NCBI GenBank assembly: GCA_015521775.1
Contig: WANN01000040.1
Location: 1 to 64,000, forward strand
From: Thermoproteaceae archaeon
Lineage (GTDB): Archaea; Thermoproteota; Thermoprotei; Thermoproteales; Thermoproteaceae
Length of the DNA: 64,000 nucleotides
Direction: 5' to 3'
Part shown: one piece after another, positions 1 through 64,000 of the stretch
Layout of the letters: each line of letters opens with the position of its first letter
How positions within the stretch are numbered: position 1 is the stretch's first letter
Position numbers and translations under genes: made by a program
Notes under the pieces: model-generated
Database searches by the model: none
What the model was told of the DNA's origin: nothing
The model's input: the letters and a program-made list of their open reading frames with translations, nothing else

Positions 1-22
1 GGTATATAGGGCCTAGTCCACG

Positions 23-178
23 CTATCGCCTCTTCTCGACCCTCTCGCTGAGCAGTATAGAGCCGCAGCGTGGGCAACAATACTTGACTATGATGTACTG
101 GCTGGAAAGGTCCTCGTTGCCGCATTGCCTTGCCTTGACGGGCCTACCGCAGTTGGGGCATATAGCGGTCCTTTGCAT
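23..178 (-). CDS. Small zinc-ribbon protein (51 aa)
   Basis: A 51-residue protein on the minus strand with two CPxC-type knuckles: CPNC at residues 7-10 and CPRC at 35-38, with a further Cys just before the second pair. This is the layout of a zinc ribbon, probably binding one Zn ion. The protein ends in a basic stretch (VEKRR). It lies 30 bases after the start of trpC's upstream neighbour chain, that is downstream of trpC in the trp operon direction, but the intervening AT-rich bases (about 181-205) may carry its own promoter. Small zinc ribbons of this kind in archaea are often nucleic-acid or ribosome associated, but nothing here shows the partner. The gene is real by its cysteine pattern; the function is unknown. 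Confidence 0.7.
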   Translation of the reverse strand: MQRTAICPNCGRPVKARQCGNEDLSSQYIIVKYCCPRCGSILLSERVEKRR

Positions 179-208
179 TTCTCAAAATAGATAAACTATA
201 TATAACGT

Positions 209-958
209 TTACTGAGCGCAAGCGGCCATCTTTAGCTCCTCGGCTAGCTGGGGCCTCAACATGAGTGCTGTGCCTACGAGCACCCCGTGCACCCCCATGG
301 AAGCCGCATCGGCTACGTCTTCCCTGCCCTTGATGCCGCTCTCCAGCACCGTGAGGAGCCCCCTCTTCACAGCCTCCCTGGCTATTTCCTTGCCCCTTGC
401 CGGGGACACCTCTAACGTGTGTAGGTCCCTAGTGTTGGCCCCTATGACCGCGTCTATGCCGAGCTCCACCACTTCGGCCACCTGGTGCGGCGCGCTGACC
501 TCCACCAGCGGCGTCATGCCGAGCCTAGATACATGGTCGGCTAGGTCCGCCAGCGCCTCGCCGCTCAGAAGGTCGTATATTAAAAGCACCGCGTCGGCGC
601 CGTATCCAAACGCCTGCCAGACCTGCCTATGGGACGTCACAAAGTCCTTGAAGAGCACGGGTCTCCCGAACCGCTTGGCAATGCCGACGTACCTGTAGTC
701 CCCTAGGAACCACAGAGGCTCAGTAAGCACTGAAAAGGCGTCCACATGGTTGACGATGGTCTCGAAGTATTCCCACGGCGCCATGTCCGTCCTTATGATG
801 CCTCGGGGGGACGCCCTCTTGTACTCGCCTATTATGGCGATACAAGTGCCCTGCAACGCGCCCCTAAGATCGAGTATTGGGAATTCCCTAGGGGGCGGGT
901 CTGGCTCGTACATAGACCTCAAAAGCGATGCGGCCCTCGCCCTTTCAAGGAAACTCAT
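209..958 (-). CDS. trpC: Indole-3-glycerol phosphate synthase TrpC
   Basis: TrpC closes the indole ring, converting 1-(o-carboxyphenylamino)-1-deoxyribulose 5-phosphate to indole-3-glycerol phosphate with loss of CO2 and water. The 249-residue length is usual for an archaeal monofunctional enzyme. Family motifs are visible: the substrate-binding lysine segment IGEYKRASP near residues 43-51, VLFKDFV near 99-105, GADAVLLI near 120-127, IGANTRDL near 171-178 and the phosphate-binding ESGI..GVLVGTALM region near the C-terminus. It is the last enzyme gene of the trp operon; its ATG overlaps the trpG stop by 4 bases (ATGA), which suggests translational coupling. The assignment is secure. Confidence 0.96.
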   Translation of the reverse strand: MSFLERARAASLLRSMYEPDPPPREFPILDLRGALQGTCIAIIGEYKRASPRGIIRTDMAPWEYFETIVNHVDAFSVLTEPLWFLGDYRYVGIAKRFGRPVLFKDFVTSHRQVWQAFGYGADAVLLIYDLLSGEALADLADHVSRLGMTPLVEVSAPHQVAEVVELGIDAVIGANTRDLHTLEVSPARGKEIAREAVKRGLLTVLESGIKGREDVADAASMGVHGVLVGTALMLRPQLAEELKMAACAQ

Positions 959-1536
959 ACCCTGTCCAGGAAGTTCCTCAGCATTTTGTAGCCGTCCTCA
1001 GTCCCAACGGACTCCGGGTGGAATTGTACACCGTACACTGGGTATTCCACGTGCCTAATGCCCATTATCTCGCCGTCGTCAAGCGAAACGGCCTCAACGA
1101 CTAGGTGGCTTGGCACGTCGTCCAGGACGAGGCTGTGGTACCTCATGGCGGTGAACGGGTTGCCAATACCCATGTACAGCGGTCCGCCGCTGTGCCTGAC
1201 CTTGCTCGTCTTGCCGTGCTTAATTGTCCTGGCCCTCCTGACCTTGGCGCCGTACACGACGCCTATTATCTGGTGGCCGAAGCAGACCCCAAGTATCGGT
1301 ATGCGGGGGCCAAACACCCTCACTATATGGGGGGATACCCCGACGTCCCTCTCCCTCAGGGGGGTCCCCGGCCCCGGAGATATGATTATTCTGTCGGGCC
1401 TAATCCTCTCGACCATTTTGACGGTGAGCTCGTCGTTGCGTATCACTAGAGGCCTACTCCCCAGCTCGCCCACGATCTGGGCCAGGTTGTAGACGAAGCT
1501 GTCGTAGTTGTCCACTATTAGGGTTAGGTCCGACAT
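955..1536 (-). CDS. trpG: Anthranilate synthase component II TrpG (glutamine amidotransferase)
   Basis: TrpG hydrolyses glutamine and channels ammonia to TrpE for anthranilate synthesis. It is a class I amidotransferase of 193 residues, typical for a monofunctional TrpG. The oxyanion loop SPGPGTP lies at residues 53-59, the nucleophile Cys85 sits in GVCFGHQ, and the remaining catalytic pair is His173 and Glu175 in FHPES. The gene starts inside the end of trpE (13-base overlap) and ends overlapping the trpC start, so TrpE and TrpG should be made at matching levels. A related PabA role in folate synthesis is excluded mainly by context, as it lies within a complete trp operon. Confidence 0.95.
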   Translation of the reverse strand: MSDLTLIVDNYDSFVYNLAQIVGELGSRPLVIRNDELTVKMVERIRPDRIIISPGPGTPLRERDVGVSPHIVRVFGPRIPILGVCFGHQIIGVVYGAKVRRARTIKHGKTSKVRHSGGPLYMGIGNPFTAMRYHSLVLDDVPSHLVVEAVSLDDGEIMGIRHVEYPVYGVQFHPESVGTEDGYKMLRNFLDRV

Positions 1537-2792
1537 AGCGCGTCCCTCAACGCGGCCAATTTATTGTCGGTTTCCGCCAGTTCCCTCTGCGGCGTCGAGT
1601 CATGGACAACTCCGGCGCCTGCCTGTATTCTAGCACGCCCATTCCTGATCACTATGGTCCTTATGACTATGGCGTACTCGCCCCCATTGGGGTACATGAG
1701 CCCAACGGCGCCTGCATAGGCCCTACGCGGCTCTCCCTCCAAGGCGCCTATTATCTCCATGGCCCTGGGCTTTGGGGCGCCGGTCACGGTGCCGGCTGGG
1801 AACGTGGCCCATAGGGCGTCCACTACGTCCATTCCCCTGTCGAGCATGCCCACAACGCGCGAGACTATGTGCTGCACGTGGCTGTACTTCTCGACGGCCA
1901 TGTACTCGGCCACCCTAACAGTGCCGAACTTGCATACCTTGCCCAGATCGTTGCGCGCTAGGTCCACCAACATCACGTGTTCTGCCCTCTCCTTCTCGTC
2001 CGACAACATGTCGTCCTCGAGCTCGAGGTCCTCCACGTCGTTGGACCCGCGTCTCCTCGTGCCTGCTATGGGATGGGTCTCGGCTCTATCGCTGTCCACC
2101 TTGACTAGGAGCTCTGGGGAGGTCCCTATTAACGTCTCGGTGGGGGCATGGACGAAGTACATGTATGGGGACTGGTTCCGTCTCGCCAGCTCCTCGTACA
2201 CCGCGAAGAGGTCGCCGCTAACCGTGTAGTCCTCCCAACGGGAGACCACTATCTGGAACGCGTCCCCATCCATTATCCTATCAAGGGCGTGTTCGACCCA
2301 GCCCATGAAGAGGGACCTATCCGTCATGGATATAGGCCCCTCGACGTGGAAACGTCCAGCCGCCTGGGGCTCCACGCGGGGCACCTCGCCCAACGCGTAG
2401 CCCCTCTTCAGGAGGTTGTCGTATATGACCACGTTACGGGGAACAATCACGGTCGCTAGGGGCGCAGAGTGGTCCATTGGCAGCACGTCGCGGAGATACG
2501 GCTCCATGTACACGGTCGCCTCGTAGTGGAATATGCCCACGGCCACCTCGCCTCCAAAGGGGCCGCCATTACGGTCAAGTTTCCTGTACATCGCCTTGAC
2601 TGCTCCATACAGGTCGCCGGTCCCCTCGTAGTGCTCGTGCAAGTCCTTGATTCCCCAGGCGACGATGGTGAACCTTGCCCTGTCGGGGAACCCCTCCCCT
2701 GACTCGAACAGGGCCACGAAGTCGCCCCTCGAATACATCTCGCGGGCCAAGTCATGGGGCGCCGGCAACCTGGATAGGGGTATCTTCCTCAT
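1524..2792 (-). CDS. trpE: Anthranilate synthase component I TrpE
   Basis: TrpE makes anthranilate from chorismate using ammonia from TrpG. The 422-residue protein is the compact archaeal form. Chorismate-binding family motifs are present in order: FVHAPTETLIGTSPELL, the PIAGTRRRG loop, DEKERAEHVMLVDLARNDLG (Mg and chorismate contacts), FPAGTVTGAPKPRAM, and the C-terminal IQAGAGVVHDS. Feedback control by tryptophan is usual for the family, but the N-terminal binding motif was not checked residue by residue. The start ATG overlaps the trpF stop (ATGA). The gene is the fifth in the operon. Confidence 0.96.
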   Translation of the reverse strand: MRKIPLSRLPAPHDLAREMYSRGDFVALFESGEGFPDRARFTIVAWGIKDLHEHYEGTGDLYGAVKAMYRKLDRNGGPFGGEVAVGIFHYEATVYMEPYLRDVLPMDHSAPLATVIVPRNVVIYDNLLKRGYALGEVPRVEPQAAGRFHVEGPISMTDRSLFMGWVEHALDRIMDGDAFQIVVSRWEDYTVSGDLFAVYEELARRNQSPYMYFVHAPTETLIGTSPELLVKVDSDRAETHPIAGTRRRGSNDVEDLELEDDMLSDEKERAEHVMLVDLARNDLGKVCKFGTVRVAEYMAVEKYSHVQHIVSRVVGMLDRGMDVVDALWATFPAGTVTGAPKPRAMEIIGALEGEPRRAYAGAVGLMYPNGGEYAIVIRTIVIRNGRARIQAGAGVVHDSTPQRELAETDNKLAALRDALCRT

Positions 2793-3418
2793 CTCAGCGC
2801 CCTGACCAGCATTGCGATCTTCTCGGGGTCCTTGACTCCCGGCTCGGCCTCGACTCCGCTGGCCACGTCGATCATATACGGCTCAAGGGCCCTCACGGCA
2901 TGGACGTTGTCAGGCCCTATTCCCCCGGCCAGGGCCACCCTGCCTAGGCGGGCCACGGCCCTGTACACGCGCAGAGGCACCTTTAGGCCATGTTCGTACC
3001 GCGCTTCGTTCCCCTTGGCCGCGTCCACCAGCACATATTCGTGCTCCTTGGCGAGCAGAGACTTAACCTCCCCGACGTAGTCCTCTATACTCTGGCCCAT
3101 GTAGGTGGCCACGGGGGCCACCTTGATGCCCATCCCACTGGCGAACTCGTACACGTCGTCGGGGAACCGTCCGTGGTGTTGGACCACCGGGAAACCGTAG
3201 CGGGCTGCGTCTTCCACCGCGTTGTATGCATCGCGGCTCAGATACACGAGCACCGGTATCGCCCTGGACAGGGTAGACGCCAGGTCCCTGGCGTATGCAA
3301 GGTCTATCCTCCTCCTACTGTGCACGGCCGGGTCCACTATGAAGCCCACGTAGTCGGCCACGGCATCGGCGAGCTCCAGATCCTCATACCTAGCTATGCC
3401 GCAGATCTTAACCTTCAT
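2789..3418 (-). CDS. trpF: Phosphoribosylanthranilate isomerase TrpF
   Basis: TrpF performs the Amadori rearrangement of phosphoribosylanthranilate. From the ATG at 3416-3418 the protein has 209 residues and begins MKVKICGI, the family's invariant start with the catalytic Cys (Cys6). VQHHG and the phosphate-binding LAGGIGPDNV near residues 162-171 follow, then the essential aspartate region IDVASGVE..PGVKDPEKI. An upstream in-frame extension to 3526 runs wholly inside trpD and has no homologous look, so the shorter start is preferred. The start lies 11 bases inside the trpD end. This is ordinary operon overlap. Confidence 0.94.
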   Translation of the reverse strand: MKVKICGIARYEDLELADAVADYVGFIVDPAVHSRRRIDLAYARDLASTLSRAIPVLVYLSRDAYNAVEDAARYGFPVVQHHGRFPDDVYEFASGMGIKVAPVATYMGQSIEDYVGEVKSLLAKEHEYVLVDAAKGNEARYEHGLKVPLRVYRAVARLGRVALAGGIGPDNVHAVRALEPYMIDVASGVEAEPGVKDPEKIAMLVRALR

Positions 3419-4448
3419 GGCTCGACTCAACGACGGCCTTGACATGTCCGTACGCCTTTCCCTCCTGGATCGTCTGCATGGCCAGCTCGTATCCGTCTCT
3501 GAGGCTCGACGTGACGCCGGCAACATAAAGGGCGGCAGCCGCGTTGACCGATATCGCGATTGCAGCGCCTTTGTGTTCCCCCCGCAACCCCCTCAACGTG
3601 AGCTCCACCGCCTCCTCCCTGCTGGCCGCCCGAGGCACCTCGACCCTAGGCGCTGAGAGGTCCTCGGGCATCACCACGTACCCCTCCATGTTGCGGCCCC
3701 TCACCTCGAGCACCCTTGTGGCGCCCTGAGGAGAAACCTCGTCTATTCCCGGCTCCCCATGGACTACGAGGAGGTGGTCGTAGCCTATCATGAGCGCTGC
3801 GTTTCCGACCACGTCCATGTACCGTAGCGACGACACGCCTAGGACCTGTCTCCTCACCATTGCCGGGTTGGAGAGGGGACCTACCAAGTTGAAGGCGGTG
3901 CTGAAGGGGAGCTTACGCCTCACAGGCATCACGTGGCGCATGGCCGGGTGGTAGTTGGGGGCGTACAGGAACGCGAAGCGGACCCTGCGGAGCGCCCGCG
4001 AGGCGGCCTCGGGTCCTATATCAAGCCTGTAGCCGAGCGCCTCCATGAGGTCCGCGCTGCCGCATACCCCGGTCACGGACCTGTTGCCATGCTTGGCCAC
4101 GTATGCGCCGGCCGCAGACGCAACTATGGCGGCCGCCGTGGACAGATTGATGGTGCCGCTCCCATCGCCCCCGGTCCCCGCCGTGTCGATGGCCTCTACG
4201 TCTATGGGGACCTTGACCGCGTTGTCCCTAAGCGACATGGCCAGGCCGGCGACCTCCCCGCTGGCCTCGCCCCTGACCCTCATGGCGGTGAGCACGGCGG
4301 CCACCTCGACGGGGTCCGCCTCCCCCCTGAGCAGGACATTGCCCACCATGCGCGCCTCATCCACGGTCATGTTGCCCCCATCCGCGAGTTTCCTCAACAC
4401 GTGGCGCACTGCGTCAACGGGCATAGGCGTCCGTGTCAAGGAGCCCAT
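3408..4448 (-). CDS. trpD: Anthranilate phosphoribosyltransferase TrpD
   Basis: TrpD joins anthranilate and PRPP. The 346-residue protein has the classic PRPP loop [20 protein letters not shown] (residues about 88-107) and [21 protein letters not shown] after it, followed by [29 protein letters not shown], all diagnostic of the family. It overlaps trpB upstream by 35 bases and trpF downstream by 11. No domain is missing. The nucleoside phosphorylase homologues (DeoA type) can be excluded by the anthranilate-site asparagine and the context. Confidence 0.96.
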
Positions 4449-5634
4449 GGCCGGACAGGTTGAACGCTATGACGGCGCCTTCCGGCGCCTCTCCGGCTAT
4501 GTCGATGACGGCCTTCACGGCGTGGGCACTCTCAGGGGCGGGGACTATGCCCTCGGCTCTTGCGAACAGCCTGGCCGCAGACAGGACCTCGTCCTGGCCA
4601 TAGCTTCTGGCCTCAACAACGCCGATTTTCCTCAGCAACGAGAGACTTGGCGCTGCCCCATGATACCTTAGACCTGCGGCATGTATTGGCGGGGTCACGT
4701 GGCCCCTCCCAAGCGTGTACATCTTTATCATTGGGAGTATCCCCGCGGTGTCGGGAAAATCATAGTCGTATCGCCCCCCGCTTAGCTTCGGCGCGGCGGC
4801 AGATTCCGCGGCTACGAACCTCACCTTCAGGTAGTCCTCCCCTCTCAACATGGCGCCTATGAACGGGTATGTGAACCCGCCGAAGTTGGAGCCGCCACCG
4901 ACACATGCCACCAATATGTCCGGCCCCTCGGGAAGCTGCCCCATCGCCTCCAGGCCTATCACGGTCTGATGCATCAACACGAATTCCATGACGCTTCCCG
5001 GCAGGTAGCGCCTGCCTTCATGCGATAACGCGTATTCCACGGCTTCTGATATAGCTATTCCGAGACTCCCCGGATGATCCCCCCCATATGCCTTCCCCGC
5101 CTCCGTGACGCCGCTCGGGCTCGGATGGACTGTAGCCCCATACACCTCCATCAATACCCGTCTCTGCACCTTGGACAGATAACTGCTGCGCGTCATGAAA
5201 ACCGTGGCCTTCAGCCCAAAGAGGGCCGAGGCCAGGGACACGGCTAGGCCCCACTGGCCCGCCCCTGTCTCGGTGACAACCTCTACGGCCCCCTCGATCG
5301 ACGCGTAGTATGCCTGTGCCAACGCCGTGTTCAGCTTGTGGCTGCCTACCGGAAGGACCCCCTCGTACTTGTAATAGATGTGGGCCTTGGTTCCAAGGAG
5401 CCTCTCAAGCGCCTCGGCCCTCATAAGAGGCGTCGGCCTGCCCATCTTCGCGTATGCCCCGCGGACCGGCTCGGGGATCGTTACCCATCTCTCGGCGGTG
5501 AATTCCTGGTCCAGGAGTGCCTGGGGGAATATCCTGGATAACAGCGCTATCCTGCTTTCCCCCTCATCCGGATCTCTTGGAGGCGGCAATGGATAGGGCA
5601 GGTCTGCCGCGATGTTGTACCACCTATTTACCAC
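4414..5634 (-). CDS. trpB: Tryptophan synthase beta chain, TrpB2 type
   Basis: The PLP enzyme condenses indole with serine to tryptophan. The N-terminal [10 protein letters not shown] and GRPTPL segments and [13 protein letters not shown] identify the TrpB2 subgroup, not the common TrpB1; Lys100 in GSHK should be the PLP Schiff-base lysine and the GGGSNFGG loop near residue 235 binds the PLP phosphate. Length is 406 residues, slightly short for TrpB2. The gene is directly downstream of trpA (overlap 7 bases), so here TrpB2 is presumably the partner of TrpA and not a second indole-scavenging copy. No TrpB1 is present in the window; one elsewhere cannot be excluded. Confidence 0.93.
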
Positions 5635-6398
5635 CCCGACCGACTCATTGAAACCCCCGCGGTACCACTATTTTTAAGTTTTTCCCTGAACCCAAGGACG
5701 ACGTCCTTAATAAACGCCAAAGCCTCGCCCGTTCCCTTGGCCAGCCTCCTCAAAAACGCCGTTCCAATCACAACGCCGTCAGCGCCGGACTCCACCAGCC
5801 TAACCGCCTTTTCAGACGAGTCCACGGCGAACCCAGCCACTATGAATGTGTTGGGGGCCAGCTCCCGTGCAAGTCTCAGGTTCCTCTCCACGTATATGGG
5901 GAGGCTTATCCCCGTGGACGCGTAGAGGCCAACATAAACGAAAATTGGGTCGTACTCGGCTATCCTTTGAAGCAGCCCGTGAGGGAACTTGCCCGGAAGG
6001 AAGAACGAGGGCCTCATGCCGTACCTGTCACAGAGCTTCACGTACTCGCCCAAGATATCGGGGTAATCCACGAGTAGATCTGGCAGTAATAGTGAGAGGG
6101 CCCCCATCGAGGAGACGGCCGAGACCGCCTCCTCGAGGGACCTAACGTAGTCCTCGGCGTACGCCATGACGACCAGCCTGCCCCTTTTGGGTATGTGCCT
6201 CAACGCCTCCAGGCCCCTGGGGCCCTCGGCCTCCCTGTGCGTCCTCCTGATGAACGGCCCGTCGTACTTGGGGTTGTGAGTCGGCAAGCCGACCTCGAGG
6301 AAGTCCGTCGGCGCCTCTTCTACAAGAGTCCTCACGGCGCCTATCGACGGCCAGCCAGCGGTTAGGTATATCCCTATACTGGGCCTAGGCAGCTCCAT
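5628..6398 (-). CDS. trpA: Tryptophan synthase alpha chain TrpA
   Basis: TrpA releases indole from indole-3-glycerol phosphate. The 256-residue TIM-barrel retains the two catalytic acids: Glu35 in FLEVGLPT and Asp46 in KYDGPFI, corresponding to the known Glu/Asp pair of the bacterial enzyme. The phosphate-binding [14 protein letters not shown] lies near residues 211-224. It is the first gene of the trp operon. A TTTTAAA box on the minus strand at 6419-6425 is centred 24 bases before the ATG, predicting a leaderless operon mRNA that starts at or next to the A of the start codon. No attenuator-like leader is therefore possible. Confidence 0.93.
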
Positions 6399-6418
6399 AT
6401 GGATGGACCAGCGCCCAC

Positions 6419-6454
6419 TTTAAAAGTGTGGAGACCTGGGCCTAAGCATAAAAA
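6419..6454. promoter_or_regulatory. Divergent leaderless promoters of trp operon and surE
   Basis: Two TATA-like boxes point in opposite directions. TTTAAAA at 6419-6425 read on the minus strand is 24 bases before the trpA ATG (6398). ATAAAAA at 6448-6454 is 23 bases before the surE GTG (6474). With the archaeal TATA-to-start distance of about 25 bases both transcripts would be leaderless. No separate operator is obvious between them. Confidence 0.55.
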
Positions 6455-6473
6455 CACCTGCTACATTCGTCCC

Positions 6474-7250
6474 GTGAAAGTGCTGCTAACCAACGACGAC
6501 GGTCCCCACAGCCCTGGCCTGGCCGCGTTGAGGAGGGTCTTGGAACGGCGCCATGATGTTGTGGTTGTCGTGCCAGAGAGACAGCGAAGCGCGAGCGGGT
6601 TCGCGCGGACCTACCACAAGCCGCTGCGCCTGTACAAGATGTGCGGCGTATACGTGGTCAACGCGTTTCCGGCTGACGCCGTGTTCATGGGGCTCAAGGT
6701 AGTGGCGCCCGACGTAGACCTAGTAGTGTCTGGGATAAACATGGGGGAAAACATAGGGTTCGAGGCCTTCTACGGCGGCGGCACGGTGGGCGCTGCATAC
6801 CAGGCGGCCGCGCTGGGCAAGGGAGCCCTTGCAGTATCCTGGGAGGTGCCTAAGGGCACCAGCCCAGACGAGGGCGCCCTAGAGTCGGTTGCACGCATTG
6901 TGGAGGCCCTCGTCGAGCGGGCCATTCCCTGGAATAGAGACGTGTACCTGGTGAGCGTGAACGTACCCAACAAGTGGAGCGGCAGGGTAAGCGTAACAAC
7001 CAGGGTGAGCTTCAACGTGTACTTGGAGAGGCCCTTCGAGGGGGTGGACCCCCGAGGGCACAAGTACTACTGGCGGTGGGGCGACCGAAACACGGTGTTC
7101 GAGGAGGGGACCGACGGCTACGAGTTTTTTGTAAAGCGGAATGTCGTGATGGTACCATTGATAAGGAGGTGCGGGAGCAGCGACGCGGCGCAGTGGCTGA
7201 GGGACGTCGCCGCGGCCGTGGGGCCGATAGACTCCGTCTATCTGACGTGA
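6474..7250 (+). CDS. surE: 5'/3'-nucleotidase SurE
   Basis: SurE is a metal-dependent nucleoside monophosphate phosphatase. The GTG at 6474 starts V-K-VLLTNDDGPHS, and the two aspartates at residues 8 and 9 are the family's metal ligands. SGINMGENIG, the glycine-rich YGGGTVGAAYQA and VSVNVP follow. Length from this start is 258 residues, the usual SurE size. An in-frame ATG upstream at 6399 would add 25 residues with no family similarity, and a TATA-like box sits 23 bases before the GTG, so the GTG is chosen. It is divergent from trpA and monocistronic as far as can be seen. Confidence 0.93.
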   Translation: MKVLLTNDDGPHSPGLAALRRVLERRHDVVVVVPERQRSASGFARTYHKPLRLYKMCGVYVVNAFPADAVFMGLKVVAPDVDLVVSGINMGENIGFEAFYGGGTVGAAYQAAALGKGALAVSWEVPKGTSPDEGALESVARIVEALVERAIPWNRDVYLVSVNVPNKWSGRVSVTTRVSFNVYLERPFEGVDPRGHKYYWRWGDRNTVFEEGTDGYEFFVKRNVVMVPLIRRCGSSDAAQWLRDVAAAVGPIDSVYLT

Positions 7251-7308
7251 GGGGAGGCTTAGGGGATTGTGCGGGTAATCGTTATTTATTCGAACTCCGT
7301 TGGTGCCA

Positions 7309-8742
7309 ATGTTGAAGTCTATATTGCTGTTCATATTGGTGTTAGTCCTGTCGATACCGGCGGTCCTAATCGGCATGTTCGTGTTGACCAACTTGTTGAG
7401 TGACGCGGCGCAGGGAAGCGAACCGGCGGGGCCAACCGCAAGCCCCGATGTGGGCCCCGGGGTTATCTGCGTGGTGGACGGGCCTAGGTACGGCGGCTAC
7501 TACAGGGCGGTTTTCAGGGGCGCCAATGGGAGGGACGTCATGGTTGGGGGCACCGTGCTGCCCGTGTTCGACGGGCGCCGGGCCTACGGAATAGACACGT
7601 GGTACATAGATCCATACACGTGCGAGACGGGCTTCGTGGTGGATCCCACCGATGCTAGGGGTGGGGGAAGGTACAGTCTTGAGTGGGTGGACGACAAGTA
7701 CATCTACATGTCTGGCCCGGGCTTCCTGATACTGGACAAGGAGGGCAGGACGGTTGCAGAGCACACAAGACCCGCGGATCAATTCCAACCTGGCTGGTAC
7801 ACTGCCTACTGGTCGAGGACCGACAACCTGATGTTCTACTACGCTTATGACCGAGGCGGCCTAGTGACGTTCAAGGCCATCGACCTCCTCAACATGCAGG
7901 TGGCCTGGTCCAGGGAGTATCCCGAGCCCCTGGCGTACGTCGAGGGCAACATCCTGAGCCTTACCCCCGGCCAAGTCGTGATTTCTGGGGACTACGTATA
8001 CGCAGCTGCGCTTGTCCGCAATAACAATGAGAAGCGGCTTGGAGTGGTGGCCTACAAGGTGGCCAAGTCAAGCGGCGAGCTTCTGGCCAGGGCCGAGTCC
8101 ATGGCCACTGTGCCGGGCCTGCCGGGAAGCGGCGCCGAGATGATGGGCGGCGGCCACAATCTGCCGCTTGTGGTGGCCGGCGATCTCCTTCTGGCCGGCG
8201 TCTACGTGGCGCAGATATTCGAGGGGGAGGGACTGCTCGCGTTGTTCGCGTTCGACATGTCCAAGGGGGAGCCCCTCTGGATAAACCACTTCTATGTCAA
8301 GGGAGGAATAAGCGGCTACAAGCTCCTCACGACAGACTCCGGCTTCGTCGCAGTGGTGGAGCCCCACTACACGCCGGTACGCGAGCCGGAGAGGGGACTC
8401 ATACAGCTGATGCGCGAATACACCATTATCCTTCTGGACAAGGCAACTGGGGACACACTGGCCATGCGCAGGATAAACGCGACGATCCTCGTGGCCGACT
8501 CGACCGGCGATGTGGTCTATATAGCCTACCAGGTGAGGCTCGGCGATGTCATAGTAGAGGCCCTGGACGCTGGGAAAGGGCTAAGGAGCATGTGGGTCGC
8601 CAAGATGGAGGGCGGAAACCGCGTATTTAGGCTGCCGTTCAGCATATTGGCGGCAGGTGACAGGGCCGTGTTGTCGTATACCGAGGTGCCGTGGGGCTCG
8701 GCAAGGGCGCGCTTCAAGGTGGCCGTGTTGGGGGAACAGTAG
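7309..8742 (+). CDS. Membrane-anchored extracellular protein, probable beta-propeller
   Basis: The product has 477 residues. Residues about 3-26 form one hydrophobic segment (LKSILLFILVLVLSIPAVL) that should anchor or export it, followed by a Ser/Pro/Gly linker. The rest is rich in aromatic residues and Gly and contains repeated strand-turn units such as DKEGRTV, YKVAKSSGELL, DKATGDTLA and DAGKGLRSM, which resemble the blade loops of PQQ-like beta-propellers. No catalytic motif is visible. The ATG at 7309 is chosen because TTATTTATT at 7282-7290 lies about 23 bases before it; the in-frame TTG at 7300 is less likely. Role unknown; a cell-surface sensor or binding protein is one guess. Confidence 0.72.
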   Translation: MLKSILLFILVLVLSIPAVLIGMFVLTNLLSDAAQGSEPAGPTASPDVGPGVICVVDGPRYGGYYRAVFRGANGRDVMVGGTVLPVFDGRRAYGIDTWYIDPYTCETGFVVDPTDARGGGRYSLEWVDDKYIYMSGPGFLILDKEGRTVAEHTRPADQFQPGWYTAYWSRTDNLMFYYAYDRGGLVTFKAIDLLNMQVAWSREYPEPLAYVEGNILSLTPGQVVISGDYVYAAALVRNNNEKRLGVVAYKVAKSSGELLARAESMATVPGLPGSGAEMMGGGHNLPLVVAGDLLLAGVYVAQIFEGEGLLALFAFDMSKGEPLWINHFYVKGGISGYKLLTTDSGFVAVVEPHYTPVREPERGLIQLMREYTIILLDKATGDTLAMRRINATILVADSTGDVVYIAYQVRLGDVIVEALDAGKGLRSMWVAKMEGGNRVFRLPFSILAAGDRAVLSYTEVPWGSARARFKVAVLGEQ

Positions 8743-8751
8743 CCTTACACG

Positions 8752-9429
8752 TCACACCACTGTGGGCCCCATGGACACGTTGCCCGAGAGCAGCTCCACG
8801 TACACGCGTGCGATTTCGGCCGCGGAGTCGCGTAGCCTCCCTTCGTCTATGCCGGGAACGCCGGCGCTAATGATCAGTATGTCTCTGGTGGCCTCCGTTA
8901 CCGCCGTCTCAACGGAATCCCTATAGGGGAACACGTGGAGTATCTTGGAATTGGACGCTGCCAGCACTATCTGGCCCTCGTCGAGCCGCCTAGGCTCGCC
9001 CCCGATGGGCCTGAACATCTCTCCCCTGCGCGCCCTACGCAGAGTCAACTGTTCGCTTCCTATGCGCTGCACATCGTAAAGCCCGATGGGGACCATGTAC
9101 ATGACGCTGACCGCATTACCCACGTCCACCGCCGGATTTATGCTCGGCAGCTCCTCTCCCCTGAGCACCCTACGCAAGAGCGCCTCCTGGGCAGGCCTCT
9201 GCTTGGTCGGGTCTATCCCCAGCACGCGCCAATAAAAGTCCCTGTATGCCCTTATAATAGGGTGGTCCTTAAGCGCGTCCAGCCCCATAGACGAACGGAC
9301 AGAATCGACGGCCCTGCGTACGTACATGCGTACCTCGTCGTGGCGCACACTATTGTTTATGCCCGTTACTAGGCACACTCCAAGTTTTATCCCTAGGCCG
9401 TTCAGCTCTGGGCCTATCTCGACGCGCAT
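8752..9429 (-). CDS. Solo B3/B4-domain protein (phenylalanyl-tRNA synthetase beta-like)
   Basis: This 225-residue protein matches the B3/B4 fold known from the editing module of phenylalanyl-tRNA synthetase beta, in its stand-alone form: IRAYRDFYWRVLGIDPTKQRPAQEALLRRVLRG-like text, then INPAVDVGNAVS near residues 96-107 and the central strand region IGSEQLTLRRARRGE. Stand-alone members are proposed to hydrolyse mis-charged tRNA or bind nucleic acid; the substrate is not established. A TATATATTTA box at 9451-9460 on the minus strand is about 26 bases before the ATG. It converges with the preceding gene with a 9-base gap. Confidence 0.8.
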   Translation of the reverse strand: MRVEIGPELNGLGIKLGVCLVTGINNSVRHDEVRMYVRRAVDSVRSSMGLDALKDHPIIRAYRDFYWRVLGIDPTKQRPAQEALLRRVLRGEELPSINPAVDVGNAVSVMYMVPIGLYDVQRIGSEQLTLRRARRGEMFRPIGGEPRRLDEGQIVLAASNSKILHVFPYRDSVETAVTEATRDILIISAGVPGIDEGRLRDSAAEIARVYVELLSGNVSMGPTVV

Positions 9430-9530
9430 GGTGATTAGCCGTGTTGACGGTATATATTTACCTACGCGCGTTTCCTCGCCGTTGTTCCTTGCGAGTGGAA
9501 ATATTTATTATAGTGTAGTGTCTTCATTCT

Positions 9531-10874
9531 ATGGGCAGAGGAGCCCTCGTTGGCATCATAATAATAGTAGTAATTGTATTAGCAGCGTTGGCATGGTTCG
9601 CATCGCAGCAGGCCCAGCCCCAGCAACCAGCGGCCCCAACGCCCGCGGAGACCCCATCTCCCGCCCCAACACAGGGGGGGCCCGTAGTGATATATGGGCA
9701 GTGGGCGGGCGTTGAAGGGGAGAACTTCGAGAGGGCCATCTCCCTATACAGGGAGAGCCCAGTGGAATACGTGATACAGGAAAAGATCTGGGACGTGGTC
9801 ACTCAGCAGTTATTCGCTGGGAACGTCCAGTTCGACGTGGCCCTATTGCCGTGGCCCCAGAGAATTGTGGAATTGGGCGAACGCGGACTCCTTGAGCCGC
9901 TCGACGACGTGGCCAGTAGGCTGGAGGCGGACCTGGTCAACAGGTACTTCCTTGAGGCCGTGAGGGGTAGGGACGGCAGTTATTATGCCGTCCCGATAAA
10001 GATGTGGGCTAAGCCGGGCATATGGGTCAACGTTAAGGCCCTTGAGAGGGCCGGTCTGACGCCTGACGACGTGAGGACCTTTGAGGGCCTACTGGCCGCG
10101 TGCGAAAAGCTGAGCGCGGCCGGTATACAGCCTCTGGCCAGCGGCGCGGCGGATAAGTGGCCGTTGTCCGACATATGGGAGCACATGCTCATAATGCTTG
10201 GGGGCGCGGAGCTACATGACGCGCTGACATACGACCCCGCAGCGTGGGACAGGCCCGAGGTTAGGGAGTCCTTCAGATTGCTTGCCGAGATGTTGAAACG
10301 CGGGTGCTTCGGTGATAGGGACCTGCGCATATCGGAGAAGTGGGAGGCCCAGGTGCCGAGGCTGGTCAAGGGCGAGGTGGCCATGTACCCAATGGGCAAC
10401 TGGATAACCCTGTTCATAGCCAAGAGCGCCGAGGAGCTTGGCGTCACGTTTGAGCCCGGTAAGGACTACGTGTTGGTGCCGTGGCCGTCGTACAGGGAGG
10501 GGATAACCCAGCCCATCATAGCCGGCGGGGACTGGGCCATAGTGCCTAAGAACGCGCCGAACAAGGCCGCGGCCATCAGGTTCGCTGAGTGGCTGGGCGG
10601 CCCAGAGTACCAGGGGGCCATGGTGGAGGCCGGCGGCTACCTGCCCACCAACAAGAGGGTGCCCAGCGACGTCATGTCGCCGGTCGACCAGACTATACTG
10701 AGCCTGGCGTCCGAGCGCGGCGTGGTGGTGGACCTGGACGACAACATACGTCCCTCGGAGCTGCAGCAGGAGATCTGGAACGCCCTGTTCGAGCTCTGGG
10801 CCAACCCGGACAACTGGAGCCAGATATTCGACGGCCTAAAGTCCACCGTCCAGTCGCGAATGGGCGGTGGCTAG
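9531..10874 (+). CDS. ABC transporter substrate-binding protein, family 1 (sugar type)
   Basis: A 447-residue extracellular solute-binding protein. Residues about 6-24 form a single hydrophobic helix followed by a Pro/Gln/Ala/Thr-rich linker (residues 25-50), the usual tether of archaeal binding proteins. The mature part has the family 1 pattern: YGQWAGVEGENFERA at the start, FDVALLPWPQR, a long alpha/beta body, GEVAMYPMGNW and IAGGDWAIVPKNAPNKAAAIRFAEWL near residues 330-355. The ligand cannot be read; family 1 (CUT1) proteins bind oligosaccharides, polyols or glycerol phosphates. It overlaps the first permease gene by 8 bases. TATA-like ATATTTATTA lies at 9501-9510. Confidence 0.9.
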   Translation: MGRGALVGIIIIVVIVLAALAWFASQQAQPQQPAAPTPAETPSPAPTQGGPVVIYGQWAGVEGENFERAISLYRESPVEYVIQEKIWDVVTQQLFAGNVQFDVALLPWPQRIVELGERGLLEPLDDVASRLEADLVNRYFLEAVRGRDGSYYAVPIKMWAKPGIWVNVKALERAGLTPDDVRTFEGLLAACEKLSAAGIQPLASGAADKWPLSDIWEHMLIMLGGAELHDALTYDPAAWDRPEVRESFRLLAEMLKRGCFGDRDLRISEKWEAQVPRLVKGEVAMYPMGNWITLFIAKSAEELGVTFEPGKDYVLVPWPSYREGITQPIIAGGDWAIVPKNAPNKAAAIRFAEWLGGPEYQGAMVEAGGYLPTNKRVPSDVMSPVDQTILSLASERGVVVDLDDNIRPSELQQEIWNALFELWANPDNWSQIFDGLKSTVQSRMGGG

Positions 10875-11703
10875 AACAATATCTTTTTTGCTTATACCGG
10901 GCCTTGCCCTGGTAGGCTTCTTCGTTATCTACCCCATATTCTTCAACTTCGTCCTGGCATTCATGGTATGGCCGCTTGGCGGGGCCCCACAGTTCTGCGG
11001 CCTCTGCCACTTCCAGAAGTTCGTAGATGACGCGAGGTTCCAGAAGGCCTTCCTGAACACCGTGATGTTGCTGCTGGTCATACCCCTCTCGATTGCCGTG
11101 GGCCTGGCATTTGCGGTGCTTGTCCATGCCAGGCCGTTGGGGTACTTCGTCATGGCGCCACTAATTGCCGCTGGGATGGTGATTCCCCCCTCTGTGGTGG
11201 GCATAGCGTGGATCCTCTCCCTGGACCCGAGGATCGGGGCATACAACGTGCTGCTCTCCGCGTTTGGGGTGCCCCCAAAGGCCTACCTCTTCGACCCACA
11301 ACTACAGATATATGCCCTGGTGCTGCTCGCCACGTGGTCATGGGTGGGCTTCACCTTCATAACATTCCTGGCGAACCTGGAGAGCATACCCAGGACGTTG
11401 TACGAGTCCGCAAGTATAGACGGCGCATCACGATTGCAGACGTTTGTGCACGTCACCTTGCCCCAGCTGAGGCCCGCGTTCATCATAAACTCCATAATGT
11501 CCATACTGTACGTGCTGAGACTGTTCGACATAATATACGTTCTGGGCGCCGAGAGCCCGCCGCTGAACCTCATGAACCTGGCGTACTACGTGTACTACCT
11601 ACTCCAGTACAGCTTCGAGTTGGGAGGCCCCTCCGCGGTGGCCGCCGTGCTAACGTCGCTCAGCCTGGCCATAACCTATATCGCCATTAGGCGCGCGCTA
11701 TGA
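10867..11703 (+). CDS. ABC transporter permease, MalF-type
   Basis: A 278-residue integral membrane protein with six hydrophobic segments and the EAA loop ESASIDGASRLQTFVHVTLPQLRPAF near residues 178-203, which contacts the ATPase. Start is GTG at 10867, inside the end of the binding-protein gene. With the next gene it forms the membrane channel of a CUT1-family importer. There is no ATPase gene beside it, which is unusual only in that the energising subunit must be encoded elsewhere, for example the MalK-like gene at 54971-56038. Confidence 0.92.
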   Translation: MARTISFLLIPGLALVGFFVIYPIFFNFVLAFMVWPLGGAPQFCGLCHFQKFVDDARFQKAFLNTVMLLLVIPLSIAVGLAFAVLVHARPLGYFVMAPLIAAGMVIPPSVVGIAWILSLDPRIGAYNVLLSAFGVPPKAYLFDPQLQIYALVLLATWSWVGFTFITFLANLESIPRTLYESASIDGASRLQTFVHVTLPQLRPAFIINSIMSILYVLRLFDIIYVLGAESPPLNLMNLAYYVYYLLQYSFELGGPSAVAAVLTSLSLAITYIAIRRAL

Positions 11704-12509
11704 GGAGGCTCATACTTACCGTGGTGGGTTGGGCCGTAGTAATAGTGTGGGCGATCCCCCTCATCGGAATCGTGTTCGCATCGCTGCAGTCGACCGCAGT
11801 GGTGTCCTCCGAGGGCTGGTGGGCGCTCAGGGACGTATCGCTGGACAACTACGTAGAGGTTCTGTCGAGGGGCTTTGCCAACAGCATGGTCAACGGGTTC
11901 ATAATTGTTGCAGGCGCGATCGCCATACCGATCGCTGCGTCGGCCCTACTCGCCTATGGGGTGGCCCGGTTCACCTTCAGGTTGAGGTCCGCCCTATTCA
12001 CGTTACTGGTGTTGCTCCAGACAATACCACAGATAAGCGTGGTTATTCCCCTACTCATAGCGAAGAGGGTTGTGCCGCCCGACCCAGTACTGTCGTTCCT
12101 CTGGATAATACTGGTCCACTCGGCCTATGGGACGCCATGGATAACAATATACCTGTACAACTTCCTGAAGGCGATGCCGCGCGACTATGAGGAGGCCGCG
12201 TACATAGACGGGCTCGGGGTCTGGGGCACCCTGACCAGGGTCGTGCTGCCCATAATGAGGCCCGCCCTCTTCAGCATAGCAATGATACAGTTCATATGGG
12301 TGTGGCACGACCTGCTATACGCAGTAGTGTTCCTGCCCCCAGAACTGTGGCCGCCCACAGCCGCAGTGACCAAGTTCGTCTCGCGTTACAACCCCAATTG
12401 GGGCCACCTCACCGCGGCCTCCACGCTCGCCATAGTGGTCCCCATAGTACTGTACGCAGTGGCGCATCGCCAGTACATGAAGGCGGTGGCGGGCGGCCTC
12501 AAGGCATAG
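11700..12509 (+). CDS. ABC transporter permease, MalG-type
   Basis: The 269-residue partner permease of the importer, with six predicted membrane segments and the EAA loop EAAYIDGLGVWGTLTRVVLPIMRPAL near residues 162-187. It starts with an ATGA overlap with the preceding permease gene, so the two are translationally coupled. Its last 11 bases overlap, tail to tail, the asparagine-synthase-like gene on the other strand. The substrate is not evident; no sugar-metabolising enzyme lies in the same operon. Confidence 0.92.
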   Translation: MRRLILTVVGWAVVIVWAIPLIGIVFASLQSTAVVSSEGWWALRDVSLDNYVEVLSRGFANSMVNGFIIVAGAIAIPIAASALLAYGVARFTFRLRSALFTLLVLLQTIPQISVVIPLLIAKRVVPPDPVLSFLWIILVHSAYGTPWITIYLYNFLKAMPRDYEEAAYIDGLGVWGTLTRVVLPIMRPALFSIAMIQFIWVWHDLLYAVVFLPPELWPPTAAVTKFVSRYNPNWGHLTAASTLAIVVPIVLYAVAHRQYMKAVAGGLKA

Positions 12510-13377
12510 CGCCATAGTACCCACACATGTGGCAGTACCCCCTCGACAACTTGTACCCGCACGCTGGGCACTCCCCGTACCTCTCATAGGTTTTTCCCAG
12601 CTCCCTGAAAAGACTATACAGATATTTCTGGGCGCCGCTCAACCCCATCCCGACATCGATGTCGCGGCCCATGTCCTCCAGCACACTGTACAGGTAGCGG
12701 AAACCGCTGCCAACCTCTATCGGGTCCTTACGCCTCCAAACCACCTGTTCGGGAAGAAGGCCGTCCATAGCCTTCCTCAGCGCGTACTTGCCCATGCCCT
12801 CGCGCACCTTTTCACGGGGATCCACCTCAAGTGCGTACCTCACCATCCTGCTATCGGTGAACGGCGCCACCACCTCTATCCCCAGTCTCCGCCCCATGTC
12901 GAAGGCGCAGAAGCGCCACCGCGTGACCAGGTCCCTTATATATCTGTCGAGCTCGTCGGGCCCCATCTTCGCCATGTAGCTGTACCCGGCGAAGAGCTCG
13001 TCCCCGCCGTCCCCCGTGCATACCCGGCGCAGGCCCAGCGACGCGGCCTCCTCCAGCGCCAGGTACTGGGCCGCGCAGTTCACCACCTCCATGGGGTTAA
13101 AAACTCCCAATATGTCCACCACCTCCCTTACGGCCCTCATGGCGTCAGCCATCGTGGCCCACACCACGTGGAGCGGCATCGCGAGGTGTCTGGACGCGAC
13201 AAGGGCATATTCCAGGTCGGGCCCCATCGAATCGATCAGCTGCACGTGGACGAGGCGAGGCCTCACACCCAGCGCTCTGTGTGCCCAGGCAACTGAAGTG
13301 GAGTCTAGGCCGCCGGAGAACAGGATGCTGTCGCAGGGCCCCTCACCCACTATTTCCCTTAGCAGTCCGCCTATCAT
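12499..13377 (-). CDS. Asparagine-synthase-like ATP pyrophosphatase with C-terminal zinc ribbon
   Basis: The 292-residue protein is the synthetase half of the AsnB family without the glutaminase domain. The PP-loop SGGLDS lies at residues 21-26 and TGDGGDELFAGY near 121-132, both diagnostic of asparagine-synthase-type ATP-AMP chemistry, and VAPFTDSRMVRYALEV plus LRKAMDGLLPE follow as in AsnB. Unusually, the C-terminus carries CPAC..CHMC, a four-Cys zinc ribbon seen in tRNA-modifying PP-loop enzymes. It therefore may use free ammonia, a partner amidotransferase or a sulfur carrier. The substrate is unknown. No TATA box is clear upstream in the 203-base gap. Confidence 0.82.
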   Translation of the reverse strand: MIGGLLREIVGEGPCDSILFSGGLDSTSVAWAHRALGVRPRLVHVQLIDSMGPDLEYALVASRHLAMPLHVVWATMADAMRAVREVVDILGVFNPMEVVNCAAQYLALEEAASLGLRRVCTGDGGDELFAGYSYMAKMGPDELDRYIRDLVTRWRFCAFDMGRRLGIEVVAPFTDSRMVRYALEVDPREKVREGMGKYALRKAMDGLLPEQVVWRRKDPIEVGSGFRYLYSVLEDMGRDIDVGMGLSGAQKYLYSLFRELGKTYERYGECPACGYKLSRGYCHMCGYYGAMP

Positions 13378-13580
13378 GGTGCCCCGGCTATGCGGCGCCC
13401 AGTTACGTCCCGTCGACGCATGTCAGGAGTCTCAATCCCATTGCTGACGCCAGGCAACGACGCTTCGCCCATGGGGTCCCCAAATCGACTACATGGGGGC
13501 AACGGGGTGGCGTAGCACAAAGAGACCGTTTCGGGAGGCATGTGAGCAAGCCGCCAGAGAATGGAAGCTCAGAATCAGGG
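13378..13580. other. 203-base intergenic gap, content not identified
   Basis: This is long for the window. It separates two minus-strand genes (the leuA/cimA-type gene upstream, the AsnB-like gene downstream). I see no convincing reading frame, tRNA or CRISPR repeat. Minus-strand triplets directly upstream of the AsnB-like ATG stay open for about 14 codons but have no start codon. A small RNA is possible but unsupported. Confidence 0.4.
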
Positions 13581-14759
13581 TTAAGCTCCGTCCATGTACT
13601 CGGCAACAAGGCCCCTAATGACCTGCTCGTCCACCTTGACCCCGTTTTCAGCAAGCTCCTTAATCCTGTCGAGGAGGTGTGTGACAAGTGCATCGCTGGG
13701 AGTATAGCCGAGCACCTTTAAAGCCCACTCGACGGAGTGGCGCCCCGAGTGCTTGCCCAGAACTATCCTCCTCGTTGCCCCTACATCCTCCGGGCTGATG
13801 GGCTCGTAGGTGAACGGGTTGTTTATAACGCCGTGCACGTGTATACCGGCTTCGTGGGAAAAGGCGTTATCGCCCACAATGGCCTTGTTGGGCTGAAGCC
13901 TCACGCCGAACATTTTGGACACCAACATGGACACATCGTACAGCCGCTTCAGGTTTATAGTGGTCCTGTACCCCATGAGGAAGTGTAGGGCCGCCACAGT
14001 CTCTTCCAGGGATGCGTTCCCGGCCCTCTCGCCGAACCCATTCACAGTGACCTGTATCACGTCGGCTCCAGCCTCTACGCCGGCAATCGTGTTGGCGGTG
14101 GCCATGCCGAAATCGTTGTGGCAGTGTACATGTATGGGCACTCCCGGCACCCGTTCCCTAATGAACGACACGAGGTACCTCATCCTGCTCGGCGTCATGA
14201 CCCCCACAGTGTCAGGGATGTTTATTTCATCGGCGCCTGCATCAACAGCAGCGCTGTATACGCTGGCCAAATAGTCTAGGTCGCTTCTAGTAGCGTCCTC
14301 GGCGCTGAACAGCACCTTGACGCCGTGGGCCTTCGCGTATTCCACCGAGTCAACGGTGCGCGCTACTACCCCTTCCCTATCTATGCCTAGCTTATACTTT
14401 ATATGTATATCGGAAGTCGCTATGAATATATGCACCATGTCTACGTCGGAGTCGATTGCTGCATCTATATCGGCCCTACTGGCACGAGCTAGGGCCACTA
14501 TATCAGACCTGTATGTTTCGGCCGCTATGGTCTTGACCGCATTATACTCGGATCGAGAGACGGCGGGAAATCCGGCCTCTATCATGTTGACGCCGAGCTC
14601 CTCCAGAGCCTTGGCGATGGACACCTTTTGATCTATGCGGAGCGCCACCCCGGGCATCTGTTCTCCATCCCTTAAAGTGGTGTCAAATACCCGGATTAGG
14701 CGAGCCCCGTTTCCGTGCTCATGGCCGGAAAATAAACTATGTATTTTAAACTTTTCCAT
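13581..14759 (-). CDS. 2-isopropylmalate/citramalate/homocitrate synthase family enzyme (short form)
   Basis: The 392-residue enzyme condenses acetyl-CoA with a 2-oxo acid. Family signatures are clear: [14 protein letters not shown] near residues 24-37, [10 protein letters not shown], the metal-binding [11 protein letters not shown] near 201-211, [15 protein letters not shown] and HEAGIHVHG. The C-terminal regulatory domain of classical LeuA is absent; the protein stops after a short helical tail, so allosteric control by leucine through that domain is not expected. The gene faces the ilv operon, which favours a role in leucine (LeuA) or isoleucine via citramalate (CimA); homocitrate synthase is the main alternative and cannot be excluded from motifs alone. 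Confidence 0.88.
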
Positions 14760-14786
14760 CTATAGCGGCCTTGTCGAAAGCTAAAG

Positions 14787-14793
14787 TTTAAAT
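14787..14793. promoter_or_regulatory. Shared palindromic TATA element between leuA/cimA-type gene and ilvB
   Basis: TTTAAAT is palindromic in its core and is the only AT-rich element between the divergent genes. It is centred 25 bases before the ATG at 14815 (plus strand) and 31 bases before the ATG at 14759 (minus strand), so one element could serve both directions, with a leaderless ilv mRNA and a leader of about six bases on the other side. Confidence 0.5.
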
Positions 14794-14814
14794 AGGGCGT
14801 TGATCTCTGTACTT

Positions 14815-14897
14815 ATGACAGAGTCGGGGGTAGGCTCGGAAATTTCGGGGCTCGAATAGCCCGTCCTAACAGGGCCGTTGATAGGCTCGTCGATGTA
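14815..14897 (+). other. Out-of-frame 5' end of ilvB
   Basis: An ATG at 14815, ideally placed 25 bases after the TATA element, opens MTESGVGSEISG and then hits a stop at 14857-14859. One base of shift at the G run 14847-14850 (or at 14826-14830) rejoins the ilvB frame as GARIARPNRAVDRLVDV, directly continuous with the rest of the enzyme and resembling the N-terminus of acetolactate synthases. The ilvB frame itself is open upstream to about 14796 but has no ATG, GTG or TTG before 14898. Confidence 0.65.
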
Positions 14898-16583
14898 ATG
14901 GTCAAGAGGGGGATTAGGCACCTCATGGGCATACCGGGCGGATCCATTATGCCCCTCTTCGATGCCCTCTACTTTACCAATGACATAGAGGTTGTTCTGT
15001 TCAAGCATGAGCAGGGGGCTGTACACGCGGCCGAGGCCTACGGGCGGATCTCCCGCAGGCCCGCCGTGGCCGCCGTCACCAGCGGGCCGGGCGCCACCAA
15101 CGTAGTGACGGGCGTTGCCAACGCATTCATGGACTCTGCCCCTCTCGTTGTTCTGACGGGGCAGGTCCCCACGTCGATGTTCGGTAGGGACGCGTTCCAG
15201 GAAACGGACATAGTTGGCGTGGTTTCCCCCATAACCAAGTTCGCCTACCTGGTCAAGGACCCAAGCGAGCTTGTTCCCGCGTTCAACACCGCATACGAGA
15301 TCTCCATGATGGGCCGTCCCGGCCCCACCCTCCTGGACCTGCCCAGGGACGTGCAGCTTGCCTCCTCAACGGGCGGCGACGGCTACATGAGGGTCAACTA
15401 CGAGAAGTTCATGCCGCCCATGCCAAACAAGGAGGACATACTGAAGGCGGTCAAACTGTTGCTGGAGGCTGAAAGGCCCGTGATTCTCGTGGGGGGAGGC
15501 GCCTATTGGTCCGGCGCAACAAACGAGGTGTTGGTGCTCGCGGAGATGTTGGGGGCCCCCATAGTGAGCACATTTCCCGGTAAGAACGCGATACCCCATA
15601 ACCATCCCCTGTATATGGGTCCCTCGGGGATGCACGGACGGTTGGAGGCCGACGCGGCCCTGGCCAACGCCGATGTGATCCTCGCCGTCGGCACAAGGTT
15701 CTCCGATAGGACTGTAGGTAGGTTCAAGGAGCTGGCCGACAAGAAAATAATACATGTGGATGTGGATAGAAGCGAGGTCGGCAAGAACGTGAAGCCTTCC
15801 GTCTCGATAATTGCAGATGCGGCCATAGCGCTAAGGGAAATAATATCGTATCTGCCCAACGGAATGAGGCGTAACGAGGAGTTCCTTGCCTGGCTTCGGT
15901 GGATTAGGGCTAGGTTCGAGGAGGCGTTGGAGAAATGGGAGAGGGAGTTCACGTCGTTTGCCCCGTGGAAGGTGATGAAGATGCTTAGGCACGTCATGCC
16001 GCTGGACTCAATAACTGTGACTGGGGTCGGATCGCACCAGATGTGGGCCGAGCTCCATTGGGACGTGTACGTGCCGGGCACGTTCCTCACCTCCGCGGGC
16101 CTGGGCACAATGGGCTTCTGCGTTCCTGCGGCCCTCGGCGCAAAGCTCGCCGCCCCGGACAGGCCGGTACTCTGCATAGATGGGGACGGGTCCTTCCAGA
16201 TGACCATGAACAACCTTTCCCTGGTCAGGGACTACAATCTGCCGATAATAGTGGTCATATTCGACAATAGGGCCCTGATGCTGGTCAAGCAGTGGCAGAT
16301 ATACATGTACTCGAGGAGGATCATAGCCACCGAATTCAGCCACAGGCCGGACTTCCTCAAGATAGCCGACGCCTACGAGATAGAGGGCGTGAGGCCCTCA
16401 ACCTACGAGGAGATCGGCAAGGCCGTGGAGTGGGCGCTCCGCAACAACGAGCCCGTAATAATAGACGTGACGATCGATAACGACAAGGACATAGTCCTGC
16501 CATGGGTCAAACCCGGCGACTGGCTGACCGACGCGGTTAAGCCGCCCGGAATGGAGGACGTGGAGCTAATATGGCGGAGATAG
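14898..16583 (+). CDS. ilvB: Acetolactate synthase large subunit (5' end frameshifted)
   Basis: A ThDP enzyme making acetolactate or acetohydroxybutyrate for valine, leucine and isoleucine synthesis. The in-frame part gives 561 residues beginning MVKRGIRHLMGIPGG. The catalytic Glu is residue 38 in FKHEQGAVHAAEAYGR; VTSGPGATN, TGQVP..GRDAFQETD (acetolactate-synthase type, not pyruvate oxidase) and the ThDP motif IDGDGSFQMTMNNL follow. About 27 N-terminal residues expected of the family lie upstream in another frame. Either one G is missing from the sequence, or the organism really starts at 14898, or a frameshift is read through. It heads ilvB-ilvN-ilvC-ilvD, all overlapping. Confidence 0.92.
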   Translation: MVKRGIRHLMGIPGGSIMPLFDALYFTNDIEVVLFKHEQGAVHAAEAYGRISRRPAVAAVTSGPGATNVVTGVANAFMDSAPLVVLTGQVPTSMFGRDAFQETDIVGVVSPITKFAYLVKDPSELVPAFNTAYEISMMGRPGPTLLDLPRDVQLASSTGGDGYMRVNYEKFMPPMPNKEDILKAVKLLLEAERPVILVGGGAYWSGATNEVLVLAEMLGAPIVSTFPGKNAIPHNHPLYMGPSGMHGRLEADAALANADVILAVGTRFSDRTVGRFKELADKKIIHVDVDRSEVGKNVKPSVSIIADAAIALREIISYLPNGMRRNEEFLAWLRWIRARFEEALEKWEREFTSFAPWKVMKMLRHVMPLDSITVTGVGSHQMWAELHWDVYVPGTFLTSAGLGTMGFCVPAALGAKLAAPDRPVLCIDGDGSFQMTMNNLSLVRDYNLPIIVVIFDNRALMLVKQWQIYMYSRRIIATEFSHRPDFLKIADAYEIEGVRPSTYEEIGKAVEWALRNNEPVIIDVTIDNDKDIVLPWVKPGDWLTDAVKPPGMEDVELIWRR

Positions 16584-16801
16584 TCCTAAAATTCGTCAAT
16601 GGGGCGGACGCGCTGGCCAGGATTATGGACGTGGTGCGCCGGGCCAAGGTCGTTGTCATGTCCGCAAACGTTATGAAGAGCAGCGATGCCTATGACATGA
16701 CGATGAGCCTATCGGGCAACATCGAGGAGCTTAGATGGCTTGCGGCTAAACTGGAGAGGTTGCCCGAGGTAATGGAGATATCCGTGGTGGAGCGTGGCTA
16801 G
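16571..16801 (+). CDS. ilvN: Acetolactate synthase small (regulatory) subunit, ACT domain
   Basis: A 76-residue single ACT-domain protein, the short version of the regulatory subunit that binds valine and activates Ilv[29 protein letters not shown] follows the ACT beta-alpha-beta pattern, with [15 protein letters not shown] as the last helix-strand. The second domain found in longer bacterial IlvN proteins is absent. It overlaps the end of ilvB by 13 bases and the start of ilvC by 8, so the complex should be co-translated. Assignment rests on size, fold pattern and position between ilvB and ilvC. Confidence 0.85.
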
Positions 16802-17792
16802 GATATTCAGGGACGAGGAGGTTACCCTGGAGCCCCTTAAAGACAAGACGATAGCCGTATTGGGGTTCGGCATACAGGGCAGGGCCCAGTCTCTTAACTT
16901 GAGGGACAGCGGCCTGAGGGTAATACTCGGGCTTAGGAAGGGAGGGAAGTCCTGGGAAGAGGCTTCCAGGGAGGGGTTCGAGGTCTTCGAGATAGGGGAG
17001 GCCGTGAGGAGGGCCGACGTAGTCATGGTGCTGCTCCCCGACATGGCGCAGCCGGAGGTCTGGGAGAGGGACATAGCGCCGCACCTCAGGGCCGGCGCAG
17101 TGGTGGACTTCGCCCACGGCTTCAACGTGCACTTTGGCCTCATCAGGCCCCCACCTACAGTGGACGTGGTCATGGTGGCTCCAAAGGGGCCTGGCCGCGC
17201 GGTCCGGGACATGTACGTCTCGGGGCGTGGCGTGCCTGCGCTGGTCGCAGTTCACCAGGACGCAAGCGGTAGGGCGCTTGAACATGCCCTTGCAATAGCG
17301 AAGGGCATAGGCGCCACTAGGGCTGGGGCCATACTGACCACGTTCGCCGAGGAGACCGAGACGGACCTAATCGGGGAGCAGACGGTGCTCGTGGGGGGCC
17401 TCATGGAGCTGATAAAGAAGGGTTTCGAGACGCTGGTGGAGCTGGGGTATCAGCCCGAGGTGGCGTACTTCGAGGTCCTCCACGAGGCGAAGCTCATAAT
17501 GGACCTGATATGGGAGAGGGGGATAGTGGGCATGCTTGAGGGGGTCTCGGACACCGCCAAGTACGGGGGCCTTACAGTGGGTCCAAAGGTGATCGGGGAA
17601 GACGTAAGGAGACGCATGGTGGAGGCCGCCCTGCGCGTGCGCAGCGGCGAGTTCGCGAAGGAGTGGGTCGAGGAGTACAGGCGTGGGGCGCCCACGCTTA
17701 AGCGTCTGATGGACGAAATGCGCTCGCATAGAATAGAGTCCGTGGGCGCCGAGATGAGGCGCCTAGTCTTCGGGCGCCATGGGGGACGCTAA
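16794..17792 (+). CDS. ilvC: Ketol-acid reductoisomerase IlvC (class I)
   Basis: IlvC isomerises and reduces acetolactate to 2,3-dihydroxyisovalerate. The product has 332 residues, the normal class I length, starting at a GTG that overlaps ilvN. The nucleotide-binding GFGIQGRAQ lies at residues 24-32 and the cofactor-specificity loop [12 protein letters not shown] near 46-57. The Mg-binding acids are in [15 protein letters not shown] and the later [13 protein letters not shown] segment, and ISDTAKYG is represented by VSDTAKYGG. Whether NADH or NADPH is used cannot be read confidently from the loop. Confidence 0.95.
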
Positions 17793-19455
17793 GCGTAGCA
17801 GCGCTTGGTACAGCGGCGTAGACAACCTTCCCCACAGGGTGTACCTCAGGGCTGTGGGCTTTACTGATGCCGACTTCGGGAAGCCCCTGACCGCCGTAGT
17901 GGCGGCATGGTCGGAGGCCGGGCCCTGCAACTACCACGTGCTCAGACTAGCGGACTACGTGAAGGATGGGGTCAGGGAGGGGGGCGGCGCTCCCCTTACA
18001 GTGCCCACCATAGTTGTTAACGACGGCATAAACATGGGCACCGAGGGCATGCGTTACAGCCTCATAAGCAGGGAGCTCATAGCGGACACCATAGAGGCCC
18101 AGGTAAATAGCCACGGCTTCGACGGGTGGATCGGCGTGGGCGGCTGCGACAAGACCCAGCCGGGGATAATCATGGCCATGGTAAGGCTTAACATGCCCTC
18201 TGTGTACCTCTATGGCGGCACGGGGGAGGGCGGCTACCTCGGCGAGAGGCAGTTGACTGTGGAGGACGCCTTCGAGGCCGTGGGGGCATATATAGCCGGC
18301 AAGATAGGCGAGGAGGAGCTTAGGCTAATCGAGGAGCTCTCCTTCCCTACGTATGGCACCTGTCAGGGCTTGTTCACGGCCAACACGATGGCAATAATAG
18401 CCGAGGCGCTGGGGGTCTCCCTCTTGGGTTCTGCCTCGCCGCCTGCCACATCGTCGCGCAGGGCCAGGTACGCGGTGGAGAGCGGCAGGGCCCTCATGAG
18501 GGCCATGGAGCTGGGCATCAGGCCCCGTGACGTGGTGACATACGACGCGCTTTACAATGCAATGGTGACGCTCATGGCCACGGCCGGCTCCACGAACGCC
18601 ATACTGCACCTGCTCGCCATAGCCCACGAGGCGGGCGTGGAGCTGACCCTGGAGGACTTCGACAGGGTGAGCCGCAAGGTGCCCGTAATAGCAGCCCTCA
18701 GACCTGCAGGGCCCTTCACCATGGTGGACCTTGACAGGGCTGGGGGGGCCCCCGCCATACTGAGAAAGCTGAAGTCGGCCGGCCTTCTCAGGGAGGACGC
18801 GTTGACGGTCACCGGCGAGCCCATAGGCAAGGAGTTGGACAGGTACTCGGTACCCGCCGTCTCTGGGGGCCCCATTTACGACGTCTCCTCCCCGTACAAG
18901 CCCCATGCGGGTATCAGGATACTTTGGGGCAACCTTGCCCCGGAGGGCGCGGTCCTGAAGGTAGGCGCCGCAGACGTGTGCAGGTTCCGGGGAGAGGCGT
19001 TGGCGTTTGACAGCGAGGCCGAGGCATTCGAGGCGGTCAAACGCGGCGCGGTGAGGCCGGGCAACGTGGTGGTCATCAGGTATGTGGGTCCAAAGGGGGC
19101 TCCAGGCATGCCCGAAATGCTCAAGATCACGGCGGCCATAGTGGGGGCCGGCCTCGGCTCTGAGGTTGCCCTGGTCACTGACGGCAGGTTCAGCGGGGCC
19201 ACGCGCGGCCTCATGGTCGGCCACGTGTCCCCTGAAGCGGCGGTTGGGGGACCCATAGCGCTTGTGGAGGACGGCGACACGATACTCATAGACTGTGAGG
19301 GGGGCACCATCACCATAGATGTGGACCGGTCAGTGCTCGAGGAAAGGAGGTCAAGGTGGAGCCCGAAGCCCGTGGAGCACAGGGGCCTCCTGGGCAAGTA
19401 CGCCCGCCTAGTATCCCAGGCGTCCCGCGGCGCGGTTACGAGCGGCCCTTACTGA
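17779..19455 (+). CDS. ilvD: Dihydroxy-acid dehydratase IlvD
   Basis: IlvD dehydrates 2,3-dihydroxy acids to the 2-oxo acids of valine and isoleucine. The 558-residue protein retains the three Fe-S cysteines in the classic motifs: Cys50 in AGPCN, Cys123 in GCDKT and Cys195 in GTCQG, and also the C-terminal GRFSGATRG near residue 475. Three Cys ligands are typical for the family. It overlaps ilvC by 14 bases and is the last gene of the ilv operon; its end overlaps, tail to tail, the amidotransferase gene on the other strand by 20 bases. 6-phosphogluconate dehydratase, a homologue, is excluded by context. Confidence 0.96.
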
Positions 19456-19990
19456 GGTTGAGGAACCTCACTATCGCGTCCTCGTTGTACACCTCCGGGT
19501 GGAACATGACGCCGTACGCCTCGCTACCCGCTCTGAACGCCGCTACGCTTTCCCCGACGTATGCCAACGGCTCCACGTTCCCGCCGGGGACCACCAGCTT
19601 CGTGGCCAGGAAATACGCCCTAGCCCTTCCCAGGGGCAGCAGCGGATTGACGCGCGTGACCTCCACGTAGAACGTCCCTATCAGTTCGCCGTCGATCAAT
19701 GTCCCTCCGCTGAGCAGCGCGAGGACCTGTGCCCCAGCACATATGCCGAGCACAGGCCCCAGGCCTGTGAGCGGCTTAAACACGTCCAGCCTGTCGAGGT
19801 ACGCGTAATCCATTATCCCGGTACCGCTCAGTATTATGGGCGGCTCGACGTCCTCGAGGCCCTCAGCGTAGTGGACGATCCTGGGGGCCAGCCCCAGCCC
19901 CGCAACTATGTCCACGAGCGGCCTCACGAACTCGTCCATATGCAGCCTCTGGACAGGCATGGCTACTATGGTGACGCGTTCCCCGGTCAT
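19436..19990 (-). CDS. Class I glutamine amidotransferase-like protein
   Basis: A 184-residue amidotransferase with an intact triad: Cys84 in LGICAGAQ, His164 and Glu166 in [14 protein letters not shown] replaces the usual S-P-G-P oxyanion loop, an unusual variant. It is the last gene of a three-gene minus-strand operon, starting with an ATGA overlap after dph6. In archaea a related stand-alone amidotransferase is the GuaA glutaminase subunit, but the motif differs from that, so the ammonia acceptor is not assigned. A role feeding ammonia to the neighbouring Dph6-type ligase, which uses ammonium, is an attractive inference but unproven. Confidence 0.8.
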
Positions 19991-20664
19991 GTTGGCTCCT
20001 CGAGTACCACACGCCTAATCACGTATTCGCCCGTGTAGGTTTCCCTGTTGTACCTTCGGTCGGCCTCGACCACCTTGAGTCTGCGCTTGAAGAGGGGCGC
20101 ATATAAAACAAAGGTCTCGTACTCCCCGCCCTCCCCCGCAGGGTTTATGTATTCGCCGAGCCCCATCAATGTCTTGGCGACCCCCCAGTCCACGGGCCTG
20201 CCCAGTAGGTCCTCGCCAAGGGGGTACGCAGCCACCGCCGTGATTATGTATTGGAAGCCCCTTTCCAGCGTCTCGCGCAGGACAGCCCTTTGGTCCATGA
20301 GCCACAGCGGGTTGAAGCACCACAGGCCCAGCCTCCGCGCAGCCTTCTGGAAGCGTGTGGCTTGAAACGTGGACCTTACTGCACCGGTGACTATCCCTTC
20401 CACCCCATACGTGCGCGCGGCCTCGCGGAGCGCCCCAAGTAACGCGGCCTCCTCGTCGCTCCCAGCGCCCAACCGTATTATTGGGAGCCCCATTGCCTCG
20501 GCCTGTAGGGCGGTCCACTGGGTGTTGGGCACGTGGTAGAGCATTGAGTCGGCCCTTTCCGGGGCTATATTCACCAGGACTTCCACGTCGTAGCCCAGCT
20601 CGACCGCCCTGTGCAGCGCCAACGTCGAGTCCTTCCCCCCGGAGAAGAGGGCAGCAAGCCTCAT
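19987..20664 (-). CDS. Diphthine-ammonia ligase-like protein (Dph6/MJ0570 family)
   Basis: The 225-residue PP-loop ATPase starts MRLAALFSGGKDS, with the ATP-binding SGGKDS at residues 8-13. GAVRSTFQATRFQKAARRLGL and GEGGEYETFVLYAPLFKRR are hallmarks of the diphthine-ammonia ligase family, which completes diphthamide on elongation factor 2. An in-frame start at 20682 would add six residues; the ATG at 20664 fits the family better and overlaps the preceding stop as ATGA. It lies between a hypothetical protein and an amidotransferase in one operon. Confidence 0.88.
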   Translation of the reverse strand: MRLAALFSGGKDSTLALHRAVELGYDVEVLVNIAPERADSMLYHVPNTQWTALQAEAMGLPIIRLGAGSDEEAALLGALREAARTYGVEGIVTGAVRSTFQATRFQKAARRLGLWCFNPLWLMDQRAVLRETLERGFQYIITAVAAYPLGEDLLGRPVDWGVAKTLMGLGEYINPAGEGGEYETFVLYAPLFKRRLKVVEADRRYNRETYTGEYVIRRVVLEEPT

Positions 20665-21074
20665 GGAGCCCGCTCCCTGCATTTGGCCCTTGCGCCCCTC
20701 ACCATCTCCACGAGGTCCCCAAGGTAGCTCTCGAACGACTCCACCTCTCCGAGCAACGCCTTATATGCGTCGCCTATGCCCTGTGCTCCCCCTTCCGGCG
20801 CCATGTCCGCATCTATGTCTACCTCCTCCAATAATTTGGCCAGGTTCCCCTTGAGCAGTCCGTCAAGGGTCTCCATGAGCCTCCTCATGCGCATCCTGAA
20901 CAGGTGGAGGTTCTGGAGGAGCTCGATGGCCCTGTCCAGGTCAATGCACACGCTGCACTTATGTACATGTATGAGCGTCCTCACGGCCTCGTCAACGGTG
21001 CTTCCAACTGCACGCTTAAACGTGGGGTTCCCAGCCCTGGCCTCAAGCACCCTCACGGCCTCGTCCACGTCCAT
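20661..21074 (-). CDS. Hypothetical helical protein
   Basis: A 137-residue, mainly helical acidic protein with no recognised family. A Cys pair occurs in the segment HKCSVCIDLDRAI near residue 40. A TTATAAA box at 21095-21101 read on the minus strand is centred 24 bases before the ATG, so this is the first gene of the operon with dph6 and the amidotransferase. A role in the same process as Dph6 is possible by position only. Confidence 0.65.
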   Translation of the reverse strand: MDVDEAVRVLEARAGNPTFKRAVGSTVDEAVRTLIHVHKCSVCIDLDRAIELLQNLHLFRMRMRRLMETLDGLLKGNLAKLLEEVDIDADMAPEGGAQGIGDAYKALLGEVESFESYLGDLVEMVRGARAKCRERAP

Positions 21075-21165
21075 GGTGCTGGTAGGCTACACCGTTATAA
21101 ACTGTAGATCCGCATATGCACGTCCAGCACGCTGTCCGAACAAAGTGTTAATAGTGCGATTTGGT

Positions 21166-22935
21166 ATGTTGGGCATGCTTGAGGCGGCGCTGACGCTAGC
21201 CGTTCTGGCCACGTTGGCCCTCTTCGTTTACAGGGTCGTGAAACGCCTGTCATTGTACGGGGTCCCCCTATCGCGTTCCCTCGCCAATGCGGCGAGGTAC
21301 GAGGTGGCCTCCGCGTTCAGATCACCAATAAACTTCATGCACTTCTCGATCATAGTTGGGATAGCCCTGTCCGCGATCTACTCGATATATGTGGACCCCA
21401 TTATCTGGGCCCTGTCCCTTCCCTTTATCGTGGGCCTCGCCATGGCCGCTGTGTGGCGTCTTGTGGTGCTTCAGCGTAGCGTGAGGCTCAACGCGGCGTT
21501 GGCCCCCGAGGGGCGCATCGCCGCAGAGTCCGCCAAGATGCAGTCGGTGCTCCTGGTAATAATAATCCTCACCCTGCTCGACGTTGCGCTCGCCTTGGCG
21601 AGCCCATTGCTCAGCAAGTCGGTGGCTGTGTTTAGGAACCTCATGCTCCTGGCCTACTACGTCAAGCCGGCATCCAACCTCATTGCGAACAGCGGCCGCG
21701 GCCTGGCCCACTTTAGGATGCCCTTTGACCTTCGCTCGGTCTTGGAGGGGAAGGTGGCCGCAGAGGATGTGAAGCCGGGCTACGCCACCGTGGGAGACGT
21801 GGACCGCGACGTGTTGCTGTCCTGCGACTCGTGTGGGGAGATCGGCGCATGCGACTCCGTGTGTCCGGCCGTGTCGGCGGGTAGGGCCCTGTCGCCGCGG
21901 CTCTTCGTGAGGACCATAGCGCTCAACGCGGGCAAGCCGGATTACCCGGTGGCCCAGGTGCTCGAAGAGGCCGCGTGGGCATGCACGACATGCGGTGCAT
22001 GCGTGTCAGCCTGCCCGGTGAGGGTCAGACACCTGGACGCGATTTACGGCGTCAGGAGGGCCCTCGTGGCCGAGGGCAAGCTGGACAAGAAGAAGGGGGA
22101 CCTTCTCCTCTCGCTTTCCCAATACGGCAACAGTCTCACGAGGAGCAACATGGATAGGCACGGCTGGCTCAGGGAGCTTGGCCTCAAGACGGTCGAGGAG
22201 AATCCAGGCTTCGAGTACCTGTTGTGGGTTGGCTGTATGGGCAGCTTCGACAGTAGGGCTAGGCAGATAATTGAGGCGTTCGTGGGCCTGCTCAGGGAGG
22301 CGGGAGTATTGGACAAGTTCGCCGTGTTGGGGGACGCGGAGACGTGTTGCGGCGATCCAGCCCGTAGGCTGGGAGAGGAGTCCAGGTTCCAGGAGATAGC
22401 GCTTAGCAACGGGGAGCTCTTCGCCAAGTACGGCGTGCGGCGCATAGTCACTATATGCCCCCACGGATACAACGCGTTCAAGAACGAGTACCCACAGCTT
22501 GGCGTGAAGATCGAGGAGGTGGTGCACCACTCAGAGTTTTTGGCGCGGCTTATTGATGAGGGCCTCATAAGGCCCGGCGCGAGCGGCGAAACATATACTA
22601 TACACGACCCGTGCTACCTGGCCAGGTACAACGACGTGGTGAAGCCCCAGAGGAAGGTCGTTGTCAGGGTGGGTCGCATAGCCGAGGCCGACAGGAATGG
22701 GAGGAACACTATGTGCTGCGGCGCAGGCGGGGCCAACTACTGGTACGACGTGGCCACCGAAAGGGAAAGGATAAGCCACGTCAGGGCCAAGGAGCTTGGG
22801 AAAACCGGCGCCAACGTGGTGGTCACCATGTGTCCCTTCTGTAACGCAATGATCGGCGACGCGGTAAGGACACGCAACATGGATGTGAAGGTCATGGACA
22901 TAGCGGAGGTCCTACGCCATGCGCTCGGCCGCTGA
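21166..22935 (+). CDS. Membrane Fe-S oxidoreductase with CCG domains (HdrD/GlpC-like)
   Basis: The 589-residue protein has about five membrane segments in its first 200 residues, then two 4Fe-4S motifs (CDSCGEIGACDSVCP and CTTCGACVSACP) and a C-terminal part with two cysteine-rich CCG sites (ETCCGDPARR and NTMCCGAGG) as in HdrD, GlpC and LutA proteins. Such proteins pass electrons between a dehydrogenase or ETF and the quinone pool or a disulfide. The membrane part may hold haem, but I did not confirm ligands. Start is ATG 21166; the ATG at 21175 fits the TATA distance slightly better. Partners are not in the same operon; nearby acyl-CoA genes are a plausible electron source. Confidence 0.85.
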   Translation: MLGMLEAALTLAVLATLALFVYRVVKRLSLYGVPLSRSLANAARYEVASAFRSPINFMHFSIIVGIALSAIYSIYVDPIIWALSLPFIVGLAMAAVWRLVVLQRSVRLNAALAPEGRIAAESAKMQSVLLVIIILTLLDVALALASPLLSKSVAVFRNLMLLAYYVKPASNLIANSGRGLAHFRMPFDLRSVLEGKVAAEDVKPGYATVGDVDRDVLLSCDSCGEIGACDSVCPAVSAGRALSPRLFVRTIALNAGKPDYPVAQVLEEAAWACTTCGACVSACPVRVRHLDAIYGVRRALVAEGKLDKKKGDLLLSLSQYGNSLTRSNMDRHGWLRELGLKTVEENPGFEYLLWVGCMGSFDSRARQIIEAFVGLLREAGVLDKFAVLGDAETCCGDPARRLGEESRFQEIALSNGELFAKYGVRRIVTICPHGYNAFKNEYPQLGVKIEEVVHHSEFLARLIDEGLIRPGASGETYTIHDPCYLARYNDVVKPQRKVVVRVGRIAEADRNGRNTMCCGAGGANYWYDVATERERISHVRAKELGKTGANVVVTMCPFCNAMIGDAVRTRNMDVKVMDIAEVLRHALGR

Positions 22936-23060
22936 CAATCGCGGTGTGGGCATACCCCCAGGACGGCTATGCTTGGCACGCCCCCTTGGGCGCCTCTATG
23001 GGCACAGCGCTAGGGAAGGCCTCTCAGCAATACATGTAAGCGCTCTTACAGGGGCAAACA

Positions 23061-23579
23061 CTAGGAGTTCCTGTCCCTAATTGCCCTAACAATGCCGTCC
23101 ACCATATCGCTTGTGGCCACCGCGTCAAGCAGCACCGTGGCCGCCGTCACCATTTCCTCGTTGTTTGGGTCCGTATAGTACTTGACGCCCAGTATCGCGG
23201 CCACCTTGTCCTCCAGGGAGGCCAAGTGGAGGAGGAAAGGTACTACCGGCATGTTGTTCTCGCGCGCCATTTCTAGGCCTATGCGGGTCGTGTCGCTTTC
23301 CAGCTTCAGCGGGTCTACATTCAACTCCTCAAGGTATTTCCTCGGCAAGTCCAAAACCACTATGTACTGTGGGTCCACGGCCCTGAACATGACCATGTCG
23401 CTATTGTCCTTGTATACGGCCATGAGGAGCGGGTTGCGGCCGCTCCTGGACAACACGAAGTTCATGTGGGAGTCCTGGGGCAGCGATCTGATCCTCGCTG
23501 CTGCCTCCTCCTCAGTAAGCTCTTCAAAGCCGTTCTGACGCGCCAACTGTACTATTTGTCTTGAAACGTCTTCCATCAT
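23061..23579 (-). CDS. Hypothetical protein
   Basis: A soluble 172-residue protein without a family that I recognise. It is mixed alpha/beta with an acidic N-terminus, a central FVLSRSGRNPLLMAVYKD strand pair, and a C-terminal helical part. It is third in a minus-strand set after the phosphatase-superfamily gene and the ribbon-helix-helix gene, but a TTTATTA box about 25 bases before its ATG suggests its own leaderless promoter. No signal peptide or membrane segment. Confidence 0.7.
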   Translation of the reverse strand: MMEDVSRQIVQLARQNGFEELTEEEAAARIRSLPQDSHMNFVLSRSGRNPLLMAVYKDNSDMVMFRAVDPQYIVVLDLPRKYLEELNVDPLKLESDTTRIGLEMARENNMPVVPFLLHLASLEDKVAAILGVKYYTDPNNEEMVTAATVLLDAVATSDMVDGIVRAIRDRNS

Positions 23580-23608
23580 AGTGTTGGAAAACGGGGTAAT
23601 AAATGTAG

Positions 23609-23824
23609 CTACAGGTAGCCCAACGCCTTGAGCCTCCTCTTTATCTCCTCGATTTCCTCGGGGCTCAACGTGGGCTCCCTCCCCTCCTTCATGGCGACTA
23701 TTTCCCTCAACAGGTAGGTCACGTACTCGGAGACCGACCTGAACCCCGTTCCCTGTATCATGGACTCTAGCCTCCTATATAGCGTGACGGGTATGGACAC
23801 CGTAGTGTACTTCCTTTCCTCCAC
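23609..23824 (-). CDS. Ribbon-helix-helix (CopG/MetJ-like) protein
   Basis: A 71-residue protein starting at a GTG. The N-terminal strand KYTTVSIPVTLYRRLESMI and the following helices FRSVSEYVTYLLREIVA match the ribbon-helix-helix DNA-binding fold, whose dimer inserts a two-stranded sheet in the major groove. The C-terminal tail LSPEEIEEIKRRLKALGYL is nearly the same as that of the RHH protein at 28448-28645, so the two are paralogues. It follows the phosphatase-superfamily gene by 20 bases. The RHH part may regulate its neighbours, and the shared tail may be a protein-binding segment. Confidence 0.82.
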   Translation of the reverse strand: MEERKYTTVSIPVTLYRRLESMIQGTGFRSVSEYVTYLLREIVAMKEGREPTLSPEEIEEIKRRLKALGYL

Positions 23825-23844
23825 GTAGGTGCCGTTGCATGTGA

Positions 23845-25164
23845 TTAAATCCTTTTCCTCAGGAGCCCGGCGAGCGCGCTCGCCACGTCAACCGCGTACA
23901 TGTCCCTCTTACCGGGCTCGTACGGGCTCAATATGTAGATGCCGTCGAAACTGTGGAGGGAGTCGTCGGGGCCCCTATCGTTTTCCGATAGCCAGTACGT
24001 CTCATAGCCCACCGTCTGCACGGGCCTCACGCGCACGTTGTCGAAGTAGACTATGAGGTCGGGGTAGTCCCCCTTCACGGCCCTGTAGAGCTCCTGGGGC
24101 CGGTAGACCTGAGACTCCACGTATCCCCAGGGACACTTGAGGGCCTTTACCTTGCGCCTAAAGTCACGAATAACGTCCCAGTACTCCTCCTCCGAGACTA
24201 TGCCCTGGGGCTCCCTCCCCGCCTTGTTAACGAACACCCTAGCGTAGTACCCGCCCCACGCCCAGAGCTGCGTCCTCTTCCAGTCCACCTCGCTCCTCTC
24301 TATGTCCTCGCCTCTGGCAGGCTCCGACCTGAAGTGGAGGTACCCCTGTTCTGCAAGCCACATATTAACAGCGAAGACGCCCCTCTGCGCCTGGTTTCCA
24401 TGGTCGGACAGTACCGCTACGGCCATATGATCGCCCCACCTCTTCTTCGCTGCTCTGACCAGGTCCCCGATCAGCCCGTCTATAAGCTTGTAGTATTCGC
24501 TGAAGTAAGCCTCGTAGGCTGTGCCAGGCACATACTGCGGGTGCTGCGGGTCGAAGTACTTTTGGTAGAGGTGGTGCAGCCTGTCCGTGCCGATTTCATG
24601 CAGCACGAAGACGTCCCAGGGGTACTTCTCCATGAGCATCTTGGCGGCTCTCCACCTCTTGACCGTCATGTCCACCAGGCCCTTATACGCTTCGTCCTTC
24701 TTGTCGGTCCTGTAGGGTATGTCGAACACGTAGCCGCCCACAGACCCAACTATCTCGTCGGCTATGCCTGCCGGGTACGTCCACTGCCTATTGGTGTCGG
24801 GGGTGTAGAAGTCGCTTACCCATATGCCGTACTTCCTGGGCGGATACCCCGGGGGCAAGCCGACTACTATGGAGCGCAGTCCCTCTACCTCCCAGAAAAA
24901 CCTCTCCCTAAGGCTCTGCGACGTCACGATGTATCCCTCGTACGTTCCCCTCTTCAGGTGCCTAAAACCGTATATCCCCAGCTCCCCGGGATCCCTTCCG
25001 GTGAACATGGAAGCCCATGCGGGGACCGTTATAGGCGGATCGACGGCGCGCAACGTCCCCCATTTTCCCCCATCCCTCAGCTCGGACATGTTGCTGAGTT
25101 CGTCGGACAGCTTCGAGAATGCGTCAAAGGGCATGCCGTCCAATGCAAAAACCAGTAGCCTCAT
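23845..25164 (-). CDS. Alkaline phosphatase superfamily phosphodiesterase/nucleotide pyrophosphatase
   Basis: The 439-residue enzyme starts MRLLVFALDGMPFDAF, where the aspartate at residue 9 is a first metal ligand. The nucleophile region PPITVPAWASMFTGRDPGELGIYGF (Thr near residue 52) and the later SDHGNQAQRG metal motif are diagnostic of the type I phosphodiesterase branch (COG3379-like). No signal peptide is evident, so it is likely cytoplasmic. The ATG at 25164 is preferred over 25209 because an ATAAAAA box on the minus strand at 25185-25192 lies 24 bases before it. Natural substrates of this archaeal branch are not known to me. Confidence 0.86.
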   Translation of the reverse strand: MRLLVFALDGMPFDAFSKLSDELSNMSELRDGGKWGTLRAVDPPITVPAWASMFTGRDPGELGIYGFRHLKRGTYEGYIVTSQSLRERFFWEVEGLRSIVVGLPPGYPPRKYGIWVSDFYTPDTNRQWTYPAGIADEIVGSVGGYVFDIPYRTDKKDEAYKGLVDMTVKRWRAAKMLMEKYPWDVFVLHEIGTDRLHHLYQKYFDPQHPQYVPGTAYEAYFSEYYKLIDGLIGDLVRAAKKRWGDHMAVAVLSDHGNQAQRGVFAVNMWLAEQGYLHFRSEPARGEDIERSEVDWKRTQLWAWGGYYARVFVNKAGREPQGIVSEEEYWDVIRDFRRKVKALKCPWGYVESQVYRPQELYRAVKGDYPDLIVYFDNVRVRPVQTVGYETYWLSENDRGPDDSLHSFDGIYILSPYEPGKRDMYAVDVASALAGLLRKRI

Positions 25165-25289
25165 GTTCGTGCGGCCCCCGCCAATTTTTATGTATGTGCG
25201 TTTACGCAATGCCCAATTTATAGGGTTGAGTCGACTTCAAGCTTCATGATGGTAAATGTAATAAATTGTGTATACCCACTTGAAATTTT

Positions 25290-27287
25290 ATGGGATTGGT
25301 TAAATTTGAGGACATACGGAACGCGGCGGTTATTGGGGCCGGCACTATGGGGCACGGCATAGCCGAGCAGCTCGCCATATTGGGCATAAACGTCAGGGTT
25401 AGGGACGTATCGCCCGGCATACTGAAAAGCGCCCGGGAACGGATCGAGTGGTCCCTCAACAAGCTCTACAAGCGTGGCGCCATAAGGGAAGAGCCCGCCA
25501 AGGTGCTGGACCGCATATATTTCACTACTAGCCTAGAGGAGGCGCTCGCCGACGTGGAACTGATGGTTGAGGCTGTGCCCGAGCGACTGGAATTGAAGCA
25601 TGAGGTTTTCAGGGCAGCGGCAGCCCACGCACGTCCCAACGCGTTGCTGGCCACCAATACGGGCTCGATACCTATAACCGAGATCGCCGAGGTCCTGCCG
25701 GAGGATAGGAGGCAGAACACGGTCGGTCTCCACTTCTTCAATCCCGTGGTCCTCATGCCCATAGTTGAAGTGGTTAGGGGCCGCTACACAAGCGACGGTG
25801 CCCTTGGCTTGGGCGTCAAGCTGGTTGAGTATATGGGCAAGACTCCTGTTATAGTACGTAAAGATGTTCCTGGATTTATATCTAACCGCATGTCGGTGCG
25901 ATATATAGGCGCAGCGGCACGCCTAGTGGAATGGGGGGCAGCCACTCCGGCCGAGGTGGACGCGGCGCTAAGGTACCGGCTCGGGCTGCCCATGGGGGTC
26001 TTCGAAATGGTGGATTTTTCCGGCCTGGACGTCTTCTACTATTATTTCGAGGAAACGATTAGGCGCGGCCTAAAGGAGGAGATACCGGCCATAGTGAAGA
26101 GGATGTTCGAGGAGGGGGTCCTCGGCATGAAGTCGGGGAGGGGCTTCTATACGTATCCTGCCCCCGGCGTCTACGTGAGGGTCTCCCTGCCCCGCTCGGC
26201 CGCGCACAAAGTGGACGTGCTCAAGGTGTTGGCGCCCATGATAAACGAGGGTGCGTTCCTTATAAGGGAGGGGGTGGCCACCGCCGCCGACATAGACACG
26301 ATCATGAAGTTGGGTTTCGGCTTTCCCCTCGGCGTGATGGAGTACGGCGACATTTTCGGCCTGGACGCCGTCAAGTCGTCCCTGGAGACCCTGGCGAGGC
26401 ACAAGGACTTCTATGCGCCGGACCCCATGATAAGCGGCATGGTGGCCGAGGGCAGGCTGGGCGTGAGGTCGGGGAGGGGCTTCTACGAGTACGGCGATGT
26501 GAAAGAGGAGAGGATGAGGGGCGTCGTCGTGAGGAGGGAGGGCCAAATAGGCTGGATAGTACTGAATAGGCCGGAGGTCCTCAACGCCATGGACATGGAG
26601 ATGATGGACGAGGTGGAGGGCGCGGTGGGCGCCCTGGAGAGGGACCCAGACGTGCGCGTGATCGTCATAATAGGCGCCGGGAGGGCCTTCAGCGCGGGCG
26701 CCGACGTGTCCATGCTCTCCAAGTTCGGCCCCGGGGACGCATACGCCTTTTCGAAGCGCGAGCATAGGCTGGCCGAAAGGGTCGAGAGGTGCGGCAAGCC
26801 CACCATATGCGCCATAGGCGGGTACGCTTTGGGGGGAGGTCTGGAGCTCGCCATGGGGTGCGACATTAGGATTGCGGCCGAGGACGCGAGGCTGGGCCTA
26901 CCGGAGATAAACCTGGGCATAATGCCCGGCGGTGGGGGGACACAGAGGCTCGTGAAGTTGGTCGGCCTGGGAAGGGCGTTGTGGATGATGATGATGGGGG
27001 AGCAGTTGGGCGCGCTGGACGCGCAGCAGTACGGCCTTGTGAACCTCGTAGTCCAACCAGCCACACTGGAGGGCGAGACAAGGCTACTGGCCCGCAGACT
27101 GGCCTCCATGCCCCCCATGGCCCTTAGGTCCATAAAGGCTGCAGCACGTGCGGCTGCTGATTCCCCCCTGGAGAGGGGGCTCGAGGTCGAGGCCGCGCAC
27201 TTTTCCTCGCTCTTCGCCACCCGTGACGCCAAGGAGGGAATCTCGGCGTTCCTGGAAAAGAGGCGTCCCACTTTCCGGGGCGAATGA
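25290..27287 (+). CDS. Bifunctional 3-hydroxyacyl-CoA dehydrogenase/enoyl-CoA hydratase
   Basis: A 665-residue fusion. The N-terminal NAD-binding motif VIGAGTMGHGIAEQ (residues about 14-27) and HFFNPVVLMPIVEVV mark 3-hydroxyacyl-CoA dehydrogenase, followed by two copies of its C-terminal domain (each ending GRGFYTYPAPG or GRGFYEYGD). From about residue 410 a crotonase domain carries AFSAGADVSML and the two catalytic glutamates in GGGLELAMG and GLPEINLG. This dehydrogenase-first order is that of the crotonyl-CoA hydratase/3-hydroxybutyryl-CoA dehydrogenase of crenarchaeal 4-hydroxybutyrate cycles; beta-oxidation is the alternative. The acyl-CoA dehydrogenase gene overlaps it by 4 bases. Confidence 0.94.
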   Translation: MGLVKFEDIRNAAVIGAGTMGHGIAEQLAILGINVRVRDVSPGILKSARERIEWSLNKLYKRGAIREEPAKVLDRIYFTTSLEEALADVELMVEAVPERLELKHEVFRAAAAHARPNALLATNTGSIPITEIAEVLPEDRRQNTVGLHFFNPVVLMPIVEVVRGRYTSDGALGLGVKLVEYMGKTPVIVRKDVPGFISNRMSVRYIGAAARLVEWGAATPAEVDAALRYRLGLPMGVFEMVDFSGLDVFYYYFEETIRRGLKEEIPAIVKRMFEEGVLGMKSGRGFYTYPAPGVYVRVSLPRSAAHKVDVLKVLAPMINEGAFLIREGVATAADIDTIMKLGFGFPLGVMEYGDIFGLDAVKSSLETLARHKDFYAPDPMISGMVAEGRLGVRSGRGFYEYGDVKEERMRGVVVRREGQIGWIVLNRPEVLNAMDMEMMDEVEGAVGALERDPDVRVIVIIGAGRAFSAGADVSMLSKFGPGDAYAFSKREHRLAERVERCGKPTICAIGGYALGGGLELAMGCDIRIAAEDARLGLPEINLGIMPGGGGTQRLVKLVGLGRALWMMMMGEQLGALDAQQYGLVNLVVQPATLEGETRLLARRLASMPPMALRSIKAAARAAADSPLERGLEVEAAHFSSLFATRDAKEGISAFLEKRRPTFRGE

Positions 27288-28429
27288 GCGTGTTGACCGA
27301 GGAACATGACCTGGTGAGGAAAACGGTCGTGGAGTTCGTTGAGCGCTACGTGAGGCCCAACTCGCGGCGCATAGACTCGGGGTGGTATCCGCTGGAACTA
27401 TTACGGGAGATGGGGAGGCTGGGCCTCCTGGCGCCCACGGCGCCCCCAGAGTACGGGGGTCCCGGCGCCGATTATAGGGCCCAGGCCATAGTTGTGGAGG
27501 AGCTGGGAAGGGCGAGCCCCTCGCTGGCCACCATAGCCGAGATACAGGGCTCCATGAACTTCGGCCTCATATATAGGCATGGCACCGAGGAGCTGAAGGA
27601 GAGGTGGCTGGAGAGGCTGGCCACGGGCGAGGCTGTCAGCGCGTTCGCGCTGTCCGAGCCGTGCTGCGGCTCGGACGCCGCGGCCATAGAGACCGTGGCG
27701 TATAGGGAAGGGGGGGAGTGGCGTATAAGCGGGACGAAGCTGTGGATCACCTCCGGCCTATACGCCGACCTATACCTGGTCTTTGCTAGGACTGGCCGGC
27801 CCGAGGAGAGGCATAGGGCCATCACGGCCTTCGCGGTGGAGCGTGGGGACTGTGTGGCGGCGTCCCCCATAGCCCTGATGGGCCTACGTGGATCGGGCAC
27901 GGCCGAGGTCAAGCTGTCCGAGTGCGCGGTCGGCGACGATCAGGTGCTGGGGCAGGTCAACAGGGGCTTCTACCTGGCCATGGAGGCCATAAATTACGGC
28001 AGGCTCTCTGTGGGGGCCCTGGGTCTCGGCATAGCGAGGGAGGCCATGGCGGAGGCCAGGGAGTACGTGGCCCGGCGCAGGGCGTTCGGCAGACAGCTGT
28101 CCGAGTTCCAGTCGGTCAGGCACGCCATAGCCGGGGTGCTCTCCCGCGCGGTCTCGGTGAGGCTCGTGGTGTACGAGACGGCGCGCATGGCCGACGCCGG
28201 GGACGCCGCGTTTGCCGCGTACGCCCAGGTGGCCAAGCTGGAGGGCAGCAGGCTGGCCGTGGACGCTACTAGGACGGCGATGCAGTTGATGGGGGGCTAC
28301 GGCTATTCCACTGACTCGCACGTGGAGATGCTGTACCGCGACGCCAAGATAACCGAAATATACGAGGGCGCCAACGAGCTCGTCCTGGACAGGATATACA
28401 CGCTAGCTGAAAGGGATAGGTTTATATAG
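27284..28429 (+). CDS. Acyl-CoA dehydrogenase
   Basis: A flavoprotein of 381 residues oxidising acyl-CoA to enoyl-CoA. Motifs: FALSEPCCGSDAAAIETVA (FAD and substrate contact), ISGTKLWITSG, RRAFGRQLSEFQSVRH, MQLMGGYGYS and the C-terminal TEIYEGANELVLDRI, where the Glu of YEG is the catalytic base in short-chain members. It is translationally coupled (ATGA) to the hydratase/dehydrogenase fusion. Together they could interconvert butyryl-, crotonyl-, 3-hydroxybutyryl- and acetoacetyl-CoA. Electrons would go to an ETF, not seen in the window. Confidence 0.94.
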   Translation: MSVLTEEHDLVRKTVVEFVERYVRPNSRRIDSGWYPLELLREMGRLGLLAPTAPPEYGGPGADYRAQAIVVEELGRASPSLATIAEIQGSMNFGLIYRHGTEELKERWLERLATGEAVSAFALSEPCCGSDAAAIETVAYREGGEWRISGTKLWITSGLYADLYLVFARTGRPEERHRAITAFAVERGDCVAASPIALMGLRGSGTAEVKLSECAVGDDQVLGQVNRGFYLAMEAINYGRLSVGALGLGIAREAMAEAREYVARRRAFGRQLSEFQSVRHAIAGVLSRAVSVRLVVYETARMADAGDAAFAAYAQVAKLEGSRLAVDATRTAMQLMGGYGYSTDSHVEMLYRDAKITEIYEGANELVLDRIYTLAERDRFI

Positions 28430-28447
28430 TGGGCGGACAAGCCTTCC

Positions 28448-28645
28448 ATGCCCACGGTCAACATAAGGGACGACCTGTACAGTAGGCTTGAGGAGTATGT
28501 GAGGCGTGTAGGGGCCTTCAACAGTGTGGAGGAGTTCGTCAACTTCGTGTTGGAGGAGCTCATAAGTGAGGAGAAGGAGAGCGCCCTGTCCCCAGAAGAG
28601 GAGGAGAAGGTAAAGGAACGCCTTCGCGCCCTCGGCTACATATAG
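28448..28645 (+). CDS. Ribbon-helix-helix protein, paralogue of 23609-23824
   Basis: A 65-residue protein beginning MPTVNIRDDLYSRLEEYV, the RHH strand and first helix, with FNSVEEFVNFVLEELI as second helix and the tail LSPEEEEKVKERLRALGYI. The tail matches the RHH protein at 23609-23824 at most positions. A TTTATATAGT box at 28421-28430, overlapping the end of the acyl-CoA dehydrogenase gene, is centred 24 bases before the ATG, so it has its own leaderless promoter. It converges with and overlaps the APS kinase gene by 10 bases. Confidence 0.82.
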   Translation: MPTVNIRDDLYSRLEEYVRRVGAFNSVEEFVNFVLEELISEEKESALSPEEEEKVKERLRALGYI

Positions 28646-29187
28646 ATAGCCCTCAGTATAAGGCGGAACAACGTTTCGGCGTTGTGCTCTGGGCTGTTGT
28701 TTGCAGTGTCTAGGACCAGGTCGGGGTGTTCGGGCTCCTCGTAGGGGTCGCTTACCCCGGTGAAGTGCGGGATCTCGCCCTTCAGCGCCCTCGCATATAG
28801 GCCCTTTGGGTCCCTCCTCACGAGTATGTCTAGTGGGGCCTTGGCGTAGACCTCGAGGAACTCCACGCCGTACCCCCTAACTATCTCCTTGACCTTGCTC
28901 CGCACGTCCCTGTATGGGGAGACGAAGGCGGCGAGCACAACAGTGCCGCTGGACGCCAACATGCCGGCCACATGCGCCGCCCTGACCAGGTGCCTCTCCC
29001 TGTCGGTCCTAGTGAAGCCTAGATCTGTAGAGAGCCAGCTCCTCACCTCGTCGCCGTCGAGCACCTGGGCCCTGATCCCCGCCCTGCCGAGCATGTCTGC
29101 GGTGAGTCTTGCTATCGTGGTCTTGCCGCTGGCCGGCATCCCGGTGAGCCACGCGACGAGTCCCCTATCGAGGCATACACGGGCCAT
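28636..29187 (-). CDS. cysC: Adenylylsulfate (APS) kinase
   Basis: Phosphorylates adenosine 5'-phosphosulfate to PAPS, the donor for sulfotransferases and one route of sulfate assimilation. The 183-residue protein has the P-loop GMPASGKT at residues 16-23, DGDEVR near 44-49, DLGFTRTDRERHLVRAAHVAGML (APS-binding) and VSPYRDVRSKVKE, all typical of CysC. PF-VYE-KAPLD is represented by FLEVYAKAPLDILVRRD. No ATP sulfurylase or PAPS reductase lies in the window, so a role in sulfating lipids or glycans is as plausible as assimilation. Confidence 0.93.
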   Translation of the reverse strand: MARVCLDRGLVAWLTGMPASGKTTIARLTADMLGRAGIRAQVLDGDEVRSWLSTDLGFTRTDRERHLVRAAHVAGMLASSGTVVLAAFVSPYRDVRSKVKEIVRGYGVEFLEVYAKAPLDILVRRDPKGLYARALKGEIPHFTGVSDPYEEPEHPDLVLDTANNSPEHNAETLFRLILRAIYM

Positions 29188-29285
29188 ACGGCTTAATTAT
29201 ATCCCATTAATAAATGTGTCTCATCATTAAAATTAATTACAGGGCCCCCGAAACGGTTTTATTCGAGGCCCCCCTTTCCCTGTAC

Positions 29286-31163
29286 GTGAACCTGGTACGG
29301 GCAGTTGCCGCAAGTGGCGTTGCGGGCGCCGTGCTGTACGCGTTATGGCCCCAAACGCCCGAGGCGTATATGGCGGGCAAGGTCCAGCCGCTCCCCGGCA
29401 TGGCACTGTTGGGCGTCCTGGCCCTTGTTGGCGGTCCCTCCACCCTGCTGGCCGCACTGTACCCCCCAGTGGCCTGGGCATTGCTCGGGTGGGACCCCCG
29501 CAACCTGCTTGCCGCTGCCCTAACCGCTCTGGCCCTCAACATGCGTGAGAGGTACGCCCTGGCGGCGGGAGCGCCCCTCGTTCTCGCGCCGGAATGGGGC
29601 ATAGCGTTCTATTCTATGCACGCGATAATGTTCAAGGATTGGCGGGCCGCGGCGGGCGCATCTGCGTCCCTGGCAGCCGCAGCCATTCTCGGCATCCCCG
29701 CGACGCTTATAGACGTCCCGTCGGCCATATGGGTGGCCCTCTGCATCGGCGCCGTATCGTACAGCGCCAAGCACGATAGGGCCCACATATGGGCGGCGCC
29801 GTACTTGGCCGGCTCCCTGGCCAACCCGATTCTGGCCGTCATCCCAATCGCGTACTATATACCCCTATTCCTACGTGTCAGGGCATGGGAAAGGGTCGGC
29901 GACGACGTGTACGCGGTCGACGTGGCCAAGGCCGCGATCAAGCTGGCGCCCGCGGTCTTGGCGCTGGCCACGGCCATTTCGTTGGTCTCGTTCGTGGCGG
30001 AGCCTAAGCCCAGCCCCGAGGCGCTGTCCATACTGGCCTTAGTCAACGCGTCCCTCACCACGGACAACCCCACGTACGTCGCGTGGGCCCGACAGGTGGG
30101 GCTGCCCCTCCAAGTAGCCACGGGTACTGTGACCTGGTCGGACGGCGCCTGGGCATGGGACACGATGCTCCCCCACCCATGGTACCTGGCCAGGCTGCTC
30201 TACTGGGACGGGAATGGGTGGGCAACCGCGCTCAAGGTCTGGCCCAGGGAGGTTAGGGCCGTCCGGGGAAAGGAATCCGCCGTCTGTAGGCTGGATACTC
30301 CGAGCCTTAAATGGGTGGGGTCAAAGGGCACCTACGTGGCGTCCACACCCTGCGGCCCAATAGCCGTGGAGCTGGGCCCCGGAACCCTTGCGGTGCACGC
30401 CAATGGCACCATAACAGTCGCACTTGATGTGGGGGACGCAGCGGTGGTGTTCATGCGTAACGGCACGGGCAAGGTGGTGACGCTTAGGGACGTGGTGGCC
30501 TGGCGTACAAACGCAGAGTACGAGCTGGGGGACGGGGCCGTGCTGCTGAGGGCCAACGGCACGCTGCGCTTCTCAGTTGCACTTAAGAACGCCACAACGA
30601 CAACGTGGAGGCCAGGCACGCCGCCGCTTCTCGCGGAGAACCCGGACAACGTGGCGTCGGTTGTGAGGGCCGAGCAGTACGTCGACGTGATAAGGCTCAA
30701 CGGCACTGGGTCCCTGAGGCTCAGCGCCAAGCTGCTCCTGGGGCTGAGGACGCCTCCTAGGGACCCCTACTTCGCCCCTTTGATACGCATAGACTACAAC
30801 AAGACCTATTGGACGGGCGTCTGGATAAGGTACCGCGGCGGGTCTTGGGACCTCATATACGCCCCGGACTCGGCCGTGAACGCGACGACCGGCAAGCCCA
30901 TCCCCCCCGGCAGGGCCAGGCTTGGGGGCCCCTCCATATCCGTGTCGCTGGAGGAGGGCGTCCACATAGTTGAGGTCGAGCGGACGGTCACGTATGGCGG
31001 CACGGTGGTCGACAGGCTCTGCGTCGACGGCTCGTGCAAGGAGGAGACCTCCACCAGCGGCGTGCTGACAATATTCGACTTGGCGCCGGTCAACGCCACG
31101 ATGAGCACAACAGTGACCGACTACGTCAGGGTGGTTCCCCTGGCCCTCAACGTGGAGGGCTGA
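29286..31163 (+). CDS. Membrane protein with large extracellular beta-rich domain
   Basis: From the GTG at 29286 the product has 625 residues. About nine hydrophobic segments occupy the first 270 residues; the rest is an exterior domain rich in beta strands and N-glycosylation sequons (NGT, NAT), with WTGVWIRYRGGSWDLIYAPDS and a SVSLEEGVHIVEVERTV strand pair resembling sugar-binding lectin-like folds. GTG 29286 is preferred to ATG 29214 because TTTTAT at 29257-29262 is centred 26 bases before it and it starts directly at the first helix. No enzyme motif is recognised. It converges with the next gene with a 17-base overlap. Confidence 0.7.
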   Translation: MNLVRAVAASGVAGAVLYALWPQTPEAYMAGKVQPLPGMALLGVLALVGGPSTLLAALYPPVAWALLGWDPRNLLAAALTALALNMRERYALAAGAPLVLAPEWGIAFYSMHAIMFKDWRAAAGASASLAAAAILGIPATLIDVPSAIWVALCIGAVSYSAKHDRAHIWAAPYLAGSLANPILAVIPIAYYIPLFLRVRAWERVGDDVYAVDVAKAAIKLAPAVLALATAISLVSFVAEPKPSPEALSILALVNASLTTDNPTYVAWARQVGLPLQVATGTVTWSDGAWAWDTMLPHPWYLARLLYWDGNGWATALKVWPREVRAVRGKESAVCRLDTPSLKWVGSKGTYVASTPCGPIAVELGPGTLAVHANGTITVALDVGDAAVVFMRNGTGKVVTLRDVVAWRTNAEYELGDGAVLLRANGTLRFSVALKNATTTTWRPGTPPLLAENPDNVASVVRAEQYVDVIRLNGTGSLRLSAKLLLGLRTPPRDPYFAPLIRIDYNKTYWTGVWIRYRGGSWDLIYAPDSAVNATTGKPIPPGRARLGGPSISVSLEEGVHIVEVERTVTYGGTVVDRLCVDGSCKEETSTSGVLTIFDLAPVNATMSTTVTDYVRVVPLALNVEG

Positions 31164-32784
31164 GGTTCAGCCAGGGCAGCGGCAGCCCGGGGTCCGGCAC
31201 AGCGTAGACGACCTTGAAGGCTGTCTCAGCGGCGGCGTATACAAGGAACGCCGAAGCGACCAGGGGGCCGCACCGAGAGAGGGCGTACGCGGCTGGCACT
31301 TCCAGGGGCAGGTTGAGGAAGAGCCTTATGAAGGTGCCCGGGGAACCCAGCATGGCCAGATAGGGCGCCAGGGACGCCACGATCAGCGGATGGAGTGGGG
31401 CAACGCCGCCGATGCCCGCCAGAACGGTGGACATGAAGGCCCAGTCGTTGTGGGCCCCCCAGATGAAGTACGCGTAGCCCGTCACGAGGCCCAGGGGCGC
31501 GTTGGGCACGTCCTCAAGGGCGCCCGACACGGTGCCCATGGCGCCCAGCACGCCCATGCCGACTGCCTCCCTTAGCGCGGCCACCGCCCCCATGGCCGAG
31601 AGGAAGACGATGCCTGCGCGCCGCATTTCCCTCCTCAACAGTGCGAGGGCCCCCATGCCCGCCACGTATTGGGCCCACGTCCATGGGTGCACCCATATGG
31701 CTGCCCCGGCCAACAGTATGGCCGTCCTGACACGCGACGTGTATAGGGCTGCGAAGGCCAGCATGAGCATGGAGAGCGCCGCGAGGTTTGCCTGGAAGCC
31801 CCCATAGATGAAGCCGAGCCCCATGGGGGACAGAGGTGCCAGAACTGCGGCTAGGCCGGCCACCCTACCGTCGCCCGTTACGGCCAAGGCCAGCCTGTAC
31901 ACGGCAAACGTGTAGAGGACGTACAGAGGGATTATCTGTAGTTTGGCTATGGCGTCTGGGGACGCGCCGGCCAGGTAGGCCATGTAGAGGACCGCAAGGT
32001 AGAGGGGCCTGGACCCATTGGCCGAGTCGAATATGCTCATGGGGTTTTCAGCGGCCTCGAGCACCCAGCTGTAGTAGAACACCGAGTCCACCTGCACCGG
32101 CAGGCCCAGCGGGTTCAAGAACGGCGAATAGGGGAGGGAGGACACGAGGAGGGCAGCCGCAATGCCTCCCGCCAAGAGGGCGCGCTGCGGGACCGAGCCG
32201 CCCCATCCGCCCTCCGGCGCCCTTAACTTCACGCCGAGGAGGGACAGGTAACGTTTGGCGGGGCGCGCCAGCACCGGCGCCAGGAATATTCCGAAGGCGA
32301 GAACCACGGAGAGGAAGTCGAGGTTGTGGTACAGATGGGAAAGGGGCAGCGCCTGCCACGGCGACGAGAGGAGGCTAACGGCTAGCCGCGCCAACGAGGC
32401 GCCTGCAACGGAAAGTAAGAGGAAAGGCAACATCGAGGCCCCCCACAGCCTTACCAGGTAACCGACGCCGAAGGCCACGAGGGCCAGGTGGACCACGGGC
32501 GGCGCGGCCAGCGCGGCTAGGGAAAGCGCAGCTGGCAGCAAGAGCGGGGCCATGCCCCTGGACATGTCCAGCGAGTATGCCAGCGCGGCCAACGCGAGGC
32601 CCAGGCTCACGGCAACACCTGTCGTGCCTGTCACAGGCTCTACGGTGACCTTATATGTTACCCGATCCACGGACACGTAGTAGGCCGTGCCTAACATGGA
32701 CGTGAAGGCGTGGACAAGTAGTAGGAGCCCTGTCCCGGCCAGCGCCAAGCCCAGCCGCCTGCGCCAATCCATATGCGTCAACAT
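31147..32784 (-). CDS. Polytopic membrane protein, possible GT-C-type glycosyltransferase
   Basis: About 545 residues with 12 or more hydrophobic helices. An acidic exterior loop LPVQVDSVFYYSWVLEAAENP after the central helix resembles the first-loop Asp region of GT-C (PMT/oligosaccharyl-type) glycosyltransferases that use lipid-linked sugars, and the rest (GFIYGGFQANLAALSMLMLAF, IWVHPWTWAQY) has the same aromatic-rich helix pattern. This is a resemblance, not a firm assignment. Several start codons are possible (ATG 32784, ATG 32772, 32844); 32784 is chosen as close to the hydrophobic start. Divergent from the surface protein gene at 32847. Confidence 0.66.
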   Translation of the reverse strand: MLTHMDWRRRLGLALAGTGLLLLVHAFTSMLGTAYYVSVDRVTYKVTVEPVTGTTGVAVSLGLALAALAYSLDMSRGMAPLLLPAALSLAALAAPPVVHLALVAFGVGYLVRLWGASMLPFLLLSVAGASLARLAVSLLSSPWQALPLSHLYHNLDFLSVVLAFGIFLAPVLARPAKRYLSLLGVKLRAPEGGWGGSVPQRALLAGGIAAALLVSSLPYSPFLNPLGLPVQVDSVFYYSWVLEAAENPMSIFDSANGSRPLYLAVLYMAYLAGASPDAIAKLQIIPLYVLYTFAVYRLALAVTGDGRVAGLAAVLAPLSPMGLGFIYGGFQANLAALSMLMLAFAALYTSRVRTAILLAGAAIWVHPWTWAQYVAGMGALALLRREMRRAGIVFLSAMGAVAALREAVGMGVLGAMGTVSGALEDVPNAPLGLVTGYAYFIWGAHNDWAFMSTVLAGIGGVAPLHPLIVASLAPYLAMLGSPGTFIRLFLNLPLEVPAAYALSRCGPLVASAFLVYAAAETAFKVVYAVPDPGLPLPWLNLSPPR

Positions 32785-32846
32785 GCGGGCCTTTTTGAGA
32801 ATATGATTAGAGTTATGCTTATAAATATCCCTTGTCCCAACCATCC

Positions 32847-34397
32847 ATGAAAAATTTGGCTAGGAACGCAGTACTACTACTTCCGTTACTATTACTCCTA
32901 GCGACAATCGTATATACGTCCATGCTGTATACCGAAAGCGTCGTGTTCTCGTTGGGCCCCTACTACTATTATTACTACGCTGTGGGGCCAACCACCGCTC
33001 CTCCGGCGGCCCCAACCGAGGTGAGCCCTGCGCCTCCGCCCATCGAACTTGCGCCGGTAGAGGTAACGGACATCTCGTCCACGTTCAATCTGACCCAGTT
33101 CATCAGGGGGGGCGTGACCACCGCTGACCTGGCCCTTAGGTTCAAGTGTGCCGAGCTCAAGGTGGAGGAGGGGACCCTGATAGAGGCCGACGACGAGCCG
33201 GTGGATGCGCTGACCATAGTTATGCGGCTTGGCGAGGACCCGGGCGTTCCGAACGTGACCCTTGCGAGCCCGGTATGCACAATATTTAGTCCTGGGGTCG
33301 AGAGAGTGGAGTTCACGGGGCCCGCCATCCTTTACATGTGGTATGACGAGGTGCCGCCCGGGTTCACTGCTGCGGACCTAGTCATTGCGTACTTCGACGA
33401 GGAGATGGGCACCTGGGTGCCGCTTCCCACCGTGGTCGAGACGGCCTATAAGCGGGCGTGGGCCCGTGTCCCGCACTTCACGGACTTCGCCGTGGTCGCG
33501 TTCGAGGTGGTCCCGGTGGACCCGTACCTGTCCCTCGAGGTAGCGCCGCGGCTTGTCGCGGGGGCCGAGTCCACCGTGGTGGTAACGGTGCGGTCGCCCG
33601 AGGGGGCTCCGCTGGGCGGCACCGCGGTAAGGCTGTACGTCAACGGTGAGTATTGGGCCACGTCGGCCACGGACATCCGTGGTAGGGCGGTCTTCACCGT
33701 GGTGTTCAGGGAGCCCGGCACGTACAGCTTGTACGCCGAGGCGCATGGGTACAGGTCCAACGTGGCTGTTGTGGAGGTTGTGAGGCCCCCCACGTTGTCC
33801 GCCTTGAGGCTGGAGGTTGCAAGTAACGTGGTGAGGGTAGGCGACGCCGTTCCGCTACTCATAGGCGCGTACACGGCCGATGGGACCCCCCTGGGCGGTG
33901 TGAGGCTGGAGGTCATGATCAACGGCGATGTGGCTGGCGTGGTCACGACGGGCGAAAACGGCATGGCCGCCTTCTCATTTACTCCCAGGTCGCCGGGAAG
34001 GTACGTAGTGCGCGTCGTCTCCGGCTCTGTGTGGGCCGAGACAGTCATAGAGGCGGTGGAGGCCTCAACGCGGGAACCAGCACGGGAAACCCCACCGGGG
34101 CCTGGCATGGGGCAGGAGGAGGCTTCTGAGGCTGGGCCTGCCGAGGAGGCGCGGCCTACCGAGACTCCAATTGTTGTTGCTGGTGGGGATGCGGGCAGAG
34201 GTGGGGACGAGGGCGCTGACGAGGACATGCCAATACAGGTGAAGAAGGGAGCCCCAGAGGCTTCCATGGAGAAGGAGCAGCCCTCCCCATTGGCTGTGGG
34301 CCTTGTGGCGGCCATCGTGCTAGTGGCGCTTGCCGTGGGCCTGGTCGTGGCTGGGAAGAGGGGGCTTCTGAACCTGCGCATACCGCTACGTAGATGA
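32847..34397 (+). CDS. Surface protein with Ig-like domains and C-terminal membrane anchor
   Basis: The 516-residue protein has an N-terminal hydrophobic segment (residues 7-24), a tyrosine run, a Pro-rich linker, then a domain ending VPHFTDFAVVAF that resembles the PGF-pre-PGF domain of archaeal surface proteins. Two Ig-like repeats follow (GAPLGGTAVRLYVNGEYWATSATD..RGRAVFTV and GTPLGGVRLEVMINGDVAGVVTTGENGMAAFSF), then a Pro/Glu/Gly-rich linker, a membrane helix and a basic tail. CTTATAAATA at 32818-32827 is centred 25 bases before the ATG. It overlaps the following regulator gene (ATGA), an unexpected pairing. Confidence 0.78.
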   Translation: MKNLARNAVLLLPLLLLLATIVYTSMLYTESVVFSLGPYYYYYYAVGPTTAPPAAPTEVSPAPPPIELAPVEVTDISSTFNLTQFIRGGVTTADLALRFKCAELKVEEGTLIEADDEPVDALTIVMRLGEDPGVPNVTLASPVCTIFSPGVERVEFTGPAILYMWYDEVPPGFTAADLVIAYFDEEMGTWVPLPTVVETAYKRAWARVPHFTDFAVVAFEVVPVDPYLSLEVAPRLVAGAESTVVVTVRSPEGAPLGGTAVRLYVNGEYWATSATDIRGRAVFTVVFREPGTYSLYAEAHGYRSNVAVVEVVRPPTLSALRLEVASNVVRVGDAVPLLIGAYTADGTPLGGVRLEVMINGDVAGVVTTGENGMAAFSFTPRSPGRYVVRVVSGSVWAETVIEAVEASTREPARETPPGPGMGQEEASEAGPAEEARPTETPIVVAGGDAGRGGDEGADEDMPIQVKKGAPEASMEKEQPSPLAVGLVAAIVLVALAVGLVVAGKRGLLNLRIPLRR

Positions 34398-34906
34398 ATA
34401 TTGATCTGGGCAATATAACGGTCAGGTTTTTGCCCCTTGCGAACTTCTACACGTTGTTCGGGGACGAGTCGCTGCTGCTGTTCCTGCGCGCCCTGTCCCA
34501 GAACGGTTCCCTGTCGAGGGCCGCCTCGTATCTGGGCATATCGAAGAGCACGGCCCTTCACAAGGCGCGTAAACTGCGGAGGCTGGGCTTCATAGGGGAG
34601 GACCTCTCACCCTCGGCACACCTCTTCCTACCGTTCGTGAACACAGGCGACGCCATACAGCTGCTTAGAAGGCCCCTCCTCCTGCTAGTTGAAGGAGAGG
34701 TATATGCTGTCCGCCAGCAGTGCGTGGGCCCCCACACATGCGCCGACTGTTCCTTTAGGAACAGCGCAAGTTACATGGTGCTAGAGTACGCGAAGTCGCT
34801 GAACCTTTCCGTGAGGGGGATATACCCCTCCGAGCTCGTGGACGCTATAGTGGACAAGGTGATGGAAAGGCTCAGGAGCGGGTTCACCGTTGCGCTGTTT
34901 CCTTAG
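34394..34906 (+). CDS. Winged-HTH transcription regulator with Cys/His cluster
   Basis: A 170-residue protein. Residues 28-66 form a ModE/LysR-type HTH (FLRALSQNGSLSRAASYLGISKSTALHKARKLRRLGF). Farther on, Cys110, His114, Cys116 and Cys119 (C-x3-H-x-C-x2-C) form a compact cluster that could bind zinc or an Fe-S centre. It is co-transcribed with the surface protein gene, converges on narJ (23-base overlap) and is 0.6 kb from narG, so it is the best local candidate regulator of the nitrate reductase genes. That role is inference. Signals such as molybdate, redox state or nitrate are possible. Confidence 0.8.
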   Translation: MNIDLGNITVRFLPLANFYTLFGDESLLLFLRALSQNGSLSRAASYLGISKSTALHKARKLRRLGFIGEDLSPSAHLFLPFVNTGDAIQLLRRPLLLLVEGEVYAVRQQCVGPHTCADCSFRNSASYMVLEYAKSLNLSVRGIYPSELVDAIVDKVMERLRSGFTVALFP

Positions 34907-35405
34907 CCGCAAGTATTTTCAGGGCCCTGACAACGCGCCTGTAAGGGCTTCCGTGGCGGGCCAGACATTCCTCAAGCTGGTCTATCCAGCTCAACACGTT
35001 CGTGGCCACGAAGTCGCGTAGCTCGTCCTGCTCCATGTCGGCTGTGCCGAGGAACTCGGCCATTGCCGGCAGGAAGTCCGGCATTTCCCTCCTCGTGTCC
35101 ATGTCCAGGCCATGCTTCCTGTAGGTGCTCAGTAGGCGCAGCAGATACGTCCCAATCTCCCCTTCCTTGCCCCGGTAAAGGTAGTGGCTCGCGTACATGG
35201 GGCACCGGGGGGCCAGCTCGAACATGTCTATGTAATGGCTTTCGACGTCCAGTCCGCTCAGTTCCCTGAAAAAGGCGTCGAGTTCCCTCCCAACATCCTC
35301 GTCCACAGAATATGCAAGCGATACGAGTTCGCGGGGGTCGTTATATATCTGGGCCAGCCCCTTCGAGGGATACGAAAGGAGCTTAGAAATGGCCAGGTAA
35401 AGCAT
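34884..35405 (-). CDS. narJ: Nitrate reductase assembly chaperone NarJ (TorD/DmsD family)
   Basis: An all-helical 173-residue chaperone that in its family helps insert the molybdenum cofactor into the catalytic subunit. SKLLSYPSKGLAQIY at the N-terminus, ESHYIDMFELAPRCPMYASHYLYRGKEGEIGTYLL in the centre and PDFLPAMAEFLGT near residues 108-120 match the NarJ pattern. It is divergent from narG, sharing a 111-base intergenic region with a perfect inverted repeat. A chaperone gene placed opposite narG, not after narH, is the notable feature. Confidence 0.88.
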   Translation of the reverse strand: MLYLAISKLLSYPSKGLAQIYNDPRELVSLAYSVDEDVGRELDAFFRELSGLDVESHYIDMFELAPRCPMYASHYLYRGKEGEIGTYLLRLLSTYRKHGLDMDTRREMPDFLPAMAEFLGTADMEQDELRDFVATNVLSWIDQLEECLARHGSPYRRVVRALKILAAKETAQR

Positions 35406-35439
35406 GGGGTGCGCCCCACGGCAAAATAAAAAGTTGTGC

Positions 35440-35481
35440 CCTCGAACGTTCCTCCTTCACTGTTCGGGGGGACGTTCGAGG
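35440..35481. promoter_or_regulatory. Perfect 10-bp inverted repeat between narJ and narG
   Basis: CCTCGAACGT at 35440-35449 and its exact reverse complement ACGTTCGAGG at 35472-35481 flank a 22-base spacer. The right half directly abuts the TTTAAAG TATA-like box of narG (35482-35488, centred 32 bases before the ATG). The left half lies about 10 bases upstream of the AT-rich box (about 35422-35431) of narJ. Each half therefore sits where an activator or repressor would touch one of the two promoters. Confidence 0.72.
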
Positions 35482-35516
35482 TTTAAAGGACATACACGGG
35501 GTAGTTCCATTGTATC

Positions 35517-38500
35517 ATGGTGCAAGCCGTCTCGCGCCGCCGCCTCCTAATGGCGGCCGGCGCCATAGGTCTCTCGGTGGGGCTCGCATCGGTGCTCACC
35601 CGGGCCGAGTACATGAGGCCCCTGGCCCAGTTCGCCGACACGAGGCTCAGATATGGGCCGCGCGCCTGGGAGAGGATGTACCGCGACATGTGGAAGTTCG
35701 ACAAGGTGGCGAGGTCCACGCATGGCGTCAACTGTACTGGGAGCTGTTCGTGGATGGTCTATGTGAGGGACGGCATAATAGTCGGCGAGATGCAGGCCGT
35801 GGATTACCCCGACATTTCCCCGGACCTACCCAACTACGAGCCCCGCGGCTGTCCCCGCGGAGCGTCCGCCTCGTGGTACGAGTACGCCCCTATAAGGGTC
35901 AAGTACCCCTACGTGAGGGGGGTCCTCATAGACATGTACAGGGAGGCCAAGGAGAGGTATGGGGACCCAGTGGAGGCCTGGAGGAGCATCGTGGAGGACC
36001 CGGAGAGGAGGGCCAGGTACCAGAGGGCAAGGGGGAAGGCCGGGTGGAAGCGCGTGTCGTGGGACGAGGCGCTGGAGTTGATATCGGCGGCGTTGATATA
36101 CACGATCAAGAGGTGGGGCCCCGACAGGATATACGGTTTCACAGTAATACCGGCCATGTCGCCTGTGAGCTACGCCTCTGGGGCCCGCTTCATAGAGCTG
36201 ATAGGCGGCGCCATGGGCTCCTTCTACGACTGGTACTGCGATCTCCCCCCCATGAGCCCGCAGGTATGGGGCGACCAAACCGACGTGCCCGAGTCTGCAG
36301 ACTGGTACAACTCCCAGTACATGATCGTCTGGGGCACCAACCTCCCCATGACCAGGACACCCGACGCCCAGATGTACGTGCAGGCCAGGTACAGGGGGGC
36401 AAAGGTGGTGGTCGTGAGCCCCGACTACAGCGAACACGTCAAGTTCGCCGACGTTTGGATCCCCGTCAAGCCCGGTACAGATGGGGCCCTAGGCATGGCG
36501 ATGGCACACGTGGCGCTCAGGGAGTTCTACGTGGAGGGCCAGTACAGGTGCCTACGTGAGTACGCCAAGAGGTACACGGACCTGCCCTTCCTAGTGATGT
36601 TGGAGCCGGCTGGGGACGGGAGGTACCTGCCCGGCAGGTTCCTGAGGGCCTCCGACGTGCCCCAGCTCAGGGACGCCGTGGGCGACAACCCGGAGTGGAA
36701 GCCGCTCGTAATGAACCGCGACGGGTCCCTCGTGGCGCCGTACGGCAGCATAGGCTACAGGTGGGAGGGGGGTGGGGGCCGCTGGAACCTCAGGCCCCGG
36801 GGCATCTCTGCGGCGGGCGAGGTCGAGGTGGATCCCCTGCTAAGCGCGATGGAGAGGGAATACGTTAAGGTGCCCGTGGTCTTTGCCTCGTTTGAGGCCA
36901 GCCCGCGCGAGTTCGTCAGGGAGGTCCCGGCCATGGAGGTGAACGGCGTGTTGGTTGCCACAGTCTTCGACCTGTACGCGGCCTACCTGGGCGTGAGGCG
37001 CGGCGACCTCGGCGGCGACTACCCGGCCGACTACGACGACCCGAAGCCGTTCACCCCGGCGTGGCAGGAGGCCATAACCGGAGCGTCGCGCGACCTGGCC
37101 ATAAAGGTGGCCCGCGAGTTCATGGAAACGGCAATATACTCGGTGCCGGTCTATGGGAGGAAGGAGGAGGCGCCCTTCTTCGGCGACGAGGAGACGCCCT
37201 GCGGCGGCCGCTCCCTGATCTTCGTGGGGCCCGGCATAAACCACTGGTACCACAACGACCTCGTGTACAGGGCCGTCCTCCAGCTGGTCCTCCTCGGGGG
37301 TACACAGGGCAAGAACGGCGGGGGATGGGCCCACTACGTGGGACAGGAGAAGATCAGGACCCTGATAGGCTGGGCCCAGGTGGCCTTCGCCCTGGACTGG
37401 GTCAGGCCGCCCAGGCACCAGAACTCGCCCAGCTACTGGTACATACACACGGACCAGTGGCGCTATGACCCCATAACCACGAGGGTCTACGCCCCGCCCT
37501 GGGCCAGGAAGTGGGGCGACATGCATGAGATGGACGCCAACGTGATAGCCGTGAGGCTGGGCTGGCTCCCATTCCACCCCCACCTCAACGTAAACCCCAT
37601 CGACCTCGCCTCCAGACTCGTGGAGGAAGCCAGGGGACTTGGGAGGGACCCGGCCAAACACGTGGCGCGGCGGGTAGCCGAGATGCTGAGGAACGGCGAG
37701 GTAAGGCTATCGGTGGAGGACCCCGACGCTCCCGAGAACTGGCCCCGCGTCCTCTTCGTGTGGAGGGCCAACATACTGGGCTCGTCGTCCAAGGGACACG
37801 AGTACTTCCTCAAGCACCTCCTGGGCACTGACAACGCCGTCATGGCCGAGGAGGCCGCGCGCGGCTCCGTCAAGGAGGCCGAGTGGAGGGACCCGGCGCC
37901 CCAGGGCAAGCTGGACCTCCTCGTCACGCTGGACTTCCGCATGGCCACAACAGCCATATACTCGGACGTGGTCCTCCCCGCGGCTACGTGGTACGAGAAG
38001 TACGACCTTTCCATGACGGACCTACACACGTTCATACATCCGTTTACCCCGGCAATAGACCCGCCGTGGGAGGCCAAGAGCGACTGGGACATATTCAGGG
38101 AACTGGCCCGCAAGTTCTCGGAGCTGGCGCGGAAGCACCTGCCCGAGGAGACGTACGACGTGGTGCTCAAGCCTCTCTGGCACGACAACGTGGAGGAGAT
38201 CGCGCAGCCGTTCGGCGAAGTGAAGGACTGGAAGAAGGGCGAGGTCGACCCCATTCCGGGCAGGACCATGGCCAGGGTGGCCCTTGTCAAGCGTAGGTTC
38301 TGGGACGTATACGACATGTTCGTGTCGCTTGGTCCCCTCGCCTATAAGAGGGTGGCCGCCAAGGGCGTCGGGTACAGCCCCAAGGAGGCGTATGTCTGGC
38401 TGAGGGACTACTACGGCTCCTCCGATCCCGCGTCGCGGTACGTGGCCGACCAATGCGCGGCCGTTGGGGGCTGCCCAACCCTGTACCGTGACTACGAGGC

Positions 38501-39392
38501 GGCGGACGCCATATTGGCGTTGAGCCCCGAGGCAAACGGCGAGATGGCCGTCAAGGCCTTCAAGGCGCTTGAGGGCAGGACCGGGGTTCCCCTTGCTGAC
38601 CTCGGGGAAAAGCATGCCAATGAGAGGATCAGGTTCAGGGACATTGTGGAACAGCCCAAGAGGTCGCTCACGTCGCCGGTGTGGAGCGGCATAGAGGAGG
38701 ACGGCAGGACGTACTCGCCCTTCACGATAAACACTGAGCGCCTTGTGCCCTGGAGGACCCTGACAGGTAGGCAACACTTCTACATTGACCACGAGTGGTT
38801 CAGGGAGCTGGGTGAGGCGCTTCCCACCTATAAGCCGCCGCTGGACTGGGCGTCGCTGGGCCTCCTAGCGGACGTGGACCTGGCGAACTTCGATTACGAC
38901 CCGGCCAGGTACCGCGTGACTGCCAGGACCGGGGAAAAGGCGCTCGTACTCAGGTTCCTCACGCCGCACGGCAAGTGGAACATACACAGCGAGTACTGGG
39001 ACAACCTCATAATGCTGACCCTGTTCAGGGGAGGCCAAGTGGTTTGGGTGAACGACGAGGACGCCCGGTGGCTGGGCATAAGGGACAACGAGTGGGTGGA
39101 GCTGTACAACGTCAACGGCGTTATCGTGGCCCGCGCGGCCATAAGCCCTAGGATACCCAGGGGCACAGCCATAATGTACCACGCCCAGGAGAGACACGTG
39201 TACGTGCCCATATCGCCGAAGTCGGGCAAGAGGGCCGGCATACACAACAGCGTCACAGCCACGCACCTTAAGCCTACCCAGATGGTGGGCGGCTACGCCC
39301 AGCTCAGCTACTTCATCAACTACTACGGCCCGACGGGCGTCAACAGGGACACCGTGATCCTAATGAGGCGCGCCCCGACGGTGAGGCTATGA
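35517..39392 (+). CDS. narG: Respiratory nitrate reductase catalytic subunit NarG (Tat-exported)
   Basis: The 1291-residue molybdopterin subunit reduces nitrate to nitrite. A twin-arginine signal, SRRRLLMAAGAIGLSVG (residues 6-22), shows export, so the active site faces outward as in other archaeal Nar enzymes. The FS0 4Fe-4S ligands are His69, Cys73, Cys77 and Cys112. Asp242 in WYCDLPPMSPQ corresponds to the Mo-ligand aspartate of bacterial NarG, and GDQTDVPESADWYNSQY follows exactly as in that family, which separates it from selenate and ethylbenzene enzymes. It overlaps narH (ATGA). Confidence 0.96.
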   Translation: MVQAVSRRRLLMAAGAIGLSVGLASVLTRAEYMRPLAQFADTRLRYGPRAWERMYRDMWKFDKVARSTHGVNCTGSCSWMVYVRDGIIVGEMQAVDYPDISPDLPNYEPRGCPRGASASWYEYAPIRVKYPYVRGVLIDMYREAKERYGDPVEAWRSIVEDPERRARYQRARGKAGWKRVSWDEALELISAALIYTIKRWGPDRIYGFTVIPAMSPVSYASGARFIELIGGAMGSFYDWYCDLPPMSPQVWGDQTDVPESADWYNSQYMIVWGTNLPMTRTPDAQMYVQARYRGAKVVVVSPDYSEHVKFADVWIPVKPGTDGALGMAMAHVALREFYVEGQYRCLREYAKRYTDLPFLVMLEPAGDGRYLPGRFLRASDVPQLRDAVGDNPEWKPLVMNRDGSLVAPYGSIGYRWEGGGGRWNLRPRGISAAGEVEVDPLLSAMEREYVKVPVVFASFEASPREFVREVPAMEVNGVLVATVFDLYAAYLGVRRGDLGGDYPADYDDPKPFTPAWQEAITGASRDLAIKVAREFMETAIYSVPVYGRKEEAPFFGDEETPCGGRSLIFVGPGINHWYHNDLVYRAVLQLVLLGGTQGKNGGGWAHYVGQEKIRTLIGWAQVAFALDWVRPPRHQNSPSYWYIHTDQWRYDPITTRVYAPPWARKWGDMHEMDANVIAVRLGWLPFHPHLNVNPIDLASRLVEEARGLGRDPAKHVARRVAEMLRNGEVRLSVEDPDAPENWPRVLFVWRANILGSSSKGHEYFLKHLLGTDNAVMAEEAARGSVKEAEWRDPAPQGKLDLLVTLDFRMATTAIYSDVVLPAATWYEKYDLSMTDLHTFIHPFTPAIDPPWEAKSDWDIFRELARKFSELARKHLPEETYDVVLKPLWHDNVEEIAQPFGEVKDWKKGEVDPIPGRTMARVALVKRRFWDVYDMFVSLGPLAYKRVAAKGVGYSPKEAYVWLRDYYGSSDPASRYVADQCAAVGGCPTLYRDYEAADAILALSPEANGEMAVKAFKALEGRTGVPLADLGEKHANERIRFRDIVEQPKRSLTSPVWSGIEEDGRTYSPFTINTERLVPWRTLTGRQHFYIDHEWFRELGEALPTYKPPLDWASLGLLADVDLANFDYDPARYRVTARTGEKALVLRFLTPHGKWNIHSEYWDNLIMLTLFRGGQVVWVNDEDARWLGIRDNEWVELYNVNGVIVARAAISPRIPRGTAIMYHAQERHVYVPISPKSGKRAGIHNSVTATHLKPTQMVGGYAQLSYFINYYGPTGVNRDTVILMRRAPTVRL

Positions 39393-40798
39393 GGGTCAGG
39401 GCACAGATAGTGATGGTTATGAACCTCGACAAGTGCATAGGGTGCCACACCTGCAGCATAACGTGCAAGAACACGTGGCTGAAGAGGGAGGGCATGGAGT
39501 ACGTGTGGTGGAACAACGTTGAGACGAGGCCCGGCCCCGGGTACCCGAGGCGCTGGGAGGACCAGGACAGGTACAACGGGGGGTGGACCCTCGAGGGACG
39601 CAAGTTGAGGCTTAGGATAGAGGTGCGGGGGGACTACAGACCGCCGGCGCTCGAGGACTACTACCACCCGTGGACCTACGACTACGAGAGGCTCTTCTCG
39701 GCCCAGCAGTTCGACGTGCAGCCGTCGGCGCGCCCCATATCGCTCGTCACAGGGGAGCCCATGGACGTCGAGTGGGGTCCCAACTGGAACGACGACCTGG
39801 CCGGGGCGGACCTGATCGACGAGGACTCCAACTGGGCTGGGCTGCAGAAGGAGATCTACAAGCAGTACAGGGACGTGTTCATGATGTACCTGCCCCGCAT
39901 ATGCAACCACTGCCTCTTCCCCTCGTGCCTCTACGCGTGTCCCCGCAAGGCCATATACAAGAGGGAGGAGGACGGGATAGTGCTTGTGGACCAGGAGAGG
40001 TGCCGCGGGTACAGGTACTGCGTGTCCGCCTGCCCCTACAAGAAGGTGTACTACAACTGGAAGAGCGGCAAGTCAGAGAAATGCATCTTCTGCTACCCGA
40101 GGATAGAGGTGGGCCAGCCCACCGTGTGTTCCGAGACCTGCGTGGGCAAGATACGCTACCTCGGGGTCCTACTATACGATGACGATGCCGTGGAGGACGT
40201 GGCCAAGGAGCCGGAGCCCAGGAACATAGTGCCCCGCTTCCTCGACGAGGTCATACTCGACCCAGCCGATCCAAAGGTCGTGGAGAGCGCCAAGAAGGCA
40301 GGGATAGCCGACGCGTGGATCGAGGCGGCCCGCAGCTCCCCGGTGTACAAGATCGTGAAGAGGTGGCGCGTGGCATTTCCACTGCACCCCGAGTTCCGCA
40401 CGATGCCCATGCTGTTCTACGTCCCGCCGCTAAGCCCAGTGATCACCGAGGGGGAAAGGGCGCTGGGCGCAAAGGTGGTCGACCTCTTCCCGATGGTAGA
40501 GGAGATGCGCATACCCGTGAGGTACCTCGCCAACATGTTCACGGCGGGCAACGAGGAGCTCGTGGTGGGGGCACTAAAGAAGCTTATAGCACTACGCGCG
40601 TACGAGCGCTCGCTCAACGTGCGGAGGCCCGGCGAGGCCGAGGCGGCCCGCAAGCTCCTGTCGGAGGCAGGCCTAACCGAGAGAGACGCAGAGGAGATGT
40701 ACAGGCTTTTCGCCCTGGCACGCTACCACGAGCGCTTCGTGATACCGACCGCCAGGAAAAAAGTAACAGTAAAGGGGATAGGGATAGTGAGGCCATGA
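39389..40798 (+). CDS. narH: Nitrate reductase Fe-S subunit NarH
   Basis: The 469-residue electron-transfer subunit holds four clusters. Motifs: CIGCHTCSITCKNTW at residues 17-31, CNHCLFPSCLYACP, CRGYRYCVSACP and CIFCYPRIEVGQPTVCSETCVG. In the second last group the first-position pattern CRGYRYC has Tyr where bacterial NarH has the Trp that marks the 3Fe-4S cluster, so a 3Fe-4S centre is still expected. The long central part GKSEKCIFCYPRIE is nearly the same as bacterial NarH. No signal peptide; it would be exported with NarG by hitch-hiking on the Tat system. Confidence 0.96.
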   Translation: MRVRAQIVMVMNLDKCIGCHTCSITCKNTWLKREGMEYVWWNNVETRPGPGYPRRWEDQDRYNGGWTLEGRKLRLRIEVRGDYRPPALEDYYHPWTYDYERLFSAQQFDVQPSARPISLVTGEPMDVEWGPNWNDDLAGADLIDEDSNWAGLQKEIYKQYRDVFMMYLPRICNHCLFPSCLYACPRKAIYKREEDGIVLVDQERCRGYRYCVSACPYKKVYYNWKSGKSEKCIFCYPRIEVGQPTVCSETCVGKIRYLGVLLYDDDAVEDVAKEPEPRNIVPRFLDEVILDPADPKVVESAKKAGIADAWIEAARSSPVYKIVKRWRVAFPLHPEFRTMPMLFYVPPLSPVITEGERALGAKVVDLFPMVEEMRIPVRYLANMFTAGNEELVVGALKKLIALRAYERSLNVRRPGEAEAARKLLSEAGLTERDAEEMYRLFALARYHERFVIPTARKKVTVKGIGIVRP

Positions 40799-41721
40799 GG
40801 CGCGCGGCGTCCCTGCTAGCCGCACTGCTCGCGGTGCTGGTAGGCCTTGCGGTGTCCATAAGCGCCGTAGTCGTGACCGCCCAAGTGCCTGAGGTGGCTG
40901 TGAAGTACGTGGAGGGGGCCATACCCCTGGACCCCAACTCGCCGGTCTGGGCGGACGTACAGGGAGTCGAGGTGCAGCTCGCCTCCCAGGTGTTGGTATA
41001 CCCCATTTCACCCACCGCGGAGAGCAGGACTTTGCTGGTCAAGGCGCTTCACAATGGCACCCACGTGGCGTTCCACCTGGAGTGGAGCGACGGCACGCAG
41101 GACGTGGCGACGCCCGGCGGCCTGGACGTGTTCCCCGACGCTGTGGCCATACAGTTCCCCACTAGGCTGGGGCAACTGCCCTACATATGCATGGGCATGG
41201 TTGACAACCCGGTCAACATAATCTACTGGAAGGCCGGCGCCGGGGCCGAGAACCTCGTGGCGGGTGCTGGGTACGGCCTGTCGCCGGAGCAGAGGGACGC
41301 GCTTGGCCTCGCAAGGAGCCCGGTCTCTCCGGTGGAGCTCCTACCGCCAAACGCGCAGGTGGTTGCCGCGAGGGCCGCCTATGCCGAGGGCACATGGAGG
41401 GTAGTGCTTGTGAGGCCCACGGCCTCAGTCCACCCGCTCATGGCCCAGTTGGCTCCAGGCCAGCCCGTTTCAACGGCATTTGCGGTGTGGGACGGCTCGA
41501 GGGGGGAGCGGGGCGGCCTAAAGGCTACCAGCGGCTGGATATCCTTCGTTCTGGAGGCCGCTGCTGAGGCCGTCACTGAGGTGCGTACAGTCACCGAAAC
41601 GGTGCCGGGGCCCGCCAAAGTCGTGGAGGTGACGCCTACATGGGCCTGGGCTGCCATCGGCGTCCTCATAGCGGTCATAGCGCTGCTCCTGGGGCTACTC
41701 CTCAGACACAGGCAAACCTAA
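40795..41721 (+). CDS. Haem-b subunit of nitrate reductase (NarC/EbdC-like, membrane anchored)
   Basis: The 308-residue subunit replaces NarI. An N-terminal hydrophobic signal (residues 5-29), a beta-rich body (residues 30-270) with THVAFHLEWSDGTQDVA, and a C-terminal membrane helix (TWAWAAIGVLIAVIALLLGLLL) ending in RHRQT. MGMVDNPVNIIYWKAG near residues 125-140 supplies a Met and a Lys in the positions of the haem ligands of ethylbenzene-dehydrogenase gamma subunits. The haem should lie outside the cell with NarGH. The ATG overlaps the narH stop; a longer upstream frame runs inside narH and is not used. Confidence 0.87.
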   Translation: MRRAASLLAALLAVLVGLAVSISAVVVTAQVPEVAVKYVEGAIPLDPNSPVWADVQGVEVQLASQVLVYPISPTAESRTLLVKALHNGTHVAFHLEWSDGTQDVATPGGLDVFPDAVAIQFPTRLGQLPYICMGMVDNPVNIIYWKAGAGAENLVAGAGYGLSPEQRDALGLARSPVSPVELLPPNAQVVAARAAYAEGTWRVVLVRPTASVHPLMAQLAPGQPVSTAFAVWDGSRGERGGLKATSGWISFVLEAAAEAVTEVRTVTETVPGPAKVVEVTPTWAWAAIGVLIAVIALLLGLLLRHRQT

Positions 41722-41743
41722 ATAGTTTCCAATTACCCCCTTT

Positions 41744-42478
41744 ATGGTCAGGCCCGAATCAATGTTGGGCATGCTCACCAGCGGTAGGGCCCTCCTCGCC
41801 CTGTTGCTCGTGGAGCTCCTCCTCAACAGGACCCTCAACAGGCTCTGGGTCTTCGCGCCACCTACGCCGGCCACCTACGCTGCCTTCCTAGCCATACAGT
41901 ACGTGGGGTACGTGGCGTTGCTGTCCATGCTTGCCCTGTCCTTCGTGGTATTGGGGCGCTATGGGGACAGGGCCCTAGCCCTGTTGGCGCTGGTCACATT
42001 TGCGCTGGACATGGCGAGCCTAGCGGTCCCCATGCCCGTGAGGCCCCTGCCCTTCCTACTGCTCTACGTAGCGGCCCGACACAGGTCCCGGGACGTGACG
42101 GCCCCCCTGATGGTCCTCTACGCCGCGTACATGGTGGACGAGATATATATATCCCAGGCATCGCTGCCAACAGTGATATACGAGGCCGCATGGGCCCTCA
42201 TCCCCCTTGCCTTCATCGCAAACCCGCTGCGGCTCTGGGGCGTGCTGACAGCCTTGCCCCTCTTGGCCCTGGTACTCTACCAGCCCTACTACACGTCCAT
42301 GGTGCTCGTGTTCGGCATGGGCCTTCACAGCCCCATCCTCCTCCCCCTAGCCGTGTACACTTACTGGGCGGCGCGCGGGGACTGGCGGCGCTTCGTCCCC
42401 CTCCTGGTAGGCCCCTACCCGCAACTGTCGGTACACGTCCTCTACCTGGTCGCGGCCCATGTTCATGGCCGTAGATAG
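41744..42478 (+). CDS. Polytopic membrane protein downstream of nar genes
   Basis: 244 residues with about seven hydrophobic helices and short loops; no charged motif typical of a transporter or haem protein, though several His are present (HRSRD, LHSP, HVLYLVAAHVHGRR). TATA-like CCTAAATAG at 41716-41724 is 22-25 bases before the ATG, overlapping the end of the haem-b gene, so it may have its own promoter. Its 3' end overlaps the next gene by 20 bases. Function unknown; quinol oxidation for nitrate reductase is a conceivable but unsupported idea. Confidence 0.7.
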   Translation: MVRPESMLGMLTSGRALLALLLVELLLNRTLNRLWVFAPPTPATYAAFLAIQYVGYVALLSMLALSFVVLGRYGDRALALLALVTFALDMASLAVPMPVRPLPFLLLYVAARHRSRDVTAPLMVLYAAYMVDEIYISQASLPTVIYEAAWALIPLAFIANPLRLWGVLTALPLLALVLYQPYYTSMVLVFGMGLHSPILLPLAVYTYWAARGDWRRFVPLLVGPYPQLSVHVLYLVAAHVHGRR

Positions 42479-43310
42479 CAGGGGCTGGATATACCTAGTC
42501 TTCGGCGACCAGGCCGTTTACAGGGACGGCACGGTAAGGGTCCCGCCATCGCGGCAAGGGATAAACTACGGTCCCGTCACTGTGGACGGGGGCTCTGTGT
42601 ACGTTGGGGGCGCCCTGATCGGCACCTACAACTTGGCGTTGGTCCCCTACGGCCTCCTGGAGGGATCATGGCTCGACCCGCGCTACGGGATATTCGTCGA
42701 TGGGGACCGTTGCCACGTGATCGATCTGGCCACCACGAGACGGGAAGCGTCGCTCCTCTGCAGAGGCAGGTGGGACCACATGCCCGTGTATCCCTTCTCC
42801 GACGTGAAGTCTGTTTACTGTACAGACGGCTTCATCGTGTGGGTGGATCTATACGGCTACGGCGTCGTGTCTGCGCCCAGTGGGGTGGCCTACTTCACCG
42901 ATGCGGGGAGGCCCAACATGGCGTTCGTCGAGCGTCCCGTGGAGGAGGTGGCGCTGGATGAGTGGGGCGGTGCTGCCACGTCCGAGTACATGCACGTGTC
43001 CCTCTCCGGTCTCTACGCGGGGAGATACGAGTATCCCCTCGACGAGAGGCGCACGGCAATGCCCCTCACCGTGAGAGACGGCCTTGCCATGTACGTGGAG
43101 TACGGGGACAGGAACGTGGTGGTCTTCGGGGGCCGTACATACGCCGTGGAGTCCGTGCCATTCGTGACACCGGTAGGGCTAGTGTCGGGCCGCCGGCTAT
43201 ATAGGTGGAACGGCGATGTCGAGGAGCTGGCCTGTGAGGCCGCGGCCGCGGCAAGCACGGGCTACGTGTGCCTAGAAGGGGGGCCCAGGTTCAACCCCCT
43301 TCCCCCTTAG
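42459..43310 (+). CDS. Hypothetical beta-propeller-like protein
   Basis: A 283-residue protein beginning MFMAVDSRGWIYLVFGDQAVYRDGTVRVP. Repeating units of about 40 residues with short strands and Gly/Asp turns (DGGSVYVGGALIGTYN, DGDRCHVIDLATTRR, TDGFIVWVDLYGYGV, RDGLAMYVEYGDRNVVVFGG) indicate a beta-propeller. No signal peptide or membrane segment is present. It overlaps the preceding membrane protein gene and converges with DUF973 on the other strand (20-base overlap). Co-expression with the membrane protein suggests a joint role, nature unknown. Confidence 0.68.
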   Translation: MFMAVDSRGWIYLVFGDQAVYRDGTVRVPPSRQGINYGPVTVDGGSVYVGGALIGTYNLALVPYGLLEGSWLDPRYGIFVDGDRCHVIDLATTRREASLLCRGRWDHMPVYPFSDVKSVYCTDGFIVWVDLYGYGVVSAPSGVAYFTDAGRPNMAFVERPVEEVALDEWGGAATSEYMHVSLSGLYAGRYEYPLDERRTAMPLTVRDGLAMYVEYGDRNVVVFGGRTYAVESVPFVTPVGLVSGRRLYRWNGDVEELACEAAAAASTGYVCLEGGPRFNPLPP

Positions 43311-43974
43311 CACCCGTGACTACTTTACCGAGGGCCATGTACATGAGTAGGTGGCCCACAAAGGAGAGGAAGCCGCCTATACCGGCCAACGATACGGTGA
43401 CCCAGTCCCCGCCCATCCTGACAGACGGGAAGGCCATGTCGACAATGTAGAGTACCCCTGCAACGACGAACAGCATGTCGTTGTACTTGCCGTACAGGTG
43501 GAACGCCAGTACCACGAAGGCTAACACGAACCCTACGAGCTCTATAAGCGATCCTACCAGCATTATGGCCGCGAATCCGGCCAGCCTGGATAGCGCCGCG
43601 GGGAAATCGCCGGGGCCAGCCAATAGGAACACGACGATCAGCGCCAGCGCTGCGAAGCTCACTATGATGCCAACTGCCATAAGCGTGGTGCCCATGTACG
43701 GCAACCTGAACCTGCTGTCTGTGTGTGACAGGGCCCGTAGCCCTCCCCTCATGTACGCAAAGAGGCCGGCAAGCGATATGGCTGCCCCGATCAGAAATGC
43801 CCCGATCGCCAGCGCCATGGCGCGTGTAGCTGCCTGCGGGGAAACAGGCGACGCGGAGCCTAGGCCCAATAGGGCCCCTGTAAAGACGACAATGCTTCCC
43901 ACAATCATGAAGAGCAGGCCGGTTCTGACGTCCCTGAGGCCTTTGTCTCCCTCGCTACCCGTCATTTTATCCAT
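43291..43974 (-). CDS. DUF973 family membrane protein, copy 1
   Basis: A 227-residue polytopic membrane protein, six hydrophobic segments, starting KGLRDVRTGLLFMIVG after a short cytoplasmic tail. DTR..RFRLPYMGTTLMAVGII and the C-terminal GGFLSFVGHLLMYMALGKV are shared with the second copy at 62616-63263. DUF973 proteins are found in crenarchaea and have no known function. A 40-base stretch near the 3' end (43331-43370) is identical to the other copy at the nucleotide level. Start may be ATG 43974 or ATG 43965. Confidence 0.84.
   Translation of the reverse strand: MDKMTGSEGDKGLRDVRTGLLFMIVGSIVVFTGALLGLGSASPVSPQAATRAMALAIGAFLIGAAISLAGLFAYMRGGLRALSHTDSRFRLPYMGTTLMAVGIIVSFAALALIVVFLLAGPGDFPAALSRLAGFAAIMLVGSLIELVGFVLAFVVLAFHLYGKYNDMLFVVAGVLYIVDMAFPSVRMGGDWVTVSLAGIGGFLSFVGHLLMYMALGKVVTGAKGEGG
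43331..43370. repeat. 40-base segment identical to 62650-62689
   Basis: Exact nucleotide copy within the two DUF973 genes, covering the codons for SFVGHLLMYMALG on the minus strand. After one mismatch the match continues for six more bases, then is lost. The rest of the two genes differs widely. Confidence 0.85.
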
Positions 43975-44054
43975 ACCAACCGCGTCTAATTAAGTTTGCG
44001 ATGTGGACGGGTTAGCCGCAACGCTTAAGAATTCAAACCATTCAACAATAGATC

Positions 44055-44228
44055 ATGGGAAGCGTGAAGGTGGTGGCCAAGGAGAACGGCCCCTACCTGG
44101 TATTTGTGGAGGGTAACGTGAAATATGCGTTGTGTAGGTGTGGGGGCTCCGCGAACAAGCCTTTCTGCGATGGTACTCATGCCAAGATGGGCTTCGCGGC
44201 TCCGGGCACCGAGCTGGACATCGCGTAA
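44055..44228 (+). CDS. CDGSH iron-sulfur domain protein (57 aa)
   Basis: A minimal 57-residue CDGSH (mitoNEET-type) protein that is nothing but the metal-binding domain. Ligands Cys27, Cys29, Cys38 and His42 match the C-x-C-x2-S-x3-P-x-C-D-G-x-H pattern of a redox-active 2Fe-2S centre. A CTTAAGA box at 44024-44030 is about 27 bases before the ATG. A run of seven T at 44233-44239 just after the stop looks like an archaeal terminator, so this is a monocistronic unit. The electron partner is unknown. Confidence 0.9.
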   Translation: MGSVKVVAKENGPYLVFVEGNVKYALCRCGGSANKPFCDGTHAKMGFAAPGTELDIA

Positions 44229-44232
44229 AATA

Positions 44233-44239
44233 TTTTTTT
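44233..44239 (+). terminator. T-run terminator after CDGSH gene
   Basis: Seven consecutive T residues five bases after the TAA stop, without a hairpin. This fits the archaeal pattern of termination in T-rich stretches. Confidence 0.5.
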
Positions 44240-44282
44240 GGTTAGTGTGCTTTTTGAGCGTGCTGAGGAGGCATTTGTGGGT

Positions 44283-44555
44283 CTATATGCCCTCCGCCTG
44301 GAACTGCTGAGTTATCTCCGTGCATCCCTCTGCCCTAGCGGCCTCTTCGACGGTCACATCCTCGTAGAGTCTCACGGGCGTGTCCATGTTTATCTCGCCG
44401 AGCTTGGACATGTCGAGGAGGTGTTTCCCGTCGCATGTCCTGGCCACCACGATGAGACGGGCCTTGCTCCGCCTTGCCTCAATCAGCGCGCTCTTTAGCA
44501 GGTCAATGTACGTGTCGGCTGCGCAGTAGTCCAGCGCCACGGCCATGCACCTCAT
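44283..44555 (-). CDS. Small hypothetical protein
   Basis: 90 residues from the ATG at 44555, with four Cys (RCMAVALDYCAAD, TCDGK, EGCTE). An ATTTAAA box at 44577-44583, inside the 3' end of the TGT-like gene, lies 25 bases before this ATG, which decides the start against ATG 44573. The alpha/beta pattern (LIVVARTC, MDTPVRLYEDVTVEEAA) suggests a small Rossmann-like or regulatory domain, but no family is recognised. It overlaps the TGT-like gene by 53 bases in the same direction. Confidence 0.58.
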   Translation of the reverse strand: MRCMAVALDYCAADTYIDLLKSALIEARRSKARLIVVARTCDGKHLLDMSKLGEINMDTPVRLYEDVTVEEAARAEGCTEITQQFQAEGI

Positions 44556-45468
44556 GTAGTAGGGACTCTGCAAGCGATTTAAACACTGCGCTTCTTGGGG
44601 GCTCCCTACTGTTTATGACGACCCAGGCGTTTATGAGTGCCCGGTACTCGAACTTTCCGAGCAGTTCCTCCATGCCCAGCTTGCCTAGCATAGGGAAGCC
44701 TGTCTTCCTGAGGAATCGTTCGAGGAGCTCCATGTCGCTGTCTGTGGCCTCCTTCTTGCCGAACCTTATTGGGCGCCCCGTCACATGCCTCTCGCCGCCG
44801 CCCGGCAGCAGCACCTTGCCGTACGCGGCCTTGAGGCGCCACGTGGCGCTGTCGGTGCTGTCCACGCCAAGCGCTTCCAGGATGCCCGTCACAGTGGGAC
44901 TGCCCATTCCCAGCAGGTGAAGCCTTCCCGGAAACCTCTCCCTGATCTCCGCTATGAGGCGTAGCGCGTACCTCCTGCCGTCCTTTACTCCCCTGCCGGT
45001 CAAAACGTAGGGTACTGCCCCACCTATCGCTAGGTCCTCTGAGTCCTCGTATTCCTCGAGGTACCGCATCACGAGTTCCCGTTCCCTGTAAACGTGGAGC
45101 ACCGGGACCACCCTATTCCCGAGGGCCTTCCTCAGCGATCTGTAGTTCCTCAGCGATGCCCTGAACTTCCTCTCGGCCAACTCGCGTGGGTCGTTCGGCG
45201 AGGGAGGCACGTCAAACGACATGAGGCGGGAGGCGTCCCACAGCCTTCTATAGATCTTCTTGACGTCGTCGAGGCCCAGGCCGATCCCCCTCTTCAGCAC
45301 CTGGTAGCCCCCCGAATCCACCCAGAGCTCCCCGTCAAACATCAGCGTCTCCCTGTGCCGGGACCCCGAACGCATTACGTCCACTACGTTGACCATGACC
45401 GTGTCGACGTGGAAGTAAAGCCACGGTCTGGGGACCCCTCTGACAGGACTCACTAGGATTACTTTCAC
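44503..45468 (-). CDS. TGT-superfamily (tRNA-guanine transglycosylase/DpdA-like) protein
   Basis: The 321-residue protein has WVDSGGYQVLKRG, the base-binding aspartate motif of transglycosylases (Asp51), LMSFDVPPSP, and GVDSTDSATWR near residues 201-211, which matches the region of the covalent nucleophile aspartate. It lacks the C-terminal PUA and extra domains of archaeosine TGT (usually over 500 residues), so it is closer in size and layout to DpdA-type proteins that exchange guanine for 7-deazaguanine in DNA, or to short uncharacterised archaeal TGT paralogues. CTTAAAG at 45489-45495 lies 24 bases before the ATG, giving it a promoter separate from the HerA-type gene upstream. Confidence 0.78.
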   Translation of the reverse strand: MKVILVSPVRGVPRPWLYFHVDTVMVNVVDVMRSGSRHRETLMFDGELWVDSGGYQVLKRGIGLGLDDVKKIYRRLWDASRLMSFDVPPSPNDPRELAERKFRASLRNYRSLRKALGNRVVPVLHVYRERELVMRYLEEYEDSEDLAIGGAVPYVLTGRGVKDGRRYALRLIAEIRERFPGRLHLLGMGSPTVTGILEALGVDSTDSATWRLKAAYGKVLLPGGGERHVTGRPIRFGKKEATDSDMELLERFLRKTGFPMLGKLGMEELLGKFEYRALINAWVVINSREPPRSAVFKSLAESLLHEVHGRGAGLLRSRHVH

Positions 45469-45527
45469 AGCGTGTGGTCATGGTCAGGCTTAAAGTATTG
45501 TGGTGTCCTAACGTTGGAGGATTACTT

Positions 45528-47114
45528 TCAGTCCCCTCTCCTGGGCACAATTACTGGGGCCGCGCCGCCATGTTGGGTGTGCCTGTCGCCGACCCTCACC
45601 ACCATGGGCATGCCTACTGCCACGCCGGTAACAAGGGCCTCTTCCTCGCTGAGACCTCTCAGCTCGTCCAGCTCCTCAGCCCCAACGTGCTCGGCCACGG
45701 ACTCGACGTACTTGAGGTCACGCGGGTTTATCATGCGTTTAAATATCTGGGTCATGCACTGGCTCAACGCGTCTGGGTGGACCTTGGATGGCCTCTGGCT
45801 TATCATGCAGAGCCCCACGCCGAACTTCCTGCCCTCCCTGGCTATCCTAAGTATGGGCTGTAACGATATTGATCCCCCCTCTGACGGGGCGAATATGTGC
45901 GCCTCTTCGACTATCACGAGCAGCGGGCCTATCTCCCGCCTAGACGCGAGGAGGAAAACCTCGTCGAGCAGTATGGAGACCACGAGCCTTTGGTCCACCA
46001 GGTCCAGGCCGCTTAGATCCATGACGTGTATGCCGGGCCTCCCCGCTATGGCCCTTGCCCTCAGCAGCCTTATCGGCTCGCCGTTGTAGGAGTCGCCGTA
46101 CCTCGAGATGAACACGGGGCGCGTGGAGAAGAAGGCCGCAAGCCTGTTCCTGAGCCCGTGTAGTGCCGCCTCGCCTGCGTAGCCCATGGGAGCCACATGT
46201 TTGCCCCTTTCCAGCACCTCCTCTATTAGTTCGTCCAGCGATGTCAGGGGCGCGTCCTCGAGGGGGCCCCTCAACGTGGGCCAGCCCTCCTCTAGGATCC
46301 TCCTCTGCGCATCCGTCATGCCGTAGAGCGCGGAGAGCAGTCTCTCCACCGTCCTTAAGCCGAGCGAGCGGGGATTGACGCCGACCCTGGTATAACGCCT
46401 ACTTGCGCCGTACCTACGGGCAAAGGAGCTGTCCATGGCGCTCGTATCGACCTTGCCCAGCACATATGTGTGGACGTTGGCCGATATTTCCTCTCCTTCG
46501 GGGTCCCGGGGAACCTGCATCGACGAGTATTCCCCATGCGGGTCGATGATTATTATGGGGATGCCCGAAACTAGGAAGAGCTCCTCGGCGAGGAGCCCCG
46601 CCAGCCACGACTTCCCGCCCCCAGTAGCGGCCAGTATGGCGCAGTGCTGTGTGACAAGCCTATTGGCGTCCAGCATGGCCGGTATATTGGGGTAGCCCCT
46701 CACGTGGCCAACGGACACGTGAGGCCCTGCGCCCCTTGGGGCCAGCAGTCTGGCCACTTCGGCCTCCGGCAGGGGGTGGACCAGGGCGAAGTGCCTTGGG
46801 GGTCTCGTCACCGGCCTCAACGTGGCGCCCTCCGACCTGCCGAGGATCAAGGCCCTAGCAGTGGTGTACTGGGCCAGCTCCGAGAACGCGAAGCCCCCCT
46901 CGAGCAACTCCCTCATCACGGTGTAGTCGTCGAGCTGGCTTATCAGTCGCTCATCCTTTATGAGGTTATGCCTGTTTATTGCGGAGACCCTTGCAACCAC
47001 GTCGTCCACGCGCACGAAGTCGCCTACGGATATCCTGTCCTCGTACTCCACGAAGACGCGGAACGTGAGCGACCGCCTGCTCGGGAACCCCACCACCACA
47101 CCTATAGGCTCCAC
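45528..47114 (-). CDS. herA: HerA-type hexameric ATPase/DNA translocase
   Basis: A 528-residue protein: N-terminal HAS barrel (residues 1-100, GVVVGFPSRRSLTFRV..GDFVRVDDVVARV), then FtsK/HerA RecA-like core with Walker A ATGGGKS at 163-169, IIIIDPHGEYSSM, and Walker B LLVIVEEAHIFAP near 395, followed by ISQRPSKVHPDAL sensor. HerA works with the NurA nuclease in end resection in archaea. NurA, Mre11 and Rad50, often adjacent, are not in the window; here the neighbour is the TGT-like protein. The symbol is by family, and this could be a paralogue with another job. Confidence 0.88.
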   Translation of the reverse strand: MEPIGVVVGFPSRRSLTFRVFVEYEDRISVGDFVRVDDVVARVSAINRHNLIKDERLISQLDDYTVMRELLEGGFAFSELAQYTTARALILGRSEGATLRPVTRPPRHFALVHPLPEAEVARLLAPRGAGPHVSVGHVRGYPNIPAMLDANRLVTQHCAILAATGGGKSWLAGLLAEELFLVSGIPIIIIDPHGEYSSMQVPRDPEGEEISANVHTYVLGKVDTSAMDSSFARRYGASRRYTRVGVNPRSLGLRTVERLLSALYGMTDAQRRILEEGWPTLRGPLEDAPLTSLDELIEEVLERGKHVAPMGYAGEAALHGLRNRLAAFFSTRPVFISRYGDSYNGEPIRLLRARAIAGRPGIHVMDLSGLDLVDQRLVVSILLDEVFLLASRREIGPLLVIVEEAHIFAPSEGGSISLQPILRIAREGRKFGVGLCMISQRPSKVHPDALSQCMTQIFKRMINPRDLKYVESVAEHVGAEELDELRGLSEEEALVTGVAVGMPMVVRVGDRHTQHGGAAPVIVPRRGD

Positions 47115-47150
47115 GCCGAAGTGTGGAAACGCCCGAAAAAAGCGTTGTGT

Positions 47151-48116
47151 TTACTTTATTGCCTGTCGTCGGAGGAGCTCCGCGGCCTCCCTCACCACGC
47201 GTAGCTTTTCCAGGGCCACCCAATAGGCCTCCTCTGGGTCGCCCCTCTCTGCCCTCAGCGCTGCGAAGCCGCAGTCTGGCTTCACAGCAAACACGGCGTC
47301 CATGCCCGCGCGCTCGGCGACCCTCAGCGCCGTGTCGGCTGCCTCGCGTGGCGACTCCACGCGTGCCCTCCTGCTGGACACAACCCCAACGGCGAAACGC
47401 TTGCCCTCGACACGCGCCACGTACTGCACGTTTTCCGGGTTGTCCGCGAACTCGTGGTCGAGGATCTCCACGTCGAGACGCGAGAGCAGCCCGAACAGAT
47501 ATGGGTTTAGCCTCCCACATACATGTATGCCCCTCATAGCGTTGAGCCCGGACAGAACGCCGTTCAACACGTCCACTATTTGGTTGTGATCGTAGCCGAA
47601 CAACACGCGTCTCCCAACGATCACGCCCAGCACGGGCTCGTCGATGTTTATGTAATCGGCGCCCAGATCTATGAAGAGCCTTGCCACGTCGCGCGTGTAT
47701 CTGGCCAGGCCCCGCACTACGTCGGGGAGGACTAACGCAGAGTTGCGTAGGTCGACGTTGGAGGGGGACAGATATATGTGGCTGGCCAACGTGAAGGGGC
47801 CCGTGACGCATGCCCTTATCCCCCGTACCGCCGAACGGTCCAGACACCTCAGCATTACCTCCATCGGCTCGCCTATGGCAGGATCGACCCGGCCAACGCC
47901 TATGTGCCTACTCGTCAACACGTATCTGCCGTCCACGTATTCTATCCCTTCCCCAAGTAGAGGCGTAAGGAACATGTCTATGAAGCTCCTCAGCTGGGGA
48001 TAGTTTGGGTAGTCTATGCCCAGCCTCAGCACGTCCTTGGCCACCCTGCACAGGTTCTCCGCACTGTGAGGCAACGGGAACGAGCCTACGTACGTGGTGA
48101 ATGGTGCGCCCCCCAT
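47151..48116 (-). CDS. MetE-like cobalamin-independent methionine synthase, catalytic domain
   Basis: A 321-residue single domain corresponding to the C-terminal half of MetE. TTYVGSFPLP at the N-terminus, RACVTGPFTLA, INIDEPVLGVIV, the zinc ligands His and Cys in GIHVCGRL, and the Cys in KPDCGFAALR follow the MetE core. Archaeal core enzymes lack the folate-binding N-terminal half and accept methyl groups from corrinoid proteins or other donors. The ATG at 48116 is chosen over 48164 because a minus-strand TATA box at about 48138-48146 lies 26 bases before it and the protein then starts at the conserved region. Confidence 0.87.
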   Translation of the reverse strand: MGGAPFTTYVGSFPLPHSAENLCRVAKDVLRLGIDYPNYPQLRSFIDMFLTPLLGEGIEYVDGRYVLTSRHIGVGRVDPAIGEPMEVMLRCLDRSAVRGIRACVTGPFTLASHIYLSPSNVDLRNSALVLPDVVRGLARYTRDVARLFIDLGADYINIDEPVLGVIVGRRVLFGYDHNQIVDVLNGVLSGLNAMRGIHVCGRLNPYLFGLLSRLDVEILDHEFADNPENVQYVARVEGKRFAVGVVSSRRARVESPREAADTALRVAERAGMDAVFAVKPDCGFAALRAERGDPEEAYWVALEKLRVVREAAELLRRQAIK

Positions 48117-48193
48117 TTCTACTTGGTCCTCACACGCCAATAAAGATCTCTCCCGGGAAGACAACCTTTTTTAATGCATGCGGAACGTTGACC

Positions 48194-48835
48194 GTGTCTA
48201 AGGCTCGTTCACGCCAGAAGAAAAGGAAGGGCAGTAGGCGCCTCTTCATAGTGGCCATATTGGCGGTGGTGTTTGCTGAGACGGGGTACATACTGGCCGT
48301 AACAAACATAAATTTGGCGCCGACGCCTGAGCCCACTTCGCTGCCCATAACTGTCAGCAATGTGACTGGGGCGGACCTCCTCGGGCTCACAGTTATGTAC
48401 GGCAAAGTTGGTGACGAGTGGCGTGTCCTCGGCCAACCGCGGATCGTCGACGATTACGTGGTCGTGGTGGCCAACGACGCGGCTTGTCCCCCCTCACAGC
48501 CCGAACTATGTTTCAGGGCGTTAGAGGACCTCTACAACGCTACTGTCGGACATTACAGGTACTTCCTGTACTGGACGAGCGCGGTCGACGGGAGGGCGTT
48601 GAGGGGTGCCAGGGATATAGGCGTGCTCTTGTCGGACCTCAACGTGACCCTGCTACTGCCCAGGGAGGACAGTTTCGAGGATCTGTCCACGTCCATTGGG
48701 CTCCTCCTCGCGTCCCAGGGCCTGGACGCGAGCAGTGCCGTGCTGCCCATAGTGATAGTGTTCGAGGATGGGAAAGCCGTTTTCGCAGGTTACGGAACAG
48801 CGTCGCTTAGGAACGCGAAAAAGGTTGTGGCCTAG
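48194..48835 (+). CDS. Membrane-anchored hypothetical protein
   Basis: 213 residues from GTG 48194: a basic N-terminus (KARSRQKKRKGSRR), one hydrophobic helix (LFIVAILAVVFAETGYILAV) and an outer domain that looks like a thioredoxin-type alpha/beta fold but without a CXXC (it has CPPSQPELC). The GTG is 24 bases after the TTTTTTAAT box. It is divergent from the MetE-like gene and converges with iolB (4-base overlap). No function assigned. Confidence 0.66.
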   Translation: MSKARSRQKKRKGSRRLFIVAILAVVFAETGYILAVTNINLAPTPEPTSLPITVSNVTGADLLGLTVMYGKVGDEWRVLGQPRIVDDYVVVVANDAACPPSQPELCFRALEDLYNATVGHYRYFLYWTSAVDGRALRGARDIGVLLSDLNVTLLLPREDSFEDLSTSIGLLLASQGLDASSAVLPIVIVFEDGKAVFAGYGTASLRNAKKVVA

Positions 48836-49569
48836 GAGTCCCTGGGCTTCAGGTGCGACTGGCCTAGCTGCACGTCCCTGAAGGCCGGGTGTATCTCCAC
48901 CGACAAGTCCCTCTTGCCTGGCGGGGCTGCGATGACCCACGCGTACTTGATGCCGCTGAGGGACGTGCCCACGTTGGGATGGTACCCCCTCGGTATGAGT
49001 ACCACGTCGTAGTCGTGCACAACGTAGGCCCTCTCATCGTTGTCGTCCATGACCATCTGCACAGCGAAGCCCGGATCCACGTCGAAGAATATGTACGCCT
49101 CGGGCTTTTCGTCGTGTCTGTGAGGGGGATAGCTCGTCCACTCGCCGGGCCTCCCCTCAACGAAGCCGGCAATGAATCTGTCCGCTGGGTCCTCCTCGCC
49201 TATGGACACAACGACGGTCCTCCTATAGGTCTCCATCCCTATCGGGAATCTGCGCGCATCCGCATACCTCTTTACGTACATGGGGTGTACCTTGTCGGCA
49301 GGTGCAGAGGCCGCAAAGAGCACCGTCCCGTCCTCTACCAGCAGCCGTGCGTCAAAGTCCCGTGGCACATACGCCATGTCCATGGTATTTACCCACACAT
49401 CGCCGATCTTGGCGCGCCCTTTAAGCGGGAAGACGAGCCTCTCCTTGCCCTTGGGGTCGGGCAACGCCACTTCCCCGCCCCCCATGGCCTTGTAGTTGTA
49501 GAGCGAAAAGCCGTAATAGTCGAATACCAGTAGCCAACGGTTGTACTCCTTTCTGTCCCTGAACAGCAT
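48832..49569 (-). CDS. iolB: 5-deoxy-glucuronate isomerase IolB
   Basis: IolB converts 5-deoxy-D-glucuronate to 2-deoxy-5-keto-gluconate in myo-inositol breakdown. The 245-residue double cupin has WTSYPPHRHDEKPEAYIFF near residues 140-158, the metal-binding His-x-His-Asp..Glu segment typical of IolB, and VLIPRGYHPNVG later with another His. The N-terminal cupin keeps the same hydrophobic pattern. ATAAAA at 49591-49596 is 24 bases before the ATG at 49569, so it may have its own promoter. A start at 49578 adds three residues. Related KduI is unlikely given iolC and iolD next door. Confidence 0.88.
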   Translation of the reverse strand: MLFRDRKEYNRWLLVFDYYGFSLYNYKAMGGGEVALPDPKGKERLVFPLKGRAKIGDVWVNTMDMAYVPRDFDARLLVEDGTVLFAASAPADKVHPMYVKRYADARRFPIGMETYRRTVVVSIGEEDPADRFIAGFVEGRPGEWTSYPPHRHDEKPEAYIFFDVDPGFAVQMVMDDNDERAYVVHDYDVVLIPRGYHPNVGTSLSGIKYAWVIAAPPGKRDLSVEIHPAFRDVQLGQSHLKPRDS

Positions 49570-49628
49570 AAATTGCATTGGCCCGGGCCAATAAAACTGT
49601 TCCGTCTATGCGCCCCGTTAAGGGAGCC

Positions 49629-50579
49629 TCAGAACCCGCCGTGCTGCTCAATGAAGGCGATCACCTCGTCGTACCGCGGCATACCGTCGGAACAGGAGTG
49701 CCGCGTAACTACTATTGACCCCACGGCGTTGCCGAGCCTAGCCGCCTTGTAATAGTCCCACCCCCTGAGGACGCCGTACATGAAGCCGGCGATGAAGCCG
49801 TCCCCAGCGCCCAGCGACTTAAGCATCTCCACCTTGAAGGGGGGCGCATGCACCTCCTCCCCCCTGTGATACACTGTGGAGCCCCTCGCGCCCCTGGTCA
49901 CTACGAGCACCTTCTCGTCCCTGCCCGGAATGGACTTGAGTGCGTCGTCCACATCGTCCCTGCCTGTGGCCGCCATGTACTCGGCCTCATTGCCTATGAT
50001 TATGTCCGCCATGTCCACGGCCTCCATGTAGTACCTTACCCTCTCCTCCTTGGGGGCACTCCACAGGGTGGGCCTCCAGTCCAGGTTCAAGACCGTTAGT
50101 GCGCCCCTCCTCCCGGCCACCTCCAACGCGTGTAGGTTGGCGCTGCGGGACGGCTCGGCGGAGAGGCCAGTCCCAGTAATAACGACGCTCCGCGTTTGCG
50201 AGGCGGCCACCTCAACGTCCCCCCTAGTCACGTACAGGTCCGCGGCGTTTTCCCTGTAGAAGATGAATCTTGATTCCTTTCCGGGAAAAATCTCGGCGAA
50301 GACTATCCCAGTCTTGTGCACGGGGTCCCTCACCACGTGTCGCACGTCGACCCCCTCCCTTTCCAGAAACGCTATTATGAAGTCGCCCAGGTCGTCCGCG
50401 CTGACCCTGGTCACAAGGGCCGCCCTGAGCCCGAGACGCGCCGCGCCCACCACTATGTTGGCCGCGCTTCCCCCAACGTACTTGGCGAACTTGGTCACGT
50501 CGCGCAGGGGAACGTTGAGGTCCAGCGAGTACAGATCTATACCGGCCCTCCCTATGGCGACGATGTCGTAGCTAGACAT
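49629..50579 (-). CDS. iolC: 5-dehydro-2-deoxygluconokinase IolC (PfkB family)
   Basis: The 316-residue ribokinase-type kinase phosphorylates 2-deoxy-5-keto-gluconate. AIGRAGIDLYSLD at the N-terminus, VGGSAANIVVGAARLG (PfkB signature 1) and SLGAGDGFIAGFMYG (signature 2 with catalytic Asp) are visible; GKESRFIFYRENAADL is characteristic of IolC, not ribokinase. ATG 50579 is used rather than the in-frame upstream start at 50606, as it gives the family N-terminus MSSYDIVAIG. It overlaps the end of iolD by 8 bases. Confidence 0.9.
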   Translation of the reverse strand: MSSYDIVAIGRAGIDLYSLDLNVPLRDVTKFAKYVGGSAANIVVGAARLGLRAALVTRVSADDLGDFIIAFLEREGVDVRHVVRDPVHKTGIVFAEIFPGKESRFIFYRENAADLYVTRGDVEVAASQTRSVVITGTGLSAEPSRSANLHALEVAGRRGALTVLNLDWRPTLWSAPKEERVRYYMEAVDMADIIIGNEAEYMAATGRDDVDDALKSIPGRDEKVLVVTRGARGSTVYHRGEEVHAPPFKVEMLKSLGAGDGFIAGFMYGVLRGWDYYKAARLGNAVGSIVVTRHSCSDGMPRYDEVIAFIEQHGGF

Positions 50580-52329
50580 AGGGCGACGGTATGTCCCAGT
50601 GCCCATAGGCCTTAGTCCCGCTGTGTGGGAACCTCCTCTCGACTACCGCCTCGACTACTGTCGGAACCTCCATTTTCAGGGCCTTGGATAGCGCTTCTTT
50701 GTACTCCTCGGGGGTTTCGGCCCTGAAGTACTCGGCGCCGAAGGACCTGGTCAGCTTCTCGAAGTCGATGACGTATGGTGATCCGTCCCTCCTCCTGAAC
50801 TCCGTCGCTATAATCCTCTCGGCGAACCTCCTTATCTGTAGGTCCCTGATGCTCACCCATCCATAGTTGTTGAGCACCACAACGATTATCGGTATGTCCA
50901 GTTGCACGGCCGTGGACAGCTCCACGTTGTTCATCAGGAAGGACCCGTCCCCCTCGACGGCCACCGCCGTCCTTCCCTTGCCCAGGGCCAGCTTAGCGCC
51001 GATGGCTGCGGGCAACGCGAAGCCCATTGTGGAGAAGCCCCCCGAGCTGATGTACGTGTTGGGGTGGTACGACACCCACAGCTGCGAGAATATCTCCTGG
51101 GGGAGGCCCGCGCTCAGGGCGACCACTGCGTCCCGGGGCAACACGTCGCGGGTAAGCTTGACTATGTTTGGTATCCCCATGGGGGCCGCTTTCCTGACCT
51201 CCTCCATTTCGCTTAGCCACCTCTCCTTAAGCTCCCTCATGCGCCTGTACCAGGGCGAGTTCCTGTAGTCCCTCTTGGCGGCCCTCCTCGCTAACTCCAC
51301 ATATATCACCTCGAGGGCGGCCTTGGCGTCGGCCACAATGCCGACCTCAACAGGGTAGTTCTTCCCGACCTCATGGGGATCTAGGTCCACGTGTATGAGC
51401 TTGGTGGGGGGTATGTTGAAAGTGATGCCGGGGACGTAGGAGCTGGTGGTTTCGTCGCTGAACGTGGTGCCCACGGCAAGTATTACGTCGGCCTCCTTGG
51501 CGAGCTCGTTGGCGACAAGGCTGCCGATGTTGCCAGGGTGGAACACGTATAGCTCGTGGTCCTCGGGGAACCCCCCCTTGGCGTCGCCGCGGAACGTGGC
51601 CGCTACCGGCGCCCCGAGGAACTCCGCGACCTTGACGAGCTCCTCGGTGGCCCCCGACATCACCACACCGCCGCCGATCAATATCAGCGGCCTCTCTGCG
51701 GAAAGCAGCAGGTCCACCGCCCTGCGGACTGCCTCTGGGTCCGGATAGATGCGTCCCATGGGCATGTGCCTATAGGGGTCCGGCACCTCCAGTTCTGCCT
51801 TCTCCACCTGTATGTCCATGGGCAGGTCTATCAGTACTGGGCCGGGCCTGCCCGTGACGGCCTCGCGTAGCGCGCCCGTCAACACCCTGGGCAGCTGCCT
51901 AAGGTCAGTCACCAGCCAAGCCCTCTTTGCGAAGTGTTTCATGGCGTTGACGTAGTCCACCCAGTGGTGTCTCTCTATCTCCTGAAATATGCCCATGCCG
52001 AAGAGGTAGGTCTGTATTTGGCCTGTGATCGCGATGAAGGCAGAGGAGTCCACGAAGGCCGTCGCCATGGCTGTGGCCAGGTTGGTGGCCCCTGGACCGA
52101 CCGACGTGGTGACTACGGCGGGGACGCGCCTATTTGCCCTGAAATATCCGTCGGCCATGTGGCCGCCCCACTGCTCGTGTTTGACCGGTATGAATTCTAC
52201 ATCGGGGTACGCGTCTCTCAGGGCGTCAACAAATGCCGCGTTGCCGTGCCCCGGAATACCGAACACATACCTTATGCCCGCCTTCTTTAGAAAGCCAGAG
52301 ACTATTTGGGCTCCAGTATACTCATTCAT
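50572..52329 (-). CDS. iolD: 3D-(3,5/4)-trihydroxycyclohexane-1,2-dione hydrolase IolD
   Basis: The 585-residue ThDP enzyme opens the inositol ring. FGIPGHGNAAFVDAL (with GHGN characteristic of IolD rather than acetolactate synthase), the catalytic Glu52 in VKHEQWGGHMADGY, VTTSVGPGATNL, and the C-terminal ThDP motif EGDGSFLMNN are visible, and YGHWDIP-type ending is close to bacterial IolD. TTTTTAAATT at 52351-52360 is 26 bases before the ATG, giving a leaderless transcript. Downstream genes iolC and iolB follow directly. Acetolactate synthase is the main alternative but the neighbours and GHGN argue for IolD. Confidence 0.88.
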   Translation of the reverse strand: MNEYTGAQIVSGFLKKAGIRYVFGIPGHGNAAFVDALRDAYPDVEFIPVKHEQWGGHMADGYFRANRRVPAVVTTSVGPGATNLATAMATAFVDSSAFIAITGQIQTYLFGMGIFQEIERHHWVDYVNAMKHFAKRAWLVTDLRQLPRVLTGALREAVTGRPGPVLIDLPMDIQVEKAELEVPDPYRHMPMGRIYPDPEAVRRAVDLLLSAERPLILIGGGVVMSGATEELVKVAEFLGAPVAATFRGDAKGGFPEDHELYVFHPGNIGSLVANELAKEADVILAVGTTFSDETTSSYVPGITFNIPPTKLIHVDLDPHEVGKNYPVEVGIVADAKAALEVIYVELARRAAKRDYRNSPWYRRMRELKERWLSEMEEVRKAAPMGIPNIVKLTRDVLPRDAVVALSAGLPQEIFSQLWVSYHPNTYISSGGFSTMGFALPAAIGAKLALGKGRTAVAVEGDGSFLMNNVELSTAVQLDIPIIVVVLNNYGWVSIRDLQIRRFAERIIATEFRRRDGSPYVIDFEKLTRSFGAEYFRAETPEEYKEALSKALKMEVPTVVEAVVERRFPHSGTKAYGHWDIPSPYV

Positions 52330-52369
52330 AGTAATATGACTAGTCTAAGCTTTTTAAATTTTGCCTAGA

Positions 52370-53380
52370 TTACGAGAATTTTACAATCCTTCCCTCAAGG
52401 GCCGACCTCCTGGCATGTTCGGCGAATTCCCCAGCGATCTTTCCGTCCACCTCGTTGGGCATCGTAGGCTTGTCGTCGACTATGCTCTGGGCGAAGGCCT
52501 TTACCTCTTCTATAAACGCCTCACGCCATCTTTCCAGCCACGGCCTAGGACCCACCTCCACCGTGTTTCCACGGTAGGTCTCGGCGTGGTGTTCGAAGAC
52601 GTCGCTGAGGCGTATCATTGCGTCGGTCCCTAGAACCTCTACGCGCAGGTCATAGCCGTAGCTGGAGCAGCGGCTCGCTTCTATGGTCACTATGGGGCCC
52701 TCCCTGTACTTCATGGTTACAACAACGTTGTCGAAGTCGCCGGCGTGGCGATACTCGTCGAAGTAGAGCGCCGCGGCATTGACATAGAGCAACTCAGGCG
52801 GGTAACCCACAAGCCAGTTCACCGTGTCGAAGTCGTGGATCAGCATGTCGTCGAAGACGGCGCCTGGATAGAGTTTCCCTATGCCGAGGCCGGGCGGGGG
52901 CTTTGGGTCCCTGACTATGATATTAAGCGTCAATGGCCTCCCAAGGGTCCCCCCCTCTAAGCTGTCCTTTATCCTCCTGAGACTCCTATCATACCTCCTC
53001 TGAAAACCCACCTGTAGCTTTATTCCGCTCCTCCTCACGACACTGACTATCTCCTCGTCCTCCCTCACATCCGTCCCCATGGGCTTCTCCACGAACACGT
53101 CGATTCCGTGTTCCGCCGCAAGGCGTATCTGTTCCAGGTGCGCCGTGGTGACAGTGGCAATTATCATCCCATCAACCTCGCCCTTGTGGGCGTTGAGGGC
53201 CCGCTCAGCATCGGTGTAGTAAGGCACGTGTAGCTCCTCGCTCACAGCCCTTGCCCTATTGGGATCGACGTCCACGACCGCCACAAGCCTTGCCCGGTCC
53301 ACATGGCGCTTAATGTTACGGGCATGCATGGTGCCCATACGCCCCATCCCCAAAACTATAAGGCCGGCCTTACGCGACAT
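52370..53380 (-). CDS. iolG: Inositol 2-dehydrogenase-like protein IolG (Gfo/Idh/MocA family)
   Basis: The 336-residue NAD-dependent dehydrogenase oxidises myo-inositol to 2-keto-myo-inositol. LGMGRMGTMHARNI at the N-terminus is the Rossmann loop, VFVEKPMGTD near residues 91-102 contains the catalytic Lys, GFQRRYD follows, and DMLIHDFDTVNWLVG near 175-190 has the Asp-x-x-x-His motif of inositol dehydrogenases. Family members also act on other polyols, so inositol is inferred from the iolD-iolC-iolB neighbours. A TTTTTATC box at 53403-53410 (minus strand) is about 26 bases before the ATG. Confidence 0.86.
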   Translation of the reverse strand: MSRKAGLIVLGMGRMGTMHARNIKRHVDRARLVAVVDVDPNRARAVSEELHVPYYTDAERALNAHKGEVDGMIIATVTTAHLEQIRLAAEHGIDVFVEKPMGTDVREDEEIVSVVRRSGIKLQVGFQRRYDRSLRRIKDSLEGGTLGRPLTLNIIVRDPKPPPGLGIGKLYPGAVFDDMLIHDFDTVNWLVGYPPELLYVNAAALYFDEYRHAGDFDNVVVTMKYREGPIVTIEASRCSSYGYDLRVEVLGTDAMIRLSDVFEHHAETYRGNTVEVGPRPWLERWREAFIEEVKAFAQSIVDDKPTMPNEVDGKIAGEFAEHARRSALEGRIVKFS

Positions 53381-53618
53381 ACATCAATATTTAAACTCAT
53401 GCGATAAAAAGCATTCTACTTAAACAGTTATTATGTCAATTATCGAGTTTTATCGACTACAATCATTGAACCAGCCTACTTTATGCCCCCATGGCGGTAG
53501 CGTCACCCATGCGGTGGAGGCCCTGTTTGGTCGGCTGCCACGGGCATCCGGTGCCCCATCGCCGGTGGGCGCCGGATCTGGGCCCACATACATATAAAGG
53601 GCGGGCGTCCAGCCCATC
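53381..53618. promoter_or_regulatory. Divergent regulatory region of iolG and GDPD genes
   Basis: 238 bases with two promoters. The TTTTTATC box of iolG (53403-53410, minus strand) is part of CGATAAAA at 53402-53409, which recurs as its reverse complement TTTTATCG at 53448-53455. The pair makes an 8-base inverted repeat that could be an operator. CATATAAAGG at 53591-53600 is centred 24 bases before the GDPD GTG. The middle, 53470-53590, shows nothing recognisable. Confidence 0.5.
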
Positions 53619-54320
53619 GTGGAGAGGCCGTTGCTCGTTGCCCATAAGGCGAATCGGCCCAGCATAGCCCGTAGCCTCGCGGCCATGGGTATTAGGCATG
53701 TCGAGATAGACGTAAGGCTGAGGGGGGGCAGGCTGGTGGTGGAGCACGGCGTCGAGATGCCGCGTACAGGTCCCGCGAAAAGGGCCCTTATAGGGCTCCT
53801 TTACAGGATGTTTGACAGGGACCCCATAATGAGGCCGTTGACCCTTGAGGACTACCTTTCGCTCTTTGCGCGTAGCTTCCACTTCTGGATTGACTTGAAG
53901 GGGAGGCACATAGAGGGCGAGGTGCTCAGGCTGCTGGACAAGTACGACGTGGCTCCCCCCACGTTCTTCTCATCGGGCTTCTACGACTCGTTAAAACGCA
54001 TAAAGATGGCAAGGGGCGAGGCCCTAGTCTTCCTGGGCAACATGTCGTTTTACCCACTCGACGTCAAGTGCCTAGTGGGGTCCGTGGGCGCTGACGGGCT
54101 CTCGGTGCAGCACACGTACGTGGATAAGGACCTCGTCGAGAAGGCACATGCAGTGGGCGCGCGGGTCGCCGCTTGGACGGTCAACGACGTGGAGGAGGCC
54201 ATACGTTTGATGGGTCTCGGGGTTGACATAATAATTACCGACGTGCCTGAGAGGATTGGAAACGCCTTGAGCGCAGTGGGGGGACCGAGTGAGAGGCAGG
54301 TCCAGGCAGGGCGCCCATAG
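53619..54320 (+). CDS. Glycerophosphodiester phosphodiesterase (GDPD)
   Basis: The 233-residue TIM-barrel enzyme cleaves glycerophosphodiesters to glycerol phosphate and a polar headgroup alcohol. LLVAHKANRPS, HVEIDVRLRGGRLVVEHGVEM and LDKYDVAP..FFSSGFYDSLKRIK match the GDPD layout, with metal-binding Glu and Asp in VEIDVRL and His in VEHG. The usual first motif AHRG reads AHKA here, a change at a conserved Arg worth noting. WTVNDVEEAIRLMGLGVDIIITDVPE is the typical C-terminal motif. Start is GTG. It lies inside the inositol island. Confidence 0.86.
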   Translation: MERPLLVAHKANRPSIARSLAAMGIRHVEIDVRLRGGRLVVEHGVEMPRTGPAKRALIGLLYRMFDRDPIMRPLTLEDYLSLFARSFHFWIDLKGRHIEGEVLRLLDKYDVAPPTFFSSGFYDSLKRIKMARGEALVFLGNMSFYPLDVKCLVGSVGADGLSVQHTYVDKDLVEKAHAVGARVAAWTVNDVEEAIRLMGLGVDIIITDVPERIGNALSAVGGPSERQVQAGRP

Positions 54321-54468
54321 GCAGGGCGCCTTTTAGACGAATACGTAGGTCGGCCCGTCACAGCCCCGCACATCCCAACGTTGTTCATAGATGTCCCAAC
54401 GCATGCGGTGTCCGGCCATTGCGTCCCATAGTGGACGCGAGACGAGGCCCCACTGTGGGCCCATAGGT
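54321..54468. other. Intergenic region with short direct repeat
   Basis: 148 bases between two convergent genes. TCCCAACG occurs twice about 21 bases apart (near 54370 and 54390). No gene, tRNA or clear terminator was found. Confidence 0.35.
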
Positions 54469-54933
54469 TTACAGAAAGAGGCCTATCATTTCGCCGCCTG
54501 CATATGCTGCCAATGAGGCTGCGTGGCCTGTCAGAAGCACCACTGCGGAAGCCTTGTACTTGTTTAGCCCTAGGCCCCATATAATTGCCGCGGCCGGTAT
54601 TACGCCCAGCAGCAGTGTGGCCGGCGCCAGAGATAAGTATCCCACGAGGTTCACCCTCTTTCTGCCCCTTATGCGTAACAGCAGCGATACGACTACCCTA
54701 TACCTTTCCGAGGCAGAGAGCGCTGCAAGCGACAACGCGAAGAGGCCTGTGAGGGCCGCATAAAACGACACGAGCAATGTGGCTGGGGACATGTCCAACG
54801 TGACTGCAAGTACGGCGGGGGCAACATAGTCGAGTAGTAGCGTGGTGCCTAGGAGGAGCACGCAGCTCTGTATGTTCCAGCTAGGCACGCATGACAATAT
54901 AAGTAATGTGCCTCCCAGCACGAACCCCAGCAC
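54469..54933 (-). CDS. Small polytopic membrane protein
   Basis: 154 residues, four to five hydrophobic helices separated by a basic loop SLLLRIRGRKRVNLV near residue 85. The end resembles small multidrug-export-type membrane proteins, but the ELR-type motif of that family is absent, so no name is given. It follows the MalK-like gene on the same strand with a 37-base gap and might be co-transcribed with it. Confidence 0.6.
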   Translation of the reverse strand: MLGFVLGGTLLILSCVPSWNIQSCVLLLGTTLLLDYVAPAVLAVTLDMSPATLLVSFYAALTGLFALSLAALSASERYRVVVSLLLRIRGRKRVNLVGYLSLAPATLLLGVIPAAAIIWGLGLNKYKASAVVLLTGHAASLAAYAGGEMIGLFL

Positions 54934-54970
54934 GTCGGATGGACGCGGGCTAGCTATATTTGGGTTTCGC

Positions 54971-56038
54971 CTAGAGGAGCTGCCCAGTATCCTTGTCGTA
55001 GATGAAGAGCTTCTCGGGGGGGAGTCTGAGTCCTATGGTGTCGCCAGGGGAAACCCTGACCTCGGGTTTCGTGATGACCTTGACTATGTGTTCATCTATC
55101 TGAGCCGTTATCACGGCGTCCTTGCCCAGCGGTTCGAAGACCACGACCCTGGCCTTCACGTCGCCATCGCCGGCAACCTCTATATGTTCGGGCCTTATGC
55201 CGAGGTACACTTCGTCACCTTTCACGTTGCTAACTATGCCGCTGGGGACCCGGTACTTGAAGCCGGGGCACAGTAGGACGCCGCCATCGGCTTCCCAGGT
55301 CAATGTGCAGGGTATCAGGTTCATGGGAAGCGTGCCGATGAATGTAGCCACAAAGGTGTTGGCCGGTCTCCCATAGATTTCGTCGGGGCCCCCAACCTGC
55401 TGTATACGCCCCTCGTTTATCACGACTATCTTGTCCGCCATGGACATGGCCTCCACCTGGTCGTGGGTCACGTATATGGTGGTGACCTTTAACTCCCTCT
55501 GGAGCCTCTTAAGCTCCGCCCTCATGTTTATGCGGAGTAGCGCGTCGAGATTGGAAAGCGGCTCGTCCAACAGTAGGACGCTGGGCTCCTTGGCCAGGGC
55601 CCTGGCCAGCGCAACCCTCTGCTGCTGTCCCCCGGAAAGCTGGCTCGGCCTCCTGTCCAGGAGATGGTCTATGCGCATGAGTTTGGCAACGTCCCTCACC
55701 TTACGGTCTATCTCACTGCGGGGCATCTTCTTCAGCTTTAGGGGAAAAGCTATGTTGTCGTACACGGTCATGTGTGGGTAAAGTGCGTAGCTCTGAAACA
55801 CCATGCCCACATTGCGGTCCTTAGGGGGGAGATCCGTGACGTCCTCAGAGTCGAAGTAGACGTGTCCAGTCGTGGGCTTATATATGCCGGCCACTATTAG
55901 TAGAAGCGTGGATTTCCCTCCGCCCGAGGGGCCTAGGAACACTACGAACTCCCCATCCGCAATGTCCAGATTTACTCCGTCAAGCGCCCTTACCTGGCCA
56001 AAAATCTTAGATACATTTTCGAGCTTTATCGATACCAT
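54971..56038 (-). CDS. ABC transporter ATPase, MalK/UgpC-like
   Basis: The 355-residue CUT1 ATPase has Walker A GPSGGGKS at 36-43, Q-loop FQSYALYPHM near 81-90, signature LSGGQ at 134-138, Walker B VLLLDEP at 154-160, H-loop VTHDQ, and a C-terminal TOBE/OB domain (residues 240-355; GIRPEHIEV). It is divergent from the binding protein and permease genes at 56167-59542, the obvious partners. As the importer at 9531-12509 has no ATPase, this subunit may serve both. TTTAATAA on the minus strand at 56061-56068 is 26 bases before the ATG. Confidence 0.92.
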   Translation of the reverse strand: MVSIKLENVSKIFGQVRALDGVNLDIADGEFVVFLGPSGGGKSTLLLIVAGIYKPTTGHVYFDSEDVTDLPPKDRNVGMVFQSYALYPHMTVYDNIAFPLKLKKMPRSEIDRKVRDVAKLMRIDHLLDRRPSQLSGGQQQRVALARALAKEPSVLLLDEPLSNLDALLRINMRAELKRLQRELKVTTIYVTHDQVEAMSMADKIVVINEGRIQQVGGPDEIYGRPANTFVATFIGTLPMNLIPCTLTWEADGGVLLCPGFKYRVPSGIVSNVKGDEVYLGIRPEHIEVAGDGDVKARVVVFEPLGKDAVITAQIDEHIVKVITKPEVRVSPGDTIGLRLPPEKLFIYDKDTGQLL

Positions 56039-56058
56039 ACCATATGGATATAGGGGCG

Positions 56059-56146
56059 AATTATTAAACCTTGCGCGGGTGAAATATCTATAAATATTAT
56101 AATTGAGTTTTAATAATTGGACCGTGTATAGCGATAACTTTTAATA
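56059..56146. promoter_or_regulatory. Divergent promoters and 10-bp inverted repeat between ATPase and importer genes
   Basis: AATTATTAAA at 56059-56068 and its exact reverse complement TTTAATAATT at 56109-56118 form an inverted repeat. The first half contains the ATPase gene's TATA-like box; the second lies some 20 bases upstream of TTTTAATA (56139-56146), the box of the binding-protein gene, centred 25 bases before its ATG. The whole region is AT rich, so chance is more likely than at the nar repeat. Confidence 0.5.
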
Positions 56147-56166
56147 GGACCGTTGTTCTGCACACC

Positions 56167-57654
56167 ATGGCCGCCCAGAAAACGGGAATAATAATAGCGG
56201 TCATATTGCTCATAATAGGCCTCGTCGTGGGCTACTTCGCGGGACAAGCAGCGGCGCCGGCAGCCACTGAAACGGTTACTGTGACCGCCCCTGGCGCCGG
56301 AGCACAAGTCGTTACAGAGACAGTCACGCAGACAGTAACCACAACGCAGACTGTGACCGCCCCAGCCGCAGGTCCCAAGGAGATAGTGATCAGGGTTTGG
56401 GCTTCCGGCTCGCCTGTGGACGTGACTAGGGTGGACAACGTTGAGCGCGCCGCCGAGATCCTAAACAGGATGCTCGCCGCGGCCGGCGTCGGGGTCACTA
56501 TTAGGGTTGAGAAGCAGTTCTTCCGCGGCGACTACATGGACAAGCTCACAGCGGCCTTCGCCGCGGGCGAGGCGCCCGACATAATAGCCATGAAGAACCT
56601 GCCGGAGCTGGTGGACGGTGGCTACGTGATAGCGCTCGACGGCTATATAGACAAGTACTCGAGGCTCCTTGAGGACGTGTACGACGTGCTGTGGAGGGCC
56701 GTGACGTATAAGGGCCAGATATGGGCTCTGCCGCAGGACACCGAGGTGAGGCCCCTCTACTTTAGGAAGGATGTTTTGAGGAAGCTTGGGTGGAGCGAGG
56801 AGCAGATAGAGGCGTTGCCCGAGAGGATCAGGAACGGCGAGGTGACGCTTCAGGACCTAATCCAGGTGGCAAAGGAGGCCATGGACAAGGGCCTGGTCAG
56901 GTGGGGCTTCTACCACAGGCCCAACTTCGGTGGGACGCCCTTCGTGATACTGTACTACCAGTATGGCGGCGTGCTCCAGGACGAGGCCACCGGCAAGCTG
57001 GTCCTCGATAGGCAGGCAATGCTCAAGATGCTCCAGCTACTCTACAGGATGGCCCAGGTGGACAAGGTGCTCCCAGCGGACATGATAGGCACCGAGTGGA
57101 GGAAGATACACAGCGACTTCGTGAACGGTAGGGTGCTCTTCTGGTTTGGCGGTAGCTGGCACTGGAGCGAGTGGCAGAGGGTGGCATACCACGAGCAGCT
57201 TGGCAAACTCCCCGAGGACTACCTGTGGGAGAACGTTGGCTTCGCCCTGGTCCCGGCGCCCGAGCCCGGCCTGAGGCCAGCCACCCTGTCCAGCCCCTAC
57301 CTGTACTACGTGACTGCCCAGTCGGAGAACCCCGAGCTGGCGTTCCTGCTGATAGCCCTCGCCACCTCGGCGCCGCTGGACGCGATCCATGCCGTCGACA
57401 GCGCGCACCTGCCAGTCAGGAGGACGACGGTGGAGCAGCCGTACTTCGCCCAGTCGGAGTTCCACAGGAAGATAGCGTACATGGTCGAGTACACGACGTT
57501 CGAGCCCTTGCACCCTGGCTGGTCCAAGTACAAGACCGCCTGGATAACCGCCATAACCAAGGTGGAGAAGGGCCAGGCCACGCCAGAGGAGGCGCTTGAG
57601 GAGATGGTGAACACGCTTAGGGCCGAGCTCGGGGACCAGTTAATAGTTAGGTAA
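56167..57654 (+). CDS. ABC transporter substrate-binding protein, family 1
   Basis: The 495-residue binding protein has an N-terminal helix (GIIIAVILLIIGLVVGYFAG) and a Thr/Val-rich linker (residues 30-72), the typical archaeal membrane tether, then the mature part beginning KEIVIRVWASGSPVDVTRVDN. Family features include FAAGEAPDIIAMKNLPELV, WALPQDTEVRPLYFRKDVL and FVNGRVLFWFGGSWHWSEW. The ligand cannot be told from sequence; the iol genes next door make inositol or an inositol glycoside a good candidate. First gene of a three-gene importer operon with its ATPase divergent. Confidence 0.9.
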   Translation: MAAQKTGIIIAVILLIIGLVVGYFAGQAAAPAATETVTVTAPGAGAQVVTETVTQTVTTTQTVTAPAAGPKEIVIRVWASGSPVDVTRVDNVERAAEILNRMLAAAGVGVTIRVEKQFFRGDYMDKLTAAFAAGEAPDIIAMKNLPELVDGGYVIALDGYIDKYSRLLEDVYDVLWRAVTYKGQIWALPQDTEVRPLYFRKDVLRKLGWSEEQIEALPERIRNGEVTLQDLIQVAKEAMDKGLVRWGFYHRPNFGGTPFVILYYQYGGVLQDEATGKLVLDRQAMLKMLQLLYRMAQVDKVLPADMIGTEWRKIHSDFVNGRVLFWFGGSWHWSEWQRVAYHEQLGKLPEDYLWENVGFALVPAPEPGLRPATLSSPYLYYVTAQSENPELAFLLIALATSAPLDAIHAVDSAHLPVRRTTVEQPYFAQSEFHRKIAYMVEYTTFEPLHPGWSKYKTAWITAITKVEKGQATPEEALEEMVNTLRAELGDQLIVR

Positions 57655-57689
57655 ATGCCTGTCTCTCCAAGTAAACGAACACCCTTTTT

Positions 57690-58682
57690 ATGATCCGGAA
57701 AAGGCTATCCAAGGTCTACGAGAGGATAGCCCCCTGGCTATTCCTCTCCCCAATGCTTGGCCTGACCGTATTTGCCTGGATACTCCCCGTGATATTGACA
57801 GTATATCTCAGCTTCACAGACCTAAGCCTCAAGAACTTCCTGGCCTTTATCAGGGACTTCTTCACGGACCAGGTGCGTTTCACGCTGGAGAACTTCCAGA
57901 GGATGTTCGCAGGCGGGGACCCCTACCTCGCCACCGTGCTTCAGGTGACCGTGTTGTACGTGGGCAGCGTCCTCGTGTTCAACGCGTTCTTCTCGCTGAT
58001 AATGTCCATATCGATAGCCTACTTCATACGTAACGAGGCGATCTCGACGGCGCTGAGGATACTTTGGCTCCTCCCAAGGATAATGCCGCCCGTGGTGTAC
58101 GCATTACTTTGGCACTGGTTCATAGACCCTGACTATGGGCTCCTCAACAAGCTGCTCGCCAGCGTGGGGATACCGCAGTCGTTGTTGCCCAGCAGCTGGC
58201 TGCTCGACCCGCCCTACTCCCAGCTCCTCATGATAATGATAAACGGGTACGTGGGGGCGAGCTTCGGCATGATAATATATACCGCCGCGATAAAGTCCAT
58301 ACCTAGCGACATACTTAACGCGGCCTACGTGGACGGGGCCTCCGAGTTCCAGGTGGCCAGGCGGATAATAATCCCCATGCTCAAGTGGCCCATGCTCTTC
58401 GTGGTGTCCTGGCAGACCCTCAGCCTGTTGGCCTCCTACGAGTACATACTGGCCGTATGGGGCGCGGGAGGGGGATCGGAGGGCGTGGGCATAGCCAGGG
58501 CGGCGAACGTCATGGTGTGGTCCCTCTACTCGTACACGAAGGCCTTCAACGACTACCAGTACGGCTATGCCTCGGCCATCTCGCTGATGCTTGTCTTCAT
58601 CGGGGTCGCGCTGATATACCTTTACTTCAAGATATTCGGCTTCAAGAGGCTCATGGAGCCCAGCAAGGTGCTTGAGAGATGA
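57690..58682 (+). CDS. ABC transporter permease, UgpA/MalF-type
   Basis: A 330-residue permease with six or more hydrophobic helices. The EAA loop, LNAAYVDGASEFQVARRIIIPMLKWPM near residues 209-235, is intact and should contact the ATPase at 54971-56038. It follows the binding-protein gene by 35 bases and overlaps the second permease by 4 bases. CUT1-family membership is clear; substrate unknown. Confidence 0.92.
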   Translation: MIRKRLSKVYERIAPWLFLSPMLGLTVFAWILPVILTVYLSFTDLSLKNFLAFIRDFFTDQVRFTLENFQRMFAGGDPYLATVLQVTVLYVGSVLVFNAFFSLIMSISIAYFIRNEAISTALRILWLLPRIMPPVVYALLWHWFIDPDYGLLNKLLASVGIPQSLLPSSWLLDPPYSQLLMIMINGYVGASFGMIIYTAAIKSIPSDILNAAYVDGASEFQVARRIIIPMLKWPMLFVVSWQTLSLLASYEYILAVWGAGGGSEGVGIARAANVMVWSLYSYTKAFNDYQYGYASAISLMLVFIGVALIYLYFKIFGFKRLMEPSKVLER

Positions 58683-59542
58683 GGCGCAGGGCCTTCGACG
58701 TAGCTGCCAAGTACGTGGTGGTCCTCATCACGGCTGTCATACCCCTGATACCGGTGGTGGCCATGTTCCTCTGGCTGTTCATGCAGAGCGTGAGCGGCCG
58801 CGTCATACTCAGCCTAATACCGGCCGAGCTGACACTGGACAACTGGAGGTTCCTCTGGTCACCGGTACAGGCAGGCCTCAAGGAGTACCCGAACATTTGG
58901 CCCGTAGCGTTCAACTCGCTTCTATTAGCCCTCACCGTGTCCGGCATAGTGGTATTCGTGAGCACTATGGGCGGCTACTCGCTTTCCAGGATGGACTTCA
59001 GGGGCCGGTCCGCCCTCATGCAGTTCATCATAGCCCTACACGCGTTCCCCAGCATAATACTCCTCATAGCCCTCTTCATACTCCTCAACGCCGTGGGGCT
59101 CTACGGCAAGGGCTACATGACGCTCCTCGGCATAGCCCTCATCAAGGCCGGCCTCGAGATACCCATGGCCACCTGGATAATAAAGGGCTTCTTCGACTCG
59201 ATCCCCTGGGACGTGGAGAGGGCGGCATTCGTGGACGGGGCGGGCAGGTGGAGGACCTGGAGGAGCGTCATACTGCCCCAAATACTCCCAGGCATAGGCG
59301 CCGTCTCCATATTCTCCTTCCTGGCGGGCTGGTCCGAGTTCGTCATGGTGTACACCTTCATAAAGGACGAGGCCTACTACACCCTGTCCATACTGATATA
59401 CTACCTAATAGGCGAGTTCAAGTACATCGACTGGGGCCTCCTCGCCGCCATGGGCCTATTCTACACTATACCCACCATAATATTCTTCGGCACGTCCCAG
59501 CGCCTCCTCCTCAAGATATACGTGGGCGGAGTAAAGAGGTGA
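58679..59542 (+). CDS. ABC transporter permease, UgpE/MalG-type
   Basis: The 287-residue second permease, six predicted membrane helices, EAA loop VERAAFVDGAGRWRTWRSVILPQILPGI near residues 178-205. It starts with ATGA overlap after the first permease. With SBP, first permease and the divergent ATPase this completes a full CUT1 importer. Ends 65 bases before the convergent MNT gene. Confidence 0.92.
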   Translation: MRRRAFDVAAKYVVVLITAVIPLIPVVAMFLWLFMQSVSGRVILSLIPAELTLDNWRFLWSPVQAGLKEYPNIWPVAFNSLLLALTVSGIVVFVSTMGGYSLSRMDFRGRSALMQFIIALHAFPSIILLIALFILLNAVGLYGKGYMTLLGIALIKAGLEIPMATWIIKGFFDSIPWDVERAAFVDGAGRWRTWRSVILPQILPGIGAVSIFSFLAGWSEFVMVYTFIKDEAYYTLSILIYYLIGEFKYIDWGLLAAMGLFYTIPTIIFFGTSQRLLLKIYVGGVKR

Positions 59543-59607
59543 CCTGGGCCCTAACCAATCCCCTGTAAACGTTTTGGTAGCTGCGCGGTGGGACTTGCTA
59601 CGCGGCC

Positions 59608-59925
59608 TCATAGCTCCATACCGTAGCTGATGGCCTCAGCCACTATGCCCACCTCGCGCCTCTTCCTCTCGAACTCCTCGGGCGTGTAGCATAGGGCCTC
59701 TACGTCGACCCCTGGCCTGACGCCGCTGTCCCTGATGGCCTTCAGGACGCGTGAAGTCCTGTCGGTGAAGTGCATGCCGTGGAAGCGGGCCGAAACCACT
59801 ATTAGGTCCACGTCGGAGTCCCTGAGCGCGGTGCCCCTGGCCCTCGAGCCGAACAGTATTATCCTTGCGTCTGGGAACTCCCTCCTAATTGCCTCGGCCA
59901 CCCTCGCCGCGAGGGGGTCAACCAT
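59608..59925 (-). CDS. MNT-type minimal nucleotidyltransferase
   Basis: A 105-residue nucleotidyltransferase with LFGSRARGTALRDSDVDLIV at residues 24-43, holding the GS..G..SD.D catalytic motif of the pol-beta superfamily. With the HEPN protein upstream (8-base overlap) it forms a HEPN/MNT pair, a type II toxin-antitoxin-like module very common in hyperthermophilic archaea in which the MNT enzyme can AMPylate the HEPN partner. Whether this one is active is not shown. Confidence 0.88.
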   Translation of the reverse strand: MVDPLAARVAEAIRREFPDARIILFGSRARGTALRDSDVDLIVVSARFHGMHFTDRTSRVLKAIRDSGVRPGVDVEALCYTPEEFERKRREVGIVAEAISYGMEL

Positions 59926-60304
59926 GGAGACGGCCCTCGCAGAACCTCAATATGAGGCGGGCCTTCTCGAGGTGCGCCACGGCCATGTTGCGGTTGTAGA
60001 GGGTTGCCGGGACGCCGTTGGCAGCGTCGGGATAGCGCGTCACGACGTACTCTGGGGTCAGGTCCATGGCAGCGTCGAGGAGCTCCTCGTCGTCGACGCC
60101 AAGCGACTCGAGGAGCTCCAATAGGTTGTGGGTCCTTGGGGGAAGCTCAGCCTTCACGTGCATGTACACCGCCTTTAGGGCCTTCTCGGCGGCCTGCTGG
60201 GAGAAGAACACCGAAGCGTAGTAACGCCCAGCCTCTAACAATGCCTCGGCTGTCCTCGCATCCTCAAGGGCCTGTAGCCACATCCTCCTGACCTCCTCCC
60301 TCAC
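59918..60304 (-). CDS. HEPN-domain protein
   Basis: The 128-residue helical protein has ALEDARTAEALLEAGRYYASVFFSQQAAEKALKAVYM-type helices, which are diagnostic of HEPN, then LPPRTHNLLELLESLGV. A GTG start at 60304 is chosen because a TTTATAT box at 60326-60332 (minus strand) is centred 25 bases before it; GTG 60319 is an alternative. HEPN proteins may be RNases, but the Rx4-6H catalytic motif is not convincingly visible here, so RNase activity is uncertain. Paired with the MNT gene. Confidence 0.87.
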   Translation of the reverse strand: MREEVRRMWLQALEDARTAEALLEAGRYYASVFFSQQAAEKALKAVYMHVKAELPPRTHNLLELLESLGVDDEELLDAAMDLTPEYVVTRYPDAANGVPATLYNRNMAVAHLEKARLILRFCEGRLHG

Positions 60305-60325
60305 ACTGACGACCCGCACATACAG

Positions 60326-60383
60326 ATATAAACAAACCGCAGCGCCAGCGGCCTCGGGCCCGGGACGGGACGCACATTTTTAA
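60326..60383. promoter_or_regulatory. Divergent promoters of HEPN/MNT and amidohydrolase genes
   Basis: TTTATAT (minus strand, 60326-60332) is 25 bases before the HEPN GTG and TTTTTAAG (about 60377-60383) is 24 bases before the amidohydrolase ATG. The bases between are GC rich with no repeat. Confidence 0.5.
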
Positions 60384-60403
60384 GTTGTAGGGACACATAG
60401 CCA

Positions 60404-61237
60404 ATGGTAGTCATCGACATGCACGTGCACATACCCGTGGACGAGTTTCTAGGCTTCCTTGGGGACTTTGCGGAACCTGCGTTACGGTACTTCAATGCGG
60501 ACGTGGGGCGTAGGGAAGTCAAGGAGGTTTTGGACTGGTTTGCATCGCTGGGCATAGACTACGTGGTGGTGCTCCCCATAGACTCCACCTCCTTCCTCGG
60601 CCGCCGGGTGGGCAACGACGTTGTGGCTTCCCTTGCGAGGGATGACAGGGTCGTGGGGTTCTGTAGCGTGGATCCCCACAGTAGGTACGCCGTGGCGGAG
60701 CTGAGGAGGTGCGTCAGGGAGCTGGGTCTGAGGGGCCTGAAGCTGCATCCCCAGCTGCAGGGCTTCGACCCATCGGACCCAGCTGTGTGGCCCATATACG
60801 AGGAGGCCCAGGAGCTGGGGATACCCGTGATCTTCCACACGGGCACGTCAGGCATAGGCGCGGGGCTGCCGGGGGGAGGCGGGCTGCGGTTGGAGTTGGG
60901 GAGGCCTATGAGGATAGACCCAGTAGCGGCAAGCTTCCCCGACCTGCCCATAGTGCTGGCCCACGGGGGGTGGCCGTGGACCGACGAGGCCATAGCCATG
61001 GCCCTCCACAAGGCCAACGTGTACGTGGACCTCAGCGGGTGGTCCCCCAGGTACATGCCGGAGTCCATATGGAGATACTCGAGGCACCCGGCGCTGGCAA
61101 GGAAGCTGCTCTACGGCAGCGACTACCCATTCATAAGCCCGGAGAGGTGGCTAGAGGAGTTCAGGTCGGCCCCCGTAAAGGACGAGGCGCGCCCACTGGT
61201 GCTTGGGGACAACGCGAGGAGGGTCCTAGACATATAG
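60404..61237 (+). CDS. Amidohydrolase-family TIM-barrel metal enzyme (COG2159 type)
   Basis: A 277-residue protein with the N-terminal HxH metal motif IDMHVHIPVDE (His6 and His8), VDPHSRYAVAELRRCVRELGLRGLKLHPQLQGFDP, IFHTGTSGIG, VLAHGGWPW and the C-terminal LYGSDYPFISPERW. This is the ACMSD/gamma-resorcylate decarboxylase-like branch, which includes decarboxylases and hydrolases of ring or keto compounds. No specific substrate can be assigned. Position after the inositol island might hint at a related role but it has its own promoter. Confidence 0.82.
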   Translation: MVVIDMHVHIPVDEFLGFLGDFAEPALRYFNADVGRREVKEVLDWFASLGIDYVVVLPIDSTSFLGRRVGNDVVASLARDDRVVGFCSVDPHSRYAVAELRRCVRELGLRGLKLHPQLQGFDPSDPAVWPIYEEAQELGIPVIFHTGTSGIGAGLPGGGGLRLELGRPMRIDPVAASFPDLPIVLAHGGWPWTDEAIAMALHKANVYVDLSGWSPRYMPESIWRYSRHPALARKLLYGSDYPFISPERWLEEFRSAPVKDEARPLVLGDNARRVLDI

Positions 61238-61305
61238 CGGCCCCACATAGCGGGCCAGCACAAATGTTATACGCCTAGCCGCGGGCAAAAGCGTGGTCCT
61301 CGGCC

Positions 61306-62438
61306 GTGTCAGGTTGGGTGGGGAGGCTGGGCACGCTGGAGGTGAGGTTCGTGGACAGGGAGGCGGAGCTGGCCTCGCTGTTGAGGGACCTCACGACGCC
61401 CACGGTGGACGTGGCCGTGATTTACGGGCCTAAGGGCTGCGGCAAGACGGAGCTGCTCAGAGCCACCTCCTCCCGGCCCCCCGTGGAGGACCTGTACGTG
61501 GCATACGCCGACCTACAGGGCGGAGCCATGGACGCGCTGGTGCCGGGGGCCGCACATGGGAGCCCGTCGCGGACGTGGTGAGGGAGGCCCTGGGGGCCCT
61601 GCATCCCCTGGCCAGCCTAACGGTTGGGCTCGTGGAAAGGCTGCGCGGCCTGTTGAGGGTCGCGGGCGCTGTGCTCCTCGCGGCGGGCAAGAACGTGGTG
61701 CTGGTCCTCGACGAGCTTGACAGGGGGCTAGTGGAGGCGGCGCGCCTGGGAAGGCCGCGGGCGCTTGTTGAGGGACTTGCCAAGTGGGTCGACGAGGTCA
61801 CGTCGCGGGAACGCTGGCCGGAGCTCCTGGGCCTCCCAGTGCGGTCCCTAGTTGTGACGAGCAGCGACCAGGCCGTGGCGGGGGACATAGCCTCGGTGGG
61901 GGGCCTCACGGGTAAGGGCGGGCTACACGTGTCGCTCCTGTGGAACCTGCCCCGGGAAGCCTTCCTGGAACTGCTCGGCGATGCTGGGGCGCCGCGGGTG
62001 GACGGGGAGCTCCTCTGGAGGCTCCTTGGGGGGAACGCGAGGGCCCTCAGGGAGCTGGCCCTGGACCACGGGTGGGACGTCGAGGCCTGGCTCTCGGAGG
62101 AGGTCGTGCCCAAGGTGCAGGCGGCCATAGTGGAGGAGAAGTCCGCCATGGGCCTGGACAGCACGGCCGACGTGCAGCGCCGCATAGGCTCCCCCAGCCC
62201 CGACGAGCTCGTCTCGGAGACCCCGCTGAGGCTCGGCCCCCTACTCGACGGCAACGTGCTGGTCCCCGTGGCCGGCGCCCGCAAGCTGACGGCCCTCCCA
62301 AGGGAGCCCTGGATAGGCGCCGTGTACGCATACCAGTTGCCCGCCTACTACTGGGCCCTCGGCGCCATGGCGGAGCGTCAAACCATACGCATAGGCCCAA
62401 GCGACGTGGTTGCAGCGGCCCAACGAGGCGTGCTCTGA
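61306..62438 (+). pseudogene. Archaeal-type P-loop ATPase, split by a one-base frameshift
   Basis: Two overlapping frames together encode one ATPase of about 378 residues. The first part (GTG 61306 to a stop at 61579-61581) has the Walker A GPKGCGKTELL; the second (from about 61550, in the frame ending at 62438) has Walker B NVVLVLDELDR and the C-terminal lid and winged-helix part. Adding one G to the run at about 61546-61550 gives an uninterrupted reading ..DALVPGGRTWEPVADVVREALG. The family is the ATPase_2-type archaeal ATPases of unknown task. Real pseudogene or sequence error cannot be decided here. Confidence 0.75.
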
Positions 62439-62615
62439 ATTCTACTGGCCACCCCCAAGAGGTTTGGCCTACCAGCCCTGACGGGAACGGCGTTCGGCCC
62501 TCCAGGTGCACGTCACTGCTCGGTCGTCCCGACAGCCCTCCACACCGTGCTGTGTATTTAACGGTCCTTTATATGCATAGCCCAACACGGTGGGGTAGCT
62601 GTGCGTGGGGGAGAC
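62439..62615. other. Intergenic region between convergent genes
   Basis: 177 bases. CTTTATATGC near 62568-62577 resembles a plus-strand TATA box with no gene following it, because the DUF973 gene is on the opposite strand. The bases 62585-62640 look slightly like a tRNA D-arm, but no T-loop or matching acceptor stem exists. No gene called. Confidence 0.35.
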
Positions 62616-63263
62616 TCAGCTGGTTGGAGCCGCAGCTGAGGCCCTGCCTAGGGCCATGTACATGAGTAGGTGGCCCACAAAGGAGAGGAGGCCGCCGATT
62701 CCGAAGAGCCATAGGACTAGGTCGACGATGTAGAGTATCGCGGCGGCCAGAAACGTCCCGTCCCTGTACTTGTCGTGTAGGCGAAAGGCCAGCACGACGA
62801 ATGCGAGTATGTACCCTATAAACGCAAGGATGCCTCCAATGAAGAACAGCGCCATGACGCCCATGAACGGCGACATCATGCCGGGGGACGGGAGCCCGCC
62901 CATCCATGCCATCATGGCGGTTGCCAGGAAGACCAGCCCTATTATTATCAGCACGATGCCGACGCCCATCAACGTGGTGCCCGTATAGGGCGCGCCGAAC
63001 CTGCCGTCGACCTGTGAGAGCACGTGTAGCCCCCTCCTCATCTTTACGAAGAGCCCGAGCAGGGCCACTATGGCGGACGCCAGGAAAAGCACCGCCATCC
63101 CCATCAGGATGCCGGGGGCGAAGGCCGCCATCATGGGCGGGGCCATAAAGCCCATGGCCATCATGGTTCCCATGCCGAGAAGCGGCGCGGCGAAGGCCAT
63201 TAACGCACTCACCATGAGAAAGAGAATGCCGGCGCGCACATCCCTGAGTCCCTCCTGTTCCAT
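62616..63263 (-). CDS. DUF973 family membrane protein, copy 2
   Basis: A 215-residue membrane protein starting MEQEGLRDVRAGILFLMVS, six hydrophobic segments, Met-rich first loop, DGRFGAPYTGTTLMGVGIVL and C-terminal GGLLSFVGHLLMYMALGRA. It shares family and layout with copy 1 at 43291-43974. The function of DUF973 is unknown. Its 3' part includes 40 nucleotides identical to copy 1, while upstream the sequences are strongly diverged. Confidence 0.84.
   Translation of the reverse strand: MEQEGLRDVRAGILFLMVSALMAFAAPLLGMGTMMAMGFMAPPMMAAFAPGILMGMAVLFLASAIVALLGLFVKMRRGLHVLSQVDGRFGAPYTGTTLMGVGIVLIIIGLVFLATAMMAWMGGLPSPGMMSPFMGVMALFFIGGILAFIGYILAFVVLAFRLHDKYRDGTFLAAAILYIVDLVLWLFGIGGLLSFVGHLLMYMALGRASAAAPTS
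62650..62689. repeat. 40-base segment identical to 43331-43370
   Basis: Counterpart of the repeat in the other DUF973 gene; both copies lie in the same reading frame and encode the same peptide. Confidence 0.85.
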
Positions 63264-63298
63264 GGGATATATCCGAGCAGGGTTAATTATGTGTTTGG

Positions 63299-64000
63299 CT
63301 ACCTGTCAGCCTCGGGGGGGAAGTAGCCGAACGAGCCGTATATGGCGGGGAGGTCCATGAGCCTCGAGCCGAGACACGCCCTCATGAAGGCCCTGAGGTT
63401 CTGCCAGCTGGGCGTGCTTATCCTCACCCTGTACGGCTTTAGGCTGTCGTCCGACACCACGTGGAAGAAGTAGCGGCCGCGTCCCCCCTCCGTCATGCCG
63501 TGCGCCTCGCCAGGGGGGACCCTCATGGTGAGGTACTGGGTGAACCTCACCTGGTCGTCCGTCGCCCTGGGCCTCAAGTTCGGCGGTATCCTCTCAAGCA
63601 TCCTGTGGCCGGCCAAGGCCCCCTCGGGAATGTCCTTTATGGCCTGCCTAATTATGCGCGCGCTCTCCCTCATCTCCCCGATACGCACCATGGTCCTGGC
63701 AAGCGAGTCGCCCCCATCCTCCACCACCACGTTCCACTCCACCTGATCGTACACGCCGTAGCGGAGGTCCCTCCGCGTGTCGTAGTCTATACCCGACCCG
63801 CGGGCCCCTGGCCCCGTGGCGCCCAGCTTAGCTGCCTCGTCCCTGCTCACGTATCCCACATCCTTAAGCCTGCTGTAGCCCACTGGGTTCTTTATCACCA
63901 GCCTCACCAGCTCGTCCAGCTTCCTCTCCAGGAACTCCAGGTAGCCGAGGACTTTCTCGTAGAAGGCCTTGGGAGGGGCGAACCTGAACCCCCCCGGCAC
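63299..64000 (-). CDS. nuoD: NADH-quinone oxidoreductase subunit D (NuoD, 49-kDa), 5' end beyond window
   Basis: Only the C-terminal 233 residues are in the window; the reading frame is open at the right edge and the true start lies beyond 64000. GFRFAPPKAFYEKVLGYLEFLE, ATGPGARGSGIDYDTRRDLRYGVYDQVEWNVV and PPGEAHGMTEGGRGRYFFHVVSDDSLKPYRVRISTPSWQNLRAF are the family's signature (quinone-site region and the G-E-x-H-G segment), and the end DLPAIYGSFGYFPPEADR replaces the usual DIVxxxGSIDPVFGEVDR. Archaeal complex I of this kind may use F420H2 or ferredoxin in place of NADH. Other nuo genes should follow upstream of it. Confidence 0.9.
   Translation of the reverse strand: MPGGFRFAPPKAFYEKVLGYLEFLERKLDELVRLVIKNPVGYSRLKDVGYVSRDEAAKLGATGPGARGSGIDYDTRRDLRYGVYDQVEWNVVVEDGGDSLARTMVRIGEMRESARIIRQAIKDIPEGALAGHRMLERIPPNLRPRATDDQVRFTQYLTMRVPPGEAHGMTEGGRGRYFFHVVSDDSLKPYRVRISTPSWQNLRAFMRACLGSRLMDLPAIYGSFGYFPPEADR

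Follow-up and report, generated by a model that had tools for sequence, protein, structure and literature searches.

A candidate inositol degradation pathway with a distinct IolD clade in a Thermoproteaceae archaeon

We identified a gene cluster in a Thermoproteaceae-family archaeon that probably encodes four enzymes (steps 1, 3, 4, and 5) of an archaeal counterpart to the inositol degradation pathway of bacteria. Judging from sequence, we place the probability of this reading at roughly 0.8. The cluster lies in a 64-kb stretch of DNA, called the window below, from a draft genome that is 81% complete. ORF reading of the window revealed four intact, collinear genes in the order iolG-iolD-iolC-iolB on the minus strand (48832-53380), with gaps of approximately 40-50 nt or short overlaps between them. 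The adjacent iol genes described in a first-pass annotation were thus borne out. The features of the cluster are as follows.

52370-53380, minus strand, iolG: putative Gfo/Idh/MocA inositol 2-dehydrogenase, 336 aa
50572-52329, minus strand, iolD: putative ThDP-dependent trihydroxycyclohexanedione hydrolase of an archaeal type, 585 aa
49629-50606, minus strand, iolC: putative PfkB-family 5-dehydro-2-deoxygluconokinase, 325 aa
48832-49578, minus strand, iolB: putative bicupin 5-deoxyglucuronate isomerase, 248 aa
53381-53618, no strand, divergent intergenic region between iolG and a phosphodiesterase gene: A+T-rich stretches ahead of both starts that appear TATA-like

The true start of iolC may be an internal ATG at about position 50579. 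The iolG-iolD-iolC-iolB order is conserved in a sister genome at 90-95% identity. At 0.597, the GC content of the cluster differs little from that of the window (0.609, with a standard deviation of 0.019 among 4.5-kb pieces), and the cluster is therefore not a compositional outlier. Scans of the 64-kb window for tRNAs and Rfam families gave no matches. The Pfam folds of the four proteins (Gfo/Idh/MocA, ThDP enzyme, PfkB, and KduI/IolB) agree with the iol assignments, and the motifs quoted in the first-pass annotation are present: GHGN, the catalytic Glu of KHEQ, GKESRFIFYRENAADL, and YPPHRHDEKPEAY.

We compared the four proteins with NCBIfam models for the bacterial iol enzymes, a check that gave a divided answer. 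IolC exceeded its cut-off (TIGR04382, 364.5 bits against 300) and was the only one of the four to do so. The other three fell below theirs, namely IolG (TIGR04380, 287 bits against 355), IolD (TIGR04377, 295 against 715), and IolB (TIGR04378, 79 against 205), with matches far above chance. IolC carries the GAGD catalytic motif, and its best PDB matches were 2QCV, a putative 5-dehydro-2-deoxygluconokinase (IolC), and 3PL2. IolG retains the Lys of EKP and the Asp and His of DDMLIHDFD. IolB scored above the cut-off of the Pfam KduI/IolB model (98 bits against 23.9), and its metal site (H153-x-H155, E160, and H200) aligns with that of bacterial IolB. The predicted IolB structure (pLDDT 88) is nearest to Salmonella IolB (2QJV, TM 0.78), ahead of KduI. 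The conserved metal site and the predicted fold support its assignment as IolB. IolG, IolD, and IolB lie in divergent archaeal branches, and their predicted identities hold with the caveat of sub-cut-off scores.

IolB-like cupins matched in 33 of 398 Thermoproteota genomes, and 12 loci that we inspected lacked an adjacent iolC or iolD. These solitary cupins (L188-L199) carry the KduI/IolB-type metal motif and come from several Thermoproteota families. Because close relatives of IolB stand alone in archaea, homology by itself is insufficient to prove the IolB reaction.

The higher NCBIfam scores of the IolD protein came mostly from acetolactate synthase models (up to 410 bits, against 295 for the IolD model). 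These scores favor reading the ThDP protein as an acetolactate synthase or another carboligase, in an operon whose four genes serve an unrelated sugar-acid pathway. From 43 ThDP enzymes we built a tree that took in acetolactate synthases from E. coli and archaea, among them one from the same window that served as an internal control:

14898-16583, acetolactate synthase large subunit, assigned by tree placement

The tree split into two groups with 100/100 support, one of acetolactate synthases together with E. coli glyoxylate carboligase, the other of archaeal IolD, bacterial IolD, and unnamed relatives. Forcing archaeal IolD into the acetolactate synthases was rejected (AU p=0.0012), and forcing it to join bacterial IolD alone was not (AU p=0.33). 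The 14 archaeal IolD sequences formed a single, fully supported clade that was not nested within bacterial IolD. The precise position of bacterial IolD is unsure because its branch is long. At GHGN and some 20 further positions conserved in IolD, such as R193, N274, W371, S433, E470, and W578, the archaeal and bacterial enzymes agree with each other and differ from acetolactate synthases. A fall of IolD inside the acetolactate synthases had been set beforehand as a refutation test. The tree and AU test place it outside them, its residues are of the IolD type, and the genome has a separate, true acetolactate synthase. With the linked iolC gene also above its own cut-off, the carboligase reading of the cluster is very improbable.

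We searched the genome with profiles for the steps not encoded in the cluster. Adjacent genes for an IolE-like protein and a class I aldolase lie on contig C40 at 82.4-84.0 kb, approximately 19 kb past the end of the window, and the first of these matched an archaeal IolE-like profile with an E value of 1.7e-95. Related archaeal loci likewise place a TIM-barrel protein of about 250 aa and a class I aldolase beside IolD. The best NCBIfam match of the IolE-like family, represented by its AG1 relative, was IolE at 74 bits, below the cut-off of 290. IolE was also its best PDB sequence match and accounted for its top four fold matches (model pLDDT 93). The class I aldolase shares 38% identity with the one adjoining Streptomyces iolC, and its family has a profile match to Cgl0159 (PDB 3FOK). 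A methylmalonate-semialdehyde dehydrogenase of the IolA type is encoded on contig C2 (79735-81171; 470.9 bits against a cut-off of 448.5); this enzyme type also serves other pathways. In the C40 region (about 80.6-84.0 kb, L122), genes resembling isopentenyl phosphate kinase and polyprenyl diphosphate synthase converge on the IolE-like and aldolase pair, perhaps by coincidence.

With the IolE-like, aldolase, and dehydrogenase genes found in the same genome, each of the seven steps has a candidate gene, and their co-occurrence strengthens the inositol degradation reading. IolG would oxidize myo-inositol to scyllo-inosose, and the IolE-like protein, a predicted metal-dependent dehydratase encoded beyond the window on the same contig, would convert this to trihydroxycyclohexanedione. 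IolD would then open the ring to give 5-deoxyglucuronate, which IolB would isomerize to 2-deoxy-5-keto-gluconate and IolC would phosphorylate. The class I aldolase adjoining the IolE-like gene may cleave the phosphorylated product to dihydroxyacetone phosphate and malonate semialdehyde, and the CoA-acylating methylmalonate-semialdehyde dehydrogenase encoded on another contig may convert the latter to acetyl-CoA. We infer all of these catalytic activities, the substrate stereoisomer, and the cargo of the neighboring transporter described below. Several points count against the pathway: the iol genes are spread over three places, IolG, IolD, IolB, and the IolE-like family score under the curated NCBIfam cut-offs, IolB has solitary archaeal relatives, the transporter family is common in archaea in which no iolD was found, and the genome is an incomplete draft. 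The first-pass annotation had proposed that the organism degrades inositol or an inositol-derived compound, and the presence of a candidate gene for every step supports this view. It had also named IolE, IolJ, and IolA as the partner set; IolE-like and IolA-type genes were found, but the aldolase belongs to class I rather than to the class II of IolJ.

The genes upstream of iolG may relate to the source of the inositol.

53619-54320, plus strand, putative atypical glycerophosphodiester phosphodiesterase (GDPD/PI-PLC superfamily): Pfam GDPD match of 53 bits, weak PDB matches
54971-56038, minus strand, MalK/UgpC-type ABC ATPase: NCBIfam and Pfam model matches
56167-57654, plus strand, sugar-type solute-binding protein: Pfam SBP_bac_1, 43% identity over 448 aa to the Thermus thermophilus iol-operon binding protein
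57690-58682, plus strand, sugar ABC permease 1: Pfam BPD_transp_1, 37% to a Thermus iol-operon permease
58679-59542, plus strand, sugar ABC permease 2: Pfam BPD_transp_1, 45% to a Thermus iol-operon permease

The transporter is of the MalFGK/Ugp type and probably imports inositol or an inositol-containing compound. Outside the genus, its nearest relatives (approximately 73-80%) occur in archaea in which no iolD was found and where the family is common, so its likeness to the Thermus proteins does not establish specificity for inositol. It may plausibly take up either inositol or one of its phosphodiesters. The phosphodiesterase could release inositol from a phosphodiester. Its sequence begins with a non-canonical HKAN in place of the usual HRG, and a similar HACN form adjoins the same type of transporter in L169.

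These neighbors raise the possibility that the cluster recycles inositol from the archaeal lipids or osmolytes of the organism itself or of others nearby, with the phosphodiesterase cleaving glycerophospho-inositol or di-myo-inositol phosphate. Such recycling is compatible with the pathway proposed above and differs in the source of the inositol. The divergent GDPD gene adjoins iolG, and the same transporter family lies close to a GDPD gene in four other archaeal loci. A match to PF01658 reveals an inositol-1-phosphate synthase domain in this genome, as in 57 of 61 genomes searched, which makes an internal source of inositol possible; the PF07994 profile found no such synthase in the genome, a false negative given the PF01658 match. 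However, the GDPD match is weak, and among iol loci the adjacency of GDPD and iol genes occurs within this genus only. The internal source raised by the first-pass annotation has the PF01658 domain behind it; we consider recycling by the cluster doubtful. An extended model is speculative and unlikely. In it, an archaeal pathway with its own IolD lineage is coupled, in this genus, to a sugar or phosphodiester importer and an atypical GDPD, and salvages inositol that other hot-spring microbes shed in the head groups of archaeal lipids or as di-myo-inositol phosphate. If true, archaeal membrane and osmolyte components would be recycled in a loop.

The cluster might instead act by the same chemistry on another cyclitol or deoxy-sugar acid, such as scyllo- or D-chiro-inositol, an amino-inositol, or a 5-deoxyuronate, with myo-inositol not the natural substrate. 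Gfo/Idh dehydrogenases and sugar isomerases differ in substrate, IolG lies under its equivalog cut-off, and related archaeal loci contain several Gfo/Idh paralogues, zinc dehydrogenases, and a DegT-type aminotransferase. We judge this reading improbable on balance: the genome holds candidates for all of the inositol steps, and the best PDB match of IolG was Thermotoga maritima 3EZY, followed by named inositol dehydrogenases. Among the thaumarchaeal iol loci, DegT-type aminotransferase genes (L048:10372-11616 and L050:8614-9930) encode enzymes that could act on keto-inositols.

We examined the distribution of the inositol degradation genes in archaea. Few genomes carry archaeal IolD: at E<=1e-150 it was found in 7 of the 398 Thermoproteota sampled, and two of the seven genomes contain remoter relatives (L058 and L059) with 46-50% identity. 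IolC and IolB accompany IolD in Desulfurococcaceae AG1, in Thermocladium modestius (a fragmented assembly), and in acid-soil Thaumarchaeota. The gene tables for related loci came from a simple longest-ORF caller, and some neighboring ORFs may be in wrong frames. What the sequences establish is the presence, order, homology, and key residues of the genes, and that the set is conserved in other archaea. In Metallosphaera (L126 and L127) and Nitrososphaerales (L045), IolD occurs with IolE-like, IolG, and MMSDH-type genes and an enolase-superfamily dehydratase, with IolB and IolC not nearby; neither of the two Metallosphaera genomes has a KduI/IolB match anywhere. Haloarchaeal plasmids (L079 and L081) carry an IolD-type enzyme, an enolase-superfamily sugar-acid dehydratase, and iolM (scyllo-inosose 3-dehydrogenase), again with no IolB or IolC nearby. 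The clusters of IolD with an enolase-superfamily dehydratase in these three groups, most of which also contain Gfo/Idh, IolE-like, and MMSDH-type genes, possibly represent a non-phosphorylated inositol route. Plasmids from Rhizobium, Priestia, and Arthrobacter (L080, L082, L083, and L084) encode IolD-like ThDP enzymes that are 38-44% identical and lie near hisD-type dehydrogenase genes. These enzymes are annotated as thiamine pyrophosphate-binding protein or acetolactate synthase, and GMC oxidoreductases are nearby in the two Rhizobium plasmids.

A bacterial origin of the cluster, from Thermotogae or Firmicutes, had been raised by the first-pass annotation and found no support, since archaeal IolD forms its own clade outside bacterial IolD. 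Recent transfer from bacterial iol clusters is likewise unsupported: archaeal IolB is also not nested among its bacterial counterparts, and the GC content is ordinary.

Homologs of these genes in archaea have been reported. A 2022 survey, in its available text, noted homologs in Thermocladium modestius, Desulfurococcaceae, and Halobacteriales, yet judged the pathway to be restricted to Bacteria (PMC9430895). The available text of a 2023 study describes the gain of iolB, C, E, and G by the ancestor of Gagatemarchaeaceae and lists no IolD (PMC10640624). These are the same gene families that we describe, and we also recovered the loci of Thermocladium, Desulfurococcaceae AG1, and Gagatemarchaeum (L051, L039, and L041). 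Among open-licence papers, the available text of these two covers neither a Thermoproteaceae-family genome nor the aldolase. New, therefore, are a full set of candidate pathway genes in an archaeon of the Thermoproteaceae family and the distinct archaeal IolD clade seen in the tree; annotation models score the members of this clade higher as acetolactate synthase. The candidate gene set of this archaeon and the parallel ones of other Thermoproteota and Thaumarchaeota make the conclusion of a Bacteria-only pathway directly testable. They also suggest that inositol may serve as a source of carbon in hot-spring and acidic-soil habitats.

The iol cluster of B. subtilis comprises iolABCDEFGHIJ. The archaeal genes have the enzyme set G-E-D-B-C-aldolase-A in common with this cluster and with the plasmid-borne iol operon of Thermus thermophilus, whose sugar ABC transporter resembles the archaeal one. 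Unlike the bacterial cluster, the archaeal genes occupy three places with no regulator recognized beside them, and archaeal IolD, IolB, IolG, and IolE fall under the cut-offs of the bacterial families. The archaeal IolE-like protein is also shorter (about 250 aa, compared with about 300 in bacterial IolE), and the aldolase is of class I, whereas those of Thermus and Priestia are annotated as class II. This aldolase is 36-38% identical to those neighboring iolC in Streptomyces and Clavibacter and is likewise next to iol genes, but it adjoins iolE here and iolC or iolD in Thaumarchaeota. The Thermotoga maritima inositol route uses IolG, IolM, IolN, and IolO and, to our knowledge, proceeds without IolD, IolB, or IolC. 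Archaeal IolG resembles the T. maritima enzyme (3EZY), whereas haloarchaeal plasmids differ from that route in pairing iolM with an IolD-like enzyme.
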